64,000 nucleotides of DNA. Source: Natronococcus sp. CG52. GTDB taxonomy: Archaea; Halobacteriota; Halobacteria; Halobacteriales; Natrialbaceae. The first letter of the stretch is position 1; the number at the start of each line of letters is the position of its first letter. The position numbers and the translations under genes are program-made. Shown in pieces: positions 1 through 64,000 of this stretch. The stretch lies in contig NZ_CP099391.1 in assembly GCF_023913515.1 (NCBI RefSeq), positions 496,001-560,000 of the forward strand, given 5' to 3'. Below the pieces are notes generated by a model. It was not told the DNA's origin and made no database searches. It was given only the letters and a program-made list of their open reading frames with translations.

Positions 1-123
1 CTGCGCTCGCAGATCAACGTGCTTCGTAACGGAACGAACGTCCTCGTCGAGGAGGAGGGGCTCGAGACGGAACTCGAGGAGGGCGACGAACTGGCGCTGT
101 TTCCGCCGGTCAGCGGCGGCTGA
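1..123 (+). CDS. Ubiquitin-like modifier (SAMP/MoaD family), C-terminal part
   Basis: The window opens inside this frame, so only the last 40 codons are present. The visible part reads as the end of a beta-grasp protein: an acidic linker, then ELALFPPVSGG and a TGA stop. A terminal Gly-Gly after a short hydrophobic strand is the hallmark of MoaD, ThiS and the archaeal SAMP modifiers, where the last glycine is adenylated by an E1-like enzyme and used for sulfur transfer or protein conjugation. The PPVSGG ending fits SAMP1/MoaD better than ThiS. Which of these roles applies cannot be settled without the missing N-terminus and upstream genes. Confidence 0.8.
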   Translation: MRSQINVLRNGTNVLVEEEGLETELEEGDELALFPPVSGG

Positions 124-290
124 TTCCGTTCGGTTCTCGGTCTGGAGTCGCCCTGGGACGATCGCCGGACAGTCACCGCTCGAGCGAGTAGTGTCTTCGA
201 TCCATTCGCCCGTGTCGTTCGGTCCGCTGCCGATCGACTGGACGAACGAGAACGATTCACTCGAAAAATGACAGCTACCGGTTTGCGCGA

Positions 291-759
291 TCAGGCGGCG
301 ACGTCGTCCATCGCCGGGACGACCCCGACCTGCTGAAGGAGGCCGAGGAAATCGGCTTGGATCCACGACTCGGCGATCTTTCCGTCCTCGATTCGGTGGA
401 CGTCGATCCCGCGGACCTCGGCCTCGACGTCAGTCGGGGGGGATACCCATGAAGTCACCGTCGTGAGTCCCTCGATACGTGTACGACGTGCAGACGTACT
501 CGCCGTCGTCGTCGCTGAAGGCGAGCCGTTCGACGCCCTCCAGGTCGGAAAACGCGGCGTGGAACATCCGCATCGTCTCGACGAATTCCTCGATACCGCG
601 AAGTTCCGTGTCCGCCGTGGTCCCGTGCTGGACGTAGTCTTCGGCTTGCAGGTCGGCGACGCGATCGTACTCGCGGCCGTTGAATACCTCGTCGTTGAAC
701 CGTCGAACGAGGTCGATACTCCGTGTGCTGGCTGCAGTAGCTGCCAGAGTATATGTCAA
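291..759 (-). pseudogene. SnoaL-like ester cyclase family gene, frameshifted at a C7 tract
   Basis: The 5' part encodes a SnoaL/NTF2-like fold protein (RSIDLVRRFNDEVFNGREYD, then HGTTADTELRGIEEFVETMR). The frame ends at GIPPD-stop just after seven C on the coding strand (436-442 on the + strand). Removing one C restores a continuous reading into VRGIDVHRIEDGKIAESWIQ and a normal end near QQVGVVPAMDDVAA. That is the usual SnoaL C-terminus, with the conserved DGKIAESW strand. The start is uncertain; a TTG at 759 is the nearest candidate. Either the gene is inactivated or phase-variable, or the tract length is a sequencing error. Confidence 0.75.
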
Positions 760-884
760 TAATTCTAGGGGCGACGCTTGCGGAGATAAAGACCGTCTAC
801 GCCGGCTGTGACACTCTTGATAGCAGTCAACAACCTGTTGAACAGCCGATACAGAATCGGCAGCCGAGTCGAAAAATAGCCCGT

Positions 885-1742
885 CTAGCCCGATCGCTCG
901 ATCCCGCGCCGGAGCACCGCGGATCCTCCCATTCGCGAGTACTCCGCGACCGCGACGAACGCGATCGCCCAGAGGATGGCTGCAGCTCCCCACATCACGC
1001 CCGTCGAGCCCGTTTGCGTGGTGAACGAGATCGACAGGAGTCCGTAGTAGGCCATCGGGAGGGCGGCGAGCCACGAGGCGAGTCGCCAGCCGTCGAACCC
1101 GAGTGCGGCGACGATGCCGTACGCGAGCGGCGCGATCGCGAGCCCGGCCATCATCACGTAGTGGCCGTCGAGGGCGTGGGGATCGATCGTGCTCGAGGAC
1201 AGGCTCAGCTGCGTCGCGACGAACGCGAGGAGCGGAACCGCAGCCACGGCGACCAGCGCCAGGAGCGCCGGGCTGTAGGAGTCACCTCGTCGTAGCAGTG
1301 TTCGACCTGCTGGGTGTGCAACGAGTGCGAGCCCCGTGACCACGAAGAACGGGACAACCTCCTCCGGCCGTCCGACACCGTATCCGACGGTGCCGGCGGT
1401 GACGGCGAGGATGACGAGGAACGCACCCCACACGGACGCGACGCGCTTTTTCGGCTGGTACGCCTGTGCGAACAGGCCGAGCAGGAACACCGTCACGACG
1501 GTGGCGATGCCCATCACGTGGAGTCGGTGGATGCCGAGTTCCGCCGCGCCGTCGGCGGTCCAGCCCGTCACGAGTGTGGCGAGCAGATCCGGGAGAAACA
1601 GCACGGACATCACGCCGGCCAGCAAGAGCGGGAGATAGAAGGCCCCCAGCCGGGCCGTCGCGAGCGTAGAACGGCGTTCGCCCGCGTCTTCACGTTCGAG
1701 TTCCGCGTCAGTGTAGGTTGCATCGTCGATAGTCGTTCCCAT
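885..1742 (-). CDS. Polytopic membrane protein of unknown function
   Basis: A 285-residue protein with a short acidic, charged N-terminus (about 25 residues) followed by roughly eight hydrophobic helices, for example around residues 33-55, 75-95, 105-125, 130-147, 160-180, 195-215, 220-235 and 245-265. It contains no motif I recognise. Short basic loops (YQPKKR, RTLLRRG) suggest cytoplasmic turns. The layout resembles lineage-specific haloarchaeal membrane proteins rather than a named transporter class. It stands alone, with an AT-richer upstream region that may hold its promoter. Confidence 0.75.
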   Translation of the reverse strand: MGTTIDDATYTDAELEREDAGERRSTLATARLGAFYLPLLLAGVMSVLFLPDLLATLVTGWTADGAAELGIHRLHVMGIATVVTVFLLGLFAQAYQPKKRVASVWGAFLVILAVTAGTVGYGVGRPEEVVPFFVVTGLALVAHPAGRTLLRRGDSYSPALLALVAVAAVPLLAFVATQLSLSSSTIDPHALDGHYVMMAGLAIAPLAYGIVAALGFDGWRLASWLAALPMAYYGLLSISFTTQTGSTGVMWGAAAILWAIAFVAVAEYSRMGGSAVLRRGIERSG

Positions 1743-2040
1743 GATACGGTAGTAAGCACGTCACAGAAGGAGATAAATATATCACAACGGATATGAAAAC
1801 CGGAAACTCTAATAACCTGTATTGAAAGTCTGTGAAGAGGAGAGGTAAAGAGAGCGCCTCACTTGTAACGCTGTGTAACAGCGTCAGTTCGTCTATACTC
1901 CGATTCATCGACTGTTCGATATAGTTATCTTCTCTTACATTTCGTAGCAACAGTCTAGAAGACACGATTTCCGTCGTGGGAGGTCATCGCGTGTCTTTCA
2001 CAGGATCGTCTCTGGTCGGAGAGACTGCGGTTTCTCGTCG
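1743..2040. other. AT-richer intergenic spacer
   Basis: About 300 bases between the start of the membrane protein gene and the end of the cupin gene. Composition is clearly lower in GC than the flanking genes, especially 1750-1960. I see no convincing coding frame, repeat or RNA; promoter elements for the membrane protein gene probably lie next to 1742. Confidence 0.4.
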
Positions 2041-2652
2041 TCACTCCGCTGGCGCCCTCCGCGTGCTGTACTCGGGATAGAACGCGCGGTAGCCGATTAG
2101 CCGACCGAGCGGAGCGAGCAGACCGAACACCAGTTTCTGTATCGGGTCCGGAGGAGTGACGAGATCGTTGGTCTCCCAGTAGTGGTCCGCGATCACGGCC
2201 ATCTGCAGGGGATTCGGAATTCCCTTCGCGTTCGTCTTGCCGTCCGCTGCGAGTCCGTAGACTGTCTCCAGAAACTCGGCGATCTCGAGAGCGGGACGGA
2301 CCTCGACGCGGGCCCGGAGCGCTTCGTTGCGGTCGTTCCACCAGCCGTGCGGCGTCCCGGCCGAAACGACGAAGGACTCGCCAGCGGAGACGGTAAACGG
2401 CTCCCCATCGAGCGTGCCGGTGACGCTCCCCGCGAGAATCTCGAAGAACTCCTCCTGGTGGTCGTGGACGTGTTCGGGCGGACCGGCCGCGAACGGTTCG
2501 GCCACGAGTTCTAACTCGACGAGTTCGCCGTCGGTGTCATCCCCTCGGCGCAGGAACGTCACCCGTTCTCCCGCGATTGGGTTTTCGATCACCTGCGACG
2601 ACGCACTCTCGGCCGTCGACTCCTCGCTTCCGTCCGTCATACTCTCGGTCAC
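2041..2652 (-). CDS. Cupin domain protein
   Basis: A 203-residue protein with a single cupin barrel at about residues 40-125. Cupin motif 1 is visible as PEHVHDHQEEFFEILAGS, with its His, His and Glu metal ligands, and motif 2 as SAGTPHGWWN. The C-terminal 70 residues form an additional helical tail (ETNDLVTPPDPIQKLVFGLL) not typical of minimal cupins. A metal-dependent enzyme or binding role is plausible, but the substrate cannot be read from the sequence. The first 20 residues are Ser/Glu-rich and probably disordered. No operon partner is adjacent. Confidence 0.8.
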   Translation of the reverse strand: MTESMTDGSEESTAESASSQVIENPIAGERVTFLRRGDDTDGELVELELVAEPFAAGPPEHVHDHQEEFFEILAGSVTGTLDGEPFTVSAGESFVVSAGTPHGWWNDRNEALRARVEVRPALEIAEFLETVYGLAADGKTNAKGIPNPLQMAVIADHYWETNDLVTPPDPIQKLVFGLLAPLGRLIGYRAFYPEYSTRRAPAE

Positions 2653-2749
2653 GATCCCCTCTATATTGGGTTTCTGAGGGCATAGCCTCGCTCTACGATA
2701 GCTAACTTGCTGCTCTCACACTGCCGACTACAGCAGTTGTCTCTGTGGT

Positions 2750-2924
2750 ATGGGCTTCCTCGACCTGCTCTCACGCTGCCAGCAGTGGGGGACAGCAGCC
2801 GAGGCGCGTCTCGCTCGCTACCGTCCGGTATCCGGATGTTCAGTACACCGCGGGAGCGATCGCCTACGTGGTCTGGCTGTACGTCATCGTCGAGATCGTC
2901 GGACTACTGCTCGGGATCTGGTAG
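2750..2924 (+). pseudogene. Small membrane protein gene with apparent frameshift
   Basis: One frame from ATG 2750 gives an amphipathic N-terminus (MGFLDLLSRCQQWGTAAEAR). The next frame gives a convincing C-terminus with one transmembrane helix (RYPDVQYTAGAIAYVVWLYV continuing to a TAG at 2922). The frames differ by one base and would join around 2815-2830 (CCGTCCGGTATCCGG). A GTG at 2745 is already in frame with the C-terminal part, but its N-terminal sequence is not protein-like. I read this as a small gene broken by an indel; an unusual GTG start is the alternative. Confidence 0.45.
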
Positions 2925-3036
2925 GAAGCGGTCCGGGAGCGGCGATATCCGGTCGGCATCTGTCTTCGGAAACACGACCGAATTCGAACGTTTATCGTCT
3001 CGCACTGCGAGCGGCGCTCCCGCCGGAACCGAACCC

Positions 3037-3978
3037 TCACTCGTTCTCGGAGAGATCGATCTCGAGAACGAAGTCCGGCTCCTCCGATATCTCGGCACCT
3101 GCGTAAGAGGCGTCGCTGACGGACGCGGCCGTTTCGGGAATCAGAACGCGAGTCCGGTCGGCCCCGACGGCGGCGGCGTCCCGTGCGATCGCCCCGAACA
3201 GCGAGCGAGCCGCGTCGACGTCCTCCCAGGCGCCGACGCCGTACTCGGCCCAGGTCACCGTCTCGCCGTCGTCGCTCTCCCGGTCGTACGTCCGGACGCG
3301 GTACGAGGCGCCGACCAGCTCTCGTTCGCCGTCGCTCTCTCGCTCGTGATCGCGTTCGACCGCGAAAACGGCCGTCTCGTCGGCAGAATCCGTGAAATCC
3401 TCGCGGGTGAGTTCGCGCGTCGCCCACGTCTCCTCCGGAGCGAACCCGAGGCCGTCCAGGTGGTCGCGCGTATCGCTGTGGGTCCAGTAGCGCCAGGCGG
3501 CTGCAGGGTCGCTCGAGACCGAATCCGGCCCCGACGCGTCCGGATCGGGTTCCGGATGGGCGAACCGAAACTCCGTGATCGGATCGAACCCGCCCTTCCG
3601 CGCCGCGCCTAGCGAGGCGGCGTTCCACGAGAAGATCATGATGCGGCCGACGGTCGCGCCCCGCTCGCGGGCCCAGTCGAAGCAGGCCTCGTTCAGGCGG
3701 CCGCTTAACCCCTGGCGCTGGTAGTCGGGGTTGACGCGCATCCCCTGGAACCAGGCCTCGTCGGGCGAGAGCATCACCGCCTGGACGATCCCGGCCACGT
3801 CGTCGCCCGCGTCGGCGAGGAACGTCTTCTTGTAGTCTTCGCCCTCGTCCTCGAGCCAGTCGTGATAGATCTCCGGGATGTAGTCGCCGCCGCGGTCCTC
3901 CCAGAGCGTCTCGGTGAACGCCTTCACGCCCTCGTAATCGTCGTGCGTCGCTCGCCGTATTTCGATACCGACCGACAT
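3037..3978 (-). CDS. GNAT family N-acetyltransferase
   Basis: A 313-residue protein starting at MSVGIEIRRATHDDYEGVK. The GNAT acetyl-CoA site is visible at about residues 85-120 as VNPDYQRQGLSGRLNEACFD, a variant of the R/Q-x-x-G-x-G/A motif, followed by NAASLGAARKGGFDPI. The second half (about 145-313) has no obvious acetyl-CoA motif and may be a degenerate second GNAT-like or substrate domain. It lies five bases after the end of gatD on the same strand, so the two are probably co-transcribed. The acceptor substrate is unknown. Confidence 0.85.
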   Translation of the reverse strand: MSVGIEIRRATHDDYEGVKAFTETLWEDRGGDYIPEIYHDWLEDEGEDYKKTFLADAGDDVAGIVQAVMLSPDEAWFQGMRVNPDYQRQGLSGRLNEACFDWARERGATVGRIMIFSWNAASLGAARKGGFDPITEFRFAHPEPDPDASGPDSVSSDPAAAWRYWTHSDTRDHLDGLGFAPEETWATRELTREDFTDSADETAVFAVERDHERESDGERELVGASYRVRTYDRESDDGETVTWAEYGVGAWEDVDAARSLFGAIARDAAAVGADRTRVLIPETAASVSDASYAGAEISEEPDFVLEIDLSENE

Positions 3979-3983
3979 CGAGA

Positions 3984-5228
3984 TCACTCCCAGGGGACGG
4001 ACCGCTCCTGCAGTTCGCCGGCCAGCGACGTCTCCATCGCCTCCGAGACGTTCTCCTCGTTCGCGAGCGCCCACATCAGCTTGACTTTCGCCGTTCCCGG
4101 CAGGGTGTCGCCGGCCTCGACGACGTCCGCCTCGAGCAGGTCCCGGCCGGTATCGTAGACGCGGTCGCAGACCCGCCCCTCGAGACACTGGCTGGTCATG
4201 ACGACCGTCGTGCCCTCCTCGACTAACTCCTCGATTCGCGGGATGAGGTCGGTGTGGACGTGACCGAGTCCGGTTCCCTCGAGAACGACTCCCTCGCTCC
4301 CCTCGAGAACGTCGAGGAAGCGGGGATCCATCCCCGGCGTGAACTTCAGCAGTTCGACGTCCTCCTCGAGGTCGGCCTCGAGCGCGAGGTCGGTCTCATC
4401 TCGCTGCTGGTAGTCGCGTCGGAATTCGACGCTTTCGGTCTCGTAATCGACTTCGCCGAGCGGCTCGGCGCCGATCGTCTCGAAGGCGTCGCGACGGGAG
4501 GTGTGGTTCTTGCGGACTCGAGTACCGCGGTGGAGCGCACACCGGTCGTCGCTCTCGGAGGCGTGCATGCAGACGAGCACCTCCGCGCAGTCGCTCTTGG
4601 CGGCCTCGACGGCGCAGACGGCGTTCATCACGTTGTCCGAGGAGGGTCGGTCGGCCGAGCGCTGGCTGCCCGTGAAGACGACCGGAACGGGCGTCTCGAG
4701 CATGAACGCGAGCGCCGACGCGGAGTACTGCATCGTGTCGGTGCCGTGCATGACGACGACGCCGTCGGCGCCGTTTTCGATCTCGTCGCGGACGGCCTCG
4801 GCGAGTTCCTGCCAGATCGGCGGCTCCATATTCTCCGAGAGGATGTTAGCGACGACCCGTCCGCGATAGTTCGCGCGGCCGGCGAGATCCGGCACCGCCC
4901 GGAGAACGTCCTCGGCGTCGAACTGCGCCGTGACGGCGCCGGTGCGGTAGTCGACCGTCGAGGCGATGGTGCCGCCGGTCGAGATTAGCGAGATGGTCGG
5001 CAGCTCCTCGTCGAACTCGACTTCGGAGGCGCCGTCGTCGCTGCTCGAGCTATCGATCTCGTAGACGTCTTCGGCGAGAACTTCGACGTCGGCCGCGTCG
5101 CGGTCGATACCGACGTTGTAGCCGCCCTCGAGTTTCACCACGAGCTGGTCGTCAGTGCCGGAGGGGAGCAACACGCCTTCGTAGGTGCGGTCCGCGCGAT
5201 CGACGTGAACGCGGTCGCCTGGATTCAT
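3984..5228 (-). CDS. gatD: Glutamyl-tRNA(Gln) amidotransferase subunit D
   Basis: A 414-residue protein of normal GatD length. An N-terminal barrel-like domain (MNPGDRVHVDRADRTYEGVL) precedes an L-asparaginase-type domain. The catalytic segments STGGTIAS (about 83-90) and VVMHGTDTM are intact, as is the later FTGSQRSADRPSSDN. With GatE it forms the archaeal amidotransferase that converts Glu-tRNA(Gln) to Gln-tRNA(Gln); GatD supplies ammonia from glutamine. The gatE partner is not in this window, as is usual in Halobacteria. The first Met of the conserved domain (5228) was chosen over an upstream extension. Confidence 0.95.
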   Translation of the reverse strand: MNPGDRVHVDRADRTYEGVLLPSGTDDQLVVKLEGGYNVGIDRDAADVEVLAEDVYEIDSSSSDDGASEVEFDEELPTISLISTGGTIASTVDYRTGAVTAQFDAEDVLRAVPDLAGRANYRGRVVANILSENMEPPIWQELAEAVRDEIENGADGVVVMHGTDTMQYSASALAFMLETPVPVVFTGSQRSADRPSSDNVMNAVCAVEAAKSDCAEVLVCMHASESDDRCALHRGTRVRKNHTSRRDAFETIGAEPLGEVDYETESVEFRRDYQQRDETDLALEADLEEDVELLKFTPGMDPRFLDVLEGSEGVVLEGTGLGHVHTDLIPRIEELVEEGTTVVMTSQCLEGRVCDRVYDTGRDLLEADVVEAGDTLPGTAKVKLMWALANEENVSEAMETSLAGELQERSVPWE

Positions 5229-5284
5229 AGCTTCTCGTTGCGCGGCGGCGGACTTGAAGGCACGCTTTCGCCTTCGAGGTTGGG

Positions 5285-5482
5285 TTACGTGATCAGGCCG
5301 ATGACGACGAGTCCGATCCCCGTCAACAGGAGTACGCCGGCGATGACCGCTGTCAGGAGGCGGACGGTACTCAACGCGTCGCGGGTCAAGTCGAGTTGCG
5401 GATACAGGCGCCGTCCAGCGTAGAGCAGCCCGCTGCCGAGAGCGATCGCCGCCATCCCGAAGATAATCAACTCGGTACTCAC
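5285..5482 (-). CDS. Small two-helix membrane protein
   Basis: 65 residues with two hydrophobic helices (about 5-25 and 42-63) separated by a charged loop (GRRLYPQLDLTRDALSTVR). No family recognised. It lies 56 bases upstream of gatD on the same strand. Confidence 0.65.
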   Translation of the reverse strand: MSTELIIFGMAAIALGSGLLYAGRRLYPQLDLTRDALSTVRLLTAVIAGVLLLTGIGLVVIGLIT

Positions 5483-5566
5483 TGCCCTCCGATACGACGG
5501 CAGGCGTAAAAAGAGCGCCCGTTAGTGTGGGAAACATCCTTGGTGACAGCGCACCTGTCGAACCGT

Positions 5567-6148
5567 ATGGGCAACCGTTCGGACGAACTCACCGAGACGA
5601 GTGAGCGGTCCCCGAACTCGACCGACGAACTGCTGTCTGAGACCGAGCAGCTGCTTTCGAGAGCCGACGCCGACGCTAGCGTCGGTGAACCGTCCGCCCG
5701 ATCTGCGACGGAGCCGGAACCGACGGCCCCGGAACCCTCGTCCCCGCAGTCATCTCGCCTCCCGTCGGTCTCGTCGTTCCTCTCGCTGCCGTCTACCCCC
5801 TCGATACACCGGTACTTCTCGCCGAAGGCGTTTCTCGCCCTCGTCCTCGTCGTCGGGGCCGGGCTGCTCGCCGGCGGGATGGCGATCCCGCTTGCCGGTC
5901 GCATCGTCGGAATGTTCGCCGCCGCGTTCGCCGTCGGACTGGTCACGTCGAAGCGGCGCTACCTCGAGATGACCGCGGCCGGTGCCTCGGTCGGCGGCGT
6001 TACCGCGCTGCTGGCCTCGCCGATCGCGGTCGCCGGCTCCGGACAGGCCGTCCTCGCGGTCGGTGTCAGCGCCGGGCTGGCCGCCTGCGTCGGCGGCTAC
6101 TACTTCGGCCGCGACCTCCGAGACGGGCTGTTCCGCGACGTCGAGTGA
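5567..6148 (+). CDS. Membrane protein with acidic disordered N-terminus
   Basis: 193 residues from ATG 5567. The first 80 are Ser/Glu/Pro-rich and probably cytoplasmic and disordered. They are followed by about four glycine- and alanine-rich hydrophobic helices (roughly 88-107, 110-125, 135-155, 160-180). The C-terminus (GRDLRDGLFRDVE) is charged. A longer start at 5525 has no protein-like extension. Its TGA directly abuts the stop codon of the convergent regulator gene, so the two transcription units meet with no spacer. Function unknown. Confidence 0.75.
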   Translation: MGNRSDELTETSERSPNSTDELLSETEQLLSRADADASVGEPSARSATEPEPTAPEPSSPQSSRLPSVSSFLSLPSTPSIHRYFSPKAFLALVLVVGAGLLAGGMAIPLAGRIVGMFAAAFAVGLVTSKRRYLEMTAAGASVGGVTALLASPIAVAGSGQAVLAVGVSAGLAACVGGYYFGRDLRDGLFRDVE

Positions 6149-6811
6149 TCAAATCTGGTCCGAAGCCAGCTCCCAGCCGCGTTCCGTCCGCTGGACCATC
6201 CCCTCGTCGGCCAGCAACTCGAGTAGCTCGGCGACGACCTCTCGGGGGGGCTCGACGTCCTCGCTGAGCTCGGTAATCGACTTCGGCTCCGACCGAATGC
6301 TCGCGAGCACGTCGGCGTAGATTCGGCTCTCGGGGCCGGAGCCGACGGTCTCGGAGATCCGATCGAGGACGTCACAGACGTTTCGCTGGACCCACCGCTG
6401 AGCGAGCGACAGCTCGTTTTCGAGCTGCTCTAGCTCCTCGAGCGTGCCGAGCAACTCCTCGAGTTCGTCGGCCTCGCTCCAGTTAACGTCGAGTTCGAGG
6501 TGACGACAGGTCGTGATGTCGAAGCTGCTGTTGGTCGGATAGGCGCTCTTGCTCACGTAGCCGTACGGCGAGAGGCTCACCTCGAGTCGGACGTTGCGAG
6601 CGATGTGAAAGTACTTCCGCCGCTGATCGTCGACCCGGCTCTCGATCAGGCCCGCCTCCTCGAGTTTGCGCAGGTGTTCGATGACCGCCTTCGGGCTCAC
6701 TCCGAGGTACTCCGAGATCTCGGTCACGTAGCAGGGTTTGCGTGCGAGCAACCGGAGGATCCGTCTCCGGTTTTCGTTGCCGAGAAGATCCAACAAGGCG
6801 GCGGAGTCCAT
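6149..6811 (-). CDS. ArsR-type winged-helix transcriptional regulator
   Basis: 220 residues from MDSAALLDLLGNENRRRILR. The N-terminal winged helix (about 1-75) has the ArsR/haloarchaeal pattern: LGNENRRRIL, the recognition helix region VSPKAVIEHLRKLEEAGLI, then a wing with RRKYFHI. A central coiled-coil-like segment (about 110-145) could mediate dimerisation. A second predicted winged helix follows near the C-terminus (SITELSEDVEPPREVVAELL). No metal-binding Cys pair typical of classical ArsR is seen. A C7 tract on the coding strand (G7 at 6244-6250 on the + strand) is read in frame here, a useful contrast to the two genes broken at such tracts. Confidence 0.85.
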   Translation of the reverse strand: MDSAALLDLLGNENRRRILRLLARKPCYVTEISEYLGVSPKAVIEHLRKLEEAGLIESRVDDQRRKYFHIARNVRLEVSLSPYGYVSKSAYPTNSSFDITTCRHLELDVNWSEADELEELLGTLEELEQLENELSLAQRWVQRNVCDVLDRISETVGSGPESRIYADVLASIRSEPKSITELSEDVEPPREVVAELLELLADEGMVQRTERGWELASDQI

Positions 6812-6904
6812 CGTATGTACGGTTAGGTGCCGTCGCGGAAAAGCGTGTCTTCTCACTGCACCGAACGTAGCGACTCGGTTCCGGTTCCTCGATGGAGCCG
6901 TCGG

Positions 6905-7726
6905 TTACTCGTCGTCCTCGTCGGATTCGTGGTCCTCGTCGGTCGTCGGTCCGTCGCTGCGGACCGGCATCTCGTTATCTTCGCTCGTCGAGTCTCCGCC
7001 ACTGCTCACCGATTCGTTTCCGCTATCATCGTCGTCCTCGCCGAGTGCGGTATCGTCGTCTTCAGATTCCACAGGGTCGGTTCGTTCCTCGTCATCCGAA
7101 TCGTCGGCTGAAGTGCGCTCGTCGTCATCCGCGTCGTCGCCGGGCAACTGGTCGCTAAACGGCGCGCCGTCGAGGTAGTCGTCGAACCCGACCAGCTTCT
7201 TCGCAATGTCCGCGATCTGCTCGCCGCTGAGTTCGGCGGCGCTCTCCCGAACGGACTCGAGTCGATCGAGGCCGACCTCGGTATCGAGCGCGAACGGACG
7301 GGTCTGCTCGACGGATCGCTCGAGTGCGGTGATCTCGACGGTCAGTCGAGTCATCCGCGCCTGGTACTGTGGCTCCGAGAGTTCGTCTTCCTGCTCGCGG
7401 AGTTCGTCACGCTCGTTTTCGAGCGACTCGAGCTTCGCCTCCAGTCCGTCGGCCCGGTCGTCGACGAGCGCCTTGCGGGTTTCGTTGTCGGCATCCTCGT
7501 ACTTCGCTTCGAACATCTCGGATTCGACCGTGTTCGACGTGTCCGCCGCGCTCGATTGCATGAACGTGGAGACGCTCTGTCCCGGTGCCACCTCCTCTTC
7601 GTCCGGCTGTTCGGTGGTGCTGTCGGCGCCGATCGCACCCGCGAGGGCCCCGCTCGCGGCGGGTGCCACCGTCAGGCCGACGAGGGCGACCGCCACGAGA
7701 AACACAACCGACCGAGTAGCTGTCAT
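6905..7726 (-). CDS. Secreted coiled-coil protein with acidic tail
   Basis: 273 residues from MTATRSVVFLVAVALVGL, a Sec-type signal peptide ending near ASGA. The mature protein has a long helical, heptad-like region (about 75-170; LEAKLESLENERDELREQED and similar). Its last 80 residues are almost entirely Asp, Glu and Ser, typical of surface-exposed haloarchaeal linkers. No enzymatic motif. Probably extracytoplasmic. An alternative Met lies four codons upstream at 7738. Confidence 0.7.
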   Translation of the reverse strand: MTATRSVVFLVAVALVGLTVAPAASGALAGAIGADSTTEQPDEEEVAPGQSVSTFMQSSAADTSNTVESEMFEAKYEDADNETRKALVDDRADGLEAKLESLENERDELREQEDELSEPQYQARMTRLTVEITALERSVEQTRPFALDTEVGLDRLESVRESAAELSGEQIADIAKKLVGFDDYLDGAPFSDQLPGDDADDDERTSADDSDDEERTDPVESEDDDTALGEDDDDSGNESVSSGGDSTSEDNEMPVRSDGPTTDEDHESDEDDE

Positions 7727-8139
7727 TACCGTGTTCAACCGAGGAATCTCCTAAAAAGTCAGACCTTCGTTCGGATCGTTCAACTGATCCCGGCGTGGCC
7801 TGAGAGCCGCCCGGAGTGTTTAAGCGGCTTTCAGCTGCCGTCGTTCGCTACTTATCGAAGCTGGTAACCTGTTCGTCCGACCGTCGGTTCCGTCAGGCGA
7901 CCTCGACTGTTTCGGACCGTTTAAACCGTTTATCATCAGTTTCAGCGACTGACTACTGCTCTTCTGGTGCAGGTTTCACGACCGTTCTCGAGACCCGCTC
8001 TGGACCGTTGTGCTCTCATGACGGTTGAATCGTAACCGGCCGCCGATCGAAACTGCTGTCGAACGATTTCATTGATAGCACGTCGGCTTAAACATCTCGC
8101 CGAACAGTTATGTCCCCTCGAGTCGTGGTATCAACTGTC
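7727..8139. other. Intergenic region without recognised gene
   Basis: A 413-base stretch between divergent genes. I find only weak, arginine/serine-rich frames with no protein-like character. It contains T/A-rich islands (GTTTAAGCGG near 7818, CCGTTTAAACCGTTTATC near 7917) that could be promoter or regulatory sequence for either neighbour. Confidence 0.35.
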
Positions 8140-8526
8140 ATGTTCGAGGTGTTTTCGCGGAGCTACTACCTCGGCCGGCTCTACGTGACTCCGACCGACG
8201 GAGATCACGCACTCATGCACGACGAGCAACACGAGCGCATCAACGAGGAGGTGTACACGACCGGGGAGGGCCTCGAGCGGCTCGACGCCCCGCTGGTGAT
8301 GAAACTCGAGTCGAGACACTTCCCGGTCCACGGCGACGAGGCCGTTCCGACGAACACGCTCGCCCTCCCCGAGTCGATGCTCGAAGACACGGCGATCCGA
8401 AACCCGCCCTCGCTCCGCGAGGTGATGCTCGCGCGCCGCGAACGCGCCGAGCAACTGCTCGCGTTCGCCGGCGGCTGGCAGGTACCCGACCCGGATCTCG
8501 GTGACTATCCCGGCGCCGGAACCTAA
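8140..8526 (+). CDS. DUF5802 family protein
   Basis: 128 residues from MFEVFSRSYYLGRLYVTPTD. The opening and the segments TGEGLERLDAPLVMKLESRH and FPVHGDEAVP match my memory of the Halobacteria-only DUF5802 family, whose function is unknown. No membrane helix or catalytic motif is visible. The ATG at 8140 fits the family start; upstream in-frame codons from 8110 are not conserved in character. The next gene starts within 30 bases on the same strand and is probably co-transcribed. Confidence 0.85.
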   Translation: MFEVFSRSYYLGRLYVTPTDGDHALMHDEQHERINEEVYTTGEGLERLDAPLVMKLESRHFPVHGDEAVPTNTLALPESMLEDTAIRNPPSLREVMLARRERAEQLLAFAGGWQVPDPDLGDYPGAGT

Positions 8527-8555
8527 AAGTAGTCCCGCTTCGCGTGTTCGGTCAG

Positions 8556-9473
8556 ATGCTCGACGAGTTGCTCGGCCGCGCCTCCCTGAAGGAGCGTATC
8601 GACGACCTCGAGGAAAAGAACGAGCGCCTGCGAGAGCGGTACGAGGCTGAATCCGAGCGCCGGTCCGACGCGGTCACGGCCAGACAGGACGCCGAAGAGA
8701 AACAGAACCGGCTCGAGGACCGCATCGCCCAACTCGAGGGCGAACTCGAGCGCACCGACGGCGACGAGGGCGATCTCGGCGTTCGCCGCCGCGAGGAGCT
8801 ACGCGGCGGACGCCTCGCGGACGTCCTCGACCGACTGCAGTCGATCCGAACGGAGCCGGAGGGCGCTCTCACTGCCGGTATCGGCGACGAAGCCGGAATT
8901 CCCGACACCGTCCGAGACGACCTCGAGGACGTGCTGGGCGACCGACTCGCCCTGCTCGACGGCGAGGCTCCCTGTCTCTGCTGCGTGGACGACGCCGGAC
9001 TCGTCTCGGTTGCGCTCGAGTCACCCGTCCGGCCCGCACTCGAGCCGATCTGGGGCGATCGGTTCGAACTCGAGCGCGAGTGGTTCCTGCCGACCGGCCG
9101 CTACGCGCTCGCGCTCGTTCGAGCGGACCTGTTCGCCCTCGGCGTCTACGAGGACGACGAGCGCGTCTCCTATCGCGGCTTCGAGAGCGACGTGAAGGGA
9201 AACCACTCGAAGGGCGGCTTCTCGCAGGCCCGCTTCGAGCGCATTCGCGACGACCAGATCGACGACCACCTCGAGCGCTGTCGCGACGCCATCGCCGAGT
9301 ACGACGGCGACCGACTCTACGTGGTCGGTCAGCGCGGCGTCGTCGACGCGCTTGCAGAAGAGTCGGCGTTCGAACCGGACGCGACCGCGGCCGTCGACGC
9401 GACCGGCGATCCGAAGCCGGCGCTCGAGGACGCCCGTCGCTCGTTCTGGACGACGACGCTGACGGTCATCTGA
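8556..9473 (+). CDS. Vms1/Ankzf1-type peptidyl-tRNA hydrolase
   Basis: 305 residues from ATG 8556; a GTG at 8544 adds four. An N-terminal coiled coil (about 10-75) leads into a release-factor-like VLRF1 domain. The signature KGNHSKGGFSQARFERIRDD (about 215-235) matches the glycine-rich loop and catalytic Gln of the Vms1/Ankzf1 family, the eRF1-like hydrolases that release nascent chains from stalled 60S ribosomes in eukaryotes. A Cys pair (CLCCVDD) lies near residue 145. In archaea a role in ribosome rescue is inferred from the family. It follows the DUF5802 gene closely. Confidence 0.85.
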   Translation: MLDELLGRASLKERIDDLEEKNERLRERYEAESERRSDAVTARQDAEEKQNRLEDRIAQLEGELERTDGDEGDLGVRRREELRGGRLADVLDRLQSIRTEPEGALTAGIGDEAGIPDTVRDDLEDVLGDRLALLDGEAPCLCCVDDAGLVSVALESPVRPALEPIWGDRFELEREWFLPTGRYALALVRADLFALGVYEDDERVSYRGFESDVKGNHSKGGFSQARFERIRDDQIDDHLERCRDAIAEYDGDRLYVVGQRGVVDALAEESAFEPDATAAVDATGDPKPALEDARRSFWTTTLTVI

Positions 9474-9543
9474 GCCACGACAGCGGTTCTCGGCTTCGAC
9501 CGGTATCAGGGGATTCATTAGCGACCCCTCCGAGATTCGAACG

Positions 9544-10260
9544 ATGAGTATCCCGTCGTTCGTCATCGGCATCGCCGGCGGCACGGGCGCCGGAAAGACG
9601 ACGGTCGCGCGCACCGTCGCCGAGACGGTCGGCGAGGCCGTCACGCGGATCCCGGTCGACAACTACTACGAGGACCTCTCCCACCTCGACTATGAGGAAC
9701 GAGCGGAGGTCAACTACGATCATCCCTCGGCGTTCGAGTGGGAGTTGCTCCGCGAACAACTCGACGCGCTTCTCATGGGCCAACCGATCGAGATGCCCCA
9801 GTACGACTTCGAGATTCACAACCGGAAGGACGAGCACGTCAGGGTCGAGCCCTCGGACGTGATCGTCCTCGAGGGAATCTTCTCGCTGTTCGACGAGCAG
9901 ATCCTCGAGATGCTCGACCTCAAGGTGTACGTGATGACCGACGCCGACGTCCGCATCCTGCGGCGGATCGAGCGCGACGTCGTCGACCGCGGGCGCGACC
10001 TCGAGGGCGTCATCGAGCAGTACCTCGAGACGGTCAAACCGATGCACGAGCAGTTCGTCTCGCCGACGAAGAAGAACGCGGACGTGATCATCCCCGAGGG
10101 CGCGAACCGGATGGCGGTCGACCTGCTGGTCGAGAAGGTCGAAGCGGAACTCGTCCCCGGAGAACCGGAGGGCGACGCGGAGCACTCCTTCCCCCTCGAC
10201 GTCGGCGAGGAGCGTTCGACGCGCGTCGAACTCGAGTCTTCCGGTAGACCCGACGACTGA
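9544..10260 (+). CDS. udk: Uridine kinase
   Basis: 238 residues. The Walker A motif GGTGAGKTT is at residues 12-20. The uridine-binding region DNYYEDLSHLDYEERAEVNY and the segment QYDFEIHNRK follow the Udk/phosphoribulokinase family pattern, with the EGIF Walker-B-like strand (about 115-118) and the RRIERDVVDRGRD lid helix. It phosphorylates uridine or cytidine in pyrimidine salvage. The C-terminus carries a 25-residue acidic tail beyond the usual bacterial end, common in halophilic versions. Stands alone on the + strand. Confidence 0.93.
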   Translation: MSIPSFVIGIAGGTGAGKTTVARTVAETVGEAVTRIPVDNYYEDLSHLDYEERAEVNYDHPSAFEWELLREQLDALLMGQPIEMPQYDFEIHNRKDEHVRVEPSDVIVLEGIFSLFDEQILEMLDLKVYVMTDADVRILRRIERDVVDRGRDLEGVIEQYLETVKPMHEQFVSPTKKNADVIIPEGANRMAVDLLVEKVEAELVPGEPEGDAEHSFPLDVGEERSTRVELESSGRPDD

Positions 10261-10339
10261 CCCGTTCGTCCTGTCACGGGTCTGCCAGTCGGTTACCGAG
10301 ATATCTACGATTAAGTAGCCGCTCGCCCGATAGCCCGGT

Positions 10340-11356
10340 ATGCAGATCGCGATTCTCGCCCACGAGAAGTTTCCGGACCGAGCCAAGACCGCTCTGGGAG
10401 TACTGCGCTACGCTGATTACGACGTCGCTGCGGTCCTCGACCGCGACAGCGCCGGCAGCCGGGTCACCGAGTTCGTTCCCGACGTGCAGGACGCGCCGAT
10501 CGTCGAGGGGATGGCCGACGTCGACGCCGACGTCGACGCCCTGCTGATCGGGATCGCGCCGATCGGCGGCGGCTTCGACGAGAGCTGGCGCGACGACGTC
10601 CGGACGGCCCTCGAGAACGGCTGCGACGTGATTTCGGGGCTCCACTACTTCCTCGAGGACGACGAGGAGTTCGTCCGACTGGCCGACGAGAACGGCTGCG
10701 AGCTGTGGGACGTCCGCAAGCCGCCCGAGGATCTGACGGTGAGCCAGGGGATCGCCGACGAGGTCGACGCCGAGGTCATCCTCACCGTCGGCACCGACTG
10801 CTCGGTCGGGAAGATGACCGTCTCGATGGAACTGGCTCGCGACGCCCGCGAGGCCGGCTACGACGCCGCTGTCATCCCGACCGGCCAGACCGGAATTATG
10901 ATCGAGGGCTGGGGCAATCCGGTCGACCGGGTCGTCTCCGACTTCACGGCGGGTTCGGTCGAGGAGATGATCCTCGAGAAGGGCGACGAGCACGACTTCC
11001 TCTTCGTCGAGGGCCAGGGCAGCATCGTCCACCCGGCGTACTCTGCGGTCACCTGCGGCATCCTCCACGGCTCGATGGCCGACCAGCTGATCCTCTGTCA
11101 CGAAGCGGACAAGGAGGCGATCCACGGCTACGAGTCGTTCTCCCTGCCGTCGATCTCGAGCTACGTCGATCTCTACGAGGATCTCGCCGAGCCGGTGTCG
11201 GACGCCACCGTCACTGCGGGCGCGCTCAACACCGCCCACCTCGAGGACGGCGAGGCTCGACAGGCCGTCGACGACTACGTCGAGACGCTCGGCGCGCCGG
11301 CGACCGACGTCATCCGCTTCGGGACAGACGACCTGCTGGAGGCGCTGCTCGAATGA
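10340..11356 (+). CDS. DUF1611 / DgcN-like protein (probable D-glutamate N-acetyltransferase)
   Basis: 338 residues. The N-terminal Rossmann-like domain (1-125) and C-terminal P-loop-like domain with TVGTDCSVGKMTVSMELARD (about 153-172) match the DUF1611 architecture. In marine bacteria this family is described as DgcN, which acetylates D-glutamate as part of D-Glu catabolism. The next gene overlaps by four bases (ATGA) and encodes an enolase-superfamily epimerase of DgcA type, which supports the assignment. The role in an archaeon is inferred; cofactor and substrate have not been read from the sequence. Confidence 0.8.
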   Translation: MQIAILAHEKFPDRAKTALGVLRYADYDVAAVLDRDSAGSRVTEFVPDVQDAPIVEGMADVDADVDALLIGIAPIGGGFDESWRDDVRTALENGCDVISGLHYFLEDDEEFVRLADENGCELWDVRKPPEDLTVSQGIADEVDAEVILTVGTDCSVGKMTVSMELARDAREAGYDAAVIPTGQTGIMIEGWGNPVDRVVSDFTAGSVEEMILEKGDEHDFLFVEGQGSIVHPAYSAVTCGILHGSMADQLILCHEADKEAIHGYESFSLPSISSYVDLYEDLAEPVSDATVTAGALNTAHLEDGEARQAVDDYVETLGAPATDVIRFGTDDLLEALLE

Positions 11357-12393
11357 CGCTCGCGACCGACTTCGAACGGCGAACGCTCCCGCTCGAGTTC
11401 CCGTTCGGCATCTCCCGGGGAACGGCGACCGACGCCGAGATCGTCTTCGTCACGATCGAGGACGAGGACGGGACCGTCGGCGTCGGCGGCGCCGGACCGT
11501 CCGCCCACTACGGCGAGACGCCCGAGACGGTCGCGGCGGTCCTTCCCGACCTTCTCGCGGTCGTCGAGGAGATCGGGGACCCCCACCAGCTCGAGCGGAT
11601 CGAACGCCGCATGCGCGAGACGGTTCGGCGGAACCCGGCCGCTCGTTGCGCCGTCAGCATCGCCGTCCACGACCTCGTCGCGAAGCGTCTCGACGAGCCG
11701 CTGTACCGGTACTGGGGGCTGGATCCGGCGGAGACGCTCGAGACCTCCTACACCATCGGCATCGACGATCTCGAGACGATGCGCGAGAAGACCGAAACTG
11801 CGCTCGAGCGCGGCCACGGAACGCTGAAGGTCAAACTCGGCACCGATCGCGACGTCGAGATCGTCCGGACGATCCGCTCGGTCGCGCCCGACGTCCGCCT
11901 GTTCGTCGACGCGAACGAGGCCTGGACGCCCCGCGAGGCCGTCGGGAAGATCGACCGACTCGCCGAGTTCGACCTCGAGTTCGTCGAGCAGCCCGTCGCC
12001 GCCGAAGACCCCGAGGGACTGCGGTTCGTCTACGAGCGCTCGTCGCTGCCGATCGCGGCCGACGAGTCCTGCATCACGCTCGAGGACGTTCCGCGGATCG
12101 CCGACCGGTGTGACATCGCGAACCTGAAACTGATGAAGTGCGGCGGGCTGCTGGAGGCGAAGCGGATGATCCACGCGGCTCGCGCCCACGGCCTCGAGGT
12201 GATGTGCGGTTGTATGAACGAGTCCAACGCCTCCATCGCGGCGGCCTGTCACCTCGCGCCGCTGCTCGACTACGCCGACCTCGACGGCTCGCTTCTGCTC
12301 GACGAGGATCCCTACGCGGGCGTCCCGATGCCGGACGGCGAGATCGATCTCGCGGGCCTCGAGCGGGCCGGCACCGGTGCGGTGCTCGAGTGA
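11353..12393 (+). CDS. Enolase-superfamily epimerase, DgcA / dipeptide-epimerase-like
   Basis: 346 residues, start ATG overlapping the upstream stop. Muconate-lactonizing-enzyme fold: capping domain (1-120), then a barrel with the catalytic KVKLG lysine, metal ligands in DANEAW, VEQP and ADESC, and the second lysine in NLKLMKCGG. Members of this group are annotated as L-Ala-D/L-Glu epimerase, but beside DUF1611 the fitting role is DgcA, which racemises N-acetyl-D-Glu to the L form. The alternative is a muropeptide-type dipeptide epimerase, less likely because archaea lack murein. Confidence 0.82.
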   Translation: MTLATDFERRTLPLEFPFGISRGTATDAEIVFVTIEDEDGTVGVGGAGPSAHYGETPETVAAVLPDLLAVVEEIGDPHQLERIERRMRETVRRNPAARCAVSIAVHDLVAKRLDEPLYRYWGLDPAETLETSYTIGIDDLETMREKTETALERGHGTLKVKLGTDRDVEIVRTIRSVAPDVRLFVDANEAWTPREAVGKIDRLAEFDLEFVEQPVAAEDPEGLRFVYERSSLPIAADESCITLEDVPRIADRCDIANLKLMKCGGLLEAKRMIHAARAHGLEVMCGCMNESNASIAAACHLAPLLDYADLDGSLLLDEDPYAGVPMPDGEIDLAGLERAGTGAVLE

Positions 12394-12463
12394 CGGAGTC
12401 GGCGGTCCTGGTACCACGACCCTCAGAAGCGTTATCCGTGCACTGGCCGTACGATCGTTTGTA

Positions 12464-12658
12464 ATGGCGAAAGGTAACGTTGATTTCTTCAACGACACAG
12501 GCGGCTACGGTTTCATTTCGACGGACGACGCGGACGATGACGTATTCTTCCACATGGAAGACGTCGGCGGCCCGGACCTCGAAGAGGGACAGGAGATCGA
12601 ATTCGATATCGAACAGGCCCCCAAGGGTCCCCGCGCGACGAACGTCGTCCGCAACTAA
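12464..12658 (+). CDS. cspA: Cold-shock domain protein
   Basis: 64 residues, a single OB-fold cold-shock domain. RNP1-like GGYGFIS and RNP2-like DDVFFHM motifs are present, with the opening MAKGNVDFFNDTGGYGF in place of the bacterial KWFN. Normal family length. Binds single-stranded RNA or DNA and probably acts as an RNA chaperone. It is a stand-alone gene 70 bases after the epimerase and is followed by a strong terminator-like hairpin with a T run. Confidence 0.95.
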   Translation: MAKGNVDFFNDTGGYGFISTDDADDDVFFHMEDVGGPDLEEGQEIEFDIEQAPKGPRATNVVRN

Positions 12659-12672
12659 TCGCGGATACCCAC

Positions 12673-12716
12673 GTCAGAGTCACCGTGCGGCGACTCTGAC
12701 CGACGGTCCAGTTTTT
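12673..12716 (+). terminator. Hairpin plus T-tract after cspA
   Basis: A perfect 9-base inverted repeat, GTCAGAGTC (12673-12681) and GACTCTGAC (12692-12700), is followed by TTTTT at 12712-12716, 15 bases after the cspA stop. Oligo-T alone is usually enough for archaeal termination; the stem may also protect the mRNA 3' end. Confidence 0.65.
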
Positions 12717-12725
12717 AGTGATATT

Positions 12726-13069
12726 ACGCGTCTAGACGGTTCTGTCCGCGGATTTTGTCGCCGATCAGTACCGCGAGCAGGTCGCCCAGTTCGCGAGAAG
12801 GAGACAGCCGACGACCGCGAGCATGGCGATCAGGATGGCGCGTCGCTCCCCGTACCGATCGGCCAGCATCCGCTCGGGTACTGGCTGATCGCGTACGCCA
12901 GCCGCATCCCCGTCATCGCCGTTCCGACGAGCGCGTTCGAAACGTCGAACTCGGCGACGATCTCGGGGACGACCCGACTGACGGCCAGCCGACCGACTGT
13001 GATCACGAAAAACGCCAGGATACAGAGCAACAGCACCGTCTCGCGATAGCGCCATTCGGCGAGTCCCAT
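12726..13069 (-). pseudogene. Truncated MFS transporter remnant
   Basis: From ATG 13069 the frame reads as the first helices of a major facilitator protein (ETVLLLCILAFFVITVGRLA, then AEFDVSNALVGTAMTGMRLA and AISQYPSG). The A-loop motif continues in another frame as LADRYGERRAILIAMLAVVG. After LLLANW the protein is lost; a third frame then gives a plausible C-terminus (GDLLAVLIGDKIRGQNRLDA) ending at 12726. A full MFS protein has about 400 residues, so most of the gene is deleted and at least one frameshift has occurred. Confidence 0.7.
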
Positions 13070-13249
13070 CGAATCGTTCGGTGGCGCTTTACCGCGGTCC
13101 TCGTACTACCTGTCGAACCCGGAGAACGCGTCGGGTACCCGGGCTCCGAGATTCGAGAGGCATTCGCACTCCGCTCGACACAGCCACGGCGACTGTCGCG
13201 TTCATCGCCAATATGGTTTAACAGGATCGTTACCCTGAGAGATTCAGGC

Positions 13250-14224
13250 ATGACCGGCAGTCACGACAGTTCGAGACTCTCTCGACGGGTGCTGTTACAG
13301 GCCACGGGCGGGACGATCGCGCTCTCGAGCGCCGGGATCGCGGGCGCGAGCGGAACCGACGACTCGAGCGGACGGCTCTCCCGGCGATGCCCCGACGCGA
13401 CGCTGCAACCGAGCATGGGACACTGCGAGGGCGCGAGTGTGGAGGGCTGTGCGGACGACCATCCCGCCACGGTAGCGCTCCGGGAAGAGGTCCAGGAGAC
13501 GCTCGAGACCCGGTATCCCGACGTCGGCGCGCTGATCGACGCGGGGTTCAAGCCGTACTTCGATACACTCGACGGCGAGGACGACGGCTGGTCTCACTGG
13601 TTGAATCCGGAGTACATCGGCGACGACACCCTCCTGGATCCCGAGCGACCGGAGTCGGTGCTCGTCGACAACCAGTCCTGGCGCTCGATCGGCGTCATGT
13701 TCATCGCGACTCGCGACGGCGAACCGATCGATCCGCCGCCGGCGGTGTACGACGCTGACGGCGATAGCGAGTCTCCAGACGACGGTCACGAGCACGACCG
13801 AGATCCCGATGACGACCACGATCACGAGAACGGGCACGGCCACGATCAGGACGACGACCACCACGACTATCCTGAGGGCGATCCGGACCGCTGCTCACCG
13901 TGGCACTACCACGCCGGGCTTCCGGGCCGATTCGCGTGGTGGTACTACCAGCAGGCCTACGAGGGGGCTTTCAGAGAGGGCGACCTCCAACTCCCCTGTC
14001 GCACGCCCTGTCTGATGCACGTCTGGGCGGTCGACCACCCCGGCGGAGCGTACGCACACGACGGTCCGCCGGCCGCGTCTCGCGACGACGAACCCGCCGA
14101 GGACCCCGGATTCGAAGACGCGGAACCTGGCGAGGACGAACTCGGCTGGGACGTGCTGCCGGACGAGGTCGCCCCCGACCGGAAGCCGGACGAGTTCTCG
14201 ATCCCCGGGCGGCCGGGACCATAG
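13250..14224 (+). CDS. Tat-exported His/Asp-rich protein
   Basis: 324 residues beginning with a twin-arginine signal (SRLSRRVLLQATGGTIALSS). The mature part has a conserved-looking core (LIDAGFKPYFDTLDGEDDGW, then SWRSIGVMFIATRDGEPIDP). A roughly 45-residue insert dominated by His and Asp (around 182-222) follows, then CSPWHYHAGLPGRFAWWYYQ and an acidic tail. Several Cys (CPDA, GHCEG, GCADD, CRTPC) could form disulfides. The His/Asp stretch suggests metal binding outside the cytoplasm. Family not recognised. Confidence 0.75.
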   Translation: MTGSHDSSRLSRRVLLQATGGTIALSSAGIAGASGTDDSSGRLSRRCPDATLQPSMGHCEGASVEGCADDHPATVALREEVQETLETRYPDVGALIDAGFKPYFDTLDGEDDGWSHWLNPEYIGDDTLLDPERPESVLVDNQSWRSIGVMFIATRDGEPIDPPPAVYDADGDSESPDDGHEHDRDPDDDHDHENGHGHDQDDDHHDYPEGDPDRCSPWHYHAGLPGRFAWWYYQQAYEGAFREGDLQLPCRTPCLMHVWAVDHPGGAYAHDGPPAASRDDEPAEDPGFEDAEPGEDELGWDVLPDEVAPDRKPDEFSIPGRPGP

Positions 14225-14249
14225 GGCGACTCGAGTCTCGAGACCCGAA

Positions 14250-14696
14250 TCAGGCTCTCCACGACTCGAGCGCGGCCAGGACCTGCGCCGTCGCCTCCGT
14301 AACCGACGACTCGTCGGTGTCGATCCCGAGGTCCGGATTCGGCGGCTCGAACTCCCGGTAGATGACGTGGACGCCCCGCTCGTCGATCGATTCCCGTCGA
14401 TTCCGGTTCCGCTCGAGACAGGTCTCGAGAGTCGCGGTCACGAGGACGAATCGGACCTCATCGAGCGTGCGAAACCGTTCCTGCCAGCGCCGCCGGTAGA
14501 AGGTGCCGTCGACGAGCCAGAGCACGTCGTCGGGTCCCTCGGCGACGCGTTCTGACAGTCGCTCGTAGGTGCGACTCGAGAAGTCGTCGGAGTGGAGCAG
14601 TCGCGTCGGCTCGTCGCGGCTCTCGAGTCGACGGTCGACGCGGGTCGCGATGGTCGTCTTTCCCGCACCGGGCGGCCCGCAAATAACGACGATCAC
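14250..14696 (-). CDS. Small P-loop kinase-like ATPase
   Basis: 148 residues. The Walker A motif GPPGAGKTT is at 7-15. HSDDFSSRTYE and the strand VLWLVDGTFYRRRWQERF resemble the PSTK/KTI12 and adenylylsulfate-kinase branch of P-loop kinases, followed by a lid-like ETCLERNRNRRES. Short but apparently complete. It could phosphorylate a small metabolite or an RNA-linked group; the substrate is not evident. No partner gene is adjacent on the same strand. Confidence 0.75.
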   Translation of the reverse strand: MIVVICGPPGAGKTTIATRVDRRLESRDEPTRLLHSDDFSSRTYERLSERVAEGPDDVLWLVDGTFYRRRWQERFRTLDEVRFVLVTATLETCLERNRNRRESIDERGVHVIYREFEPPNPDLGIDTDESSVTEATAQVLAALESWRA

Positions 14697-14774
14697 GACC
14701 TCGAGTAGGAACCGACCGCCGTAACGTGCTCGGATTCGTGCCGGTCGGAAACGAAGGGGGACGATCGGCGCGGT

Positions 14775-15812
14775 TCACTCCCAGTCGATATCCTCGCTGC
14801 GACTCGAGTCCCGAAGGATGAACGGTCCGATCGCCAGCGTCCGCTTCGCCATCGTTCCGATCCGGAGGACGAACGCGACCAGCAGGAGAAACGGCGTGAC
14901 GGCGACCGTCGCCGCCGTCACGACGACCCAGGTGACGGTATCGACGCCGAGTACCGTTCCGGTGATGGCTTCGGCATCGAAAAAGAGCAACATCGACATC
15001 GCGACGACCAGTGCGGGCACCGAGACGTACATCATCGCCCGCGAGAGGTTGATCAGCTCCCACTGGAAGTACAGCGTCTTGAAGTGCTCGCGGGCGAGTC
15101 CGAACAGCTTCAGCGCCTCGAGGAGATCGTCGTAGGCTTCCCGGGCCTCGTCGGTGAACGACTCCGTGTGAACGTTCTGGATCCGGCGAGCACGGAAGAT
15201 CTTCCAGGAGTAGTTGTAATCCAGCGCCGCCTTGAGGACGTCGTAGGTGCCGAACTGGGCGTCGGCCAGATCGTCGCGGATCGAGTCGGCGTGGGTCGTG
15301 AGGTTGTCGACGAAGTCGTCGACGCGCCCCTCGAACTCCTCGTCGCGGCTGTCGGCGACGGCGTCGCGAAACTCCGAAGCGCGATCCTGGGAGGCGGCGA
15401 CGATCGCCTGCATGAACGATGCCGGTTCGGGCGGGCTAATCTGCGCGTCGATCACGTCCTCGACGTCCTCGTGAAAGTCGAGCGACCCCTCGAGTCGCTC
15501 GCGCTGATCGTCGACGGCACCCAGTTCCTGGGAGAGCACGAGCTGGTTGATCGTCAGGACGAGGGTGACGCCGGTGATGATCGCGGTCACGAGCGCCTGG
15601 AAGAGGAAGTGAACCGGCTCTTTCACGGCCATGAGCCCCCGGAGGGAAACCGGACTGAGTTCGCTCAGTACGAGTAGACCGACGAAGACGAACGCCATGA
15701 GGCCGGCGGTTACGACCCACCGGTTCGCGTTGAGAAGCAACCACAGCTTCCACGTCGAATCTTCGCTCCGCTCGGCCATCGTATCGTCGGGCTGCGAACT
15801 GTCGCTGCTCAT
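14775..15812 (-). CDS. Four-helix membrane protein, paralogue 1 of 3
   Basis: 345 residues from MSSDSSQ. Predicted layout: charged N-terminus, two membrane helices (about 32-52 and 70-92), a 150-residue helical soluble domain, two more helices (about 255-277 and 290-318), and a conserved end LAIGPFILRDSSRSEDIDWE. Shared segments with the two neighbouring genes are NQLVLSQELG after helix 2, the FGTYDVLKAALDYNYSWKIF region and AREHFKTLYFQWELINLSRA. Family not recognised; it may form an oligomeric membrane complex. The next paralogue starts divergently 230 bases away. Confidence 0.8.
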   Translation of the reverse strand: MSSDSSQPDDTMAERSEDSTWKLWLLLNANRWVVTAGLMAFVFVGLLVLSELSPVSLRGLMAVKEPVHFLFQALVTAIITGVTLVLTINQLVLSQELGAVDDQRERLEGSLDFHEDVEDVIDAQISPPEPASFMQAIVAASQDRASEFRDAVADSRDEEFEGRVDDFVDNLTTHADSIRDDLADAQFGTYDVLKAALDYNYSWKIFRARRIQNVHTESFTDEAREAYDDLLEALKLFGLAREHFKTLYFQWELINLSRAMMYVSVPALVVAMSMLLFFDAEAITGTVLGVDTVTWVVVTAATVAVTPFLLLVAFVLRIGTMAKRTLAIGPFILRDSSRSEDIDWE

Positions 15813-16041
15813 CGGACGGACTCGAACTACGATACCGACCGGCAAATACGCACGGCCGGCGGTCGCTCTCGGTCGATACGCGGTCGAGACGGACCGACGA
15901 CACGGATCGTCTCCGTTCTGCCGTCTCAGTTACCGATCAGTCGACGCTCGCAAACGGTAGCCGACCGGTAGCGTGCGTTCGGTCCAACGGTGATTCGCAA
16001 ACAAAAGCACTTCTACGGGGGGTCTGGTAACGTATCGCTGT

Positions 16042-17088
16042 ATGACTGAGTCCGGCTGGAGTGACGAGACGGCCAGCACCATCGAAGACCGCGTCCGCGG
16101 CGGTCGCCTGATGGTCTGGTTCCTGGTTCGAGGGAACCGTCTGGTTGTCGCCAGCGTGATGGTGTTAGTCGCGTACGCGATACTGATCGCTCTCGGCGAG
16201 TTCGGTCCGGGTTCTATCTCGAAACTCTTCGAACCCGATCCGGTGTTCGCGCTGTTCACGCCGATCGTTATCGGCATCATCATGGGTGTCAGCCTGGTCC
16301 TGACGTTCAACCAGCTCGTGCTCTCCCGGGAACTGGGTCCCGTCGGCGACCAGCGCGATCGGATGGCGGAGGCGATGGACTTCCGCCGGGACGTCGAGGA
16401 AGCCGTCGGACGGGAAACCAGTCCCCCGGAGCCGTCGACGTTCCTGCGCGGCCTCGTCGAGAAGACCGGCGAGCACGCGAGCCAGATTCTCGACCGCCTC
16501 GACGAGGAGCCCGCTCTCGATGACGACGCGCGGTCCGACGTCGCCGGGTACGCCGAAGGGGTTCGCGACGACGCCGAGAGAGTCACCGAGGACCTCAAGG
16601 GCCAACAGTTCGGGACGTTCGAAGTCGTGGCAGCGGCCCTCGAGTACAACTACTCCTGGAAGATCTACATCGGACGGCGAGTTCGAAACCGCCACGCGGA
16701 CGTCCTCTCGGAGGAGACCATCGAGTCGATCGACAGGCTGCTCGAGGACCTCCAGTTCTTCGGGCCGGCCCGCGAGCACTTCAAGACGCTGTACTTCCGG
16801 TGGGAGATCATCAACATCTCGCGGGCGCTGGTGGTCATCTCCCTGCCCGCGCTGGCGGTCGCCGCCTACATGATCCTGATCTTCGAGACGGGCGACGTCG
16901 CCGGTTCGGTCGCCGGCGTCGACAGCGGACTGCTCGTCGTCGGACTCGCGTTCGCGATCGGCGTGATGCCGTTCTCGATCTTCCTCTCGTACATCCTCCG
17001 GATCGTCACCGTCGCGAAGTGGACGCTCGCGATCGGTCCGTTCATCCTGCGAGAGACCGACCGCGGTTCGGACATCGAGTGGGAGTAA
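16042..17088 (+). CDS. Four-helix membrane protein, paralogue 2 of 3
   Basis: 348 residues with the same architecture as its neighbours and closest to paralogue 1. Shared landmarks are NQLVLSRELGPVGDQRDRM, FGTFEVVAAALEYNYSWKIY, AREHFKTLYFRWEIINISRA and a C-terminal LAIGPFILRETDRGSDIEWE. The helical middle domain is the most divergent part. It is divergent from paralogue 1 and convergent with paralogue 3 (stop codons about ten bases apart), so the three genes are transcribed separately rather than as an operon. Local duplication followed by divergence is the simplest history. Confidence 0.8.
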   Translation: MTESGWSDETASTIEDRVRGGRLMVWFLVRGNRLVVASVMVLVAYAILIALGEFGPGSISKLFEPDPVFALFTPIVIGIIMGVSLVLTFNQLVLSRELGPVGDQRDRMAEAMDFRRDVEEAVGRETSPPEPSTFLRGLVEKTGEHASQILDRLDEEPALDDDARSDVAGYAEGVRDDAERVTEDLKGQQFGTFEVVAAALEYNYSWKIYIGRRVRNRHADVLSEETIESIDRLLEDLQFFGPAREHFKTLYFRWEIINISRALVVISLPALAVAAYMILIFETGDVAGSVAGVDSGLLVVGLAFAIGVMPFSIFLSYILRIVTVAKWTLAIGPFILRETDRGSDIEWE

Positions 17089-17095
17089 CGTTTCG

Positions 17096-18151
17096 TCACT
17101 CGCTCCTATCGCGATACGAGACGTCGAACTGCCCCTCGTCAGGATCTTTCTGGGGGAGAATCGGCCCGACCGACGCGGTTCGCCGGGCCACGGTCGCGGT
17201 TCGGAGGATGAACGCGACGAGTAGCGCGAGCGGCGACACGACGACCGCGACGAGCCCGCTGACGACGTAGGGAAGGAGCGCGGTGCTGATGTTCGGACCG
17301 CCGAGATCAGCGTAGATGAACCCGATGAGCATCGCCGAGAGTATCGACGGAACGCCCGAGTAGATCGTTAGTTGGGAGAATCGAGTCAACTCGCGCTGCA
17401 GGTACGTCGTCTTGAAGTGGTCCCGGGCGACGCTGAACAGTTTCAACGCGTCGATCAACTCGTCGAAGGCCGTCTCCGTTTCCTCTGAGATCGAATCGGC
17501 GTGCATCCCTCGAAGGTGTCTGGCAGCGTACATCTGCCACGCGTCGTTGTACCCGATCGTGGCCGAGAGCGCCGTGAACGTGCCGGACTTCGCGTTCTCT
17601 AGCGTTTCGTCGATCCGCTTGGTGCTCTCGTCGATAGTGTTGACGTACTTGGCGACCAGTCTCGCAAACTCTTCGTCCTCGTGATCCGTGACGGCATCGG
17701 AGAGATCGTGAGCGTGGTAGTGAATCGTCTCGACAAGGAGTTCGAGCAATCTCGTCGGTGACGCCGGCGATGCCGGCACCTCCGCCATCTCTTCGATATC
17801 CCGTTGAAAGTTCATGACGCCGTCGATCTGGTCACGAGCCTCCCCGGCGGTAGCGAACTCCCGAGAGAGAATGAGCTGATTGATCGAGACGACGAGCGTG
17901 ACGAGCGAGAACGTGCCCGCGATCATCCCGCCGGCCAGGCGGGTGATCGAGTCGTCGTTGACAAACGCGATGATACCGAGTTCGTTCAGAGAGAGAAACA
18001 GTACGAAGACCGCGAGTGACAGAAGGAGCGCGATAAAGACGCGACCACCTTCGACCAGCACCCAATCCGATACTCGTGTCAGCGAACTCGTTCGTTGACC
18101 GATATCGGCTCCGTATGATTCGAGCGTCTCGTCGACCTCGGACCGATCCAT
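17096..18151 (-). CDS. Four-helix membrane protein, paralogue 3 of 3
   Basis: 351 residues, the most diverged of the trio. It keeps the spacing and key segments: two N-terminal helices, VSINQLILSREFATAGEARD, FTALSATIGYNDAWQMYAAR, ARDHFKTTYLQRELTRFSQL, and a last helix pair followed by TATVARRTASVGPILPQKD. The Asn-Gln-Leu-Leu-Ser-Arg-Glu block after helix 2 is the best conserved and may mark the membrane-cytoplasm boundary. Function unknown. Codon use matches the flanking genes, so recent transfer is not indicated. Confidence 0.8.
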   Translation of the reverse strand: MDRSEVDETLESYGADIGQRTSSLTRVSDWVLVEGGRVFIALLLSLAVFVLFLSLNELGIIAFVNDDSITRLAGGMIAGTFSLVTLVVSINQLILSREFATAGEARDQIDGVMNFQRDIEEMAEVPASPASPTRLLELLVETIHYHAHDLSDAVTDHEDEEFARLVAKYVNTIDESTKRIDETLENAKSGTFTALSATIGYNDAWQMYAARHLRGMHADSISEETETAFDELIDALKLFSVARDHFKTTYLQRELTRFSQLTIYSGVPSILSAMLIGFIYADLGGPNISTALLPYVVSGLVAVVVSPLALLVAFILRTATVARRTASVGPILPQKDPDEGQFDVSYRDRSE

Positions 18152-18444
18152 GGAGTCACGTTCGCCGGAGGTGACAATAAGGGACCACGTTGCATATCCC
18201 GCTCCGGTGTCAAATCGACGGACATCGCCGGCGTCGACTCGGTCTCTTCTCGGCGACTCGACCGTTACCGTCGTCCTCGAGTTGTGACGAGTGCCGTGTA
18301 ATTCACCTGCGGGCGTATCGGTTCGACTGAGTCGGAATCTGACGGTTCATGGCTCACACTGAAATACACTCGCGCCGTCGAATCGACCATGATCAGCTAC
18401 GGGGACCGTCTTCGAGACCGTTCGTTCCGGAGGCTCGAGGAGCC

Positions 18445-18939
18445 ATGACCCGGCCGACACTGAGTCGCCGCCGCGTTCTCGGCTCGGCCGGCGTCGCTAT
18501 CGCGGGCGCGTTTGCCGGCTGTAACGACGTCGGCGGGGGTGGCGAACCGGAGTACGAGGACGGCGAGGTCGGTAACGTCGACGGCGAGGCGCGGTCGGCC
18601 GAACAGATGGCTGCAGCCGAGGCGCTCGCCGAGCAGGAGGTCAACGAGGGCGTCACTCCGCTCGACGTACTCACGATCCAGAACCACGAGTTCGTGCTCG
18701 AGGATAACTACCTCGGCTCGACGGTCCAGGGAACCGTAGAGAACACGGGCGAAGACCGGATCGAAATCGTCGAGGTTCGGGTCCGCGTCTACGACGAGAC
18801 CGGAACCCAACTCGGGCAGTATCTCGACGTCACCGGCGACCTCGCCGGGAACACCACGTGGAATTTCCAGGTCGTCATCCTCGAACCGCCGGCCGACATC
18901 GCCGACTACGAGATCGCGGTGCTCGGCACCCCGTCGTGA
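18445..18939 (+). CDS. Tat lipoprotein with FxLYD-like domain
   Basis: 164 residues from MTRPTLSRRRVLGSAGVAIA, a twin-arginine signal ending in a lipobox (AFAGC), so probably a lipid-anchored surface protein. After an acidic linker the C-terminal half (about 85-160) reads as a beta-sandwich of FxLYD type: STVQGTVENTGEDRIEIVEV, then VRVYDETGTQLGQYLDVTGD and an Asn/Thr-containing strand. Such domains occur on archaeal surface proteins of unknown role. An upstream extension to 18349 is less likely because the Tat motif sits at the chosen start. Confidence 0.82.
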   Translation: MTRPTLSRRRVLGSAGVAIAGAFAGCNDVGGGGEPEYEDGEVGNVDGEARSAEQMAAAEALAEQEVNEGVTPLDVLTIQNHEFVLEDNYLGSTVQGTVENTGEDRIEIVEVRVRVYDETGTQLGQYLDVTGDLAGNTTWNFQVVILEPPADIADYEIAVLGTPS

Positions 18940-18955
18940 GGCGAGAACGGCCGCC

Positions 18956-19309
18956 CTACGGGGACGAATCCCTCTCGTCGACGAGTTCGTCCGCAACCCC
19001 CTCGTAGATCGTCTCGACCTGCTCGTTCAACTCGTACGCCGGTCGACCCTTTCCGGTCGGCGAGCGCTCGTCCGGTTGCCGCTCTTCGACGAACCCCTCG
19101 GCCTCGAGGCGGTACAGCGACCGCATCACGTCGGCTTCGGTGATCGTCCCGACGACCTCCGCCTCGGCGTCGTTCAGCCGTGTCCGGCACGTGCGCCGGA
19201 TCTCGTGCGTCTGGACGGGAATCTCGTCGTTGCGGTGCACCTCGGCAATGGCACACAACACCACCTGTTCGGTTAGCGAGAGCGATTCGATGTCTGACTC
19301 GGCCACCAT
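18956..19309 (-). CDS. Winged-helix protein, Orc1/Cdc6 C-terminal-like
   Basis: 117 residues from MVAESDIESLSLTEQVVLCA. The predicted fold is a single winged helix: LTEQVVLCAIAEVHRNDEIP, a helix with the recognition segment ITEADVMRSLYRLEAEGFVE, and a wing ending in GRPAYEL. The pattern resembles the DNA-binding C-terminal domain of Orc1/Cdc6, but without the AAA+ module. A stand-alone transcription factor or replication accessory is possible. A GTG two codons upstream could also serve as start. Confidence 0.7.
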   Translation of the reverse strand: MVAESDIESLSLTEQVVLCAIAEVHRNDEIPVQTHEIRRTCRTRLNDAEAEVVGTITEADVMRSLYRLEAEGFVEERQPDERSPTGKGRPAYELNEQVETIYEGVADELVDERDSSP

Positions 19310-19425
19310 ACACAACCGTACTACAGCCTAGATGGTAGCCGTTCCCCTCAGTCGTCGTTCGTGAAAATTCAGATGTGCGGATACTGTAACGACCCTTCTC
19401 GGCTCGACTCCGTCGATCGGAGACG

Positions 19426-20256
19426 CTACGCGTTCTCTTCTTCCTGCAGTTCCTCGAGTTCGCTGTCGATCTCGTCGTCGTCGACTTCGGCCTCGAGGTC
19501 CTCGATCTCGGACTCGTCGACCGCCTCCTGAGGTTCGGACTCGGATTCGGCGCCGGAGTCGGCGCCGACGTCCGATTTGAGCGTCTCGAGTTCGGCCTCG
19601 ACGCCGCTGTCGGTCGAGAGCTCCTCGAGTTCGCGGTCGATCTGATCCTTATCGGAGAGTACGTCGTCGAAGGCACCCGTCTGGTGGAGTTCGTCGAGCG
19701 CGGACGCGCGAGCCTCCATGTCCTCGGTCTGCTCCTCGGCGCGTTCGATGGCGCGGCCGACGTCCTCGAACTCGTCACCGGTGGCCGTCATCGCTTCCGA
19801 CACCGTCGAGCTGGCCTCGGCGGCCTCGTAGCGGGCCTTCATCGTCTCCTTCTTGGTGCGGAACTCCTCGATGCGGTTCTGCAGTTCGTCCTTCTGCTCG
19901 ATAAGCTGGTCCTGCTGGCTCTGGAGCTCCGAGACCTGACGCTCGAGGTCCTCGATCTGGTTCATCTTCGTCTTCTTCTTCTCGAGGGCGCGGCGCGCCA
20001 GATCCTCACGGTCCTGCTGGACGGCCGTTCGGGCCTGCTCGTTGTGTTTCTCCACGTTCTCCTCGAGGCGCTTTTTCTGCATCTCGAGGCGCTTCTTCTG
20101 GGTGGTGAGGTCGGCGATACCGCGTTTGACGTCCTGGAGCTGATCGCGCATCTGCTCGTAGGAGTAATCCAGCGTCTCGGTCGGGTCCTCGGCCCGGTTG
20201 AGCACCGAGTTGATCTTCGATCGAATGACGTAGGAGGTCCGAGAGAGGATGCCCAT
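19426..20256 (-). CDS. pspA: PspA/IM30 family membrane-associated protein
   Basis: 276 residues. The N-terminus MGILSRTSYVIRSKINSVLN is the amphipathic helix of the PspA/Vipp1 family. A long coiled coil follows (about 35-175; QKKRLEMQKKRLEENVEKHN and onward), then an acidic C-terminal tail rich in Glu and Ser. In bacteria these proteins assemble on stressed membranes; haloarchaeal homologues are linked to salt and envelope stress. Length is typical. It is divergent from the hydrolase gene, with a palindromic repeat element in the shared spacer. Confidence 0.9.
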   Translation of the reverse strand: MGILSRTSYVIRSKINSVLNRAEDPTETLDYSYEQMRDQLQDVKRGIADLTTQKKRLEMQKKRLEENVEKHNEQARTAVQQDREDLARRALEKKKTKMNQIEDLERQVSELQSQQDQLIEQKDELQNRIEEFRTKKETMKARYEAAEASSTVSEAMTATGDEFEDVGRAIERAEEQTEDMEARASALDELHQTGAFDDVLSDKDQIDRELEELSTDSGVEAELETLKSDVGADSGAESESEPQEAVDESEIEDLEAEVDDDEIDSELEELQEEENA

Positions 20257-20351
20257 ACGCCTACCTATCGTTCGCCGCCCTTAAAAACATCACATCAGCG
20301 ACAGTCCGTGCCGAAACCGACGCCGCAGCGGCGCCGTTCTCGCCGATTTGA

Positions 20352-20437
20352 CTATCGTAACGACTGAAACGGTTTCCACACCGATCGCGCGACGGCTGTT
20401 CGATCGGGTGTGCGCTGACGTTCAGTGGCTACTATAG
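20352..20437. repeat. Long palindromic element, copy A (86 bases)
   Basis: The ends are CTATCGTAACGACTG and CAGTGGCTACTATAG, near-perfect inverted repeats. The interior is also roughly palindromic: ACGGTTTCCACACCGATCGC on the left and CGATCGGGTGTGCGC on the right. The same end and interior blocks recur at 25053-25172. It lies 22 bases before the hydrolase start codon. Size and structure fit a non-coding MITE-like or intergenic palindromic repeat. Confidence 0.75.
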
Positions 20438-20459
20438 CCTCCCTCACGAACGGTCGGTC

Positions 20460-21086
20460 ATGAGCGACGTGCTCGTTCCCGGCCGCCGCGACGTCCGGGG
20501 CCGACTCGATGAACCGGACGGGGAGACGGACGCCATCGTGATCGCCTGTCCGCCCCATCCCCAGCACGGCGGCTCTCGCACGGACCAGCGGCTGATGGCC
20601 GTGACCGAGGCCCTCTGCGAGGCCGGGATCGCCTGCCTCCGGTTCGACTACGGCGAGTGGGGCGACGGCTACGGCGAGCGCGAGGACGTCCGCAACGCGA
20701 TCCGGTGGGCCGCAAACCGGGACGATGGGGAGGGCGCTGACGGCTGCCCGATCGGCGTCTTCGGCTACAGCTTCGGGGCGTCGCAGGCGCTGCTCGCGTC
20801 GGCGACCGTCGACCGGCCGGTCGCGGGCGTCGCCGCCCTCGCGCCGACGGCGACGCTCGAGGAGGATCTCGACGCCGTCGCGGCGCTCTCGACCCTCGAG
20901 TCGCCGGCGCTGGTACTCCACGGCGAGCGGGACACGACCGTCGACTGGGAACCCGTCGTCGAGCGTGCGCGCGAGCGAGGCGACGACGTGGTCTCGCTGC
21001 CGGCCGATCACTTCTTCCTCGGGACGCGCGACGAGATCGCGCGGGCGGTCGTCGACTTCTTCGAGCGACTGCTCGTGGAACCGTAA
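20460..21086 (+). CDS. Alpha/beta hydrolase, dienelactone-hydrolase-like
   Basis: 208 residues. Nucleophile elbow GYSFGAS (about 102-108), a candidate acid in HGERDTTVDW and a His in PADHFFLG complete a Ser-Asp-His triad. The opening ACPPHPQHGGSRTDQRL with FDYGEWGDGYGE fits the KANL3/Tex30-like and dienelactone hydrolase group of small cytoplasmic hydrolases. No signal peptide. Substrate unknown. Its promoter region overlaps or abuts the palindromic element, which may therefore influence expression. Confidence 0.85.
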   Translation: MSDVLVPGRRDVRGRLDEPDGETDAIVIACPPHPQHGGSRTDQRLMAVTEALCEAGIACLRFDYGEWGDGYGEREDVRNAIRWAANRDDGEGADGCPIGVFGYSFGASQALLASATVDRPVAGVAALAPTATLEEDLDAVAALSTLESPALVLHGERDTTVDWEPVVERARERGDDVVSLPADHFFLGTRDEIARAVVDFFERLLVEP

Positions 21087-21480
21087 GCGCCCGCTACGAC
21101 CGGCCCGGTCCAACATTCGATGGAGACCGGACGGAAGTAGCGACCGCCTACGACTCGCTCGCTCGAACGTATCCGGTCGATACGATTCGGTACGTTCCGG
21201 TATTTCGAACGGTATGCGGTCGTATCTGCTACTCGGCGGCTATTTCTCGAGCGCTTAACAATAGTTCCGGAACAGTTCTTCTCGATTGGAGTATCAATGA
21301 GAGTGAAGGAGTTGCGAGCCAGTCGGCGGACGGAACGTGGGGCGACCGGCGTCGGTCGTTCCGCCGCAGATCGCGCACTTCGAGGGGTAACGGGTGGAAC
21401 GGTGGTACCGTTCGAAACGACGCATCGCGGCTCGAGCGATACGCGGCGCTCGAGCGAGACCGCCATCGGGGTGAGTATCG
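21087..21480. other. Intergenic region upstream of wbqC-like gene
   Basis: About 390 bases. A 63-codon frame at 21297-21488 overlaps the next start by eight bases but is Arg/Thr/Ser-rich and not protein-like, so I do not call it. AT-richer sequence at 21240-21300 includes the perfect 10-base palindrome GTTCCGGAAC at 21264-21273, a possible promoter or operator for the wbqC/deacetylase pair. Confidence 0.35.
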
Positions 21481-22275
21481 ATGGATGACGTAGCGGAGGA
21501 AGAACCGGGTCAGCCGGGCGGCGTCGGCCGCGCCTCGTCGGAGCCGATCGAGTCGAACGGCCGGGCGCCGATTTCGGCCGGACGCGATCGGACCGTCGCG
21601 ATCCACCAGCCGAACTATCTGCCCTGGCTCGGCTACTTTCAGAAGATCCACCGGAGCGACGTCTTCGTCCTCCTCGACGACGCGGAGTACTCGTCGGACT
21701 CCTGGATCAACCGGAACAAGATCAAAACGCCCGACGGGTGGACGTGGCTCACCGTTCCGGTCCACGGCTCGGACGAGCCGATCGCGGACGTCGAGATCGC
21801 GGACGACAGGTGGGCCGACAAACACCGCAAGAGTATCCAGGCGAGCTACGGCGGCGCCGCACACTACGACGAGTTCGCCGACTTCTTCGCGGAGACGTAC
21901 GTGCGCTCGTGGGAGTCGCTGTGCGAGCTGAACGTCCACCTGATCCGGGAGCTTTCCGAACGGATCGGACTCGAGTGCCAGTTCGTTCGCGCGTCGACGC
22001 TCGACGTCGACGCCACGAACAGCGAGCGCATCGTCCGACTCTGTGACGAAGTCGACGCCGACCGGTACTTCTCCGGGGAGGGTGCCCGCTCGTACAACGA
22101 TCACGATCGGTTCGAGGCGGTCGACATCGCTCTCGAGTACCAGTCTATCGAGCATCCCCGGTACGAGCAGCGCTTCGACGACTTCGTCCCGAACCTGTCC
22201 ATCGTCGACGTGCTGATGAACGTCGGCGCCGAGGGAACGTACGACCTCCTGCGGTCGGTGACCGCCGATGAGTAG
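21481..22275 (+). CDS. WbqC family protein
   Basis: 264 residues. After a variable first 35 residues the conserved WbqC core begins at VAIHQPNYLPWLGYFQKIHR and continues with FVLLDDAEYSSDSWINRNKI. This is the family signature found in bacterial O-antigen and surface-polysaccharide clusters; recent work treats WbqC-like proteins as acyl- or amino-group-modifying enzymes of nucleotide sugars, still poorly defined. Eight bases of overlap with the next gene imply translational coupling. The start may lie further inside, nearer the conserved core. Confidence 0.87.
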   Translation: MDDVAEEEPGQPGGVGRASSEPIESNGRAPISAGRDRTVAIHQPNYLPWLGYFQKIHRSDVFVLLDDAEYSSDSWINRNKIKTPDGWTWLTVPVHGSDEPIADVEIADDRWADKHRKSIQASYGGAAHYDEFADFFAETYVRSWESLCELNVHLIRELSERIGLECQFVRASTLDVDATNSERIVRLCDEVDADRYFSGEGARSYNDHDRFEAVDIALEYQSIEHPRYEQRFDDFVPNLSIVDVLMNVGAEGTYDLLRSVTADE

Positions 22276-23080
22276 TAGTACCGATCGTACCGACCGGGTG
22301 CGCACCGACGGCTGGGCGAAGGACTTCAGCTACGACTACTACCGGACGCTGCTCCGGACGCTCCAAGCGAACTTCGATCTCCGGACGCTCTCGGAGTACC
22401 AGTCCCGCCGGCCGACCGGTGAGCGCGTCGCGTTCGTGCGACACGACGTCGACGTCTGTCTCGAGCGCGCGGTCGAGATGGCGGAAATCGAGCACGAACT
22501 CGGCGTTCGATCGACGTACATGGTGATCCCCGACTCGCCGCTGTACGACATCGAGGAGGAGAAGGATCTTCTGCACCTCATCCACGAGTTCGGTCACGAG
22601 ATCGCCCTCCACTGTGATCTGGATCCCTCGAGAGCGAGCGGCGTCGACGCGCCCGCCGACGGACTCTCTCGCACGGAGTTGCGACAGATCGAGGAGGACA
22701 AGCGCCGACTGGAAGCGATCGACATCCAGCCGATCACGTCGCTCTCGTTTCACCGCCCCTCCGAGCGGGTCCTCGAGGGGCCGCGAACGATCGCGGGGAT
22801 GGTCAACGCCTACAATCCGGACCTGCTGTCGGCGTACATCTCGGACTCGAGCGGGCGGTGGCGGGAAGGAAACCCGATCGAGTCGATCACCGCGAACGCC
22901 GCAGCGGACCGCCTGCAGATACTGACGCATCCGGTCTGGTGGGGAACGCATCACCTGCCGCCGATCGAGCGGTTCAGCAGCGTCGCGGACGAGTTCGAGG
23001 TGCTGGACGAGCGAATGTACGCCGAACTCGTCTCGATCTACTCGGCGTACGGCGAGCAGACCGATCGGATCGTCGCCTGA
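22268..23080 (+). CDS. Polysaccharide-deacetylase-like protein
   Basis: 270 residues. A carbohydrate-esterase-4-like barrel is suggested by FVRHDVDVCLERAVEMAEIE (motif 1 Asp pair) and the later EIALHCDLDP and SFHRPSERV segments, which can supply the metal-binding His residues. Similar proteins occur beside sialic-acid-like and surface-glycan genes. Coupled by overlap to the WbqC gene, it probably acts on the same cytoplasmic sugar intermediate; no signal peptide is present. Not all NodB motifs are clear by eye, so enzymatic activity remains an inference. Confidence 0.8.
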   Translation: MSSSTDRTDRVRTDGWAKDFSYDYYRTLLRTLQANFDLRTLSEYQSRRPTGERVAFVRHDVDVCLERAVEMAEIEHELGVRSTYMVIPDSPLYDIEEEKDLLHLIHEFGHEIALHCDLDPSRASGVDAPADGLSRTELRQIEEDKRRLEAIDIQPITSLSFHRPSERVLEGPRTIAGMVNAYNPDLLSAYISDSSGRWREGNPIESITANAAADRLQILTHPVWWGTHHLPPIERFSSVADEFEVLDERMYAELVSIYSAYGEQTDRIVA

Positions 23081-23112
23081 TCGGCGCTGAACCGTCGCCC
23101 GATCGTCGTCGC

Positions 23113-24933
23113 TCAGTCCCGCCCGTGGCGGGTCAGGCAGTTCGAGAGGCCGATCAACTCGACGGGTTCGGAGTTGTCCGGCGAGTAGACGACCATCTGT
23201 CCCTTCTCCATGTACGGCACCTTCGACTCGAGGTTGCTCGGGATGTTGACGCTCTTGATAGCGTCCTCGTCGCCGAGGTTGAGGACGACGGTGGTGTTGA
23301 TCTGTTTGAAGACGGCGTCGTCGATGTCCTGCGGGTCCTGCGTGATGAGAAAGAGGCCGAGTCGCTCCTTGCGGCCCTGTTTCGCGGCTTCGGTGAACTT
23401 GGTGATGACCTTCCGCGCCTGGACGCTGTCGGCGTCGGTGAGGAAGTTGTGGGCCTCGTCCATCCCCAGGATAAGCGGGGTGTCCTTGATCCGGTCGTAG
23501 CTCGGATCGTTCGAGAGTTTCTCGTCGATCAGCAGCGAGGAGAGCGCGAGGACGACTGCCTCGGTCGCCCGCGTATCGCTGATGTGGTAGGTCGGGACGA
23601 CGGTGAGACCGCCGGGGCGGACGAACTCGTGGATCAGGTCGGTGATCGGTCGCGCGTCCTGGTCGAAGACGTCGTCGAAGCCGAACACCCGCCGACGGAC
23701 GGCGTCGTAGGTCGCCTCGTGGACGCGTCCGGACTCGTCGAGTTCCTCTCGCAGGGCGGGGTCGTCGAGGAACGACGTGAACTCGGCGTAGGAGCCGTCG
23801 TTTCCGTACTCCCTGAAGAAGCGGTCGATCAGGAACGTGAGCGCGCCGTACTGGTTGTCGTTGAGCGAGCCGCCGGAGACGAGCCACGGCCGCGTTCGAC
23901 ACATCGAGAACGGGATCGTGAACTCGACCTGTTCCGCGCGGTGGTGGCCCGCGGAGTAGGTGGCGTCCCCGACTTTCGGAACGAAGGCCGTCGTATCCGT
24001 GACGCCGCCGTGGGCGATCCCCTCGCGCTCGAGTCGGCGCGCGTACTCGTCGTCCAGGTCGATGTTGTCGTCGTGCATCTGGGCGTACTCGTCCTGGGGA
24101 TCGAACTGGACGACGGCCGGGCCGACGGTGCGTCCGTCTTCCATCGGGTACTGGCGCTCCTCGGCGAGGTACTGTCGGAGGATGTTCTTCGCGCCGTGGG
24201 TCTTCCCGGAGCCCGTTCCGCCGGCGATCAGCGTGTGCCGGAAGACGAGCGGGTCGCCGGCCTCGTAGTCGTCTTTCACCCGGTAGTCGATCGTCGGCGG
24301 CGACGCGGCCGTCCGCACCTTCTCGCCGCCGACCGAGAGGTGTCCCAGGAAGACGCCGTCCTCGGGCATCTTCAGCCCCGTCTTGATCTTGTTGATGTCG
24401 TTCGCCTGTCGAACGACCGTCTGCGGTTTGGGAACGCGGTCGGTCATCCGTCGTTTGAGCTCTCCCTCATCATCGTACAGTACGGCGACCGGTTCCAGCG
24501 ACGTAACGAACTTGTAGTCGGCCTCGTCGACCCTGTCGCGTCGCATCGCGCGCCGGGCGTGGATCTCCGTCGCGTCGTCGGCGTGGTACTGCTGGGCGTA
24601 CTCGAGGCCGGTGATCCGACAGAACAGCGACTCGCCGTCGGGGTACGGCGCGATCAGGTAGCTGCCGATGCGGATCGACGAGCGGTTACCGCGGGTAACG
24701 TACGCGCGCAGCGAGGTGTCGTCCTCGTCCTCGGCGATGCGAAGTCCCTGCGAGACGCAGATCGTTCCGATGCCGACGTCCTCGCCGTCGGGTTCGACCC
24801 CCGTCGGTTCGAAGTCGGTCGTCGCCGTCGCTCGGTCTGCGTCCGTCGATCGTGACCCCGTCTCGTTCGGCTCTGCCTCCGAATCGACCTCGGAACCAGT
24901 GTCGAACTCGTTGAAGTCACCCAGATCCGTCAT
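23113..24933 (-). CDS. herA: HerA-type DNA translocase ATPase
   Basis: 606 residues. An acidic N-terminus (1-55) precedes the HAS-barrel region. Walker A GGTGSGKTH is at about 238-246, Walker B LILGMDEAHNF at about 487-496, and a sensor-like LFLITQDPQDID segment follows. HerA hexamers work with the nuclease NurA in DNA double-strand-break end resection. nurA is 1.5 kb away on the same strand, separated by a regulator gene, an opposite-strand gene and a palindromic repeat. Slightly longer than the usual 500-residue HerA because of the acidic head. Confidence 0.9.
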   Translation of the reverse strand: MTDLGDFNEFDTGSEVDSEAEPNETGSRSTDADRATATTDFEPTGVEPDGEDVGIGTICVSQGLRIAEDEDDTSLRAYVTRGNRSSIRIGSYLIAPYPDGESLFCRITGLEYAQQYHADDATEIHARRAMRRDRVDEADYKFVTSLEPVAVLYDDEGELKRRMTDRVPKPQTVVRQANDINKIKTGLKMPEDGVFLGHLSVGGEKVRTAASPPTIDYRVKDDYEAGDPLVFRHTLIAGGTGSGKTHGAKNILRQYLAEERQYPMEDGRTVGPAVVQFDPQDEYAQMHDDNIDLDDEYARRLEREGIAHGGVTDTTAFVPKVGDATYSAGHHRAEQVEFTIPFSMCRTRPWLVSGGSLNDNQYGALTFLIDRFFREYGNDGSYAEFTSFLDDPALREELDESGRVHEATYDAVRRRVFGFDDVFDQDARPITDLIHEFVRPGGLTVVPTYHISDTRATEAVVLALSSLLIDEKLSNDPSYDRIKDTPLILGMDEAHNFLTDADSVQARKVITKFTEAAKQGRKERLGLFLITQDPQDIDDAVFKQINTTVVLNLGDEDAIKSVNIPSNLESKVPYMEKGQMVVYSPDNSEPVELIGLSNCLTRHGRD

Positions 24934-25052
24934 ATCACGTTAATGAGCACCGGACCTCAAACGCGTTTCCCTCCGGATCCGTTGACTATTCGGAGCGGGC
25001 GACAGTCACGCGTCGCTGCTTGGATCTGTCTAAAACGTCTCGAACGAAGCGG

Positions 25053-25172
25053 CTATAGTACCAACTGGAACGGTTTCCGCACCGATCGCACAGCCGTCGA
25101 GGGCGAGGTCGGTGGTGTCGACCTCGAGATGACGTCGATCGGGTATGCACTGACTGTCAGTGGCTACTATAG
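25053..25172. repeat. Long palindromic element, copy B (120 bases)
   Basis: The ends CTATAGTACCAACTG and CAGTGGCTACTATAG are inverted repeats differing at two positions. Interior blocks ACGGTTTCCGCACCGATCGC and CGATCGGGTATGCAC match copy A. A central segment of about 34 bases absent from copy A contains its own inverted repeat (CGAGGTCG, CGACCTCG). It lies between herA and the DUF7344 gene. Confidence 0.75.
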
Positions 25173-25221
25173 AACGAGAGTCTGACGCCGGGGGCGGTGA
25201 GAGATCGTTTGGCGGGCTGTC

Positions 25222-25848
25222 TCAGTTCGATACCGACGGCGTCGACCGATCCGAGCGCCGGACCGTGCCGGACTCCCGGTCGAACTCGAGCGCACCGACG
25301 TCGTCCATCGCCGGAAGGTGGATGTGGTGGAGCGAAACCGTCGCCTCCTCGGGGGTCGATAGCGATCCCGCCTCGCGCGCGGCGAGTTCGGACGCGAGCC
25401 GATCGACCGAGACCGGACGCTCCCGTTCCCGGAGGATCGAGTAGAGCTGCGTCCGGACCGGGTGGACGAGCACCTCGAGCAGCCGCTCCTGGCTCTCACA
25501 GAGTTCGAGGAGCGTCGAGAGATCTCTCAGTGGCAGCGGCATGTCGTCCGCGAGGGCCACGGTCTCGTCGTTCCACTCGAGCACCCCGCACTCCGTCAGC
25601 CGCGGCAGGTGGTTGTGGACGAGACTGATCCGAATCTCGCGGAACAGTTGCCCATCCGGCTGGTCGGTTGCCTCCCGTCGAGCGACCGCTCCCGTAAGCT
25701 CCGTGAGCGTGAGCGATGACTCTCCGGAGCGGAGAACCTCCAGCAGTCGAATTCGGCGCGGGTGACGGAGGGTATCGTGCCACTCCGCAGGTATCTCGTT
25801 TACTGGCTCCCGCGTTCCGTCACCGCCGATCCGAGCGTCGGAACTCAT
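25222..25848 (-). CDS. Transcriptional regulator with two DUF7344-like winged helices
   Basis: 208 residues from MSSDARIG. Two similar halves are visible: WHDTLRHPRRIRLLEVLRSG, ISLVHNHLPRLTECGVLEWN, and then LVHPVRTQLYSILRERERPV, VSLHHIHLPAMDDVGALEFD. Each reads as a winged helix with the H-x-H-L-P pattern of the haloarchaeal DUF7344 domain. The tandem arrangement suggests an internally duplicated DNA-binding protein. Targets unknown; position between nurA and herA could be coincidental. Confidence 0.82.
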   Translation of the reverse strand: MSSDARIGGDGTREPVNEIPAEWHDTLRHPRRIRLLEVLRSGESSLTLTELTGAVARREATDQPDGQLFREIRISLVHNHLPRLTECGVLEWNDETVALADDMPLPLRDLSTLLELCESQERLLEVLVHPVRTQLYSILRERERPVSVDRLASELAAREAGSLSTPEEATVSLHHIHLPAMDDVGALEFDRESGTVRRSDRSTPSVSN

Positions 25849-26149
25849 TACTCGCACACAGCGGTGCAATATGAATAAACACGCTTCCAAAACAGTTAGG
25901 GTTAGATATCCTATAGGAATGCCGAATCCGGTCGATGACGGCGACTACTGCTCGAAAACGTCAGTACTGGGGGGGGTCGGCAAGAGTTGCGACAACCCGT
26001 CTCGCGGTATCGATCGACGAGTCAGCGGCCCGTGACGATCGAGTCTCCGTCGCGAAGCGAACGAAATCGTCCGCTTCGTGCGGGTCATGCCCTCGTTGAA
26101 CGGAATTGTCGCCCCGTCCTTTTTGCGTCTCCGAACCGTACACTATGGC
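25849..26149. other. Divergent promoter spacer with a G8 tract
   Basis: About 300 bases between divergent genes. AT-rich sequence at 25860-25920 (AATATGAATAAACACG and TTAGATATCCTATAGG) probably contains the regulator promoter. A run of eight G (25969-25976) is the longest G tract I noticed in the window. No convincing coding frame. Confidence 0.4.
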
Positions 26150-26479
26150 ATGCTTATCGTACGCGGTCGCGCGGGCGGAACCGAACTCACCGGTACGGTG
26201 TACGAGCGCGGGGAACAACCCCCCTCGTTCCGGGGTGCACCCGACGAAGACGCCGCGTACGTCTGGATCTGCGACGAGTTCTACGAGGTCAACAGCGGCG
26301 GTAGCGTTCAGGTCATCGACGGCCGGGAGGTCCACCTCGCGTTCGAATCGCCGATGCCGCGCGGCTTCGATACCCGCGACCAGGCGCTCGAGGGAGCGAA
26401 AGAACACGTTCGAACCCAGTTCGCCAGAATCGGCGTCGATCCCGAAGACGTCGAGCTCGAGGTCGAAACGGAGACCTAA
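26150..26479 (+). CDS. Small conserved haloarchaeal protein
   Basis: 109 residues from MLIVRGRAGGTELTGTVYER. Short beta-rich protein (AAYVWICDEFYEVNSGGSVQ, then HLAFESPMPRGFDTRDQALE) with a helical C-terminus. It belongs, as far as I can tell, to a Halobacteria-specific domain of unknown function. The upstream in-frame extension to 26078 is not protein-like. Its TAA overlaps the stop codon of the convergent nurA gene by a few bases. Confidence 0.75.
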   Translation: MLIVRGRAGGTELTGTVYERGEQPPSFRGAPDEDAAYVWICDEFYEVNSGGSVQVIDGREVHLAFESPMPRGFDTRDQALEGAKEHVRTQFARIGVDPEDVELEVETET

Positions 26480-27744
26480 TCGAGGTCCTCGCCCCAGCGG
26501 TGGTCGTCGTAGTTCCGATCCCGGCTCGTCTCGAACCGGGTCTCGAGCGTCTCGCGAAGCGATCGCTTCTCCGAACTGCTGATCCGGGCGAGTTCGTCGG
26601 CCTTCTCGATGATCGTCGGCGGGCCGTGGGCGACGGCGACGTTCTGGAGGAGTTGCATCGTCAACCGCTCTCGCGTCTCCGTATCGCGCGTGAACGCGTA
26701 GGGCGCCTCGACCCGATAGATGAGGTCGTCTCGCGGATCGTAGATCACGAAGAACGTCACCTCGTACTCCTCGAGCGGACGCTCGCGGTCGACGCCGAGC
26801 GCGTCACCCTCGGCCGAGAGCGGTCGGTCGACGCCGCCCCGGGAGCGAAACCAGTTCGTGTACGTCAGCGACGACGTGTCCCGCTCCCAGCGGTCGCCCT
26901 CGACGTCGTCGACGTACTTGCCCTGCTCGAGCAGCCGGGTGAACAGCGCCGAGTCGTCGGTCCAGGGTGCGTCGCCGCCTTTCGCTTTCACCGCCCGCGT
27001 GATGACCCGCGTCGCCGGGTTCTTCACGAAGCCGACGAGCGGAACGTCCCGGTCGACGAACTCCTCGACCAGCCGGACGTAGTTCTCGAGGACGGTCGCC
27101 GGCCGCGGGTCCTCGATCAGGAAGTCGGCGAGATCGGGGTGCTGGTCGGCCCAGCGAAGCAGCCCGCGCGGGTACAGCGGCCCGTCGAGCACGAGCAGGT
27201 CCTCGACGTCCCCGGCGTGGTCGCGGGCGTGGGTACTTTCTGCGAAGTACAGCGCGAGCGCGTGGACGATCCCCTCCGCGAACTGCGGAAGCGGCGGCAC
27301 CTTGACGACCCGGCTCCGGCTGTAGTCGTCGTCGAATGTGCCCCACGTCTCGTCGACGGTCATCGTCTCGTCGTTCGAGTGAACCGTCGCGACGACGGTC
27401 CGCGAACGGTGCAGGTCGAGGTCGCTCGGGGTCGCGCTCATCGCCGCCTGCGCGATGTCGATGACCAGCCCGTTCTTGAACGTCGTCGGGTTGATCGTCC
27501 CGGCGTCGAGGCCGTGTTCGGTCGGGAACGGCCGCTCGCAGAGCGCCACGTCCTCGCAGTCGACGACCCGCCGAGCGCGGTCGCCGACCGGCTCGAGGAT
27601 CGTCCGGCCGTCCTGGACGAGCGGGTCGAGGAACTCGTTCCAGACGGTCTCGGCGAAGGCTCGGTGGTCGCGCTCGTCGGCGCCGTGATCGATCCGCCCC
27701 GCGAGCTGGGCGATGCCGTTGAAGTGGACCGGATCGAGTGTCAT
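26476..27744 (-). CDS. nurA: NurA-type DNA repair nuclease
   Basis: 422 residues from MTLDPVHFNGIAQLAGRIDH. The NurA domain is recognisable by the central LLVLDGPLYPRGLLRWADQH strand, with its metal-binding Asp, the FVKNPATRVITRAVKAKGGD segment, and the late TMQLLQNVAVAHGPP helix with the following KADELARIS. NurA is a 5'-3' nuclease acting with the HerA translocase in end resection at DNA breaks. herA lies downstream on the same strand, supporting the pairing although two genes intervene. Confidence 0.88.
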   Translation of the reverse strand: MTLDPVHFNGIAQLAGRIDHGADERDHRAFAETVWNEFLDPLVQDGRTILEPVGDRARRVVDCEDVALCERPFPTEHGLDAGTINPTTFKNGLVIDIAQAAMSATPSDLDLHRSRTVVATVHSNDETMTVDETWGTFDDDYSRSRVVKVPPLPQFAEGIVHALALYFAESTHARDHAGDVEDLLVLDGPLYPRGLLRWADQHPDLADFLIEDPRPATVLENYVRLVEEFVDRDVPLVGFVKNPATRVITRAVKAKGGDAPWTDDSALFTRLLEQGKYVDDVEGDRWERDTSSLTYTNWFRSRGGVDRPLSAEGDALGVDRERPLEEYEVTFFVIYDPRDDLIYRVEAPYAFTRDTETRERLTMQLLQNVAVAHGPPTIIEKADELARISSSEKRSLRETLETRFETSRDRNYDDHRWGEDLD

Positions 27745-27903
27745 GACAGTGGGCTCCCGCCGCACTCCCAAATATCCAGTGGTCGGTGACTCTCTCGATC
27801 CCCGACAGTCGCGATCGGGGTTTCGGGGCGGTCTCCGCTCCGCGGGCGACGATCGACGGACGACAACGACAGCTAGTTACGCCGGGCTGGTTACACGTCG
27901 GAT

Positions 27904-29529
27904 ATGGAAGCTGCGCTGATCGTCCTCGACGGCTGGGGGCTCGGTGACGATACCGGAAGAGATGCGGTCAAAGCGGCCGACACGCCGGTGTTCGACCGGC
28001 TGTCGGATGCGGGCGCGAGCGGTCGTCTCGAGGTCGCCGGTCGGCGCGTCGGACTCCCCGACGGGCAGATGGGTAACAGCGAGGTCGGTCACCTCAACAT
28101 CGGTGCGGGTCGCGTCGTCTACCAGGAGTACACGCGAGTTTCGGACTCGGTCGCGGACGGCTCGTTCCGGGAGAACGCCGCCATCGACGGAGCGTTCGAG
28201 ACCGCCCGCGAGAACGACGGGCGCGTCCACTTCCTCGGACTCGTCAGCGACGGCGGAGTCCACTCGGATCACGAACACCTCCACGCGCTGATCGAACTGG
28301 CCGGCGACCGCGACGTCGAGGCCGTAACACACGCGATCACGGACGGCCGGGACACCTCGCCGACCGGCGGCCGGGAGTACCTGGCCGAACTCGAGGACGT
28401 CGTCGACGAGCACGGAACCGGCGACGTCGCCACCGTCTCGGGCCGGTACTACGCGATGGACCGCGACCAGAACTGGGAGCGGACGAAGCGCGCTTACGAC
28501 GCCATCGTGAACCGCGAGGCGAAGTACGAGGCGGCGTCGGCGGTCGAGGCGATCGAGAACTCCTACGACCGCGGCGAGACCGACGAGTTCGTCGAGCCCA
28601 CGCTCGTGAGCGGCGGATCTGCGCTCGAAGACGGCGACAGCGAGACGCCGGAGGCGTCTCGAGCAGCCGGAGTCGAAGACTCCGGCGACAGCGCCGAGCA
28701 AAGCTCGGCTGGCAGCCATCTCGCGTTGCGAGATGGCGATTCGGTCGTCTGGTTCAACTTCCGCTCGGACCGGGCGCGACAGCTCACCCGGATGCTCGCG
28801 GACGTTCGCTCCGAGGACTGGGCGAACGAACTCGAGACCAGTCCCCCGAATGCCGAGGTCGTGATGCTGACCCAGTACGACAAGACGTTCGGCCTCCCGG
28901 TCGCGTACCCGCCGAACCAGCCCGAGAACGTGCTGGGCGAGGTGCTCGCCGACGCCGGCAGGACCCAGCTCAGAATCGCCGAGTCGGAGAAGTACGCCCA
29001 CGTCACCTACTTCCTGAACGGCGGCCGCGAGGTCGAGTTCGACGGCGAGGTCCGGAAGATCGTCGAGAGCCCCGACGTGCCGACCTACGATCAGCAGCCC
29101 GAAATGAGCGCCCCCGAAGTGACGGATACCGCGATCGACACGATAGAGTCCGACGATCCGGACGTACTCGTGCTCAACTACGCCAATCCGGACATGGTCG
29201 GCCACACGGGCGACTACGAGGCGGCGATCGAGGCCGTCGAGGCGGTCGACACCCAGCTCGGTCGACTCGTCGACGCGCTCGAGGCGGCCGGCGCTCACGT
29301 CCTTATCACTGCGGACCACGGCAACGCCGACGACATGGGCACCGAGGAGGATCCGCACACCGCACACACCTACAACGAGGTTCCGTTCGTCTACGTCGCA
29401 CCGGACGGCACGAGCGGCCACCGTTCGGTTCGCGACGGCGGCACGCTCGCGGATATCGCGCCGACCATCCTCGAGTTGATCGACCTCGACCAGCCCCCGG
29501 AGATGACCGGCGAGTTGCTGCTCGAGTAG
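27904..29529 (+). CDS. gpmI: Cofactor-independent phosphoglycerate mutase with palindromic insertion
   Basis: 541 residues. Interconverts 3- and 2-phosphoglycerate in glycolysis and gluconeogenesis. The metal site LDGWGLGD, catalytic Ser59 in GQMGNSEVGH, the TDGRDTSP, SGRYYAMDRDQNW and NFRSDRARQL motifs, and the C-terminal ITADHGNADDM and AHTYNEVPF metal ligands are all intact. Between FVEPTLVSGG and SVVWFNFRSDR an extra stretch of about 33 Ser/Glu/Ala-rich residues (246-278) is encoded by four tandem perfect hairpins. This explains the length above the usual 505-515. The frame stays open, so the enzyme is probably functional with an extended loop. Confidence 0.95.
   Translation: MEAALIVLDGWGLGDDTGRDAVKAADTPVFDRLSDAGASGRLEVAGRRVGLPDGQMGNSEVGHLNIGAGRVVYQEYTRVSDSVADGSFRENAAIDGAFETARENDGRVHFLGLVSDGGVHSDHEHLHALIELAGDRDVEAVTHAITDGRDTSPTGGREYLAELEDVVDEHGTGDVATVSGRYYAMDRDQNWERTKRAYDAIVNREAKYEAASAVEAIENSYDRGETDEFVEPTLVSGGSALEDGDSETPEASRAAGVEDSGDSAEQSSAGSHLALRDGDSVVWFNFRSDRARQLTRMLADVRSEDWANELETSPPNAEVVMLTQYDKTFGLPVAYPPNQPENVLGEVLADAGRTQLRIAESEKYAHVTYFLNGGREVEFDGEVRKIVESPDVPTYDQQPEMSAPEVTDTAIDTIESDDPDVLVLNYANPDMVGHTGDYEAAIEAVEAVDTQLGRLVDALEAAGAHVLITADHGNADDMGTEEDPHTAHTYNEVPFVYVAPDGTSGHRSVRDGGTLADIAPTILELIDLDQPPEMTGELLLE
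28641..28737. repeat. Four tandem hairpins with 3-base loops inside gpmI
   Basis: Stem 1: CGAGACGCC (28641-28649), loop GGA, GGCGTCTCG (to 28661). Stem 2: GCCGGAGTC (28666-28674), loop GAA, GACTCCGGC (to 28686). Stem 3: GCCGAGC (28693-28699), loop AAA, GCTCGGC (to 28709). Stem 4: GCCATCTCGC (28715-28724), loop GTT, GCGAGATGGC (to 28737). All stems are perfect; spacers are 4-6 bases. The whole array stays in frame with gpmI. Confidence 0.95.
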
Positions 29530-29620
29530 CGTCCCGAACGTACGAACCGGTCCGGAGGGGACTATAGTCCTCATATGAACGTTCAATAGTCCGAGCGCTC
29601 GCTCTCGGAACAGAGTCGAC

Positions 29621-30043
29621 ATGGCTACGTCCGATACTCCGACCGAAACTGATAGCGCGGTCGTCGACGCGTACGTCCTCGACGTCAGAATTCTCGAAGT
29701 CGACGAGGGAGACGGGGCCGATCTGCGGTACCGGTTCGACGCGCCCGAACACGCGACGATCGTGTTCGACGACCTCGAGGAGGCCCGGTTGTACGCCGAC
29801 GTCTACTTCGACGTCAACGGGTTTGTCGAGGCCGATACCGGGACCCGCGGCGTCCCCCCGGAGGTGGTCCAGGCCGGCAAGGACACCCTCGCCGCGTACC
29901 TCGTCACGCTGCCCTGGGCCGACGTCAACTGGGTCGCCTCCTTCTACGGCGCGACGCCGACCGAGATCGAGCGCTACCTCTCGTGGGTCCGCGAGCGCGC
30001 CGAGGGGATCCGCACGCGGGCCGCGGAAGCGGGTCTCGAGTAG
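29621..30043 (+). CDS. Conserved haloarchaeal hypothetical protein
   Basis: 140 residues. After a Thr/Ser-rich start, a compact alpha/beta protein: RYRFDAPEHATIVFDDLEEA, then DTLAAYLVTLPWADVNWVAS and an amphipathic C-terminal helix (IERYLSWVRERAEGIRTRAA). No cysteines, membrane segments or catalytic motif. The upstream spacer after gpmI holds a 12-base palindrome, GGACTATAGTCC (29559-29570), which may mark its promoter. Family number not recalled; restricted to Halobacteria to my knowledge. Confidence 0.75.
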   Translation: MATSDTPTETDSAVVDAYVLDVRILEVDEGDGADLRYRFDAPEHATIVFDDLEEARLYADVYFDVNGFVEADTGTRGVPPEVVQAGKDTLAAYLVTLPWADVNWVASFYGATPTEIERYLSWVRERAEGIRTRAAEAGLE

Positions 30044-30276
30044 CGCTCCCGAACCGCCTCGCTCTTTTCGCGTTCGTCGATGCGTTCCCTCGAGCCGCGT
30101 CGCCGGGCATCCGTGTCGATCCAACGGATCGGAACAGCCCCGGGCGACCGACGACGGGGAGAACTATGTACCAGACAGTAAGGTACAGACCGCTCGGTTT
30201 CGGTCCGAACGGGCACGTAAGACGATAGTTCCCTCATATAATATTTGAAATAATAACCGTTCCCTGAACCGAACGC

Positions 30277-32316
30277 ATGGTAGAATACACCAGGCGAACG
30301 CTGATCGCGTCGTCGACGGCGGCCGCACTCGGGGTTGAAACGTTGGGAGCGGCGGCCGAGGGGGCCGACGAGCACGACACACCCCACGCGCCGTTCGTGG
30401 ACGGAGACATCACGCGATTCTCGACGACTGCCCGGGGCGCCGAGGTTACGGGTCCGTTCGTCTTCGAGACGGGCGAGTTGCTCTACAGCCTGCAGGCGCC
30501 GAGCGAGGACAACCCCGAACCGTTCGACCGCGGCGGGGTCGGGGTCTTCGACGACTTCCAGTTTACGTTCGACGGAAAGACCGACGAGTTCGACGAGCTC
30601 GAGCCCCCGCGCACGGTCGAGGAGCAGGGGCGGGTACTCTCGGCGGCTGGGGAGTACCGGTTGCTCGTTCAGGAGGGCGATCCGATAAACGGCGGCACCG
30701 AGCGGTTCGGCCACCCCCAGACGCCCGACGGCGAGGACGTCGCCGACGTCGTCGACGAGAGCTACGAGGGCGTCGGGGGCGTCACCGACATGAACTTCTT
30801 CGTCTCGACGAACGACGACGGGACCGAGGGCTACCTCTTTACGAACAACGAGACGCGACCCGGCGCGATCACCCGGACCCCGCTCAGCCGCGAGAGCGGT
30901 CGCTGGGAGGCCGATCCCGAGAACGCGATGGAGCTCGAGAACACCGACGCGTTCCGCGAGATCGGCGGCACGAAGATCAACTGCTACGGCGACCTGAGCC
31001 CCTGGGAGACGCCGATGTCGGCCGAGGAGGAGTACGGCCACCCCCGCGTCAACGGGATCGACGCGGTCAGCGACATCGTCGAGGCGGGGAGCGGGGTCGG
31101 TCTGCGCGGGGCGAGCGAGTTCTGGAACCGACCTAACGTCGCCGACCTCGAGAACGCCCTCGAGGAGATCTTCGGTGATGACGCCTGGACGCCGATGGGG
31201 CTGTGGGCCAACACCGGAACCGAGAAGCTCGCCTACCACCTCGGCGCGGAGCCGGTCGATCAGGTCGACGGCGAGGACACGCTCGCGCCGATCGGCGACG
31301 CGGCGTTCCCGAACCGCTATCGGTACGGGAAAATCGTCGAGATCACCGAGCCGACCGCCGACGAACCCGTTCCGGTCAAGCACCACGTCTTCGGGCGGGC
31401 CGCCTGGGAGTGTCCCGAAGTGTTGCCCGACGAACGGACCGTCTACCTCGCCTCGGACGGCGGCGCGAAGGGGATCTACAAGTTCGTCGCCGACGGGGCG
31501 ATTCCGGACTACGACGATCGGATGGACGTCCGCGGGACGCTGTACGCCATGAAGGCGACCCAGCTCGGGAACGGGCCGGTCGGCGCGACGGACCTCGACG
31601 TCGAGTGGCTCGAACTCGGCACCGCAAGCAACGCCGAGATCGAGTCCTGGATCGCCGACTACGACGACGTCACCCAGGTCGACTACCTCGAAACGCACGC
31701 CCAGACCGACTGGGAGGACGACCTCGAGGCAGCCCTCGCGGAGGCCGACGAGGAAGTCGCCGTCAACGGCAACCGGGACTACATCACCGACGACGAGATC
31801 GTCGAGTGGGCCGCCCAGTACGAGGCGCACGGTCCCGACTGCGTCGACGAGGAGCTCCGTCGGGTTCCCTTCCTCGAGACCCGCGCGGCCGCCAAGGAGA
31901 TCGGCGCCAGCGTCGAGTTCAACAAGGCCGAGGGGATCGACTCCCACGACGAGGCCGAACCGGGCGACCCCATCTACTTCGGGATCTCGTCGCTCGGCGG
32001 CGCCACGACCGACGAGCACGGCGAGTTGCGGTTCGACGAGGTCGACAGCGGCGTCGTCTACCGCGCCGAGCTCGAGGACGACTACGACGTCTCCCGGCTC
32101 GAGCCCGCCGTGGTCGGCCCGAACGCGAGCGATTCGGAGTCGCTGAAGGACGTCTCGCTGATCAACGTCGACAACGTCATGGTGATGGACGACGGCCGCG
32201 TACTGCTTTGCGAGGACAAGGGGAGCTTCGGCCGCTCGTACCCCAACGACGCTCTGTGGGTGTACGACCCCCCGGCTCGAGGCTCCGCCCGTGCCGACCG
32301 CGAACGGGAGCGTTGA
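30277..32316 (+). CDS. PhoX family protein (DUF839), Tat-exported
   Basis: 679 residues. It begins with YTRRTLIASSTAAALGVETL, a twin-arginine-type signal, though the spacing is slightly atypical. The mature part is an acidic beta-propeller-like PhoX protein: FFVSTNDDGTEGYLFTNNET, SPWETPMSAEEEYGHP, the VKHHVFGRAAWECPEVLPDE segment, and the closing INVDNVMVMDDGRVLLCEDK. PhoX phosphatases use Ca and Fe and release phosphate from organic esters outside the cell. Some haloarchaeal members may have other substrates. An AT-rich promoter region (about 30234-30260) precedes it. Confidence 0.88.
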   Translation: MVEYTRRTLIASSTAAALGVETLGAAAEGADEHDTPHAPFVDGDITRFSTTARGAEVTGPFVFETGELLYSLQAPSEDNPEPFDRGGVGVFDDFQFTFDGKTDEFDELEPPRTVEEQGRVLSAAGEYRLLVQEGDPINGGTERFGHPQTPDGEDVADVVDESYEGVGGVTDMNFFVSTNDDGTEGYLFTNNETRPGAITRTPLSRESGRWEADPENAMELENTDAFREIGGTKINCYGDLSPWETPMSAEEEYGHPRVNGIDAVSDIVEAGSGVGLRGASEFWNRPNVADLENALEEIFGDDAWTPMGLWANTGTEKLAYHLGAEPVDQVDGEDTLAPIGDAAFPNRYRYGKIVEITEPTADEPVPVKHHVFGRAAWECPEVLPDERTVYLASDGGAKGIYKFVADGAIPDYDDRMDVRGTLYAMKATQLGNGPVGATDLDVEWLELGTASNAEIESWIADYDDVTQVDYLETHAQTDWEDDLEAALAEADEEVAVNGNRDYITDDEIVEWAAQYEAHGPDCVDEELRRVPFLETRAAAKEIGASVEFNKAEGIDSHDEAEPGDPIYFGISSLGGATTDEHGELRFDEVDSGVVYRAELEDDYDVSRLEPAVVGPNASDSESLKDVSLINVDNVMVMDDGRVLLCEDKGSFGRSYPNDALWVYDPPARGSARADRERER

Positions 32317-32462
32317 GATCCGGGTCGCGGTCGTGAATTCCGGCTCGCGCTCGAACCGACGGTCGCCTCAACTGCGGTAGACCCCTGTCGGGCGCGGTGA
32401 ACGGACGGCCGACGCGTCCGTCGGCCGAACCCGATCGAACTAGAGATTTACTTTCTCGACTT

Positions 32463-32678
32463 GAGAACGGTTCGGATACAGGAGACGACTCCAACCGACG
32501 ATTCGCTACAGATAGCGTCCACGCCGGCCAGGAACCGGATCCGACGACGGGGGCGCGAGCGCCCCGCTCTACCAGACGACCTCCTGCGAGTTCGAGGATA
32601 CCGACCACGCGGCCGCGCTGTTCGGCTTCGAGCGAGGACGTGATCGCCGATCTGGATCGGGCGATCGAGGCGGCCTGA
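32463..32678 (+). pseudogene. metY remnant (O-acetylhomoserine sulfhydrylase)
   Basis: The first part, RRFATDSVHAGQEPDPTTGA, is the N-terminus of Cys/Met-metabolism PLP enzymes. One base later the expected APLYQTTSYEFEDTDHAAAL-like strand continues in another frame (read here as APLYQTTSCEFEDTDHAAAL). The original frame then resumes directly at EDVIADLDRAIEAA-stop, the very C-terminus of this family. About 350 internal codons, including the PLP lysine, are missing. This is a deletion relic plus a frameshift. Confidence 0.8.
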
Positions 32679-32866
32679 TCGCGACCGCGACGCCGTCCTC
32701 GCGGGAGCCGTCGAAACTGACCGGACTGCACCCGACGATAACCCCGTGGGACGCGGATACGTCTCCGCCGATGCTCGCACGCGCCCGAACCGGCGACCAC
32801 GCGATCGAGGGGGCCAATCGACCCGGCGTAACCGTTTCCGTTTCCGCGGCAACGGATCGGTTCGAC

Positions 32867-33817
32867 TCAGACGATCCGATTCGTCATCTCCTCGCGGTCG
32901 CCCGCGACGAAGCGCTCGTAGTTCTCGCGAACGATCGCCGCGACGCGCTCGTAGTACTGCGGCGTCGATCCCGCCATGTGGGGCGTCACGAGGACGTTCG
33001 AGAGGTCCCAGAGGGGCGACGACGCCGGCAGGGGCTCTTCCTCGAAGACGTCGAGTGCGGCACCGGCGATGCGTCCCTGCTGGAGGCCCTCGGTCAGCGC
33101 CGCCTCGTCGGCGACGCCGCCGCGGGCGACGTTGACGAGAACCGCGTCCTGGGGCATCGTCTCGAGGGCCGATTCGTCGATCAGTCCCCGCGTCTCGTCG
33201 GTCAGCGGACAGGCGAGGACGAGATAGTCGGCCCGCCGGAGCACCTCGTCGACCTCGTCGGCCGGGTAGGCGTCGTCGACCGCCTCGGGGACCGTCGAGA
33301 GGTCGCGTTTGGTGCCGATCACGTTCGAACCGACGGCGGCGGCGAGGTCGGCGACGCGGCCGCCGATCGCGCCGAGGCCGACGATCCCGACGGTCTTACT
33401 CGCCAGTTCGCCGCCCTCGGTCCGGCGCCAGACGCTCTCGTCCTGTTGATCGCGGGCGGTGAGCAGCTCCCGTTCGAACGTCAGCATCGAGCCGAGGACC
33501 TGTTCCGCGATCGGCTGGGCGTGGACGCCGGCAGCGGTGGTCAGGACGATGTCCGCCTCCTCGAGCGCCGCGAGGTCGTAGTGGTCGTAGCCGGCGCTGG
33601 TCGCCTGGGCCCACTCGAGGCGGTCGGCGCGGTCGCGCCACTCGGGCGGGAGTCGGGGCGTGAGTGCGACGGTCGCCGTCTCGAAGCCGGCGCGGGTTTC
33701 GGCGGGCGTCTCCGCGACCGTGATCGAGGCCCCGTCGAGACCCGCGAGTTCGGACTCGAGGGTGGCTTTCGACTCGCTCGAGTACGGGTGCGGGATCAGG
33801 AGTTCGTGGTCGGCCAT
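32867..33817 (-). CDS. D-2-hydroxyacid dehydrogenase
   Basis: 316 residues from MADHELLIPHPYSSESKATL. NAD-binding Rossmann motif VGIVGLGAIGG (about 142-152), substrate/catalytic Arg in VNVARGGVADEAAL, Glu in the EEEPLP region and His in VTPHMAGSTP are all present. This is the family of D-lactate, phosphoglycerate and glyoxylate/hydroxypyruvate reductases; the precise substrate cannot be read. Length normal. Divergent from the symporter gene, whose start is 180 bases away. Confidence 0.88.
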   Translation of the reverse strand: MADHELLIPHPYSSESKATLESELAGLDGASITVAETPAETRAGFETATVALTPRLPPEWRDRADRLEWAQATSAGYDHYDLAALEEADIVLTTAAGVHAQPIAEQVLGSMLTFERELLTARDQQDESVWRRTEGGELASKTVGIVGLGAIGGRVADLAAAVGSNVIGTKRDLSTVPEAVDDAYPADEVDEVLRRADYLVLACPLTDETRGLIDESALETMPQDAVLVNVARGGVADEAALTEGLQQGRIAGAALDVFEEEPLPASSPLWDLSNVLVTPHMAGSTPQYYERVAAIVRENYERFVAGDREEMTNRIV

Positions 33818-33996
33818 GACGTTCGGTGCGCGACGGGGGGAGTCGGATGTTTCGCTTCCGGTCCGTCGGCCGCGTCGTCGATCGCGAGCCGACCGGCCCT
33901 CGAACGGCCTCCGTGCGCTCGAGTGACGCAGCACTTATCGTGATAAGCCGTCACCGGTAGTGATATGTGGTCGCACACGGGACGGGAGGGAGCGCT

Positions 33997-34983
33997 ATGA
34001 GCGCCGTCGGGACGCTCGAGCGGATCGGGCGGTTCACGAGCAAGTACTTCGTCGTCTGGATGCTGATCGCCTCGGCCGCGGCACTGTACGTGCCGGACGT
34101 GTTCACACCCATCGGGGAGTACATCCCGCCGATCCTGGGCGTCATCATGCTCGGGATGGGGTTGACGCTGACGCCGGCGGACTTCCGGCGCGTGCTCGAG
34201 CGGCCCCGTGACGTCCTGATCGGCGCGACCGTCCAGTGGCTGGCGATGCCGCTGGCCGCCTACCTGCTCGTTATCGCGCTCAGTCTCCCCTGGGAGATCG
34301 GGCTGGGCCTGCTTCTCGTCGGCGCGGCGCCCGGCGGCACGGCCTCGAACGTGATGACCTACCTCGGCCGCGGCGACGTCGCGCTCTCGGTGACGATCAC
34401 CTCGGTGACGACGGTCGCGGCGCCGCTGGTGATGCCCGCGTGGATCATCCTGCTCGCGGGCGAGTCGATCACGGTGACGTTCGGAGCGCTGGCCAGGGAG
34501 ATCGTCCTGATCGTGCTGCTCCCCGTCGTCGCGGGGCTCGTTCTCCGGTCGCTGCTTGACGCGCACGCGCCGACGGCGGCGAAGGTCGGCCTGTCGATCT
34601 TCCCAGCGATCAGCGTCGTCGCGATCGTCGTCATCGTCGCGGCGATCGTGGCGCTGAACGTCGAGGAGATCTGGACCGTGAGCGCCGTCGTCCTGCTCGC
34701 GGTCGTCGCTCACAACGCGATCGGACTGGGCGCCGGCTACGGGGTCGGAGTAGCGACCGGCATGCCCGAAGATCGCTCGCGGGCCTGCGCGTTCGAGGTC
34801 GGTATGCAGAACAGCGGACTGGCGGTGGCGCTGGCGGTCGCGTTCTTCGAGCCCATCGCCGCGTTGATCCCCGCCCTGTTCAGCGTCTGGCACAACGTCA
34901 GCGGGTCGGCGCTCGCGAATTACTTCACCCGGCGCGAAGACGATCCGTCCCCCGACTACGAGCGCTCGGTCGGCGCCGACTGA
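33997..34983 (+). CDS. Bile acid:sodium symporter (BASS) family transporter
   Basis: 328 residues with about ten membrane helices. The family signature GAAPGGTASNVMTYLGRGDV (about 113-132) and the FEVGMQNSGLAVALAVAFF crossover region (about 265-283) are clear. BASS proteins import organic anions such as pyruvate, pantoate or bile acids with sodium. The Halobacteria lack bile acids, so a short carboxylate is the likely cargo, perhaps the substrate of the divergent 2-hydroxyacid dehydrogenase. The C-terminal tail is acidic. A small hairpin follows the stop codon. Confidence 0.9.
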   Translation: MSAVGTLERIGRFTSKYFVVWMLIASAAALYVPDVFTPIGEYIPPILGVIMLGMGLTLTPADFRRVLERPRDVLIGATVQWLAMPLAAYLLVIALSLPWEIGLGLLLVGAAPGGTASNVMTYLGRGDVALSVTITSVTTVAAPLVMPAWIILLAGESITVTFGALAREIVLIVLLPVVAGLVLRSLLDAHAPTAAKVGLSIFPAISVVAIVVIVAAIVALNVEEIWTVSAVVLLAVVAHNAIGLGAGYGVGVATGMPEDRSRACAFEVGMQNSGLAVALAVAFFEPIAALIPALFSVWHNVSGSALANYFTRREDDPSPDYERSVGAD

Positions 34984-34984
34984 C

Positions 34985-34999
34985 GGCGGCTTTGCCGCC
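34985..34999 (+). terminator. Short hairpin after the symporter stop
   Basis: GGCGGC (34985-34990), loop TTT, GCCGCC (34994-34999), one base after the TGA stop. A possible transcript-end structure, with no long T run directly behind it. Confidence 0.35.
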
Positions 35000-35070
35000 T
35001 CGAGTTCGGTGAAACGGCCGTTTGACCTTACAGGAGAGCTTTAGGCCGCTCTCTCGTCGCTTCCAGTCAG

Positions 35071-36141
35071 ATGAACCGACGCACCGCCCTGACGCTGTCC
35101 GGTACCGCGGCCGCGACCCTCGTCGCCGGTTGCCTCTCCGACGTCGCCGACTCCGGAAGTACCGGCGACGGCGAACTCGACGACGATCCCCCCGACAAGA
35201 GCGAGCCGACCGATCCGGCGGACGACGTCGCCAGATACGTCGCTGCACTCGAGGACGCACCGCTGACCGACGAAACCGAACACGCGACCCTTCGGGTCGA
35301 ACTCGTCGATTCGGTGATCGCGCCGGACGACCCCGTGCGGTTCTCTGCCACGCTGACGAACACGACCGACGAGACGCTCGTCGTCAGCTCAGGTGCACCC
35401 GCCCCGTTCGGCGTCGTCTGGGCGAGTCGGGCGGACGGCGATGACTACGAGAACGCCGTCACGCTCTGGACCGACGACTACGAGGACTCCACGCACGTCG
35501 GCACCGACGGCAAGCGCGTCGAGATCGTCAACGACATCGGTCTCTTGGAGGAGGTAGCGGCCGGCGAGACGCTCGAGCAATCGTTCGAACTGCACCCGGA
35601 GACGCCGAACCTCGCGGCCGGCGAGTACGTCGGCGAGATCGGCTGTAGCGTCTGGCCGGAAGACGACGAGGAGAACGGCTACGGGCTGAACGTTTCCCTC
35701 TCGTTCTCGCTCGAGCAGGCCGACGACGCTCAGCCGACCGACGGCTCCAGCGCAGCGTACGAGGTCGCCGACGAGGCGCCGTCGCTCGATTCGGACGCCG
35801 ACGAGGGGGAAAACGTCGTTCTCGCCCTCGAGAGCGAAGCGGACGCGGAGGTGACGTTCGAGTACGGCGACGCCGACGCGGTCGAGGCGTTCGTCGCGGA
35901 GACCGACTTCGAGACGGAGACGCTGGTTTACGTCCGAGGCGAAGCCCCGCAGGAGTGTTACCGGGCGGCCGTTCGGTCGCTCTCCTGGGAGGGGGAGACG
36001 CTCGCCGGACGCGTCGCGCTCGAAAAGGAAGCTGAGTACGAGGTCTGTAGCGACGCGATCTCCTATCCCGCAACGCTGGTTCGCCTCGAGACCGGCGGTC
36101 GAAGCGTCGAGGAGACGGACCTCGAGATCGTGGAAAACTGA
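35071..36141 (+). CDS. Tat lipoprotein of unknown function
   Basis: 356 residues. MNRRTALTLSGTAAATLVAG followed by CLSD is a twin-arginine signal with lipobox. An acidic linker (25-50) is followed by a predicted beta-sandwich (about 65-200; RVELVDSVIAPDDPVRFSAT, LTNTTDETLVVSSGAPAPFG) like those of haloarchaeal intracellular-protease-inhibitor-type or BsuPI-like domains. A second region (205-355) has two Cys (QECYRAAV, YEVCSDAI). Probably surface-anchored and facing the medium. No enzymatic motif recognised. Confidence 0.8.
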   Translation: MNRRTALTLSGTAAATLVAGCLSDVADSGSTGDGELDDDPPDKSEPTDPADDVARYVAALEDAPLTDETEHATLRVELVDSVIAPDDPVRFSATLTNTTDETLVVSSGAPAPFGVVWASRADGDDYENAVTLWTDDYEDSTHVGTDGKRVEIVNDIGLLEEVAAGETLEQSFELHPETPNLAAGEYVGEIGCSVWPEDDEENGYGLNVSLSFSLEQADDAQPTDGSSAAYEVADEAPSLDSDADEGENVVLALESEADAEVTFEYGDADAVEAFVAETDFETETLVYVRGEAPQECYRAAVRSLSWEGETLAGRVALEKEAEYEVCSDAISYPATLVRLETGGRSVEETDLEIVEN

Positions 36142-36240
36142 TCGATCGACCGCTACGAGGGGGGTCGTCGTCGGGCCCGCCACTTTGAGCGCGGTTTCTC
36201 TTCATCGACTATTAAGGTACGGGGGAGCTAACGGGCCGGT

Positions 36241-36630
36241 ATGACCTCGGGGTTGCTCCAATCGCAAACCGCGGACCGAGTCGTGACCACCGCCCGGACT
36301 GCCGTGGGGGACAGTCTTCGCTCGGTTACTTACTTCACGCGCGACGACTACGAACAGCTGTATCTCCGGGACGACCTTGAACGCGACGCCGACCTCTCGA
36401 CGTTCATCGGCCACGAGTGGCGCGGCTTCAAGGTCGCACAGAGCGCCTACGAGGGGTCGGAACTCGGCGAGTACCGGTACACGATCCGGGTGTTCGAGAA
36501 CGGCTTCCTGATCCGCATCACTTCGGAGCGCGAGGGCGTGTTCGTCACGACCGACGGGCTGACGATCAAGGACTTCGAAGAAACCGCGACCGCGATCAGC
36601 TCGGTTCTCGAGGAACGAAACCGCTCCTGA
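36241..36630 (+). CDS. Conserved haloarchaeal protein, probably DUF7522
   Basis: 129 residues. LRSVTYFTRDDYEQLYLRDD, GHEWRGFKVAQSAYEGSELG and GEYRYTIRVFENGFLIRITS form a roadblock-like alpha/beta pattern of a small Halobacteria-only family that I recall as DUF7522. It is cytoplasmic and without catalytic motif. Its TGA lies just before the end of a possible small gene on the other strand. Confidence 0.75.
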   Translation: MTSGLLQSQTADRVVTTARTAVGDSLRSVTYFTRDDYEQLYLRDDLERDADLSTFIGHEWRGFKVAQSAYEGSELGEYRYTIRVFENGFLIRITSEREGVFVTTDGLTIKDFEETATAISSVLEERNRS

Positions 36631-36632
36631 CG

Positions 36633-36779
36633 TCAGTCGTCTCCTCGATCCTCGGCCGTCGCCGAGAGCGTATCCGCATCGCGTTCCCCGCCGATCGGTA
36701 AGCCGGAGCCGAGTTCGCCGTCGATTCCGAGCAATCGAGCGAATCGGCGACGATCTGCAACGTGTCTATCGAGACTCAT
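36633..36779 (-). CDS. Possible 48-residue protein
   Basis: A short frame reading MSLDRHVADRRRFARLLGID, then a Gly-rich centre and an acidic end (TAEDRGDD). Composition is haloarchaeal protein-like and an AT-richer region precedes the ATG. It fills most of the spacer between two + strand genes. No family recognised. Confidence 0.4.
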   Translation of the reverse strand: MSLDRHVADRRRFARLLGIDGELGSGLPIGGERDADTLSATAEDRGDD

Positions 36780-36934
36780 GCCCGCTCAAAACGGGTGTCG
36801 CTGGTATAGTTATACAGCACATTTTCACGGAAACACGGAACTTCCTCGGCGAAACGATACGGAGCCGTGTCAGTGATTTCCGTGTAGTATCCACAGCGTA
36901 ACACCCTTTTTCGCCACACGCTTTACGTCCAGTA

Positions 36935-37459
36935 ATGACTGAATTGCCAGCAGCCGTCGACCGCGAACTCCAGTCCCACGACGCCTTCACGGCGACCGAC
37001 GACGGATACGATCTGACGACGACGGTCTTCGAGACGACCGTCACGGCGACCGACGCGGAGGGGAAACGCGACGGGCGCTTCCACGTCACCGTCACGCTCC
37101 CGTCGCTCGACGCCGCGGTCGCCGACGAGACCGTCGCCCCGGTCGTCGAGGACGGCTGGTTCGAGACCCTCGAGCGCCGTCTCGAGGACACGTTCACCGT
37201 CGCGAACACGAGCACGCACGAGGAACCGACCGTCGACCGCGACGGCGACGACGTCCGGGTCACGCTCGAGTACGTCGCCTGGGACGCCGGAGAGGGCGTT
37301 GACGACGCCAAAACGCTCATCGAGTACATCGAGGGAACCTACGCGCAGGGGATCATCCCGGGCTACGAGTACCGCGGTCCGGCGGCGACGCTGCTCGAGA
37401 ACGCCCAGAGCCAGGGCCAGGAGGCCAGCGAGGGCGGCAGCGGCGGTACGCCGATGTAG
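36935..37459 (+). CDS. DUF5813 family protein
   Basis: 174 residues. MTELPAAVDRELQSHDAFTA, then TVFETTVTATDAEGKRDGRF and VEDGWFETLERRLEDTFTVA match my memory of DUF5813, a Halobacteria-only family. The structured part ends near 150; the tail is Gly/Gln-rich and disordered. A T-run (CCCTTTTT near 36905) sits in the promoter region. Function unknown. Confidence 0.85.
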   Translation: MTELPAAVDRELQSHDAFTATDDGYDLTTTVFETTVTATDAEGKRDGRFHVTVTLPSLDAAVADETVAPVVEDGWFETLERRLEDTFTVANTSTHEEPTVDRDGDDVRVTLEYVAWDAGEGVDDAKTLIEYIEGTYAQGIIPGYEYRGPAATLLENAQSQGQEASEGGSGGTPM

Positions 37460-37603
37460 CTCGATTTCTTGACACCGTTTGTTCCGTTACTGTGGCCGGG
37501 AGCGCGGCTCGAGCACCGCGAGTGCCGCGTGACTCGGGGAAGGGCAGGCTGCTCACCGGCACGACGCTTCGCGTCTTCCGAACGACAGCGTAAAAGTTCG
37601 TTG

Positions 37604-37834
37604 TTAGTCCATCGCGATGTACGTCTTCGTATCGGTCACGCCATCGAGACTCTGCATATCCGTCGAGACGGCCTTGAGAACCTCGTAGACTTCTTCGGTG
37701 TCGACCTCGGCGATGATGTCGTAGTTGCCCGCGACGATGTGAGCCTCGACGACGGGCTCGATTTCCCTGATCGACGCGAGCAACCCCTCGGACTTTCCAG
37801 CGGCCGTCTTCACCATGATGAACGCGTGAACCAT
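37604..37834 (-). CDS. Stand-alone RAM / Lrp-AsnC ligand-binding domain protein
   Basis: 76 residues from MVHAFIMVKTAAGKSEGLLA. It is a complete RAM domain without the DNA-binding half: EAHIVAGNYDIIAEVDTEEV is the ligand-sensing core and TDTKTYIAMD the closing strand. Such small proteins bind amino acids or adenosine-type ligands and can regulate partners. It is divergent from trkA and highly similar to the protein encoded just after trkA (both contain AHIVAGxxDIIA and TYIAMD). Confidence 0.85.
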   Translation of the reverse strand: MVHAFIMVKTAAGKSEGLLASIREIEPVVEAHIVAGNYDIIAEVDTEEVYEVLKAVSTDMQSLDGVTDTKTYIAMD

Positions 37835-37949
37835 CTGTCTCGACGGTGTGGTACAGTTTCGCACGACTAAAGCTTTTGTGTCGGTCTCTCGGGAGTGGTA
37901 TGGGAACCCGGGGCAAACTTATTGGCGGGGGCGAGCGTACCCTTCGTTC

Positions 37950-38651
37950 ATGCGGTTTGTGATCATCGGTGCCGGACGAGTCGGCCTGCGCACAGCGCGT
38001 GTCTTGCGCGAGGAGGGACACGAGGTGACGATCATCGAACGAGACGACGCGATGGTACGACGTGCCCGGAACCAGGAGTTTACCGTCGTCGAGGGCGACG
38101 GCTCCCAGGAATCGGTTCTCGAGGAGGCCGACATCAAGGCAACCGACGCGCTGGGTGCGCTGACCGGCGACCTGAACGTCAACTTCACGGCCTCTATGAT
38201 CGCCAAACACCACGGCTGCAGAACGGTCATGCGCATCGACGAGGCCTACCGCGAGGGGATCTACCGCAAGTACGCCGAGGAGGTCGACGAGATCATCTAC
38301 CCCGAACGGCTGGGCGCGATCGGAGCGAAAAACGCCCTGCTCGGCGGCACCATCCGTGCTATCGCGGACATCGCGCCGCACCTGCAGGTCGTCGAACTCA
38401 CGCTCACCCAGGAGGCGCCGATCAACGGCTACACGATCAGCGAACTGCAACTTCCCGCCGACGCGACCGTCCTCGCCTTCGGCAAATGCGAGGATCCGCT
38501 CGAGATCCCCTCGGCGGACGAATCGCTCGAGACCGGCGATCGGCTCGTCGTGCTGGCGGACTACAAGGTGTTGAGCGAGGTCAGACAGCTTATCGTCGGC
38601 GAGACGGAGACGCGGGCAGCAGCGAACGCGGGCACTGGAGGTGTCAACTGA
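37950..38651 (+). CDS. trkA: TrkA-type K+ channel/transporter regulatory subunit
   Basis: 233 residues. N-terminal RCK domain with the NAD(H)-binding GAGRVGLRTARVL (7-19), IIERDD at the end of strand 2, and LTGDLNVNFTASMIAKHHGC. A C-terminal TrkA_C domain (about 150-220) follows. These subunits gate Trk/Ktr potassium systems in response to nucleotides. No Trk membrane subunit is nearby. The following RAM-domain gene overlaps by one base (TGATG), implying coupled translation. An upstream start at 37848 is unlikely. Confidence 0.9.
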   Translation: MRFVIIGAGRVGLRTARVLREEGHEVTIIERDDAMVRRARNQEFTVVEGDGSQESVLEEADIKATDALGALTGDLNVNFTASMIAKHHGCRTVMRIDEAYREGIYRKYAEEVDEIIYPERLGAIGAKNALLGGTIRAIADIAPHLQVVELTLTQEAPINGYTISELQLPADATVLAFGKCEDPLEIPSADESLETGDRLVVLADYKVLSEVRQLIVGETETRAAANAGTGGVN

Positions 38652-38881
38652 TGGTTACGGCTTTCGTCATGATCAAAGCGAATACGGGCGAGGCGGACCG
38701 ACTCAGAAACAACATCGAATCGATCGACGGCGTCGAATCCGCACACATCGTCGCGGGTGACGTCGATATCATCGCGAAGGCGTCGGTCGAGGCGCCGGCC
38801 GCAGTCAAGAACATCGCGGCGACGGAGATCCAGGGAATCCGCGGCGTCGAGGACACGCAGACGTACATCGCGATGGACTAG
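38651..38881 (+). CDS. Stand-alone RAM / Lrp-AsnC ligand-binding domain protein
   Basis: 76 residues from MVTAFVMIKANTGEADRLRN, same length and pattern as the protein at 37604-37834 (SAHIVAGDVDIIAKASVEAP, EDTQTYIAMD). Translationally coupled to trkA. It is likely a ligand-sensing partner of the TrkA subunit, an inference from the conserved arrangement seen here rather than from known biochemistry. Confidence 0.85.
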   Translation: MVTAFVMIKANTGEADRLRNNIESIDGVESAHIVAGDVDIIAKASVEAPAAVKNIAATEIQGIRGVEDTQTYIAMD

Positions 38882-38900
38882 AGCCCAACTTTTGCGCTGC

Positions 38901-39010
38901 GGGCCGGCTTCGCCGGCCCTCGGCAAAACTTGGATGAAAAGCACTTCTTCCTCTGTTCGTTCCCTCGCTCACGGCTTCGCCGTTCGCTTTTCCGCGGCGC
39001 AAAGCGCCGC
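38901..39010. repeat. Cluster of perfect hairpins in spacer
   Basis: Hairpins with 3-base loops: GGGCCGGC (38901-38908), TTC, GCCGGCCC (38912-38919); ACGGC (38971-38975), TTC, GCCGT (38979-38983); CGCGGCGC (38993-39000), AAA, GCGCCGCG (39004-39011). The first may end the trkA transcript. The surrounding 38882-39157 has no coding frame I accept. Confidence 0.7.
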
Positions 39011-39157
39011 GCTCACAGTCACTCACATCGGTCGTCGGCCCGCTCGCGCCTGCGGCGCTCGCGGCGGAGTGCGGTGAACCGCTTGCCCTTCCCCGGTCGG
39101 CTCGAGCCTGCCTGTTGAGGCCGTAGCCCTTTCAGGCCGACACTGGTACGGTAGAAC

Positions 39158-39517
39158 ATGGCAGATTATCAGCCGGACTACCTGGAGGACCCGCCCGAAA
39201 TCGACTGACCAGAGGAGAACGAGACCCCCACGTCCGACGATCTCGGTCCCGCGTCGGAGGACGACCTCGAACTGGTCGGGATGGCGAGTACGGGCGCCCC
39301 GGTGCTTCACAGCGCCGAGTCTTCGATGCTGTACCACGGCGAGGTGAACGAAGACGGCCGCGTTACGCCCAGGCTCGACAACGAGGTCGACGTCGACACC
39401 GGAGACGACGGCTCGCTGGCGGATGCGATCAGCGACCTCGGCGACCGACTCGGCTGGGATTCGCTGACCGACTACGGCCGCGAACACTCGGGCGGACAGG
39501 AGCCGCCGAAGGAGTGA
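39158..39517 (+). pseudogene. Small acidic protein gene with in-frame TGA
   Basis: From ATG 39158 the frame reads MADYQPDYLEDPPEID, then TGA (39206-39208), then PEENETPTSDDLGPASEDDL and on without interruption to a normal TGA at 39515. Both sides have the same acidic codon use, so a single TGG-to-TGA change (Trp17) is the simplest explanation. The distal part contains MASTGAPVLHSAESSMLYHG and a Gly/Asp-rich end. Restart at ATG 39281 could yield 78 residues. A sequencing error is also possible. Family not recognised. Confidence 0.65.
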
Positions 39518-39575
39518 ATCGTCGAGGGATCGAGTCGCGCACGATCTGACGGCCGCTGAGCCGGCCGTCGACCGA

Positions 39576-40622
39576 TCAGTGCTCGAGTTCCTGACTCTCT
39601 TCTCGAGATGCGAACTCCTCGAGCCACGCCCGCTGCTTGTCGAGTCGCGGCGGAACGTCGTCGTAGACCGGTTCGAAGACCTCTCCGGGTTCCGGTTCGG
39701 GAGTCGACTCGGCGATCTCGACGGCCTCCTCGAGTTCCGCCTCGGCTTCCTCACGGATCTCCTCGACGAACGCGTCGTCGAGCGCGCCCTGCTCGCGGAG
39801 GTACGACTCGTAGCGCTCGAGGGGGTCCGCGGTGCGCCAGTCGGGGAGGTCATCGCGCTCCTCGCGGTAGCGCGAGGGGTCGTCGCTGGTCGTGTGCGCG
39901 CCCTGGCGGTAGGTCAGGCTCTCGACGAGGACGGGTTCGCCGTCGCGAGCGCGCTCGAGGGCGGCTTCGGTGATCTCTCGAACGGCGAGCGGGTCGTTTC
40001 CGTCGACGCGGACTCCCTCGAAGCCGTAGGCCTCGGCCTTCTGGGCGATGGTCGCGCTCGCGGTCTGGCGCTCGCGCGGCAGCGAGATCGCCCAGTGGTT
40101 GTTCTCGCAGAAGAAGACGACAGGCGCCTCGAAGACGCCGGCGAAGTTGAGCCCCTCGTGGAAGTCGCCCTCGCTCGTCGCGCCGTCGCCGAAGTAACAG
40201 CAGATAGCTTCGTCGGAATCCGAGTAGTTGGCGGCCATTCCCATTCCCGCGGCGTGGGGGATCTGGGTCGCGATCGGCACCGCCTGCGGGAAGACGTTCA
40301 GTTCGTGATCGGATGCGTACTCGGGGTAGCCCCGGCGAAAGAGCAAAATGTCGCTCATCGGAACACCGTGGGCGATCTGCATCGCGTTCGACCGGTAGGT
40401 CGGCACGAGCCAGTCGTCGTCCGCGAGTGCGTGTGCGGCCCCGACCTGGGACCCTTCCTGGCCCTTGTAGGGCGGGTAGCCGCTCATCCATCCGCGCCGC
40501 TGGAGGGCGAGTGCGCGCTCGTCGAACCGACGCGTCCGAACGACGTCACGGTAGATTTCGAGGGCCTCATCGACGGACACGCGGGTGTCCTCGAGGGCGG
40601 TCTCACCGATCACGCGGTGCAT
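39576..40622 (-). CDS. TPP-dependent 2-oxoacid dehydrogenase E1 alpha subunit
   Basis: 348 residues from MHRVIGETALEDTRVSVDEA. The thiamine pyrophosphate motif starts at GDGATSEGDFHEGLNFAGVF and ends in FFCENNHWAI, with the usual RQGAHTTSDDPSRYR phosphorylation-loop region. It is the alpha subunit of a pyruvate or branched-chain 2-oxoacid dehydrogenase. The beta subunit, E2 and E3 genes are not adjacent, so this is a stand-alone copy; its partner and substrate are unknown. The C-terminal 60 residues are an acidic helical extension. Confidence 0.9.
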   Translation of the reverse strand: MHRVIGETALEDTRVSVDEALEIYRDVVRTRRFDERALALQRRGWMSGYPPYKGQEGSQVGAAHALADDDWLVPTYRSNAMQIAHGVPMSDILLFRRGYPEYASDHELNVFPQAVPIATQIPHAAGMGMAANYSDSDEAICCYFGDGATSEGDFHEGLNFAGVFEAPVVFFCENNHWAISLPRERQTASATIAQKAEAYGFEGVRVDGNDPLAVREITEAALERARDGEPVLVESLTYRQGAHTTSDDPSRYREERDDLPDWRTADPLERYESYLREQGALDDAFVEEIREEAEAELEEAVEIAESTPEPEPGEVFEPVYDDVPPRLDKQRAWLEEFASREESQELEH

Positions 40623-40660
40623 GCCACGAGCGTGGTAGGGAGCGGTGAAAGTGATTCCGG

Positions 40661-41281
40661 TTACTCGTCCGAAGCGTCCGCCTCGTTTGCTTCGAGGGCG
40701 TTTGCGACGACCTCCTCGACGCGCTCGAGGACGATCTCCGGGGGCTGAGTCGCGTCCACCCGGACGAACCGGTTCGGATCGCGTTCGATCAGCCGTTCGT
40801 AGTTGTCCCGGACGCCGGAGAGGTACTCGGCGCGCTCGAACTTGTTCGTCGTTCCCGCGCGGGCGGCGGCGGTCTCCGGATCGAGATCGAGGTAGATCGT
40901 CAGGTCGGGTTCGACGGAGAACGCGCGGTGGATGCCGACGACGTACTCGAGCGGTCGCGTGATCACCCCCTCCAGCGTCGCTCCCTGGTAGGCGAACCGC
41001 GAGTCCGAGTAGCGGTCCGAGATGACGAGGTCGCCGCGCTCGAGGGCGGGTTCGATCACTCGCGAGAGGTGGTCGGCGTGGTCTGCGGTGTAGAGAAACA
41101 GCTCGGCGAGCGGGTCGGCGTCGTCGTCCTCGATCGAACGGTAGACGGCCTCTCCGTACCACGATCCCGTCTCTCCGGAGGTGGGTTCCGTGGTGAACGT
41201 CGCGTCCGGATAGACGTCGTGAAGTGCCTCCCAGACCGTCGTCTTGCCGCTCCCGTCCAGTCCCTCGAGCGTCACGAGCAT
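40661..41281 (-). CDS. tmk: Thymidylate kinase
   Basis: 206 residues. Walker [10 protein letters not shown] (7-15), the DR(Y/H) motif in [14 protein letters not shown], and the LID region [20 protein letters not shown] fit dTMP kinase, which makes dTDP for DNA synthesis. Length normal. It lies 38 bases upstream of the E1 alpha gene on the same strand and could be co-transcribed, though the functions are unrelated. Confidence 0.93.
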
Positions 41282-41386
41282 ATCCCTACCTCTCGCGGGT
41301 GGCTACAAGGTTCTGACGTCATCGTCCTGCCAGTCCCTTACAATGTGCCGTCTAGCTATTTATCGCTCCGAACTGGTACGTTAGAT

Positions 41387-42292
41387 ATGAACGTTCTCGT
41401 CGCCGGTGGAACCGGCTTTATCGGTACGAACCTCTGTGCGGAACTGCACGAGCGCGGCCACGAGGTGACGGCCCTCTCGCGCGATCCCAGCGGTGCTGAC
41501 CTTCCACCGGGCGTCGACCGGGCGATGGGCGACGCCAGCGCCTACGACTCGATCGTCGACGTCGTCGACGGCCACGACGCCGTCGTCAACCTCGTCTCGC
41601 TGTCGCCGCTGTACCAGCCGCCCGAGGGCACCAGCCACCGAGAAATCCACCTCGGCGGCACGGAGAATCTCGTTCGAGCCTGCGAGGAGCGCGGCGTCGA
41701 CCGGTTCGTCCAGATGAGCGGGCTCGAAGCGGATCCGGACGCGCCGACCGAGTTCCTCCGCGCGAAGGGCGAGGCCGAGTCGGTCGTCGCCGACTCCGCC
41801 CTCGAGTGGACGATCTTCCGTCCCTCCGTCGTCTTCGGGGACGGGGGCGAGTTCGTCGAGTTCGCGAAGAAGGTGACGACGCCGTACGTAACGGGACTAC
41901 CCGCCGGCGGCAAAACTCGGTTCCAGCCGATCTGGGTGGGCGACCTCGTCCCGACGCTCGCGGACGCGCTCGAGGACGACGATCACGTCGGCGAGACGTA
42001 CGAGATCGCCGGCCCGCAGATCGTCACGCTCGCCGACGTCACCGAACTCGCCTACGAGGCGGAGGGGGAGTCCGTAACCATCGTTCCGATTCCGATGGGA
42101 CTGGCGAAACTCGGACTCGCGGCAGTCGATTCCATTCCCTTCGTTCCGTTCGGTCCCGACCAGGCCCGGTCGCTCGAGATGAGCAACACCGTCGTCGACA
42201 ACGACATCATCGCCTTCGGTGTCGACCGAGACGATCTGCTGCCGATCAGGGCCTATCTCGGCCTCGAGAGGGGCGGACCCGGCGCCAGTTAG
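41387..42292 (+). CDS. NDUFA9-like NAD(P)-binding epimerase-family protein
   Basis: 301 residues. Rossmann motif GGTGFIGTNL (7-16), then ALSRDPSG, GDASAYDSI and EFLRAKGEAESVV, typical of atypical short-chain dehydrogenases related to the complex I subunit NDUFA9. The YxxxK catalytic pair is replaced (LRAKGEAE). These proteins bind NAD(P)H and often have structural or lipid-quinone-related roles. The C-terminal region (MGLAKLGLAAVDSIPFVPFG) is hydrophobic and may touch the membrane. Start at MNVLVAGG; upstream AT-rich sequence (TAGCTATTTATCGC) likely contains the promoter. Confidence 0.87.
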   Translation: MNVLVAGGTGFIGTNLCAELHERGHEVTALSRDPSGADLPPGVDRAMGDASAYDSIVDVVDGHDAVVNLVSLSPLYQPPEGTSHREIHLGGTENLVRACEERGVDRFVQMSGLEADPDAPTEFLRAKGEAESVVADSALEWTIFRPSVVFGDGGEFVEFAKKVTTPYVTGLPAGGKTRFQPIWVGDLVPTLADALEDDDHVGETYEIAGPQIVTLADVTELAYEAEGESVTIVPIPMGLAKLGLAAVDSIPFVPFGPDQARSLEMSNTVVDNDIIAFGVDRDDLLPIRAYLGLERGGPGAS

Positions 42293-42440
42293 GCGGTCGT
42301 CGACGTTCTCCTGCGGAACACCTGACAGCAGTCAAACAAGAACGATACTGATAGGATCGATTTACTCGAGCGAATATACTCGCAAAAAGTCGCTTCCGTA
42401 TTGCGGTTTTCCGATACATTCATCCGCTGATGAAAGTCAG

Positions 42441-42470
42441 TCTATCACAAGACTTATAGTCTCTATCACA
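42441..42470 (+). promoter_or_regulatory. Direct repeats around a TATA-like box upstream of cetZ
   Basis: TCTATCACA occurs at 42441-42449 and again at 42462-42470, flanking GACTTATAGTC, which carries a TATA-like core and GACT/AGTC arms. It ends 34 bases before the cetZ start. The spacing suits a core promoter with flanking regulator half-sites. Confidence 0.5.
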
Positions 42471-42504
42471 CTGGTACCAATCCAACGGAGCCCCCTGATA
42501 ATCA

Positions 42505-43683
42505 ATGAAGCTGGCGATGATCGGATTCGGACAGGCCGGTGGCAAAATCGTCGATCGATTCCTCGACTACGACGATCGGACGAACAGCGGGATCGTCCGC
42601 GCGGCAGTCGCCGTCAACTCTGCGAAGGCAGACCTCATCGGTCTCGAGAATATCCCACAGGAGAATCGCGTACTCATCGGCCAGGCCCGCGTAAAGGGCC
42701 ACGGCGTGGGTGCGGACAACGAACTCGGCGCGGAGATCGCCGAGGAGGACATCGACGAGGTTCAGAACGCTATCGACGCGATCCCGACCCACGAGGTCGA
42801 CGCGTTCCTCGTCGTCTCGGGAATGGGCGGCGGCACCGGTTCCGGTGGCGCGCCCGTCCTCGCGAAACACCTCAAACGGATCTACACGATCCCGGTCTAC
42901 GGACTCGGCGTGCTTCCGGGGACGGACGAAGGCGGAATCTACACGCTCAACGCGGCCCGCTCGTTCCAGACGTTCGTTCGCGAAGTCGACAATCTGCTCG
43001 TCTTCGACAACGACTCCTGGCGGCAGACGGGCGAGTCCGTCGAGGGCGGCTACGACCAGATCAACGAGGAGATCGTCCGCCGGTTCGGCATCCTCTTCGG
43101 CGCCGGCGAGGTCGGCGACGGGCAGGACGTCGCCGAGAGCGTTGTCGACTCCTCCGAGATCATCAACACCCTCTCGGGTGGTGGCGTCTCGACGGTCGGT
43201 TACGCCAGCGAGGACGTCGAACTCGGTACGAACGGCGGCCTCCTCTCCCGGTTCACCGGCGGCGAACAGGGCGACGACGATCTGGACGCGGCGAACACGA
43301 CCAACCGCATCACGAGCCTCGTTCGCAAGGCCGCACTCGGCCGCCTCACGCTCCCGTGTGAGATCGAGGGCACCGAGCGCGCGCTGCTCGTGCTCTCCGG
43401 TCCCCCGGAGTATCTGAACCGGAAAGGCATCGAACGCGGGCGGAAGTGGCTCGAGGAGGAAACCGGCAGCATGGAAGTTCGCGGCGGCGACTTCCCGCGC
43501 CAGGAGCCGGAGGTGTCGGCCGCGATCTTGCTCTCGGGCGTGACGAACGTGCCGCGGATCAAGCGCCTCCAGCAGGTCGCGATCGAAGCGCAGGACAACA
43601 TCGACGACATCCAGGCCGAGAGCGAAGAGAACCTCGAAGAACTCGTCGAAGACGACGAGGACGAACTCGAGCCGCTCTTCTAG
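42505..43683 (+). CDS. cetZ: CetZ family tubulin-like protein
   Basis: 392 residues. GTP-binding tubulin signature GGGTGSGG (108-115), N-terminal [11 protein letters not shown] loop, and the T7-like [12 protein letters not shown] region. CetZ proteins polymerise with GTP and in Haloferax control the rod shape needed for motility, distinct from FtsZ. The sequence [20 protein letters not shown] and length resemble CetZ1. The tail is acidic ([15 protein letters not shown]). The upstream repeat/TATA arrangement suggests regulated expression. Confidence 0.93.
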
Positions 43684-43819
43684 GCCGGCGCCCTCGCGAT
43701 CGATCATCGACAGCGCCCGCGTCCGTGCCGGGGGGCACGCGGTGGGTCTCGCGGCGTCGCCGTCGTCGATCTCGGGAGTCCGACGTTCTTTTGAGCGCGT
43801 ACTGGCAAGCACAGCTAAG

Positions 43820-44467
43820 ATGCACGTCGTCGTTCCGTTCGCCGCCGACACGCCGAAAACGCGCCTCGAACCGGTACTGGCGACCGAGGAGCGATCGGTG
43901 TTCGCGCGGGCCATGCTCGAGGACGTGCTGACCGCGATCGAGGCGACCGGCCGCGAGACCACGGTCGTCTCGACGGCGCCGCTCGACCTCGAGGACTCGC
44001 TCTCGGCGACCGTAACCGTCGACGATCGGCCGCTGACGGCGGCGGTCAACGATCGGCTCCCGACGAGCCGCGGGGACGAGCCCGTCGCCGTCGTGATGGC
44101 CGACCTCGCGCTGACGACGGCGGACGCGCTCGAGCGGCTGTTCGCTGCCGCCGGCGACGTCGTGATCGCGCCCGGACGCGGCGGCGGGACGAACGCGCTC
44201 GTCGTGCGCCACCCCGAGTTTCGGGTGGACTACCACGGGGGTTCGTATCTCGACCACCGCGAGATCGCCGCCGAGATCGGGGCCGATCTCGGGACGATCG
44301 ACTCGTTTCGGCTCGGCACGGACGTCGACGAACCGGCGGACCTCGTCGAGGTACTCGTTCACGGGACCGGCCGCGCTCCCGCCCGCCTCCGGAACCTCGG
44401 CTTCGAACTCGACACCAGCGGCGGCCGCGTCGGCCTCGCTCGCGCGGCGGACTCGGTGCGGGACTAG
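43820..44467 (+). CDS. cofC: 2-phospho-L-lactate guanylyltransferase
   Basis: 215 residues. [20 protein letters not shown] is the CofC nucleotide-binding start, followed by [18 protein letters not shown] and [19 protein letters not shown], all family hallmarks. CofC activates 2-phospholactate (or phosphoenolpyruvate) with GTP for coenzyme F420 assembly. cofG and cofH, for the deazaflavin half of F420, lie 2-5 kb downstream. Preceded by a 130-base spacer after cetZ; no overlap with neighbours. Confidence 0.92.
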
Positions 44468-44602
44468 CGCGAACCGTTCGTGTTTAGCTGAATCGAGCCG
44501 TCCCAGGAGCGGTACGTCGCTGTACTCGACCGGATCCGGGTATCGTCGTTCGCATTGCGACGCCGCACTGGCGAAAAAGCTGGAGCCGACGTCGACGCGC
44601 GT

Positions 44603-45559
44603 TTATTTGGAGGCTGATTCGGCTTTCACCTGCTCCGTTTCCAGGCCGACGTCTTCCGGCGTCAGTCGCTCGGGGAGGTCCTCGCCGCGGTCACCGGTTA
44701 CGGCACCGAGGATTTCTTTGAGGTACGCGTTGAACAGCGTCGGGTTCTCGCTCATTGGAAAATGCCCGATTTCCGTCATCTCGATCGCCGTCGCCCCCTC
44801 TCCGACGCCCTCGGCGATGTCGAATCCGTCCTCCGGCGTCGTCAGGTAGTCGTACTGTCCGTTCGCGATGAACAGCGGACACTCGGTGGCGTCGATCTGA
44901 TCGAGTTTATCCCGATAATCGTGATCGACCGAGTAGAAGTACAGATCCCCCTTGAATACGCCGGTGGCGCCCTGTTCGTAGTGGTACATCGTCTCGCGAC
45001 GAGTGTGATCCGGCCCCTGCGGTGCCATCAGTCCCCAACAGGAGTAGGCGTTTACCTCGGTCGTGTTGACGCGCGGGTGATCGAGCCAGTCGATATAGAA
45101 GCCGGGACTGTACGCGCCCGCTTCCAGCCCGACGATCGCCCGGAACCGGTCGGGATACCAGTCGGCCAGTTCCAGCGCGATGTTTCCGCCCATGCTACAG
45201 CCGAGGTAGATCGGATCCTCGAGTTCCAGCGCGTCGGCGATCGCGACGATCCGCTCGGCGAACTCCTCCCCGGTCATCGAGTAGTCTTCCAGCCACCACT
45301 CCTGGGTCGGCGGGGGCGCAGACTTCCCGTGGTAGGGCAGATCGTACGCGATTACGCGGAACTCTTCGGTGATCTCCTCGTCGGCGAGGACGTGCCGCCA
45401 CTCCTGATTGTTACAGCCCGCCGTGTGCTGACAGAGAAGCGGGATTCCGTCTTCCGGTCCGTTCTCTTCGAAGTACACCCGGTGAGTCACGCCGCCGATG
45501 TCGACGTGGACGTATCGCCCGGTGATCGATTCCACGCTGTCCAGCTCGTCGACGCTCAT
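44603..45559 (-). CDS. Alpha/beta hydrolase
   Basis: 318 residues. Nucleophile elbow GCSMGGN (about 144-150), oxyanion region CQHTAGCNNQEW, acid in NGQYDYLTTP and His in EIGHFPMSENP make a full catalytic triad. YDLPYHGKS is typical of the haloalkane-dehalogenase and C-C-hydrolase-like branch. Its start overlaps the end of the upstream SCP2-like gene by four bases, so the pair is co-translated. A role in lipid or aromatic catabolism is suggested but not shown. Confidence 0.85.
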   Translation of the reverse strand: MSVDELDSVESITGRYVHVDIGGVTHRVYFEENGPEDGIPLLCQHTAGCNNQEWRHVLADEEITEEFRVIAYDLPYHGKSAPPPTQEWWLEDYSMTGEEFAERIVAIADALELEDPIYLGCSMGGNIALELADWYPDRFRAIVGLEAGAYSPGFYIDWLDHPRVNTTEVNAYSCWGLMAPQGPDHTRRETMYHYEQGATGVFKGDLYFYSVDHDYRDKLDQIDATECPLFIANGQYDYLTTPEDGFDIAEGVGEGATAIEMTEIGHFPMSENPTLFNAYLKEILGAVTGDRGEDLPERLTPEDVGLETEQVKAESASK

Positions 45560-45987
45560 AGGTTGCCTCCGTCGTTGTGCGCTTTCCGCATCAGGTCGAG
45601 CGTCCGCTGGAACGCCCGCAGGTTCTGGAAAATCTTCTCGTTGTCTCCGGCCAGTTCGAGGTGGCCTTCCTCGTTACGGACCGCCGTCCGATAGTGCGAC
45701 GCGATGATCTCGTGGTTGAACGCCGGCGGCGTCTCCTGGACGAATTCTTCCCACGCTTCCCGCGCGCCTTCGACACCGAACGACCACTGATGGTTCAGTC
45801 CCGGATTCGGAGTTATCTCGTCGATTCGGCCGCCGTTCATCGCGACCAGGAACCGCTCGTCGCCGATCTCCACGTAGAAATTCTCGTCGAACTTGTCGTG
45901 GCCCCTGACCTGCATCTCCGGATCTTCGTTGACCGTTTCTTTGAAGTGTTCCCACCAGCCGTGGCTGGCAAATTCCGTCTCGGTCAC
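45556..45987 (-). CDS. SCP2-like small protein
   Basis: 143 residues. WWEHFKETVNEDPEMQVRGH, then FYVEIGDERFLVAMNGGRID and HQWSFGVEGAREAWEEFVQE follow the pattern of SCP2-type sterol/lipid-binding domains: an amphipathic helix, a beta-sheet with a hydrophobic cavity, and an Ala/Trp helix. Overlaps the downstream hydrolase gene by four bases (ATGA-type junction), implying that the two act on the same hydrophobic ligand. Family call is tentative. Confidence 0.65.
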   Translation of the reverse strand: MTETEFASHGWWEHFKETVNEDPEMQVRGHDKFDENFYVEIGDERFLVAMNGGRIDEITPNPGLNHQWSFGVEGAREAWEEFVQETPPAFNHEIIASHYRTAVRNEEGHLELAGDNEKIFQNLRAFQRTLDLMRKAHNDGGNL

Positions 45988-46486
45988 TGTGTATCACGCC
46001 CGCTTGGGCATCGCCGTGTGCACTCGGGATCGAATAAAGGAGTTCGATAGTTCCAATCGTTTCGGTGTCTCCGATCCGACGTAATCCCCTCACAACCCTG
46101 TCATCCGTCCGCCGCGTCGTTCGTTACCGTCCACAGCGTTGTCCTCGATCGGTGCGAAAGCCGGAACTTCGATCCGAGCGGGCTGTCACTTCGGTACGCT
46201 CTTTCGGCGCAGTTGGCCGAATTTCACCGTTATTTCGCCCATTTACTCGCCGTCGTCGAGTCGTCGTCCTACTCGCGGCCGCCGTCCGTATCTCACGGGC
46301 GAGCCGCGAGGCTTCCACACCGCATTACTGCGCGATCAACACGCCACTCGCGTTCGGCACATCGACGCTGCCCGCTTCTCGGTCAGTCGATCGCGACGTC
46401 TCGGGACCGCCGCCGCGCGTGACCGATCGCGACGCAACTCGAGTCAAAGTGAAACCTTATGTGCGGAGCGGCGACACTCCGAGGTA
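45988..46486. other. 500-base spacer before cofG
   Basis: Divergent spacer between the SCP2-like gene and cofG. Frames through it are Arg/Ser-rich and not protein-like; the long + frame running into cofG from 46139 is open by composition only. I see no RNA or repeat. A GAGGT ribosome-binding-like sequence lies at 46481-46485, directly before the cofG ATG. Confidence 0.4.
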
Positions 46487-47650
46487 ATGCTCTCCGGTGC
46501 GAGCGAGTACGGCGTCGAGGTTACGATCGACGATGCAGCCGTCGAGCGCCTGCTCGCGGTGGATCCCGGCGACGTCGAGGCCCCGCCGGAACTGAGTTTC
46601 GCGCGGAACGTCTTCGTCCCGCTGACGACGGCGTGTCGCTACACTTGCACCTACTGTACCTACTTCGATCCGCCGGGAGCGGCCTCGCTGCTCTCGCTCG
46701 AGGAGGTCCGTGACATCTGCGAGCGCGGCGCCGACGCCGGCTGTACGGAGGCGCTCTTTACGTTCGGCGACGACCCCGACGACCGCTACGCCGAAATCCA
46801 CGATCAGCTCGAGGAGTGGGGTCACGACTCGATTCACAGCTACCTGCGCGAGGCCTGTGAGGTCGCGCTCGAGGAAGGCCTGCTCCCGCACGCGAATCCG
46901 GGCGACCAGACGCGCGAGCAGATGGAGACGGTCGCCGACGTCAACGCCAGCATGGGCGTGATGCTCGAGACGACGGCCGAGGTCGACGCCCACGCCGGCT
47001 CCCGGCGAAAGGAGCCGGGACAGCGGTTGCGAACGATTCGGAACGCGGGCGAACTCGACGTGGCGTTCACCACGGGAATCCTCGTCGGGATCGGCGAGGA
47101 CTGGCGCGACCGAGCCGAGAGCCTTCTCGCGATCCGGGAGATGCACGAGCGCTACGACCACATCCAGGAGGTGATCGTCCAGCCGGTCGCGACCAACGAG
47201 CGTTGGTCCGGGGAGACGCCCGGCCTCGAGACGATGCGGCGGGTGACGGCGATGGCGCGGGCCGCCCTCCCCGAGGAGATCTCCGTGCAGGTGCCGCCGA
47301 ACCTCGCGCCGGCGCGGGACCTGATCGACTGCGGGGTCGACGATCTGGGCGGCGTCTCGCCGGTAACCGACGATCACATCAACCCCGACTACAAGTGGCC
47401 CGCGCTCCGGGAACTCGAGGAGATCGCCGCCGAGGCCGGGCTTCCCCTGCGCGAGCGACTCCCCGTCTACGAGCGCTTCCTCCCCGCCGATCTACGGACG
47501 AACGAGTTCGACGGCGTCGGGGCCGACGGAACCGGGCCGGACGAGACCAGCCGGGAGTGGATTTCGCCGCAGATTCGGGACGCGATCGAGGCCGACGACT
47601 CCGCCGGTGATCGCTACCGGCGGGTACTCCGGCACGGAACGCCCGAGTAA
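46487..47650 (+). CDS. cofG: 7,8-didemethyl-8-hydroxy-5-deazariboflavin synthase, CofG subunit
   Basis: 387 residues from MLSGASEYGVEVTID. The radical-SAM cluster is C50-x3-C54-x2-C57 (ACRYTCTYCTYF). GILVGIGEDWRDRAESLLAI and VIVQPVATNERW are characteristic of CofG. With CofH it makes the F0 deazaflavin from tyrosine and a ribityl pyrimidine. The start was set by the GAGGT motif just upstream and loss of conservation beyond it. cofH is 1.5 kb downstream on the opposite strand. Confidence 0.93.
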   Translation: MLSGASEYGVEVTIDDAAVERLLAVDPGDVEAPPELSFARNVFVPLTTACRYTCTYCTYFDPPGAASLLSLEEVRDICERGADAGCTEALFTFGDDPDDRYAEIHDQLEEWGHDSIHSYLREACEVALEEGLLPHANPGDQTREQMETVADVNASMGVMLETTAEVDAHAGSRRKEPGQRLRTIRNAGELDVAFTTGILVGIGEDWRDRAESLLAIREMHERYDHIQEVIVQPVATNERWSGETPGLETMRRVTAMARAALPEEISVQVPPNLAPARDLIDCGVDDLGGVSPVTDDHINPDYKWPALRELEEIAAEAGLPLRERLPVYERFLPADLRTNEFDGVGADGTGPDETSREWISPQIRDAIEADDSAGDRYRRVLRHGTPE

Positions 47651-47723
47651 CGGCCGGTTTCGCCGAACTTTCTCTCGTTTTGCGCCGAATAGCTTATAGG
47701 CGATTAGTGTAATGGGTCCTGAT

Positions 47724-47740
47724 ATGGTAAGACATACCAT
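47724..47740. promoter_or_regulatory. Palindrome upstream of the GvpH-like gene
   Basis: ATGGTA (47724-47729), spacer AGACA, TACCAT (47735-47740): a perfect inverted repeat of six-base arms, 42 bases before the next start codon, in an AT-rich setting. A candidate operator. Confidence 0.45.
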
Positions 47741-47782
47741 TAAGATCCTGTCCACGGTTCGGACCGTCAGCGGTGATACCCG

Positions 47783-48319
47783 ATGAGCGACGATCCGTCC
47801 GACGACGGGGAGGACGAGAGTTCCGATCGACCCCCCGACGACGAGAGAACGAACTCGAGCGGGTTTCGTCTCGAGGCCGGACTACGGCCGTTATCGGACA
47901 TCCTCGGCACTCTGTTCGAGGTTTCCGTCACCGACGTCCCGCCACCACCGACGGAGCCGCCCGACCGGTCGGTCGCGGACGACGAAACGCCGCGTCGGTC
48001 GGAGGGCGACTCGCAGCGCTCGGTAGACCGCGAGCGAACGGATCGCCCCCGGAAGAAGCGTCAGCGCACGTTCCCGTCCGACGGGTACCTGATCGATACC
48101 CGACGCGAGAACGGAGAGTTCGTCGTCACCGCCGACATCCCGGGCGCGAGCGTGAACGATCTCTCTATCGGGATCGATCCCCGGACGAACGAACTGGTGA
48201 TCGGTATGACGGGATCCGTCCTCGAGCGCATCGAGCCGCCGTGGCGGTCGAGCGAGGCGACTCGAGTGCGGTTCAACAACGGCGTCCTCGAGGTCCGGCT
48301 GCGATCGGACGAACCCTGA
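47783..48319 (+). CDS. GvpH / Hsp20-like protein
   Basis: 178 residues. The first 95 are acidic and disordered; the C-terminal 80 (about 98-178) form an Hsp20/alpha-crystallin-like sheet: DTRRENGEFVVTADIPGASV, LSIGIDPRTNELVIGM and RVRFNNGVLEVRL. SGFRLEAGLRPLSDILGTLF near residue 32 resembles the GvpH gas-vesicle accessory protein. No other gvp gene is present, so this is either an orphan or a small heat-shock-like chaperone. A palindrome sits in its promoter region. Confidence 0.8.
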   Translation: MSDDPSDDGEDESSDRPPDDERTNSSGFRLEAGLRPLSDILGTLFEVSVTDVPPPPTEPPDRSVADDETPRRSEGDSQRSVDRERTDRPRKKRQRTFPSDGYLIDTRRENGEFVVTADIPGASVNDLSIGIDPRTNELVIGMTGSVLERIEPPWRSSEATRVRFNNGVLEVRLRSDEP

Positions 48320-48498
48320 ACCGAACCGCGAGGTCCAGTCGGAATCGGTTTGCGCCGTTCGCGTCCATCGGCAGCGCCGTCGAAGGGACTACCCGCGACG
48401 CAGCCGACGGACTTCGAACGACACGGAAACGGCCAATTCGGCGGACGTACCAGTACTTCGTCTGAGAGCTATATCTCCGTCCGCGTCGTAGTTTCCGT

Positions 48499-48741
48499 AT
48501 GGACAGTGATACGATCGCGTTCGGCGCTCCGATTGTCGGACTCTTTCTCGGCGCGGTGATCCTCGTGGTCAGCCTCTTCGTGAGCGGCCTGACTATCGTG
48601 GCCGCCCTCGGCGGACTGATCGGCCTGCTCAGCATCGCTGCGCTCGCGATCGCGGTCGCCCGTTCCGTGGGCGAAGAGCCGTCGGTCAGCGTTACCCGAC
48701 GCGGAGGCGGCGAGCCACGGCGCGCTCGCAGGGCGGAGTGA
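48499..48741 (+). CDS. Small two-helix membrane protein
   Basis: 80 residues. Two hydrophobic helices (about 8-30 and 34-54) separated by a Gly pair, and a basic C-terminal tail (RRGGGEPRRARRAE) that should face the cytoplasm. No family recognised. Tail-to-tail with the following minus-strand gene. Confidence 0.7.
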   Translation: MDSDTIAFGAPIVGLFLGAVILVVSLFVSGLTIVAALGGLIGLLSIAALAIAVARSVGEEPSVSVTRRGGGEPRRARRAE

Positions 48742-48747
48742 ACCGGC

Positions 48748-49020
48748 TCAGGTGATCCGGTAGCGATCCCCGTTTACCCGCTCGAGCGTCGCCGTCTCGT
48801 GCAGGGTGAGGACCCGTCCGGTCGGGTTCGATCTGATCGCGGCGTCGGCGTCGACGCCCTCGAGCGTACCCAGTAGCTGTGCCTTCGGTGGACCCTGGGT
48901 CGCGCCGCAGTCGTAGACGGTGAGCAGCCCGCGCTCTCCGTCCTCACGCTCGTAGACGACGAGACGGGCGTGGTTCGGCAGGTGCCAGCTTTGCTCGCCG
49001 ATCTGGTGGAGATGATTCAT
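48748..49020 (-). CDS. Small conserved-looking haloarchaeal protein
   Basis: 90 residues from MNHLHQIGEQSWHLPNHARL. Beta-rich pattern: VVYEREDGERGLLTVYDCGA, QLLGTLEGVDADAAIRSNPT, TLERVNGDRYRIT. No catalytic motif. A longer start at 49224 is possible but its extra residues look like shadow sequence over the cofH end. Function unknown. Confidence 0.6.
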   Translation of the reverse strand: MNHLHQIGEQSWHLPNHARLVVYEREDGERGLLTVYDCGATQGPPKAQLLGTLEGVDADAAIRSNPTGRVLTLHETATLERVNGDRYRIT

Positions 49021-49123
49021 GCTCACTACCGCGGCCAGCGCGAGGAAAAGGCTCCGCTGCGGCAGTACCGGGCCGTGGTGTTCGAACGCAGTATCGATCC
49101 CAGTTACCGATTTCCGATTTCGA

Positions 49124-50497
49124 TCAGTCGTCGGCAGGGACGGTCCGCTCCTCCCGCGTGAGCAGCGGCGTCCCGTCGGCCTCCGGCCCGAGTTCGGGGC
49201 CGAACGGCGGTTCGTCGGGGTCAATCACGCGTCGCTGCTCGTAGTCGGTCGAGCGCTCGACCGGGATCCGTCCGATCGAGCGGACGAGGTCGACGTAGTC
49301 GGAAAACGAGCGGAACTCGCCGTACTCGCCGCCGGCGCGCTTGGTGATCTCCTCGGAGAGAATCGTCCCCATGAAGTCGTCGGCGCCACAGGAGAGCATC
49401 TTCAGCCCTTGCTCGTCGCCGTACTTGACCCACGAGGACTGGATGTGCTCGACGTTGTCGAGGAAGAGCCGCGAGACGGCGATCATGAGTTCGTCTTCGT
49501 CGTCGCTCGCGCCGCCGGAGACGACGTCGTGCTCGAACAGGGGCGTGTTCTGGTGGACGAACGAGAGCGGGACGAACTCCGTGATCGCGCCGTCGACGCG
49601 GTCCTGGAGGTCCCGAACCCGTTTCAGGTGCATCGCCCGGTGGGCCTCGTTCTCGACGTGGCCGTACATGATCGTGGCCGTCAGCCCCAGTCCGACGTCC
49701 GCGGCGGCCTCCATCGCCTCGAGCCACCCCCGGGTGTCGATCTTGCCGGGACAGATCACGTCGCGAACCTCGTCGACGAGGATCTCGGCGGCCGTGCCGG
49801 GGACCGTATCCAGTCCCGCCTCCCGTAGACGATCGTAGACCTCCTCGTACGACCAGTCGGTCCCCCGGCGCGCGTGGTAGGCCTCTTCCGGGGTCATCGA
49901 GTGGACGTGAACCCCGTCGACGCTCATCGCGTCGATCTGCTCGACGTAGGTGCCGGGATCCGTCGCGTACCGCGCGGGCGGTTTGAAGTTGACCTCTTTG
50001 GGACGGGGGTGGGCCTCGAGGATCTCGAGGTGCTCGTCGTCGAGCGCGAATCCGGGGTGGAGTCCGGAGACCGAGCAGACCTCGTAGATCCCGCGCTCGA
50101 CTGCGTTGGCGACGATCTCGCGCGATTCGGCGGGCGTCTTGGTGAACCCCTGGGTCTCGACGTCGGCGTCGCGCTCGAAGGTGTGAGCGGCGTCCTTGAA
50201 GTTGCAGAACAAGCACCCGACGTTGCAGGCGGTCGTGACGTTGTTGTTCAGGTTCGCGACGAAGGTCACCTCCTCGCCGACGACCTCGGCGCGGCGCCGA
50301 TCGGCGGCCTCGAGCACCCGTTCTTTGCGTCGCCGGTCGATGCCCTCGACGTCCGTTCCCGTCGTCAGTAACTCGGTGGCGTCGTCGACTGCCAGTCGGT
50401 CGCCACGCTGTGCCTTCTCGAGTGCGTTCTCGAACGATTGGTCGGTTTCGGGAACGTGGTCGAACGTGAGGTCGGCCTCGGTCACCGGTCGCTCCAT
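49124..50497 (-). CDS. cofH: 5-amino-6-(D-ribitylamino)uracil-L-tyrosine transferase, CofH subunit
   Basis: 457 residues. Radical-SAM cysteines C91-x3-C95-x2-C98 (TACNVGCLFCNF). EVCSVSGLHPGFALDDEHLE, VHSMTPEEAYHARRGTDWSY and the closing WVKYGDEQGLKMLSCGADDF are strong CofH features. Works with CofG to build F0. Adjacent location of cofC, cofG and cofH indicates an F420 locus loosely spread over 7 kb with unrelated genes in between. Confidence 0.93.
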   Translation of the reverse strand: MERPVTEADLTFDHVPETDQSFENALEKAQRGDRLAVDDATELLTTGTDVEGIDRRRKERVLEAADRRRAEVVGEEVTFVANLNNNVTTACNVGCLFCNFKDAAHTFERDADVETQGFTKTPAESREIVANAVERGIYEVCSVSGLHPGFALDDEHLEILEAHPRPKEVNFKPPARYATDPGTYVEQIDAMSVDGVHVHSMTPEEAYHARRGTDWSYEEVYDRLREAGLDTVPGTAAEILVDEVRDVICPGKIDTRGWLEAMEAAADVGLGLTATIMYGHVENEAHRAMHLKRVRDLQDRVDGAITEFVPLSFVHQNTPLFEHDVVSGGASDDEDELMIAVSRLFLDNVEHIQSSWVKYGDEQGLKMLSCGADDFMGTILSEEITKRAGGEYGEFRSFSDYVDLVRSIGRIPVERSTDYEQRRVIDPDEPPFGPELGPEADGTPLLTREERTVPADD

Positions 50498-50620
50498 CGG
50501 CGTACCAATGCCGGTACAGCGAGAAAAGGGTGATGGATCGTTCGTTCCGTCCGCTCGAGGTAGTCGCGTCTCGGTCAGGACGACCGCTCGATCCGTACCA
50601 CTCGCGGACCGTCCACGGAC

Positions 50621-51418
50621 TCACGACTCGTCCGACTCGTTGCGGGCGGTGCCGGTGAGAATCAACTGTGCGGCCTCTTCGGGGGCATCCCAGTGGGGGT
50701 AGTGCCCGCTCCCCTCGAACCAGTACAGTCGCGCGTCGGGAAATCGGGCCATCGCGCGCTTTGCCTGACGGGGAAGCGTGACCCGATCCTTGCGCCCCCA
50801 GCCGATCACGATCGGTCCCGGTGCGGAGTCCGTCCCCGGTTGGCCGGATCCGAAGGCTAATCGACGAAGCAGTTCGTCGAAGGAGGGGGAGTCGGCGAAG
50901 GTTCGCATCTCCTCGCGGGCGACGTCGGCGGACAGCTTCCAGGGGCGAGCGGAGAGCTGGGCGAGGAGCAGGGTTCGACCCGCGGCACTGGCGGTAAGTT
51001 GGTCCATCACCGGTTGCAGCAAGCGGACGAGGCGAATCGACGGGGCGAGGGTCGCGTAGAAGAAGTACCGCTCCCATCCCGTCCAGAACCCGCCCGGAGC
51101 GAGCGCGACGGTCGCGCCAACGTCGCCCCGGCGTGCGAGTTCGAGGACGAGTCGTCCGCCCATCGAGTTCCCGACGACGTCGACTCCCTCGAGATCGTTT
51201 TCACCCAGAAACGAGGCGACGGCCTCGGCGAGGGTGTCGATGGAGACCTCGCCCGACAGCGGCGGCGTCTCGCCGTGGCCGGGGAGATCCACCGCGATCA
51301 CCTCGCGATCGGCGGCCAGCGTATCGAGTACCGGCATCCACGTCCGCCAGCTTCCGCCCAACCCGTGAACGAGGAGCAGCGGCTCGCCACTCCCACGTCG
51401 TCTGTGATTCATCTCCAT
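50621..51418 (-). CDS. Alpha/beta hydrolase
   Basis: 265 residues from MEMNHRRRGSGEPLLLVHGL. HGLGGSWRTW oxyanion region, nucleophile GNSMGGR (about 93-99), acid in GWGRKDRVTLP and His in EGSGHYPHWD give a complete triad. It resembles the esterase/lipase and BioH-like branch. No signal peptide; substrate unknown. It is divergent from purC with a 160-base spacer. Confidence 0.85.
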   Translation of the reverse strand: MEMNHRRRGSGEPLLLVHGLGGSWRTWMPVLDTLAADREVIAVDLPGHGETPPLSGEVSIDTLAEAVASFLGENDLEGVDVVGNSMGGRLVLELARRGDVGATVALAPGGFWTGWERYFFYATLAPSIRLVRLLQPVMDQLTASAAGRTLLLAQLSARPWKLSADVAREEMRTFADSPSFDELLRRLAFGSGQPGTDSAPGPIVIGWGRKDRVTLPRQAKRAMARFPDARLYWFEGSGHYPHWDAPEEAAQLILTGTARNESDES

Positions 51419-51577
51419 ACGCTTCGAAGGGCTGGTAGCTGCGTAGATCTTCCCCACCAATAAGTACGTAAGGTGGGCGCGAATTAGCGACTGGTCCGAT
51501 ACTGAAACCTTCTTAGGGTCCGGCCACCGCAACTGATACATGAACTGCGGCGTCCCAGCTATCCGCGGGTGTCTCGA

Positions 51578-52597
51578 ATGACGAGCGTCAAAGAGTTCCA
51601 CATCGAGGAAGAAGCGACGTCCGACAGTCTCGGGCAGGGCTCGTTCGTCTTCACCGACGACTACTCGGTGTTCGACTGGGGGAAGATGCCCGACCAGATT
51701 CCCGACAAGGGGGCCAGCCTCTGTACGATGGGCGCCTTTAATTTCGAACTGCTCGAGGACGCGGGCGTTCCGACCCACTACCGCGGCGTCGTCGAGAACG
51801 GCGAGATCCTGTCGCTCGAGGACGCCTCGCGACCGCCCTGGCAGATGGCCATCGATCTGACTCAGGTTCCGAGGCTCCCAAACGAGGGCCGAGAGTACGA
51901 CTACGACCACTATCACGAGGCGGCCGGACAGAACTACCTGATCCCGCTCGAGATCGTCTTCCGCAACCGCGTCCCCGTCGGCTCGAGTCTCCGCCGACGG
52001 ACCGATCCCGCCGATCACGGCCTCTCGTTCGAGAGTTGGCCCGACGAAGCCGTCGACCTCGAGGAACCGATCGTCGAGTTCTCCACGAAGTACGAGGAGG
52101 GCGACCGCTATCTCGACCGCGAGGAGGCCGACGCCATCGCCGGCAAGGCGGACATCGCCGACCTCGAGTCGATCGCCGACGAAGTCAACCGAGTCGTCAC
52201 CGATCAGGCCGTGGAGACCGAACTGTTCCACGAGGACGGCAAGATCGAATGTTGCTACTACGACGGCGGGATTCGAGTCGCCGACGTCGTCGGAACGTTC
52301 GACGAGAACCGCTTCAGCTACGGCGAAACGCAGCTGTCGAAAGAAGTCCTGCGCCAGTACCACAAGCGCACCCAGCCCGAGTGGGTCCAGGCCGTCAAGG
52401 CCGCGAAAGCCGAGGCGAAACGGGAGGACGTCGCCGACTGGAAGTCGCTCTGTGATCTCGAGCCGAAGCCGCTCGACGAGCGCGTGCTGAAGACCGCGCG
52501 GAACATGTACTGCGCCGGCACCAACACCTACACCGGACTGGACGTTTTCGACGCGCCGCCGCTCTCGAGTGCGGTCGGCTCCGTGCAGGGACTGTAA
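51578..52597 (+). CDS. purC: SAICAR synthetase (phosphoribosylaminoimidazole-succinocarboxamide synthase)
   Basis: 339 residues from MTSVKEFHIEEEATSDSLGQ. ATP-grasp-like SAICAR synthetase: GQGSFVFTDDYSVFDWGKMP, LIPLEIVFRNRVPVGSSLRR and the IVEFSTKYEEGDRYLDREEA region, where the usual bacterial order is present with halophilic insertions. Catalyses addition of aspartate to CAIR in purine synthesis. The long form (about 100 residues over the bacterial enzyme) is typical of Halobacteria. Start at ATG 51578; a GTG three codons earlier is possible. Confidence 0.93.
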   Translation: MTSVKEFHIEEEATSDSLGQGSFVFTDDYSVFDWGKMPDQIPDKGASLCTMGAFNFELLEDAGVPTHYRGVVENGEILSLEDASRPPWQMAIDLTQVPRLPNEGREYDYDHYHEAAGQNYLIPLEIVFRNRVPVGSSLRRRTDPADHGLSFESWPDEAVDLEEPIVEFSTKYEEGDRYLDREEADAIAGKADIADLESIADEVNRVVTDQAVETELFHEDGKIECCYYDGGIRVADVVGTFDENRFSYGETQLSKEVLRQYHKRTQPEWVQAVKAAKAEAKREDVADWKSLCDLEPKPLDERVLKTARNMYCAGTNTYTGLDVFDAPPLSSAVGSVQGL

Positions 52598-52848
52598 CCC
52601 TCTCTGGCCCCGTTGAAAATTTCCTCTTTGTATGAGATTTCATCTGAAATAGCCGTCACGTGGATGTGCGAACCTACCGCTGGTACTGCTATCAGCTACC
52701 GGCGATGCTGGTAGAGCCGTGCTGAATACGGGGCGCGTAGTCAGTGCGAGTCAGGGCCCGATCACCGTGGAATAGTGATTGGTCAATACAGGCCACAGAG
52801 ATACTATCATTGGAAAAGATTTATTATTTATAAATAAAACTCATTTTT

Positions 52849-53289
52849 ATGAATGTTATATCGGTATCTCGCCGGCACGTGATTGCTATACTCGGTCTTT
52901 CATCACTTGCAGGCTGTTTAGATGCTGTCCCGCTCAGGTCTGATAGTAAAACAGGCGTCCCGTTGGGAAGCCTTTTCATACATAATCCAAGTGAAGAACC
53001 ACAATCAGTACAACTGCGACTCGAACGTGCGGATGAAATCGTTTATGAAGGTGATGTAGAAGCAGCGGAAGGATACGAAATTATCGACCCGTCGTGGTCA
53101 ACGGAACCAGCCGAGTATACCCTGCTGTACGCCACTGATGAAGAAATCGGAAGCGCTTCGATTCCCACGGATTTCGAAGGAATGGCGAATTCAGCAGACT
53201 GCTACCACGCACTGTTTAACTTCCACGGTCCGCTGGAACCACAGGTTGAATTACGGGATTCTGATGAGTTTGCTGAGGGCACCTGTTAA
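52849..53289 (+). CDS. Short Tat lipoprotein in low-GC segment
   Basis: 146 residues. VSRRHVIAILGLSSLAGCLD is a twin-arginine signal with lipobox. The mature part is a predicted small beta domain (PLGSLFIHNPSEEPQSVQLR, EIVYEGDVEAAEGYEIIDPS) with two Cys (ADCYHALF, EGTC-stop). Codon use and GC are distinctly lower than the flanking genes. Similar exported proteins are scattered in haloarchaeal accessory DNA. Start at ATG 52849 follows an AT-rich promoter region. Confidence 0.75.
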   Translation: MNVISVSRRHVIAILGLSSLAGCLDAVPLRSDSKTGVPLGSLFIHNPSEEPQSVQLRLERADEIVYEGDVEAAEGYEIIDPSWSTEPAEYTLLYATDEEIGSASIPTDFEGMANSADCYHALFNFHGPLEPQVELRDSDEFAEGTC

Positions 53290-53467
53290 TCAATTCTCAG
53301 TTTGCAGGACCTCTTTCGGGTAATTCAGCAAACACCGGGTGAAATAAAGCAAACTGCTGTGCTGCACACATCCTCTCTATCAGCACACCGCTCTTGACAG
53401 GTACTCGGTAGTTCGAACCGGTTTTGCTGAACCCACAGAGCAAATGTAACACGAGAGCCTCGGTACC

Positions 53468-53845
53468 CTATTCAGTTGACGAACTGGCCGATGAGGAGAT
53501 AGTTTGAAACCGATTGCGTGCACTCAACAGGTATGCGAGGGCGGCAAACGCGACTACTATCTGTGGTACCTGTGTGAAGCCGAAGACAGTTGCTCCGAGT
53601 GCAAGGTCAAGCACCAATAGTGTATATAGTACGACAGCTGCGACCCATCCCACGAGGAAACCCCGCCACAGCAAGTAGGCGATAGCGAATCCAGCAAATC
53701 CCGCCCAGACCGCCGTCCGCCCCTCCGGTACAGCGTAACTAATCGCAAAAAGGCTCGTTACCAAACGCTCGACACTGTATAGCACCGTAATCAGGACGAC
53801 TCCGACGGTGCCGAGCGGTTGGGAGCGTAATGACTCTACATTCAT
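53468..53845 (-). CDS. Small membrane protein in low-GC segment
   Basis: 125 residues from MNVESLRSQPLGTVGVVLIT. About four hydrophobic helices (12-35, 45-62, 64-85, 88-105), then a Ser-rich tail. No recognised family. A longer start at 53926 adds 27 non-conserved-looking residues. Lower GC than neighbours, like the lipoprotein next to it. Divergent from the following gene. Confidence 0.65.
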   Translation of the reverse strand: MNVESLRSQPLGTVGVVLITVLYSVERLVTSLFAISYAVPEGRTAVWAGFAGFAIAYLLWRGFLVGWVAAVVLYTLLVLDLALGATVFGFTQVPQIVVAFAALAYLLSARNRFQTISSSASSSTE

Positions 53846-53955
53846 ACCAAATTCTTCAGTCTGGTATACATAAGCATTTATTCCGTACGGGGGTGTGGCG
53901 ATCTCACCGCCAGTTAAAGAAAACAATCTTGTCTGCTGAGAGAAAATCAGGCACT

Positions 53956-54450
53956 ATGACAGTGTCGTCTCCCTCTCGTCGTTTTCTCCTCCAGACGATC
54001 GCTGGTGTGATTCTCGGTGTAGTGGCCTACTTGAGACAGCCTCGCTGGCCGGGGTTCTTTGGAGGATATATAGAGGCCACACCGCTCGAACCGCTGATCG
54101 ATCCCGAGGAGCACGATGACCAACTCCCGCCAAATGAGTTCGTCACCCCTTCGAGCGACAGTAAACTGGTCGACCTTGTCCCGTTACAAGACGCGTTACA
54201 ACAACCCAGCGAACAGATAGAATTATCGCGACGTGAATTCGGCGACGCGTACAGCGTCTTAGAGGAGTTCCCGGTGTTCGAACCGCACCACCACGAGGGA
54301 CACGATCACCCAGCAGTTAGCCACGGTGGAATCTACGTCCGTGATGCAGAATATACGTATGTAATCCAACTTATTCCGTGGTGTAGCAACGTGTGGTGGA
54401 TCGAAACGAGAGGAACTCCCGAAGGACGGGCCTCCTGTGCCGAGCGATAG
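53956..54450 (+). CDS. Exported or anchored protein with His-rich motif, low-GC segment
   Basis: 164 residues from MTVSSPSRRFLLQTIAGVIL, a twin-arginine-like signal or anchor (SRRFLLQ). The mature protein contains EFPVFEPHHHEGHDHPAVSH, a histidine-rich stretch that could bind metal, followed by GGIYVRDAEYTYVIQLIPWC. Two Cys near the end (PWCSNVWW, ASCAER). Function unknown; its composition links it to the two preceding genes. Confidence 0.7.
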   Translation: MTVSSPSRRFLLQTIAGVILGVVAYLRQPRWPGFFGGYIEATPLEPLIDPEEHDDQLPPNEFVTPSSDSKLVDLVPLQDALQQPSEQIELSRREFGDAYSVLEEFPVFEPHHHEGHDHPAVSHGGIYVRDAEYTYVIQLIPWCSNVWWIETRGTPEGRASCAER

Positions 54451-54679
54451 TGGTGCTTCGGGACTTTCGAATTAGATCTGCCGAAAAATTGTTGTGTTCT
54501 GTGAGTGATCCTCTGAATTCCGCTAATTGTGTACTTCCTGACTTCAACTCCGTAGATATCACCTGTAGCTGAAAAAATCCGAGGGTCGGTTCGAAACTGC
54601 ACGTAGCGATCGATTCAGCGCCGATGGATGGTACTTAACTGCCGCGTCGTGATGGATACATCCACTATATTCCGAACTG

Positions 54680-54919
54680 TTGGCTCGCTACGAGCCACGC
54701 AGGCTGGAAGTGCAAATCGATTCGATGACGGTCATCCGAGACGTCAGGGGTGGCGATGACCCGACGGAACCGGGCGTCGAGACGTACAGCGAGGCCGTCA
54801 CGGCGGCACTGTCGAGCATCCCGGAACACCAGTACACGCATCTGGCCGACAGCGACCCGAACCCCGCCGACGCACTGGCGACGGTGGGAGCCGATATCGC
54901 GGCCTTCGGACCGGGATAG
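54680..54919 (+). CDS. Possible gene fragment
   Basis: A 79-codon frame from TTG 54680, or 64 codons from ATG 54725 (MTVIRDVRGGDDPTEPGVET, then HLADSDPNPADALATVGADI). Composition returns to high GC here. It may be a decayed or partial gene at the edge of the low-GC segment. A perfect 3-base-loop hairpin (TGGCTCG, CTA, CGAGCCA) overlaps the upstream end at 54681-54697. No family recognised. Confidence 0.35.
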   Translation: MARYEPRRLEVQIDSMTVIRDVRGGDDPTEPGVETYSEAVTAALSSIPEHQYTHLADSDPNPADALATVGADIAAFGPG

Positions 54920-55202
54920 TAGAGTTACGCCGCTTACAATTCGAACTCCCGGCTCCGTTAGAATCCTCAGAAGCTACTAGAAACCACGTACTGACTACAC
55001 CCTCTGTATTCAGAACTGTGTTCTCGACAGCTATCAGTGAAATCGATTGCCACTCCGTCACCTGCTCGCCCTGTACGTAGTCCGATTAACGGACAGTTGG
55101 CAACAACAGAACATCTCAACATCGAAAACAGACTGCGCGTAGGTGGACTGTTTTCAGTCGGAGAAAGCCGTCAGCGCTGGCCCGTCGAACGACCAGAACA
55201 GA

Positions 55203-56276
55203 TCAGGGACTCGGCAGCGTCACGAAGAAGGTCGATCCCTCGCCGGGTTCGGACTCGACCTCGATGCTGCCGCCGTGGCGCTCGACGATCCGTTGACTGA
55301 GTGCGAGTCCGATCCCCGTTCCCTCGTACTCCTCGCGGCTGTGCAGGCGGTCGAAAACGTCGAAGATCCGCTCCTGGTCGTCCGGATCGATGCCTATCCC
55401 GTTGTCGCTGACGGCGACGATCCACTCGCCGTCGCTCCGTTCGGCCTCGACGTGGATCCGCGGCGGCTCGTCGCCGCTGTAGGTGATCGCGTTACTGAGC
55501 AGGTTCTGGAAGAGCTGCCGGAGCTGACTCCGGTCTCCCGAAACCGTCGGCAGGGAATCGACCGTTAGCTCGCCGTCCCGTTCCTCGAGTGCGATCTGCA
55601 GATCCGTCCGGACCCCCTCGAAAATCTCGTCCAGATCGACCGGTTCGAACGGGTTGCCGCGGGTCTCGATCCGGGAGTACTCGAGCAGCCCCTCGATCAT
55701 CGCCCGCATCCGCTCGGCGCCGTCGACGGCGAACTCGATGAACTCCTCGGCGTCGTCGTCGAGTTCGTCGGTGTACCGGCGCTCGATCAACTCGAGGTAG
55801 CTCGTGATCATCCGCAGCGGCTCCTGCAGGTCGTGTGAGACGGCGTAGGCGAACTGCTGGAGGCGTTCGTCCGACTCCACCGCCTCCTGCTCGTTTTGCT
55901 TTCGTTCGGTGATGTTCCGGTAGGTAACGACGCCGTACGAGTCGCCCTCGTACTCGGTCCGCGTCACGGTCAGCTGGAACCACCGCGCTTCGGTCGGCGA
56001 GCGACACGGGTACTCGAGCGAGAATCGTTCCTGCTCGCCGTCGAGAACGGCCCGGGTTCCGTCGGCGGCTTCGGCCGCGTACGGGCTGTCAGAGCCGTCA
56101 CAGACGGAAATGTAGTTTGCGCCGACGCCGTCGACCGGCGGCCGGAGCTCGTCTTGCTGGGCGAACGTTTTCCACGCCTCGTTCGTCGCCAGGATCGTCC
56201 CGTCAGAATCCAGTACTGCGATATTCGACGACAAGGTATCGAGGACGTGAAACCCCAGCCCCTCGGGAATCTCCAT
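55203..56276 (-). CDS. PAS domain sensor histidine kinase
   Basis: 357 residues from MEIPEGLGFHVLDTLSSNIA. PAS domain (about 8-125; NIAVLDSDGTILATNEAWKT), HisKA with phospho-acceptor His in YAVSHDLQEPLRMITSYLEL, and HATPase with N box LFQNLLSNAITY, G1 DNGIGIDP and G2 GTGIGLALSQRI. No receiver domain or membrane helix, so it is a soluble cytoplasmic kinase of the Bat/phytochrome-like group common in Halobacteria. No response regulator is adjacent. The upstream extension to 56462 is not conserved-looking. Confidence 0.9.
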   Translation of the reverse strand: MEIPEGLGFHVLDTLSSNIAVLDSDGTILATNEAWKTFAQQDELRPPVDGVGANYISVCDGSDSPYAAEAADGTRAVLDGEQERFSLEYPCRSPTEARWFQLTVTRTEYEGDSYGVVTYRNITERKQNEQEAVESDERLQQFAYAVSHDLQEPLRMITSYLELIERRYTDELDDDAEEFIEFAVDGAERMRAMIEGLLEYSRIETRGNPFEPVDLDEIFEGVRTDLQIALEERDGELTVDSLPTVSGDRSQLRQLFQNLLSNAITYSGDEPPRIHVEAERSDGEWIVAVSDNGIGIDPDDQERIFDVFDRLHSREEYEGTGIGLALSQRIVERHGGSIEVESEPGEGSTFFVTLPSP

Positions 56277-56530
56277 ACACGTTCGTCCGGACGGAGGGGT
56301 AAATGCGATTCGGTTGTTCGAGTCTGATACGGGATCATACGGCTTCTCGCCGCAAGTGAACCGCTCTCGACGATTGTCTCGCGTATCGATGGCTCCGTCG
56401 TGTCTCGATTCGCCGGCTCTCGATCGGCCGTCTCGAGCACGGGACGCTGGTTTGCTCATCACCCCGGACCGGGACGGACGCGGAGAGAAACTCTCATAGG
56501 TGGGGGGTCGTAACGTGAGATCGAGCGCTA

Positions 56531-56746
56531 ATGAGTCCCGTCACTACCAGTGGCATCGTAGCGAGTATCGCCCTGTTCGACCCCACGATCGGCATTACGG
56601 CCGTCGCGACCGTCATGCTCTCGCTGTTCGTGCTCGCGATGGTGTTCTTCGCCGTCGCACCGCTCGTCTCCTCGTCGTGGACCGAACAGTTCGGCGTCGC
56701 CTCGAGCGGCTCCTCCCTCGAGGCCGAAGCCAACGAAGCCGACTGA
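56531..56746 (+). CDS. Small single-helix membrane protein
   Basis: 71 residues. A hydrophobic region at about 8-50 (one long or two short helices; TVMLSLFVLAMVFFAVAPLV) and a Ser/Glu tail. No family recognised. Stand-alone, with a G6 tract and AT-poor promoter region upstream. Confidence 0.65.
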   Translation: MSPVTTSGIVASIALFDPTIGITAVATVMLSLFVLAMVFFAVAPLVSSSWTEQFGVASSGSSLEAEANEAD

Positions 56747-57026
56747 ACGCCCGATTCGCGTCAGTCCTCTTCCGTTCCGTACTGTTCTCGCACCAGGTGA
56801 GCGACGCCGCGTTCCTCGAGGACGTCTATCGTCACCCAGCAATCGGCGATGTGTGGGTCTCGATCCGTCTGCCCTCGTCGATGTCGTTCCGCGCGGTGAC
56901 CACCGCACCCTCCGCTCACAGCTTCCTGACGAACTCGAGGCGCCGTTCACCGAGGCGAGGGGGTCCGCTGGCGGCCTTGCATCTGAGGTCCAAATACCGA
57001 CACCGGTCACCGCCGAACGTCCATCT

Positions 57027-57435
57027 ATGCAGGAAGACGAATTTTACGAACTCGTACAGGAGGCGAGTCACCTCGACACGATCGAGCGCGCGCAGGTCGC
57101 GAGCGAGGCCGTCATCGAGACGCTCGGCGAGACCCTGACCGGCGGCGAGGCCGAGGACGTCGCGAGTCAGCTGCCGCCCGAACTGGCCGGCGTCATCGAG
57201 GGCGCCGACCACGACGGTGCCGGCTACGGCCGCGACGAGTTCGTCGACCGAGTCGGCGAACACCTCCAGGGGGGGCGATGTCGAGTCGGACGACGCCGAA
57301 CGGTACGCCGAGGGCGTCACCGACGCGATCACGGTCGCCCCGACGGAGGGCGAACCCGAGGATCTGAAGTCCCGGCTCGACGGCGATCTTTGCCCGCTGT
57401 TCGAGGACGTTGCGGTCGATCAGGGGAACGTATAG
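57027..57435 (+). pseudogene. DUF2267 protein gene, frameshifted at a G7 tract
   Basis: From ATG 57027 the frame reads as a DUF2267 protein (MQEDEFYELVQEASHLDTIE, AVIETLGETLTGGEAEDVAS, QLPPELAGVIEG) up to EHLQGG. There, seven G (57269-57275) shift it. One base fewer continues as DVESDDAERYAEGVTDAITV and the expected EPEDLKSRLDGDLCPLFEDV, ending at 57435. DUF2267 proteins are small helical proteins of unknown function. Inactivation, tract-length switching or a sequencing error could each explain it. Confidence 0.8.
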
Positions 57436-57589
57436 GACGTTCGGGCTGCCGCGCTCGAACCGAGATTCCGGTCGGAGATTCCGCTTTTCCTGCAGTCGTC
57501 CGAACAGCGGCGCGACGAGCGGCGTACCGAATGGCCGATACCGCCGCAACAGGTTCGTTCAAGTGGCTGACGCACCACGTCGGTTAGCA

Positions 57590-57751
57590 ATGAGTGATTC
57601 GACCGACGAGGACGCCCCCGAGTGTCGAGCGTGTGGCGACCCGGTAACCGAGGGTGGCGAGCGACGAGTCGTAAGTATCGTCGAGAACGGCGAGGCGGTC
57701 CACTACCAGTTCTGCAGCGCGGCGTGTCTCGAGTCCTGGGACCGTTCCTAA
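57590..57751 (+). CDS. Small zinc-finger protein
   Basis: 53 residues from MSDSTDEDAPECRACGDPVT. Two metal-binding pairs, ECRAC and YQFCSAACLESW, give a C-x2-C and C-x3-C arrangement of a zinc-ribbon or TRASH-like finger. Such tiny acidic zinc fingers are frequent in Halobacteria; deletion of some affects swarming or biofilms in Haloferax. Complete as it stands; probably its own transcription unit. Convergent with purU. Confidence 0.8.
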   Translation: MSDSTDEDAPECRACGDPVTEGGERRVVSIVENGEAVHYQFCSAACLESWDRS

Positions 57752-57755
57752 CTCG

Positions 57756-58763
57756 TCAGTTTGCCGGCGTCTCGGATTCCGCCTCTCGTTCCGACTCGTC
57801 GCCGTCCGTCTCGCGCTGGGCGTCCGCGACGGCGCTGCCGATCCCGTCGACCGGCCGATCCGGCGTGATCTCGTCCATCTCTCCCGGCAGTCCGAGCTGG
57901 TAGCGGGTGCCGTTCTCGCGAACGCTCGTTCTGCCGCGGTGGACCGAGACGTCGCCGTTCAGGTGGAGCCGAACCGCCTCGAGCAGCGCGTCGGCCTCGA
58001 GGGGCTGGCCGCGGCGTTTCATCTCCGCGAGGTCGGCCTCGTCGGGGACGTCGAACGCGCGCTGGGTGATGATCGGCCCCTGATCCAGGTCCGTCGTGAC
58101 GTAGTGGGCCGTGACGCCCGCCACGCGGACACCCTCTTCGATGGCCTGTCGATAGGCCTCGGCGCCGGGGAACGCCGGCAGCAGCGAGGGGTGAACGTTG
58201 ATGATGCGGTCCTCGTACCGGAAGACCACGTTCGGAGAAAGAATGCGCATGTAGCGCGCGAGGACGATCAGGTCGGCGTCGTACTCGGCGAGGAGCTCGA
58301 GGAGCCGTTCCTCGTTCTGCTGGCCCTTCTCGTCACCGATGTCGTGGAACGGGACGTCGTAGTGCTCCGCCAGCGGCTGGAGCTCGTCGTGGTTCCCGAT
58401 GACGACGCCGATATCCGCGCCGAGTTCGTCGTTCGCCCAGGCCTCGAACAGCGCCTCGAGGCAGTGACTCTCCTTGGTGCCGAGCACGGCGATCTGCTGG
58501 GTCTCGCGGTCGGCCGGGAACCGGACCTGGACGTCGAGTCCGAGGTCCTCGCCGAGTTCGTGGAGATCCTCCCGAAGCTTCGCCTCGGTACAGACCATCT
58601 CCGCGGTGTCGACGGCGAGGTACATCCGGAAGACGCCGTCGCGGACCGCCTGATCGAGGTCCTCGATGTTGGCTCCGCGCTCGAACAGGAGGCTGGTCAC
58701 GCGGGCAACCAGCCCGGTATCGTCGTCTCCGATTACGGTAATTTCAGTCACGTCGGTCGTCAT
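57756..58763 (-). CDS. purU: Formyltetrahydrofolate deformylase
   Basis: 335 residues from MTTDVTEITVIGDDDTGLVA. N-terminal ACT domain (1-85), then the formyl-transferase fold with IGNHDELQPLAEHYDVPFHD, RYMRILSPN, the catalytic NVHPSLLPAFPG and VTTDLDQGPII Asn-His-Asp set. It hydrolyses 10-formyl-THF to formate, feeding formate-dependent purine steps; purC is 5 kb away. An acidic C-terminal tail of about 50 residues is a halophilic addition. A Met three codons earlier is an alternative start. Confidence 0.9.
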   Translation of the reverse strand: MTTDVTEITVIGDDDTGLVARVTSLLFERGANIEDLDQAVRDGVFRMYLAVDTAEMVCTEAKLREDLHELGEDLGLDVQVRFPADRETQQIAVLGTKESHCLEALFEAWANDELGADIGVVIGNHDELQPLAEHYDVPFHDIGDEKGQQNEERLLELLAEYDADLIVLARYMRILSPNVVFRYEDRIINVHPSLLPAFPGAEAYRQAIEEGVRVAGVTAHYVTTDLDQGPIITQRAFDVPDEADLAEMKRRGQPLEADALLEAVRLHLNGDVSVHRGRTSVRENGTRYQLGLPGEMDEITPDRPVDGIGSAVADAQRETDGDESEREAESETPAN

Positions 58764-58894
58764 CGCAGCCACCTCCGCTCGAGCGAAGATCGGGTCATCA
58801 GTACTGATCTCAGTCTATGGGCGGCTAAAAGTCCTGCTTTCCGTCGATATCCCTGAGAACGAACCTGTAGTAACACTTTCTTCTATATTATTCA

Positions 58895-58907
58895 AAATTA
58901 GTAATTT
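58895..58907. promoter_or_regulatory. Palindrome in AT-rich promoter of the FAD oxidoreductase gene
   Basis: AAATTA (58895-58900), G, TAATTT (58902-58907), within a strongly AT-rich stretch that also holds GTATTATTAAG. A likely core promoter with an operator, 44 bases before ATG 58951. Confidence 0.45.
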
Positions 58908-58950
58908 CTAACCTAGTATTATTAAGTACGTGGAACCCCATCGGTTCGGT

Positions 58951-60165
58951 ATGAACGCCACCGATCTCGAGGTCGCGATCGTCGGCGCCGGTCCGGCGGG
59001 AATCGGTACCGCTGTCGCGCTCGAGCGACTCGACGTCGAGTACGCGATCCTCGAGCGCGACCGTATCGGTGCCTCGTTTCGCAACTGGCCCGACGAAATG
59101 CGGCTGCTGACGCCGTCGTTCCCCGCCAACGCCTTCGGCGTGCGCGACCTGAACGCCGTCACGATCGACACCTCGCCGGCGCTGGCGCTCGACCGCGAAC
59201 ACCCGACCGGCGACCAGTACGCGGACTACCTCGAGGCCGTCGCCGAGTTCCACGAGGTTCCCGTCGAGACGGGCGTCGACGTGGAAGCCGTCGTTCCCGA
59301 CGGCGGTGAGAGAGACGAGAGTGACGGGGTTACGCTCGAGACCGCGGACGACTCAATCCGGGCCCGGTACGTCGTCTGGGCGGCGGGACAGTACCAGTAT
59401 CCGTCCAGCGGCTCGATCGAAGGCGGCTCACACGGCGTCCACGTCGCCGACGTGGATTCGTGGGAAGCGTACGCCGACGACGCCTCGAGCGAGGGAATCG
59501 ATGGAAGACCGCAGGCCGTGGCCGACGGCTCCGGCGCGGCGGCCGAGCGCGCGGCCGACGCCGTAGTCGTCGTCGGCGCCGAGAGCGGGATCGACGCGGC
59601 ACTCGGCCTCGCCGAACAGGGGCTCTCGGTCACGGTGCTCGACGACGAGGGAACCTGGCGGTTCCGCAGTCCCGATCCCAGCGAGGTGCTCTCCCCGCGA
59701 ACGAACGAGCGACTCGAGGCGGCCCTCGAGGACGGGAAGCCGATCGATCTCGTTCCCGAGGTGCGCGTCGGGGATATCGAAAGCGACGACTGCGGGGGAT
59801 CGCACGTCGTGCACACGAGGGACGGCAACCGGTTCCGGTCGCGAACGCCGCCGATTCTCGCGACCGGGTTCGAAGGAAGTCTCTCGCTGGTCGACAACCT
59901 GTTCGCGTTCGACGGCGAGTTCCCGGAACTGACCGACCGCGACGAGTCCACCGAGACGCCGGGGCTGTTTCTCGCCGGCCCCCAGGTCGCTCACAACGGC
60001 CAGCAGTTCTGCTTCATCTACAAGTTTCGCCAGCGGTTCGCCGTCGTCGCAGAGGCGATCGGCGAGCGCCTCGGGGTCGATACCGACCCGCTCGAAGCCT
60101 ACCGCGAGAAACGGATGATTCTCGAGGATCTCGAGTGCTGCAAGCCCGACTACTGCGACTGCTGA
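58951..60165 (+). CDS. FAD-dependent oxidoreductase with Cys-rich C-terminus
   Basis: 404 residues from MNATDLEVAIVGAGPAGIGT. FAD-binding GAGPAGIG (12-19), FRNWPDEMRLLTPSFPAN as in flavin monooxygenase-like thioredoxin-reductase relatives, a second nucleotide site VVVVGAESGIDAALGLAEQG, and the closing GLFLAGPQVAHNGQQFCFIY. The protein ends CCKPDYCDC, four cysteines in nine residues, a probable metal site. Its AT-rich promoter resembles that of the nearby COG0523/feoB genes, suggesting control by metal status. Confidence 0.85.
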   Translation: MNATDLEVAIVGAGPAGIGTAVALERLDVEYAILERDRIGASFRNWPDEMRLLTPSFPANAFGVRDLNAVTIDTSPALALDREHPTGDQYADYLEAVAEFHEVPVETGVDVEAVVPDGGERDESDGVTLETADDSIRARYVVWAAGQYQYPSSGSIEGGSHGVHVADVDSWEAYADDASSEGIDGRPQAVADGSGAAAERAADAVVVVGAESGIDAALGLAEQGLSVTVLDDEGTWRFRSPDPSEVLSPRTNERLEAALEDGKPIDLVPEVRVGDIESDDCGGSHVVHTRDGNRFRSRTPPILATGFEGSLSLVDNLFAFDGEFPELTDRDESTETPGLFLAGPQVAHNGQQFCFIYKFRQRFAVVAEAIGERLGVDTDPLEAYREKRMILEDLECCKPDYCDC

Positions 60166-60382
60166 TCGCCGACACAGTCGAAAACACGATTTCGTTATTC
60201 GGTCGCGAGACTGAATCCGGGCTGGGTTCGATGTTACGTAGAGCGTGCGAACTGCTTACCGATCTGTTGTCGAGTCGGAACTCCGTAGAGAGCGTCTCCG
60301 TTCACCGACGCTACGGTGTCGAGTGAGCAGCGTCGAGTATGGGCTCCCTGTGCCTTCGTGCAGTGATTTCGGTGGTGCCGAA

Positions 60383-60520
60383 TCAGCGGAACAGCATGCT
60401 GACGAATCGCTCGATGTACTCCGTAAACGAGACGGTTGGCGTTCCGGGCAGGTAAACCGGAAGATCGGACTGTTCGATCGGAACGTCGGTAATGGGGTCT
60501 CTGGGTTCTGTTTCTTCCAT
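60383..60520 (-). CDS. Small 45-residue protein
   Basis: Starts MEETEPRDPITDVPIEQSDL, continues PVYLPGTPTVSFTEYIERFV and ends SMLFR. Acidic and Pro-rich with an amphipathic C-terminal helix. Codon use looks coding, and an AT-rich promoter with a palindrome (60580-60596) lies upstream. It fills part of a 600-base gap. Family not recognised. Confidence 0.55.
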   Translation of the reverse strand: MEETEPRDPITDVPIEQSDLPVYLPGTPTVSFTEYIERFVSMLFR

Positions 60521-60579
60521 ACGTCGGTTTCGAGCCAGATCTATTTACGTATTTGCAAGTATAATTTTGGCATTCAAAA

Positions 60580-60596
60580 TCAATGATTGCCATTGA
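60580..60596. promoter_or_regulatory. Palindrome upstream of the 45-residue gene
   Basis: TCAATG (60580-60585), ATTGC, CATTGA (60591-60596), in an AT-rich stretch with TATTTACGTATTTGC and TATAATTTTGG. A candidate operator/promoter for the minus-strand gene starting at 60520. Confidence 0.4.
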
Positions 60597-60783
60597 GAGA
60601 ATAACGCACGGTGCTGGGGGTCACGGGATTCGAAGGGACTAACCGGGCTATAGCGTAGCAACTATCCGTCGATCGCTTGCCGACCGTCGGATCGGTTACC
60701 GATCGGTTCGGCTCCTCGTCGAGTCGTCGAGATCGGTCTCTCCGCGGCCCGCTTCCCCCGCCCAATCGGTAGAACCGTCGAGA

Positions 60784-61041
60784 TCAGCACAGGTCGTCCG
60801 CTCGGCGTCGTAACGACGGATCGATCGTCGTGTTCTCGGCGAGGTCTTCGAGCGTCTCGGTGGCGTTGCACTCGCCCAGTCCCTCGAGCGCCTGCCGCCG
60901 GTACTCCCCGCGAAGACCGCTCATCTTGACGAGGAGCGCGAGATTCGTTCGCTCGTCGGCGTCGATCAGTCGGCCGATCGCTTCGCGCCGATGCGCGTGT
61001 GATACGTTCGATCTCGCTGCGGTCTGGAAGTGCGTGGACAT
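60784..61041 (-). CDS. Small HEAT-like protein in COG0523 operon
   Basis: 85 residues from MSTHFQTAARSNVSHAHRRE. Two to three short amphipathic helices (AIGRLIDADERTNLALLVKM, YRRQALEGLGECNATETLED) resemble HEAT/armadillo-type repeats. Last of three closely spaced minus-strand genes after the COG0523 GTPase and the DUF7511 gene (gaps 21 and 41 bases). Probably an accessory of that metal-handling unit. Confidence 0.75.
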   Translation of the reverse strand: MSTHFQTAARSNVSHAHRREAIGRLIDADERTNLALLVKMSGLRGEYRRQALEGLGECNATETLEDLAENTTIDPSLRRRADDLC

Positions 61042-61082
61042 GGGTTGGATTCGTCGTCTGTGGTGGTTGTCGGTCGATTCAA

Positions 61083-61295
61083 TCACCGAGTATCTTCCCT
61101 GGAGACGAACGCGTCCCCCCGGGCTTTGATCCAGGTGTCTGCTACGGATTCGGCGTTGACGATCTCGTAGATCGTACAGCTGTCCGGCCCGCGCTCGTTT
61201 CGCTCGACGTACGCGTGGCAACACGGCGAGACGTCCCCGTCGGCCGGGTTGTCGGCGCCCGACTCCGGTTCGGTCTCCGTGTCGTGTCCGGTCAC
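61083..61295 (-). CDS. DUF7511-like small Cys protein
   Basis: 70 residues. After an acidic head, VSPCCHAYVERNERGPDSCT and TWIKARGDAFVSREDTR match what I recall of DUF7511, a short haloarchaeal domain. Three Cys and one His could coordinate zinc. It sits between the COG0523 GTPase and the HEAT-like gene on the same strand. Confidence 0.75.
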   Translation of the reverse strand: MTGHDTETEPESGADNPADGDVSPCCHAYVERNERGPDSCTIYEIVNAESVADTWIKARGDAFVSREDTR

Positions 61296-61316
61296 GGACG
61301 ATCACTCCGCGGTCGT

Positions 61317-62600
61317 TCAGTCCGCAATGCCGATTTCCTCCCGGCCGGACTGGGACTCGTCGGCCTCGGGCGTCGATTCCTCGTCCTCCTCGAGTTCTTC
61401 GGGCGGCTCGAAGGTCGGGAACCGATCCTCGTACGCCGACCAATCGTCCTCGAGTTCGTCGTCGTCGAGCACGCAGTCCTCGAGGTCGGCCCGCAGCGAC
61501 TCGTGGTCCATCTCGGTGCCGATCAGCACGAGCTGGACGCTGCGGTCGCCCCACCGCTCGTGCCAGGTGGATCCGAGCTCCGGATTCTCCTCGAGCCGTT
61601 CGCGTCGTTCCGGTTCCGGCAGCGCGTCGAGCCACTGGCCGCCCGGGGCGACGCGGATCGACTGGCCCGCGACGTTGAGCGTGATCGCCTCCTCGCCGCG
61701 ACCGGCGAGCCAGAAGTGTCCCTTCGCACGGACGACGGCGTCGGGGAACTCGTCGAGCAGATCGGCGAACCGCTCCGGGTGGAACGGTCGCCGGGCCTCG
61801 AAGACGAACGAGGTGACGCCGTGTTCCTCCTCGGCGGACTCGTAGGGCTCCTGCAGTTCCCGGATCCAGCCCGCCGACCGGCTCGCCGCCTCGAAGTCGA
61901 ACCGGTCCGCGTCGACGATTGCGTCGGGATCGACGCCGCCGTGTTCGGTCCGGACGATCTCCGCTCGCGGCTGTAAGACCCCGAGCGTCGACTCGATCTG
62001 TGCGAGGGTGTCCTCGTCGACGAGGTCGCACTTGTTGAGCAACAGGACGTCACAGAACTCGACCTGCTCGACGAGTAGGTCGCCGAGGTGTTTCTCGGTG
62101 CCGTCGTCGTCCAGAATCTTGTCCGAGCGCATCGCCTCGCGGAACTGGTGGGCGTCGACGACGGTCACGGTCGTGTCGAGGTGACAGTCCTCGAGCGGTT
62201 CGATACCGGTCTCCTCGTAGAACTCGGTCGGCTCGAGGTCGCCCTGGTCGAATCCGAGCGTCAGCGTCTGGGCGACCGGGAGCGGCTCCGCCACGCCCGT
62301 CGACTCGACGACGATCCCGTCGAACTCGCGCTCGCGAGCGAGGCGGTCGATCGCCTCGAGCAGGTCGCCGCGAAGCTCGCAGCAGATGCAGCCGCTCGAG
62401 AGTTCGATCAACTCCTCGTCCTCGTCGGCGATGTCCGACGATTCGGCGACGTGGTCGGCGTCGACGTTCACCTCGCCCATGTCGTTGACGAGGACGGCGA
62501 GCCGATCGTCGCTCTCACGCAGGACGCGGTTCAGAACGGTCGTTTTGCCGGCGCCGAGCGTTCCGGACAGTACCGTGACAGGGATCGAGCTATCGGGCAT
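61317..62600 (-). CDS. COG0523 (CobW/ZNG1 type) GTPase, metal chaperone
   Basis: 427 residues. Walker A GTLGAGKTT (13-21), metal-binding CICC at 71-74, and GTP-specificity NKCD (190-193), the three hallmarks of G3E metallochaperones. The C-terminal CobW domain (about 245-380) includes FRPFHPERF-like RRPFHPERFADLL and FWLAGR. These proteins deliver zinc or other metals to client enzymes, often under zinc limitation. First gene of a three-gene operon and divergent from feoB, with an AT-rich palindrome between them. Confidence 0.92.
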   Translation of the reverse strand: MPDSSIPVTVLSGTLGAGKTTVLNRVLRESDDRLAVLVNDMGEVNVDADHVAESSDIADEDEELIELSSGCICCELRGDLLEAIDRLAREREFDGIVVESTGVAEPLPVAQTLTLGFDQGDLEPTEFYEETGIEPLEDCHLDTTVTVVDAHQFREAMRSDKILDDDGTEKHLGDLLVEQVEFCDVLLLNKCDLVDEDTLAQIESTLGVLQPRAEIVRTEHGGVDPDAIVDADRFDFEAASRSAGWIRELQEPYESAEEEHGVTSFVFEARRPFHPERFADLLDEFPDAVVRAKGHFWLAGRGEEAITLNVAGQSIRVAPGGQWLDALPEPERRERLEENPELGSTWHERWGDRSVQLVLIGTEMDHESLRADLEDCVLDDDELEDDWSAYEDRFPTFEPPEELEEDEESTPEADESQSGREEIGIAD

Positions 62601-62635
62601 CTGATTACCAATACTATCTCGGATCTAATAGTAGT

Positions 62636-62655
62636 TATTATCTTAGACGATAATA
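62636..62655. promoter_or_regulatory. Palindrome between COG0523 gene and feoB
   Basis: TATTATC (62636-62642), spacer TTAGAC, GATAATA (62649-62655): perfect 7-base arms in the only AT-rich stretch of this 90-base divergent spacer. Position fits a metal-responsive operator (DtxR/SirR-like or Zur-like). Confidence 0.5.
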
Positions 62656-62689
62656 TTATTAACCCGGCGCGGCGAGTGCCGAGCCAGAG

Positions 62690-62779
62690 ATGCACTACCC
62701 GCGTCGCGCCGCTATCGCGACAGCCCATCGGTTCGGTGCTGCAGCGTTGCCGACGACCGATCTCGTGGTGATCGAGTGA
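62690..62779 (+). CDS. Possible leader ORF before feoB
   Basis: A 29-codon frame (MHYPRRAAIATAHRFGAAAL, ending LPTTDLVVIE) whose TGA overlaps the GTG start of feoB. Could serve translational coupling. Not clearly protein-like; no FeoA homology seen. Confidence 0.3.
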   Translation: MHYPRRAAIATAHRFGAAALPTTDLVVIE

Positions 62780-64000
62780 GCGACGATCGAGAGCGAGTCG
62801 TCCTGATCGGGAAGGAGAGCGTCGGCAAATCGGCGCTCGCCGCCGGACTCACACGCTCGGCGCCGGCCGACGAGAACGTCGGCGGCTCGACGGTCTCGAG
62901 CGAAATCTACCGCACCGGCGACCTCGAGCTGGTCGATACGCCGGGGATCACGCTCGAGGCGGACACCGAGACGACCCGCGAGGCGCTGTCGCAACTCGTG
63001 TCGATCGACCGGGTCGTCCTCGTCGTCCCGGCGACCGACCTCGACCGCGACCTCGCGGAGCTGTTACCGCTCGTCCAGGGACGGCCGGGCGCGGTCGTCG
63101 TCTCCCACTGGGATAAGGTCGACGACCGTCCCGAAGCGGAGGACGCGCTCGCGGACCTCGAGACTGACCTCGGCGTCCCGGTCGTTCCGGTCGACGCGCG
63201 GAGTCTGACCCGTGTAGCGGCGGACGGCGGCGAGCTTCCTGGCGAGAGTCCGGCAGGGGCGAGCGACCCGCGGGCCGTCCTCGACGCGATCCGATACGGC
63301 GGCAAGCTGCCGGGCGGGACCGCGACGCGGGTCGGCTGGGAGATCGAGCCGCCCGAGACGATCCTCGAGCGACCGTACCTCGGACCGATCGCGAGCGCGC
63401 TCGTGTTGCTCCTGCCCGCGGTCGTCGCCGTCTGGTTCGCCAACGCGGTCGCGAGCGAACTCGACCCGATCGTCGGCGAGGCGCTCGAGCCCGCGGCCGT
63501 CCGGGTCGAGACGGCGACGCTACCGACCTCGCTCGCGACTCCGCTCGGCTTCGAGAGCGTGCCGGATCCGCTGGTGGCCGTCCTCGTCAGCGACTACGGG
63601 CTGCTCGCGATGGGACCGTTCCTGTTCGTCTGGGCGCTGCCGACCATGTTCATCTTCGCGCTGTTTACGGGCGCGTACAAGGCGAGCGGGCTCGTGACGC
63701 GAGTAACGGCCGCGCTCCACCCCGTCATGCGTCGGATCGGCCTGACCGGACGGGATCTCGTCCGGGTCGTGATGGGATTCGGCTGTAACGTGCCCGCCGT
63801 GACGAGCACCCGGAGCTGTTCGGACTGTACCCGCTGTACCACCATCTCGGCGATCTCCTTCGGCGCGGCCTGCTCCTACCAGTTCCCGGCCACGCTCGCG
63901 GTCTTCGCCGCGGTGGGAATGAGCTGGCTCGTCGTCCCCTACCTCGTCGTGCTCGCCGCGACGACCCTGCTCTACGTCCGGCTGATCGCGCCGCCCGAGG
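62776..64000 (+). CDS. feoB: FeoB-type ferrous iron transporter, N-terminal part
   Basis: At least 408 codons, running off the window. GTG start at 62776. G domain: VLIGKESVGKSALAAGLTRS (G1), VDTPGITLEA (G3) and SHWDKVDD (G4, noncanonical). Membrane helices follow from about residue 205, with a GPFLFVWALPTMFIFALFTG Gate-like segment and RVVMGFGCNVPAVTSTRSCS, including conserved Cys. FeoB imports Fe(II). G4 has the NKxD Asn replaced by His-Trp (HWDK), typical of haloarchaeal FeoB as I recall. Confidence 0.88.
   Translation, partial: MSDDRERVVLIGKESVGKSALAAGLTRSAPADENVGGSTVSSEIYRTGDLELVDTPGITLEADTETTREALSQLVSIDRVVLVVPATDLDRDLAELLPLVQGRPGAVVVSHWDKVDDRPEAEDALADLETDLGVPVVPVDARSLTRVAADGGELPGESPAGASDPRAVLDAIRYGGKLPGGTATRVGWEIEPPETILERPYLGPIASALVLLLPAVVAVWFANAVASELDPIVGEALEPAAVRVETATLPTSLATPLGFESVPDPLVAVLVSDYGLLAMGPFLFVWALPTMFIFALFTGAYKASGLVTRVTAALHPVMRRIGLTGRDLVRVVMGFGCNVPAVTSTRSCSDCTRCTTISAISFGAACSYQFPATLAVFAAVGMSWLVVPYLVVLAATTLLYVRLIAPPE

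Follow-up and report, generated by a model that had tools for sequence, protein, structure and literature searches.

A haloarchaeal family of four-helix membrane proteins and its linkage to pspA

In bacteria, the role of membrane anchor or sensor toward PspA falls to proteins such as PspB/PspC, LiaI and PspM. To our knowledge, most haloarchaea possess PspA but no recognised membrane partner for it, and the sequence family defined here, which is present in most haloarchaea sampled, fits this vacancy. Its members share with PspB/PspC, LiaI/LiaF and PspM, for all of which an anchor or sensor role has been proposed, the character of integral membrane proteins of small to medium size whose genes lie next to pspA. 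They differ from these bacterial partners in giving no Pfam match to their models, in having a cytosolic bundle of 150 residues in addition to four predicted transmembrane (TM) helices, and in occurring as many paralogues per one PspA.

Archaeal Psp networks have been described as largely unknown (Popp et al., 2022; PMC9239133). The same authors report HVO_2637, a transmembrane protein with tentative bPH_4 and EphA2_TM domains encoded downstream of pspA in Haloferax volcanii, and treat it as a single protein, giving no family, fold or paralogues (Popp et al., 2022). PspA of H. volcanii is raised at high salt (PMC3235422), and the portion of Ravi et al. (2024; PMC11237479) considered here describes nothing resembling the family.

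Three genes of a larger family

The window analysed is a stretch of 64,000 nucleotides from the 4.74 Mb genome of Natronococcus sp. CG52 (contig NZ_CP099391.1, positions 496,001 to 560,000). Between positions 14775 and 18151 it holds three genes on alternating strands, designated P0001 (14775-15812, minus strand, 345 aa), P0002 (16042-17088, plus strand, 348 aa) and P0003 (17096-18151, minus strand, 351 aa), with lengths, coordinates and strands exactly as listed in an earlier note on this DNA. P0001 and P0002 are divergent, with 229 bp separating their starts, and P0002 and P0003 are convergent, with 7 bp separating their stops. When P0002 is used as the query, P0001 is recovered at E 3e-90 (43% identity) and P0003, the most diverged of the three, at E 6e-51 (33% identity); these values are well past chance, so the genes are homologous, and their earlier description as paralogues holds. 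Two of the motifs quoted in that description, NQL-LS-E and AR-HFKT-Y, are invariant across the alignment of all three proteins (N89-Q90-L91-x-L93-S94-x-E96 and A240-R241-x-H243-F244-K245-T246-x-Y248), whereas the GPFILR-like end quoted with them is not general: G329-P330 alone is common to the three, and P0003 reads GPILPQ. All three genes are under purifying selection, with dN/dS of 0.20-0.27 against their orthologues, and therefore none of them is a decaying copy.

On the far side of P0003 lie a lipoprotein-like gene (18349-18939, plus strand; weak DUF3426 match), which is retained where the cluster has its Natrialbaceae form, and a small winged-helix gene (18956-19309, minus strand; weak Cdc6_C/PadR matches), a possible regulator. 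These two genes occupy the approximately 1.3 kb between P0003 and pspA (19426-20256, minus strand), which is confirmed as PF04012 (E 4e-32); the genome has no other PspA/IM30 gene. P0001 is flanked by a P-loop kinase-like gene (AAA_33; 14250-14696, minus strand), a frequent Natrialbaceae neighbour whose link to the family is uncertain. The gene at 13415-14224, whose 269-aa product has a stretch rich in His and Asp and matches no Pfam model, is kept next to the cluster at about 17 loci. Elsewhere in the window, the region 52001-56000 has a G+C content of 0.54-0.59, against about 0.65 in the remainder, and carries small lipoprotein-like and membrane ORFs.

P0001, P0002 and P0003 are members of a previously undescribed family of haloarchaeal membrane proteins with four helices, which extends far beyond this cluster. 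Searches of Pfam, NCBIfam, PADLOC, PHROGs and PDB sequences gave no meaningful match, in keeping with the earlier view of an unrecognised membrane protein kept as distinct paralogues, and the annotated plasmid-borne members among the matches listed are named 'hypothetical protein'. The host genome holds 12 full-length copies and one fragment; in genomes other than this one, copy counts are lower bounds because scoring covered the best candidates only. In a phylum-wide sample the family was found in 71 of 81 genomes of the same order (the host genome counted) and in one sampled genome outside it; a named Nanohaloarchaeon also carries it, and no member was found in the phage records searched.

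In the phylogenetic tree, each of the three belongs to a different clade, well supported and old, which rules out a recent tandem triplication. The P0002 and P0003 clades are confined to Natrialbaceae in this sample, with orthologues at the same locus and in the same relative strands in Halopiger, Haloterrigena, Halobiforma and Natronoglomus, while P0001 belongs to a clade whose relatives in other taxonomic families include genes directly behind pspA. The cluster was therefore put together long ago and has stayed in place. The phylogeny that had been called for thus separates the copies into three old clades, all of which have orthologues at this position in other Natrialbaceae, and the idea of a cluster of three paralogues survives in part: the copies are indeed distinct, but they are not a local trio, being three of the 12 full-length copies and members of old clades.

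Several observations concern other copies of the family. Two of those in the host genome, L118:6688-7767 (contig C3) and L120:6332-7411 (contig C1), are nearly identical, and therefore duplication within the genome is still going on. A short family-gene fragment at L127:5631-5912 (contig C3) is probably a decayed copy. A membrane gene of the Pfam TM_HPP family (L070:4222-4788) adjoins one family gene, and putative counterparts, judged by size or appearance alone, lie beside family genes at L025, L086, L087 and L125:8038-8547.

Linkage to pspA and to DUF4177 genes

Loci picked by their similarity to P0001 would bias any estimate of linkage, and pspA was therefore sought on its own in 80 genomes of the sample, after which its location was set against the positions of family genes. 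A family gene lies within 5 kb of pspA in 45 of the 68 genomes that hold both, against a chance expectation of about 2% per genome given six copies, and in 44 of these 45 it lies on the 3' side of pspA. The nearest family gene is likewise 3' of pspA in all 48 named loci that hold pspA. In 22 of the 68 genomes, drawn from five taxonomic families, the gene is on the same strand within 300 bp of pspA, 48-264 bp behind it, and the linkage is also kept beside diverged pspA genes of 53-58% identity (G028, G089, G211 and G351). The genomes G289, G309, G109, G327, G304 and G375 carry, at a separate place, another pspA that has diverged to about 37-57% identity.

The adjacency is in part block synteny, as a hydrolase gene divergent from pspA is also conserved beside it, and genes for CTP synthase, threonyl-tRNA synthetase, an epimerase and DUF1611 are often near the pspA locus. 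The close spacing on one strand, seen in several families and kept next to pspA genes that have diverged, goes beyond block synteny but does not in itself prove function; such genes would be expected to be co-transcribed with pspA. A promoter scan with a sigma-70 model carries no information for an archaeon. Since the founding member is usually directly behind pspA, it is a possible candidate for the membrane partner missing from the PspA stress response of archaea. Besides the block synteny, several observations count against this reading: most paralogues are located away from pspA, the family is present in three genomes in which no full pspA was detected (G143, G231 and G020), and pspA occurs without a family member in at least eight sampled genomes.

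The same arrangement is found in Haloferax. The genome G383 was assigned to this genus through a plasmid contig on which 73-88% of 20 kb is covered by six Haloferax plasmids at 81-83% identity, and there pspA is followed, after 91 bp, by the gene of a family member of 349 aa. HVO_2637 occupies the same position downstream of pspA, and by analogy of gene position it is very likely a member of the family.

One clade of the family has a second conserved neighbour, a small DUF4177 gene. Of the 45 DUF4177 matches in 71 genomes, 30 precede a co-directional family gene at a distance of 23-141 bp, and these 30 come from 22 genomes; two annotated plasmids carry the pair with overlapping frames. These plasmid copies group in the tree with the chromosomal DUF4177-linked copies of the host genome (L119 and L122). 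DUF4177 genes were also noted directly upstream of family genes in the host genome, at L119:6465-6659 and C1:3329641-3329763. The DUF4177 linkage suggests a different account, in which family members act broadly as receptors or scaffolds in the membrane with a partner that varies by clade, PspA is an inherited neighbour and the DUF4177-linked clade pairs with the DUF4177 protein. The varied neighbours of the other paralogues in the host genome and the occurrence of family genes where pspA is not recognisable would also suit it. Plain synteny, however, accounts less well for a short-spaced, same-strand linkage to pspA that recurs in five families and also where pspA has diverged, and we regard this account as possible but somewhat unlikely.

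Predicted fold and comparison with channels and motors

Hydropathy gives four main peaks in each of P0001, P0002 and P0003. In the AlphaFold model of P0001 (pLDDT 86, pTM 0.79), TM1 spans residues 31-52 and TM2 residues 66-97; the bundle is formed by helices at 100-214 and by a long helix at 221-277 that runs into TM3, and TM4 ends at 328. P0003 is modelled with the same layout (pLDDT 78), so that the two helix pairs around a soluble helical middle domain, proposed from the sequence in the earlier note, are also predicted by the models of both proteins. Basic residues are commoner at the N- and C-termini than in the two short loops, and the bundle is predicted to be cytosolic for this reason; in P0001 it corresponds to residues 98-249 (15066-15521, minus strand), with AREHFKTLY at its end. 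The predicted topology is thus an inner N-terminus, TM1-TM2, a cytosolic bundle of about 150 residues, TM3 arising from one long helix, TM4, and a basic, inner C-terminus. Conservation is strongest at the cytosolic membrane face, in the second half of TM2, in AREHFKTLYFQWEL ahead of TM3 and at the end of TM4.

This order of helices recalls that of bestrophins, which are pentameric anion channels, and of MotA/ExbB proteins, in both of which two TM helices, a cytosolic helical domain and two further TM helices follow one another; MotA/ExbB proteins share, in addition, conserved prolines in TM3 and TM4. The family could on this basis be an ion channel or a proton-driven motor subunit, probably oligomeric and with TM2, the helix of highest average conservation, lining the pore. 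The P0003 model gives weak Foldseek rows to bacterial, mammalian and plant (VCCN1) bestrophins over most of its length (E 0.16-0.4), and the Klebsiella bestrophin aligns over the bundle alone (Z 7.3, 3.7 A, 105 residues). Such TM-scores (0.14-0.21) and Z values near 7 are, however, at the noise level for helical bundles. Foldseek searches of PDB and of viral models returned nothing at E 0.001 or better, a channel match included, and the VIA rows are chiefly generic four-helix bundles (invertase inhibitors, TTYH proteins and designed proteins) with Z as usual for helical models. Membership of the bestrophins is rejected on profile evidence, as no match to PF01062, PF14023 or PF25539 was found among 51 family members, or above cut-off in the genomes, the hhalign probability is 0.4%, and the WEAR-type motif that follows TM2 in bestrophins is absent from the alignment of the family; the PF01062 search alone shows little because this model matched in no control, whereas PF25539 was detected in the E. 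coli control. Membership of MotA/ExbB is rejected likewise, with no PF01618 match in any of 59 genomes (8 controls were detected) and an hhalign probability of 0.6%; both probabilities are no better than the 1.0% of bestrophin against MotA. The profile comparisons thus do not support the earlier suggestion of a channel, and the fold searches gave no significant match; a channel or motor function is improbable.

A proposed membrane partner of PspA

The reading preferred here is that the family is a membrane anchor and sensor for PspA that has been duplicated into several receptors, to which we give a probability of about one half. Besides the gene linkage, the clustering of conserved residues at the cytosolic membrane face and the salinity response of haloarchaeal PspA speak for it. 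No match to the PspB, PspC or LiaI-LiaF-TM Pfam models was found in 51 family members at E up to 0.1, and hhalign gave no relation between the family and PspA itself, which counts against it. In the proposed mechanism, the founding member, encoded directly behind pspA, would most likely be both anchor and sensor. A disturbance of the membrane, through salinity or loss of proton-motive force, would alter the packing of the TM helices, a sensing and putative gating step; in response, the bundle and the belt of conserved residues on the cytosolic side of the membrane would capture PspA or let it go, the protein that polymerises on the membrane and repairs it being PspA itself. P0002 and P0003 would be further receptors arising from older duplications, perhaps with roles distinct from that of P0001. 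The earlier guess of a membrane-remodelling complex receives indirect support from the linkage to pspA.

The main significance of the locus lies in this link to PspA, outside coordinates 14775-18151, and the Haloferax member makes the role of PspA partner testable. A broader and rather doubtful extension is a modular haloarchaeal envelope-stress system, in which one PspA would be served by up to a dozen four-TM receptor paralogues. Some of these would work with PspA and others with small DUF4177 proteins, and every receptor would respond to a membrane condition of its own. If true, this would be a type of receptor that has not been described for the bacterial Psp systems.
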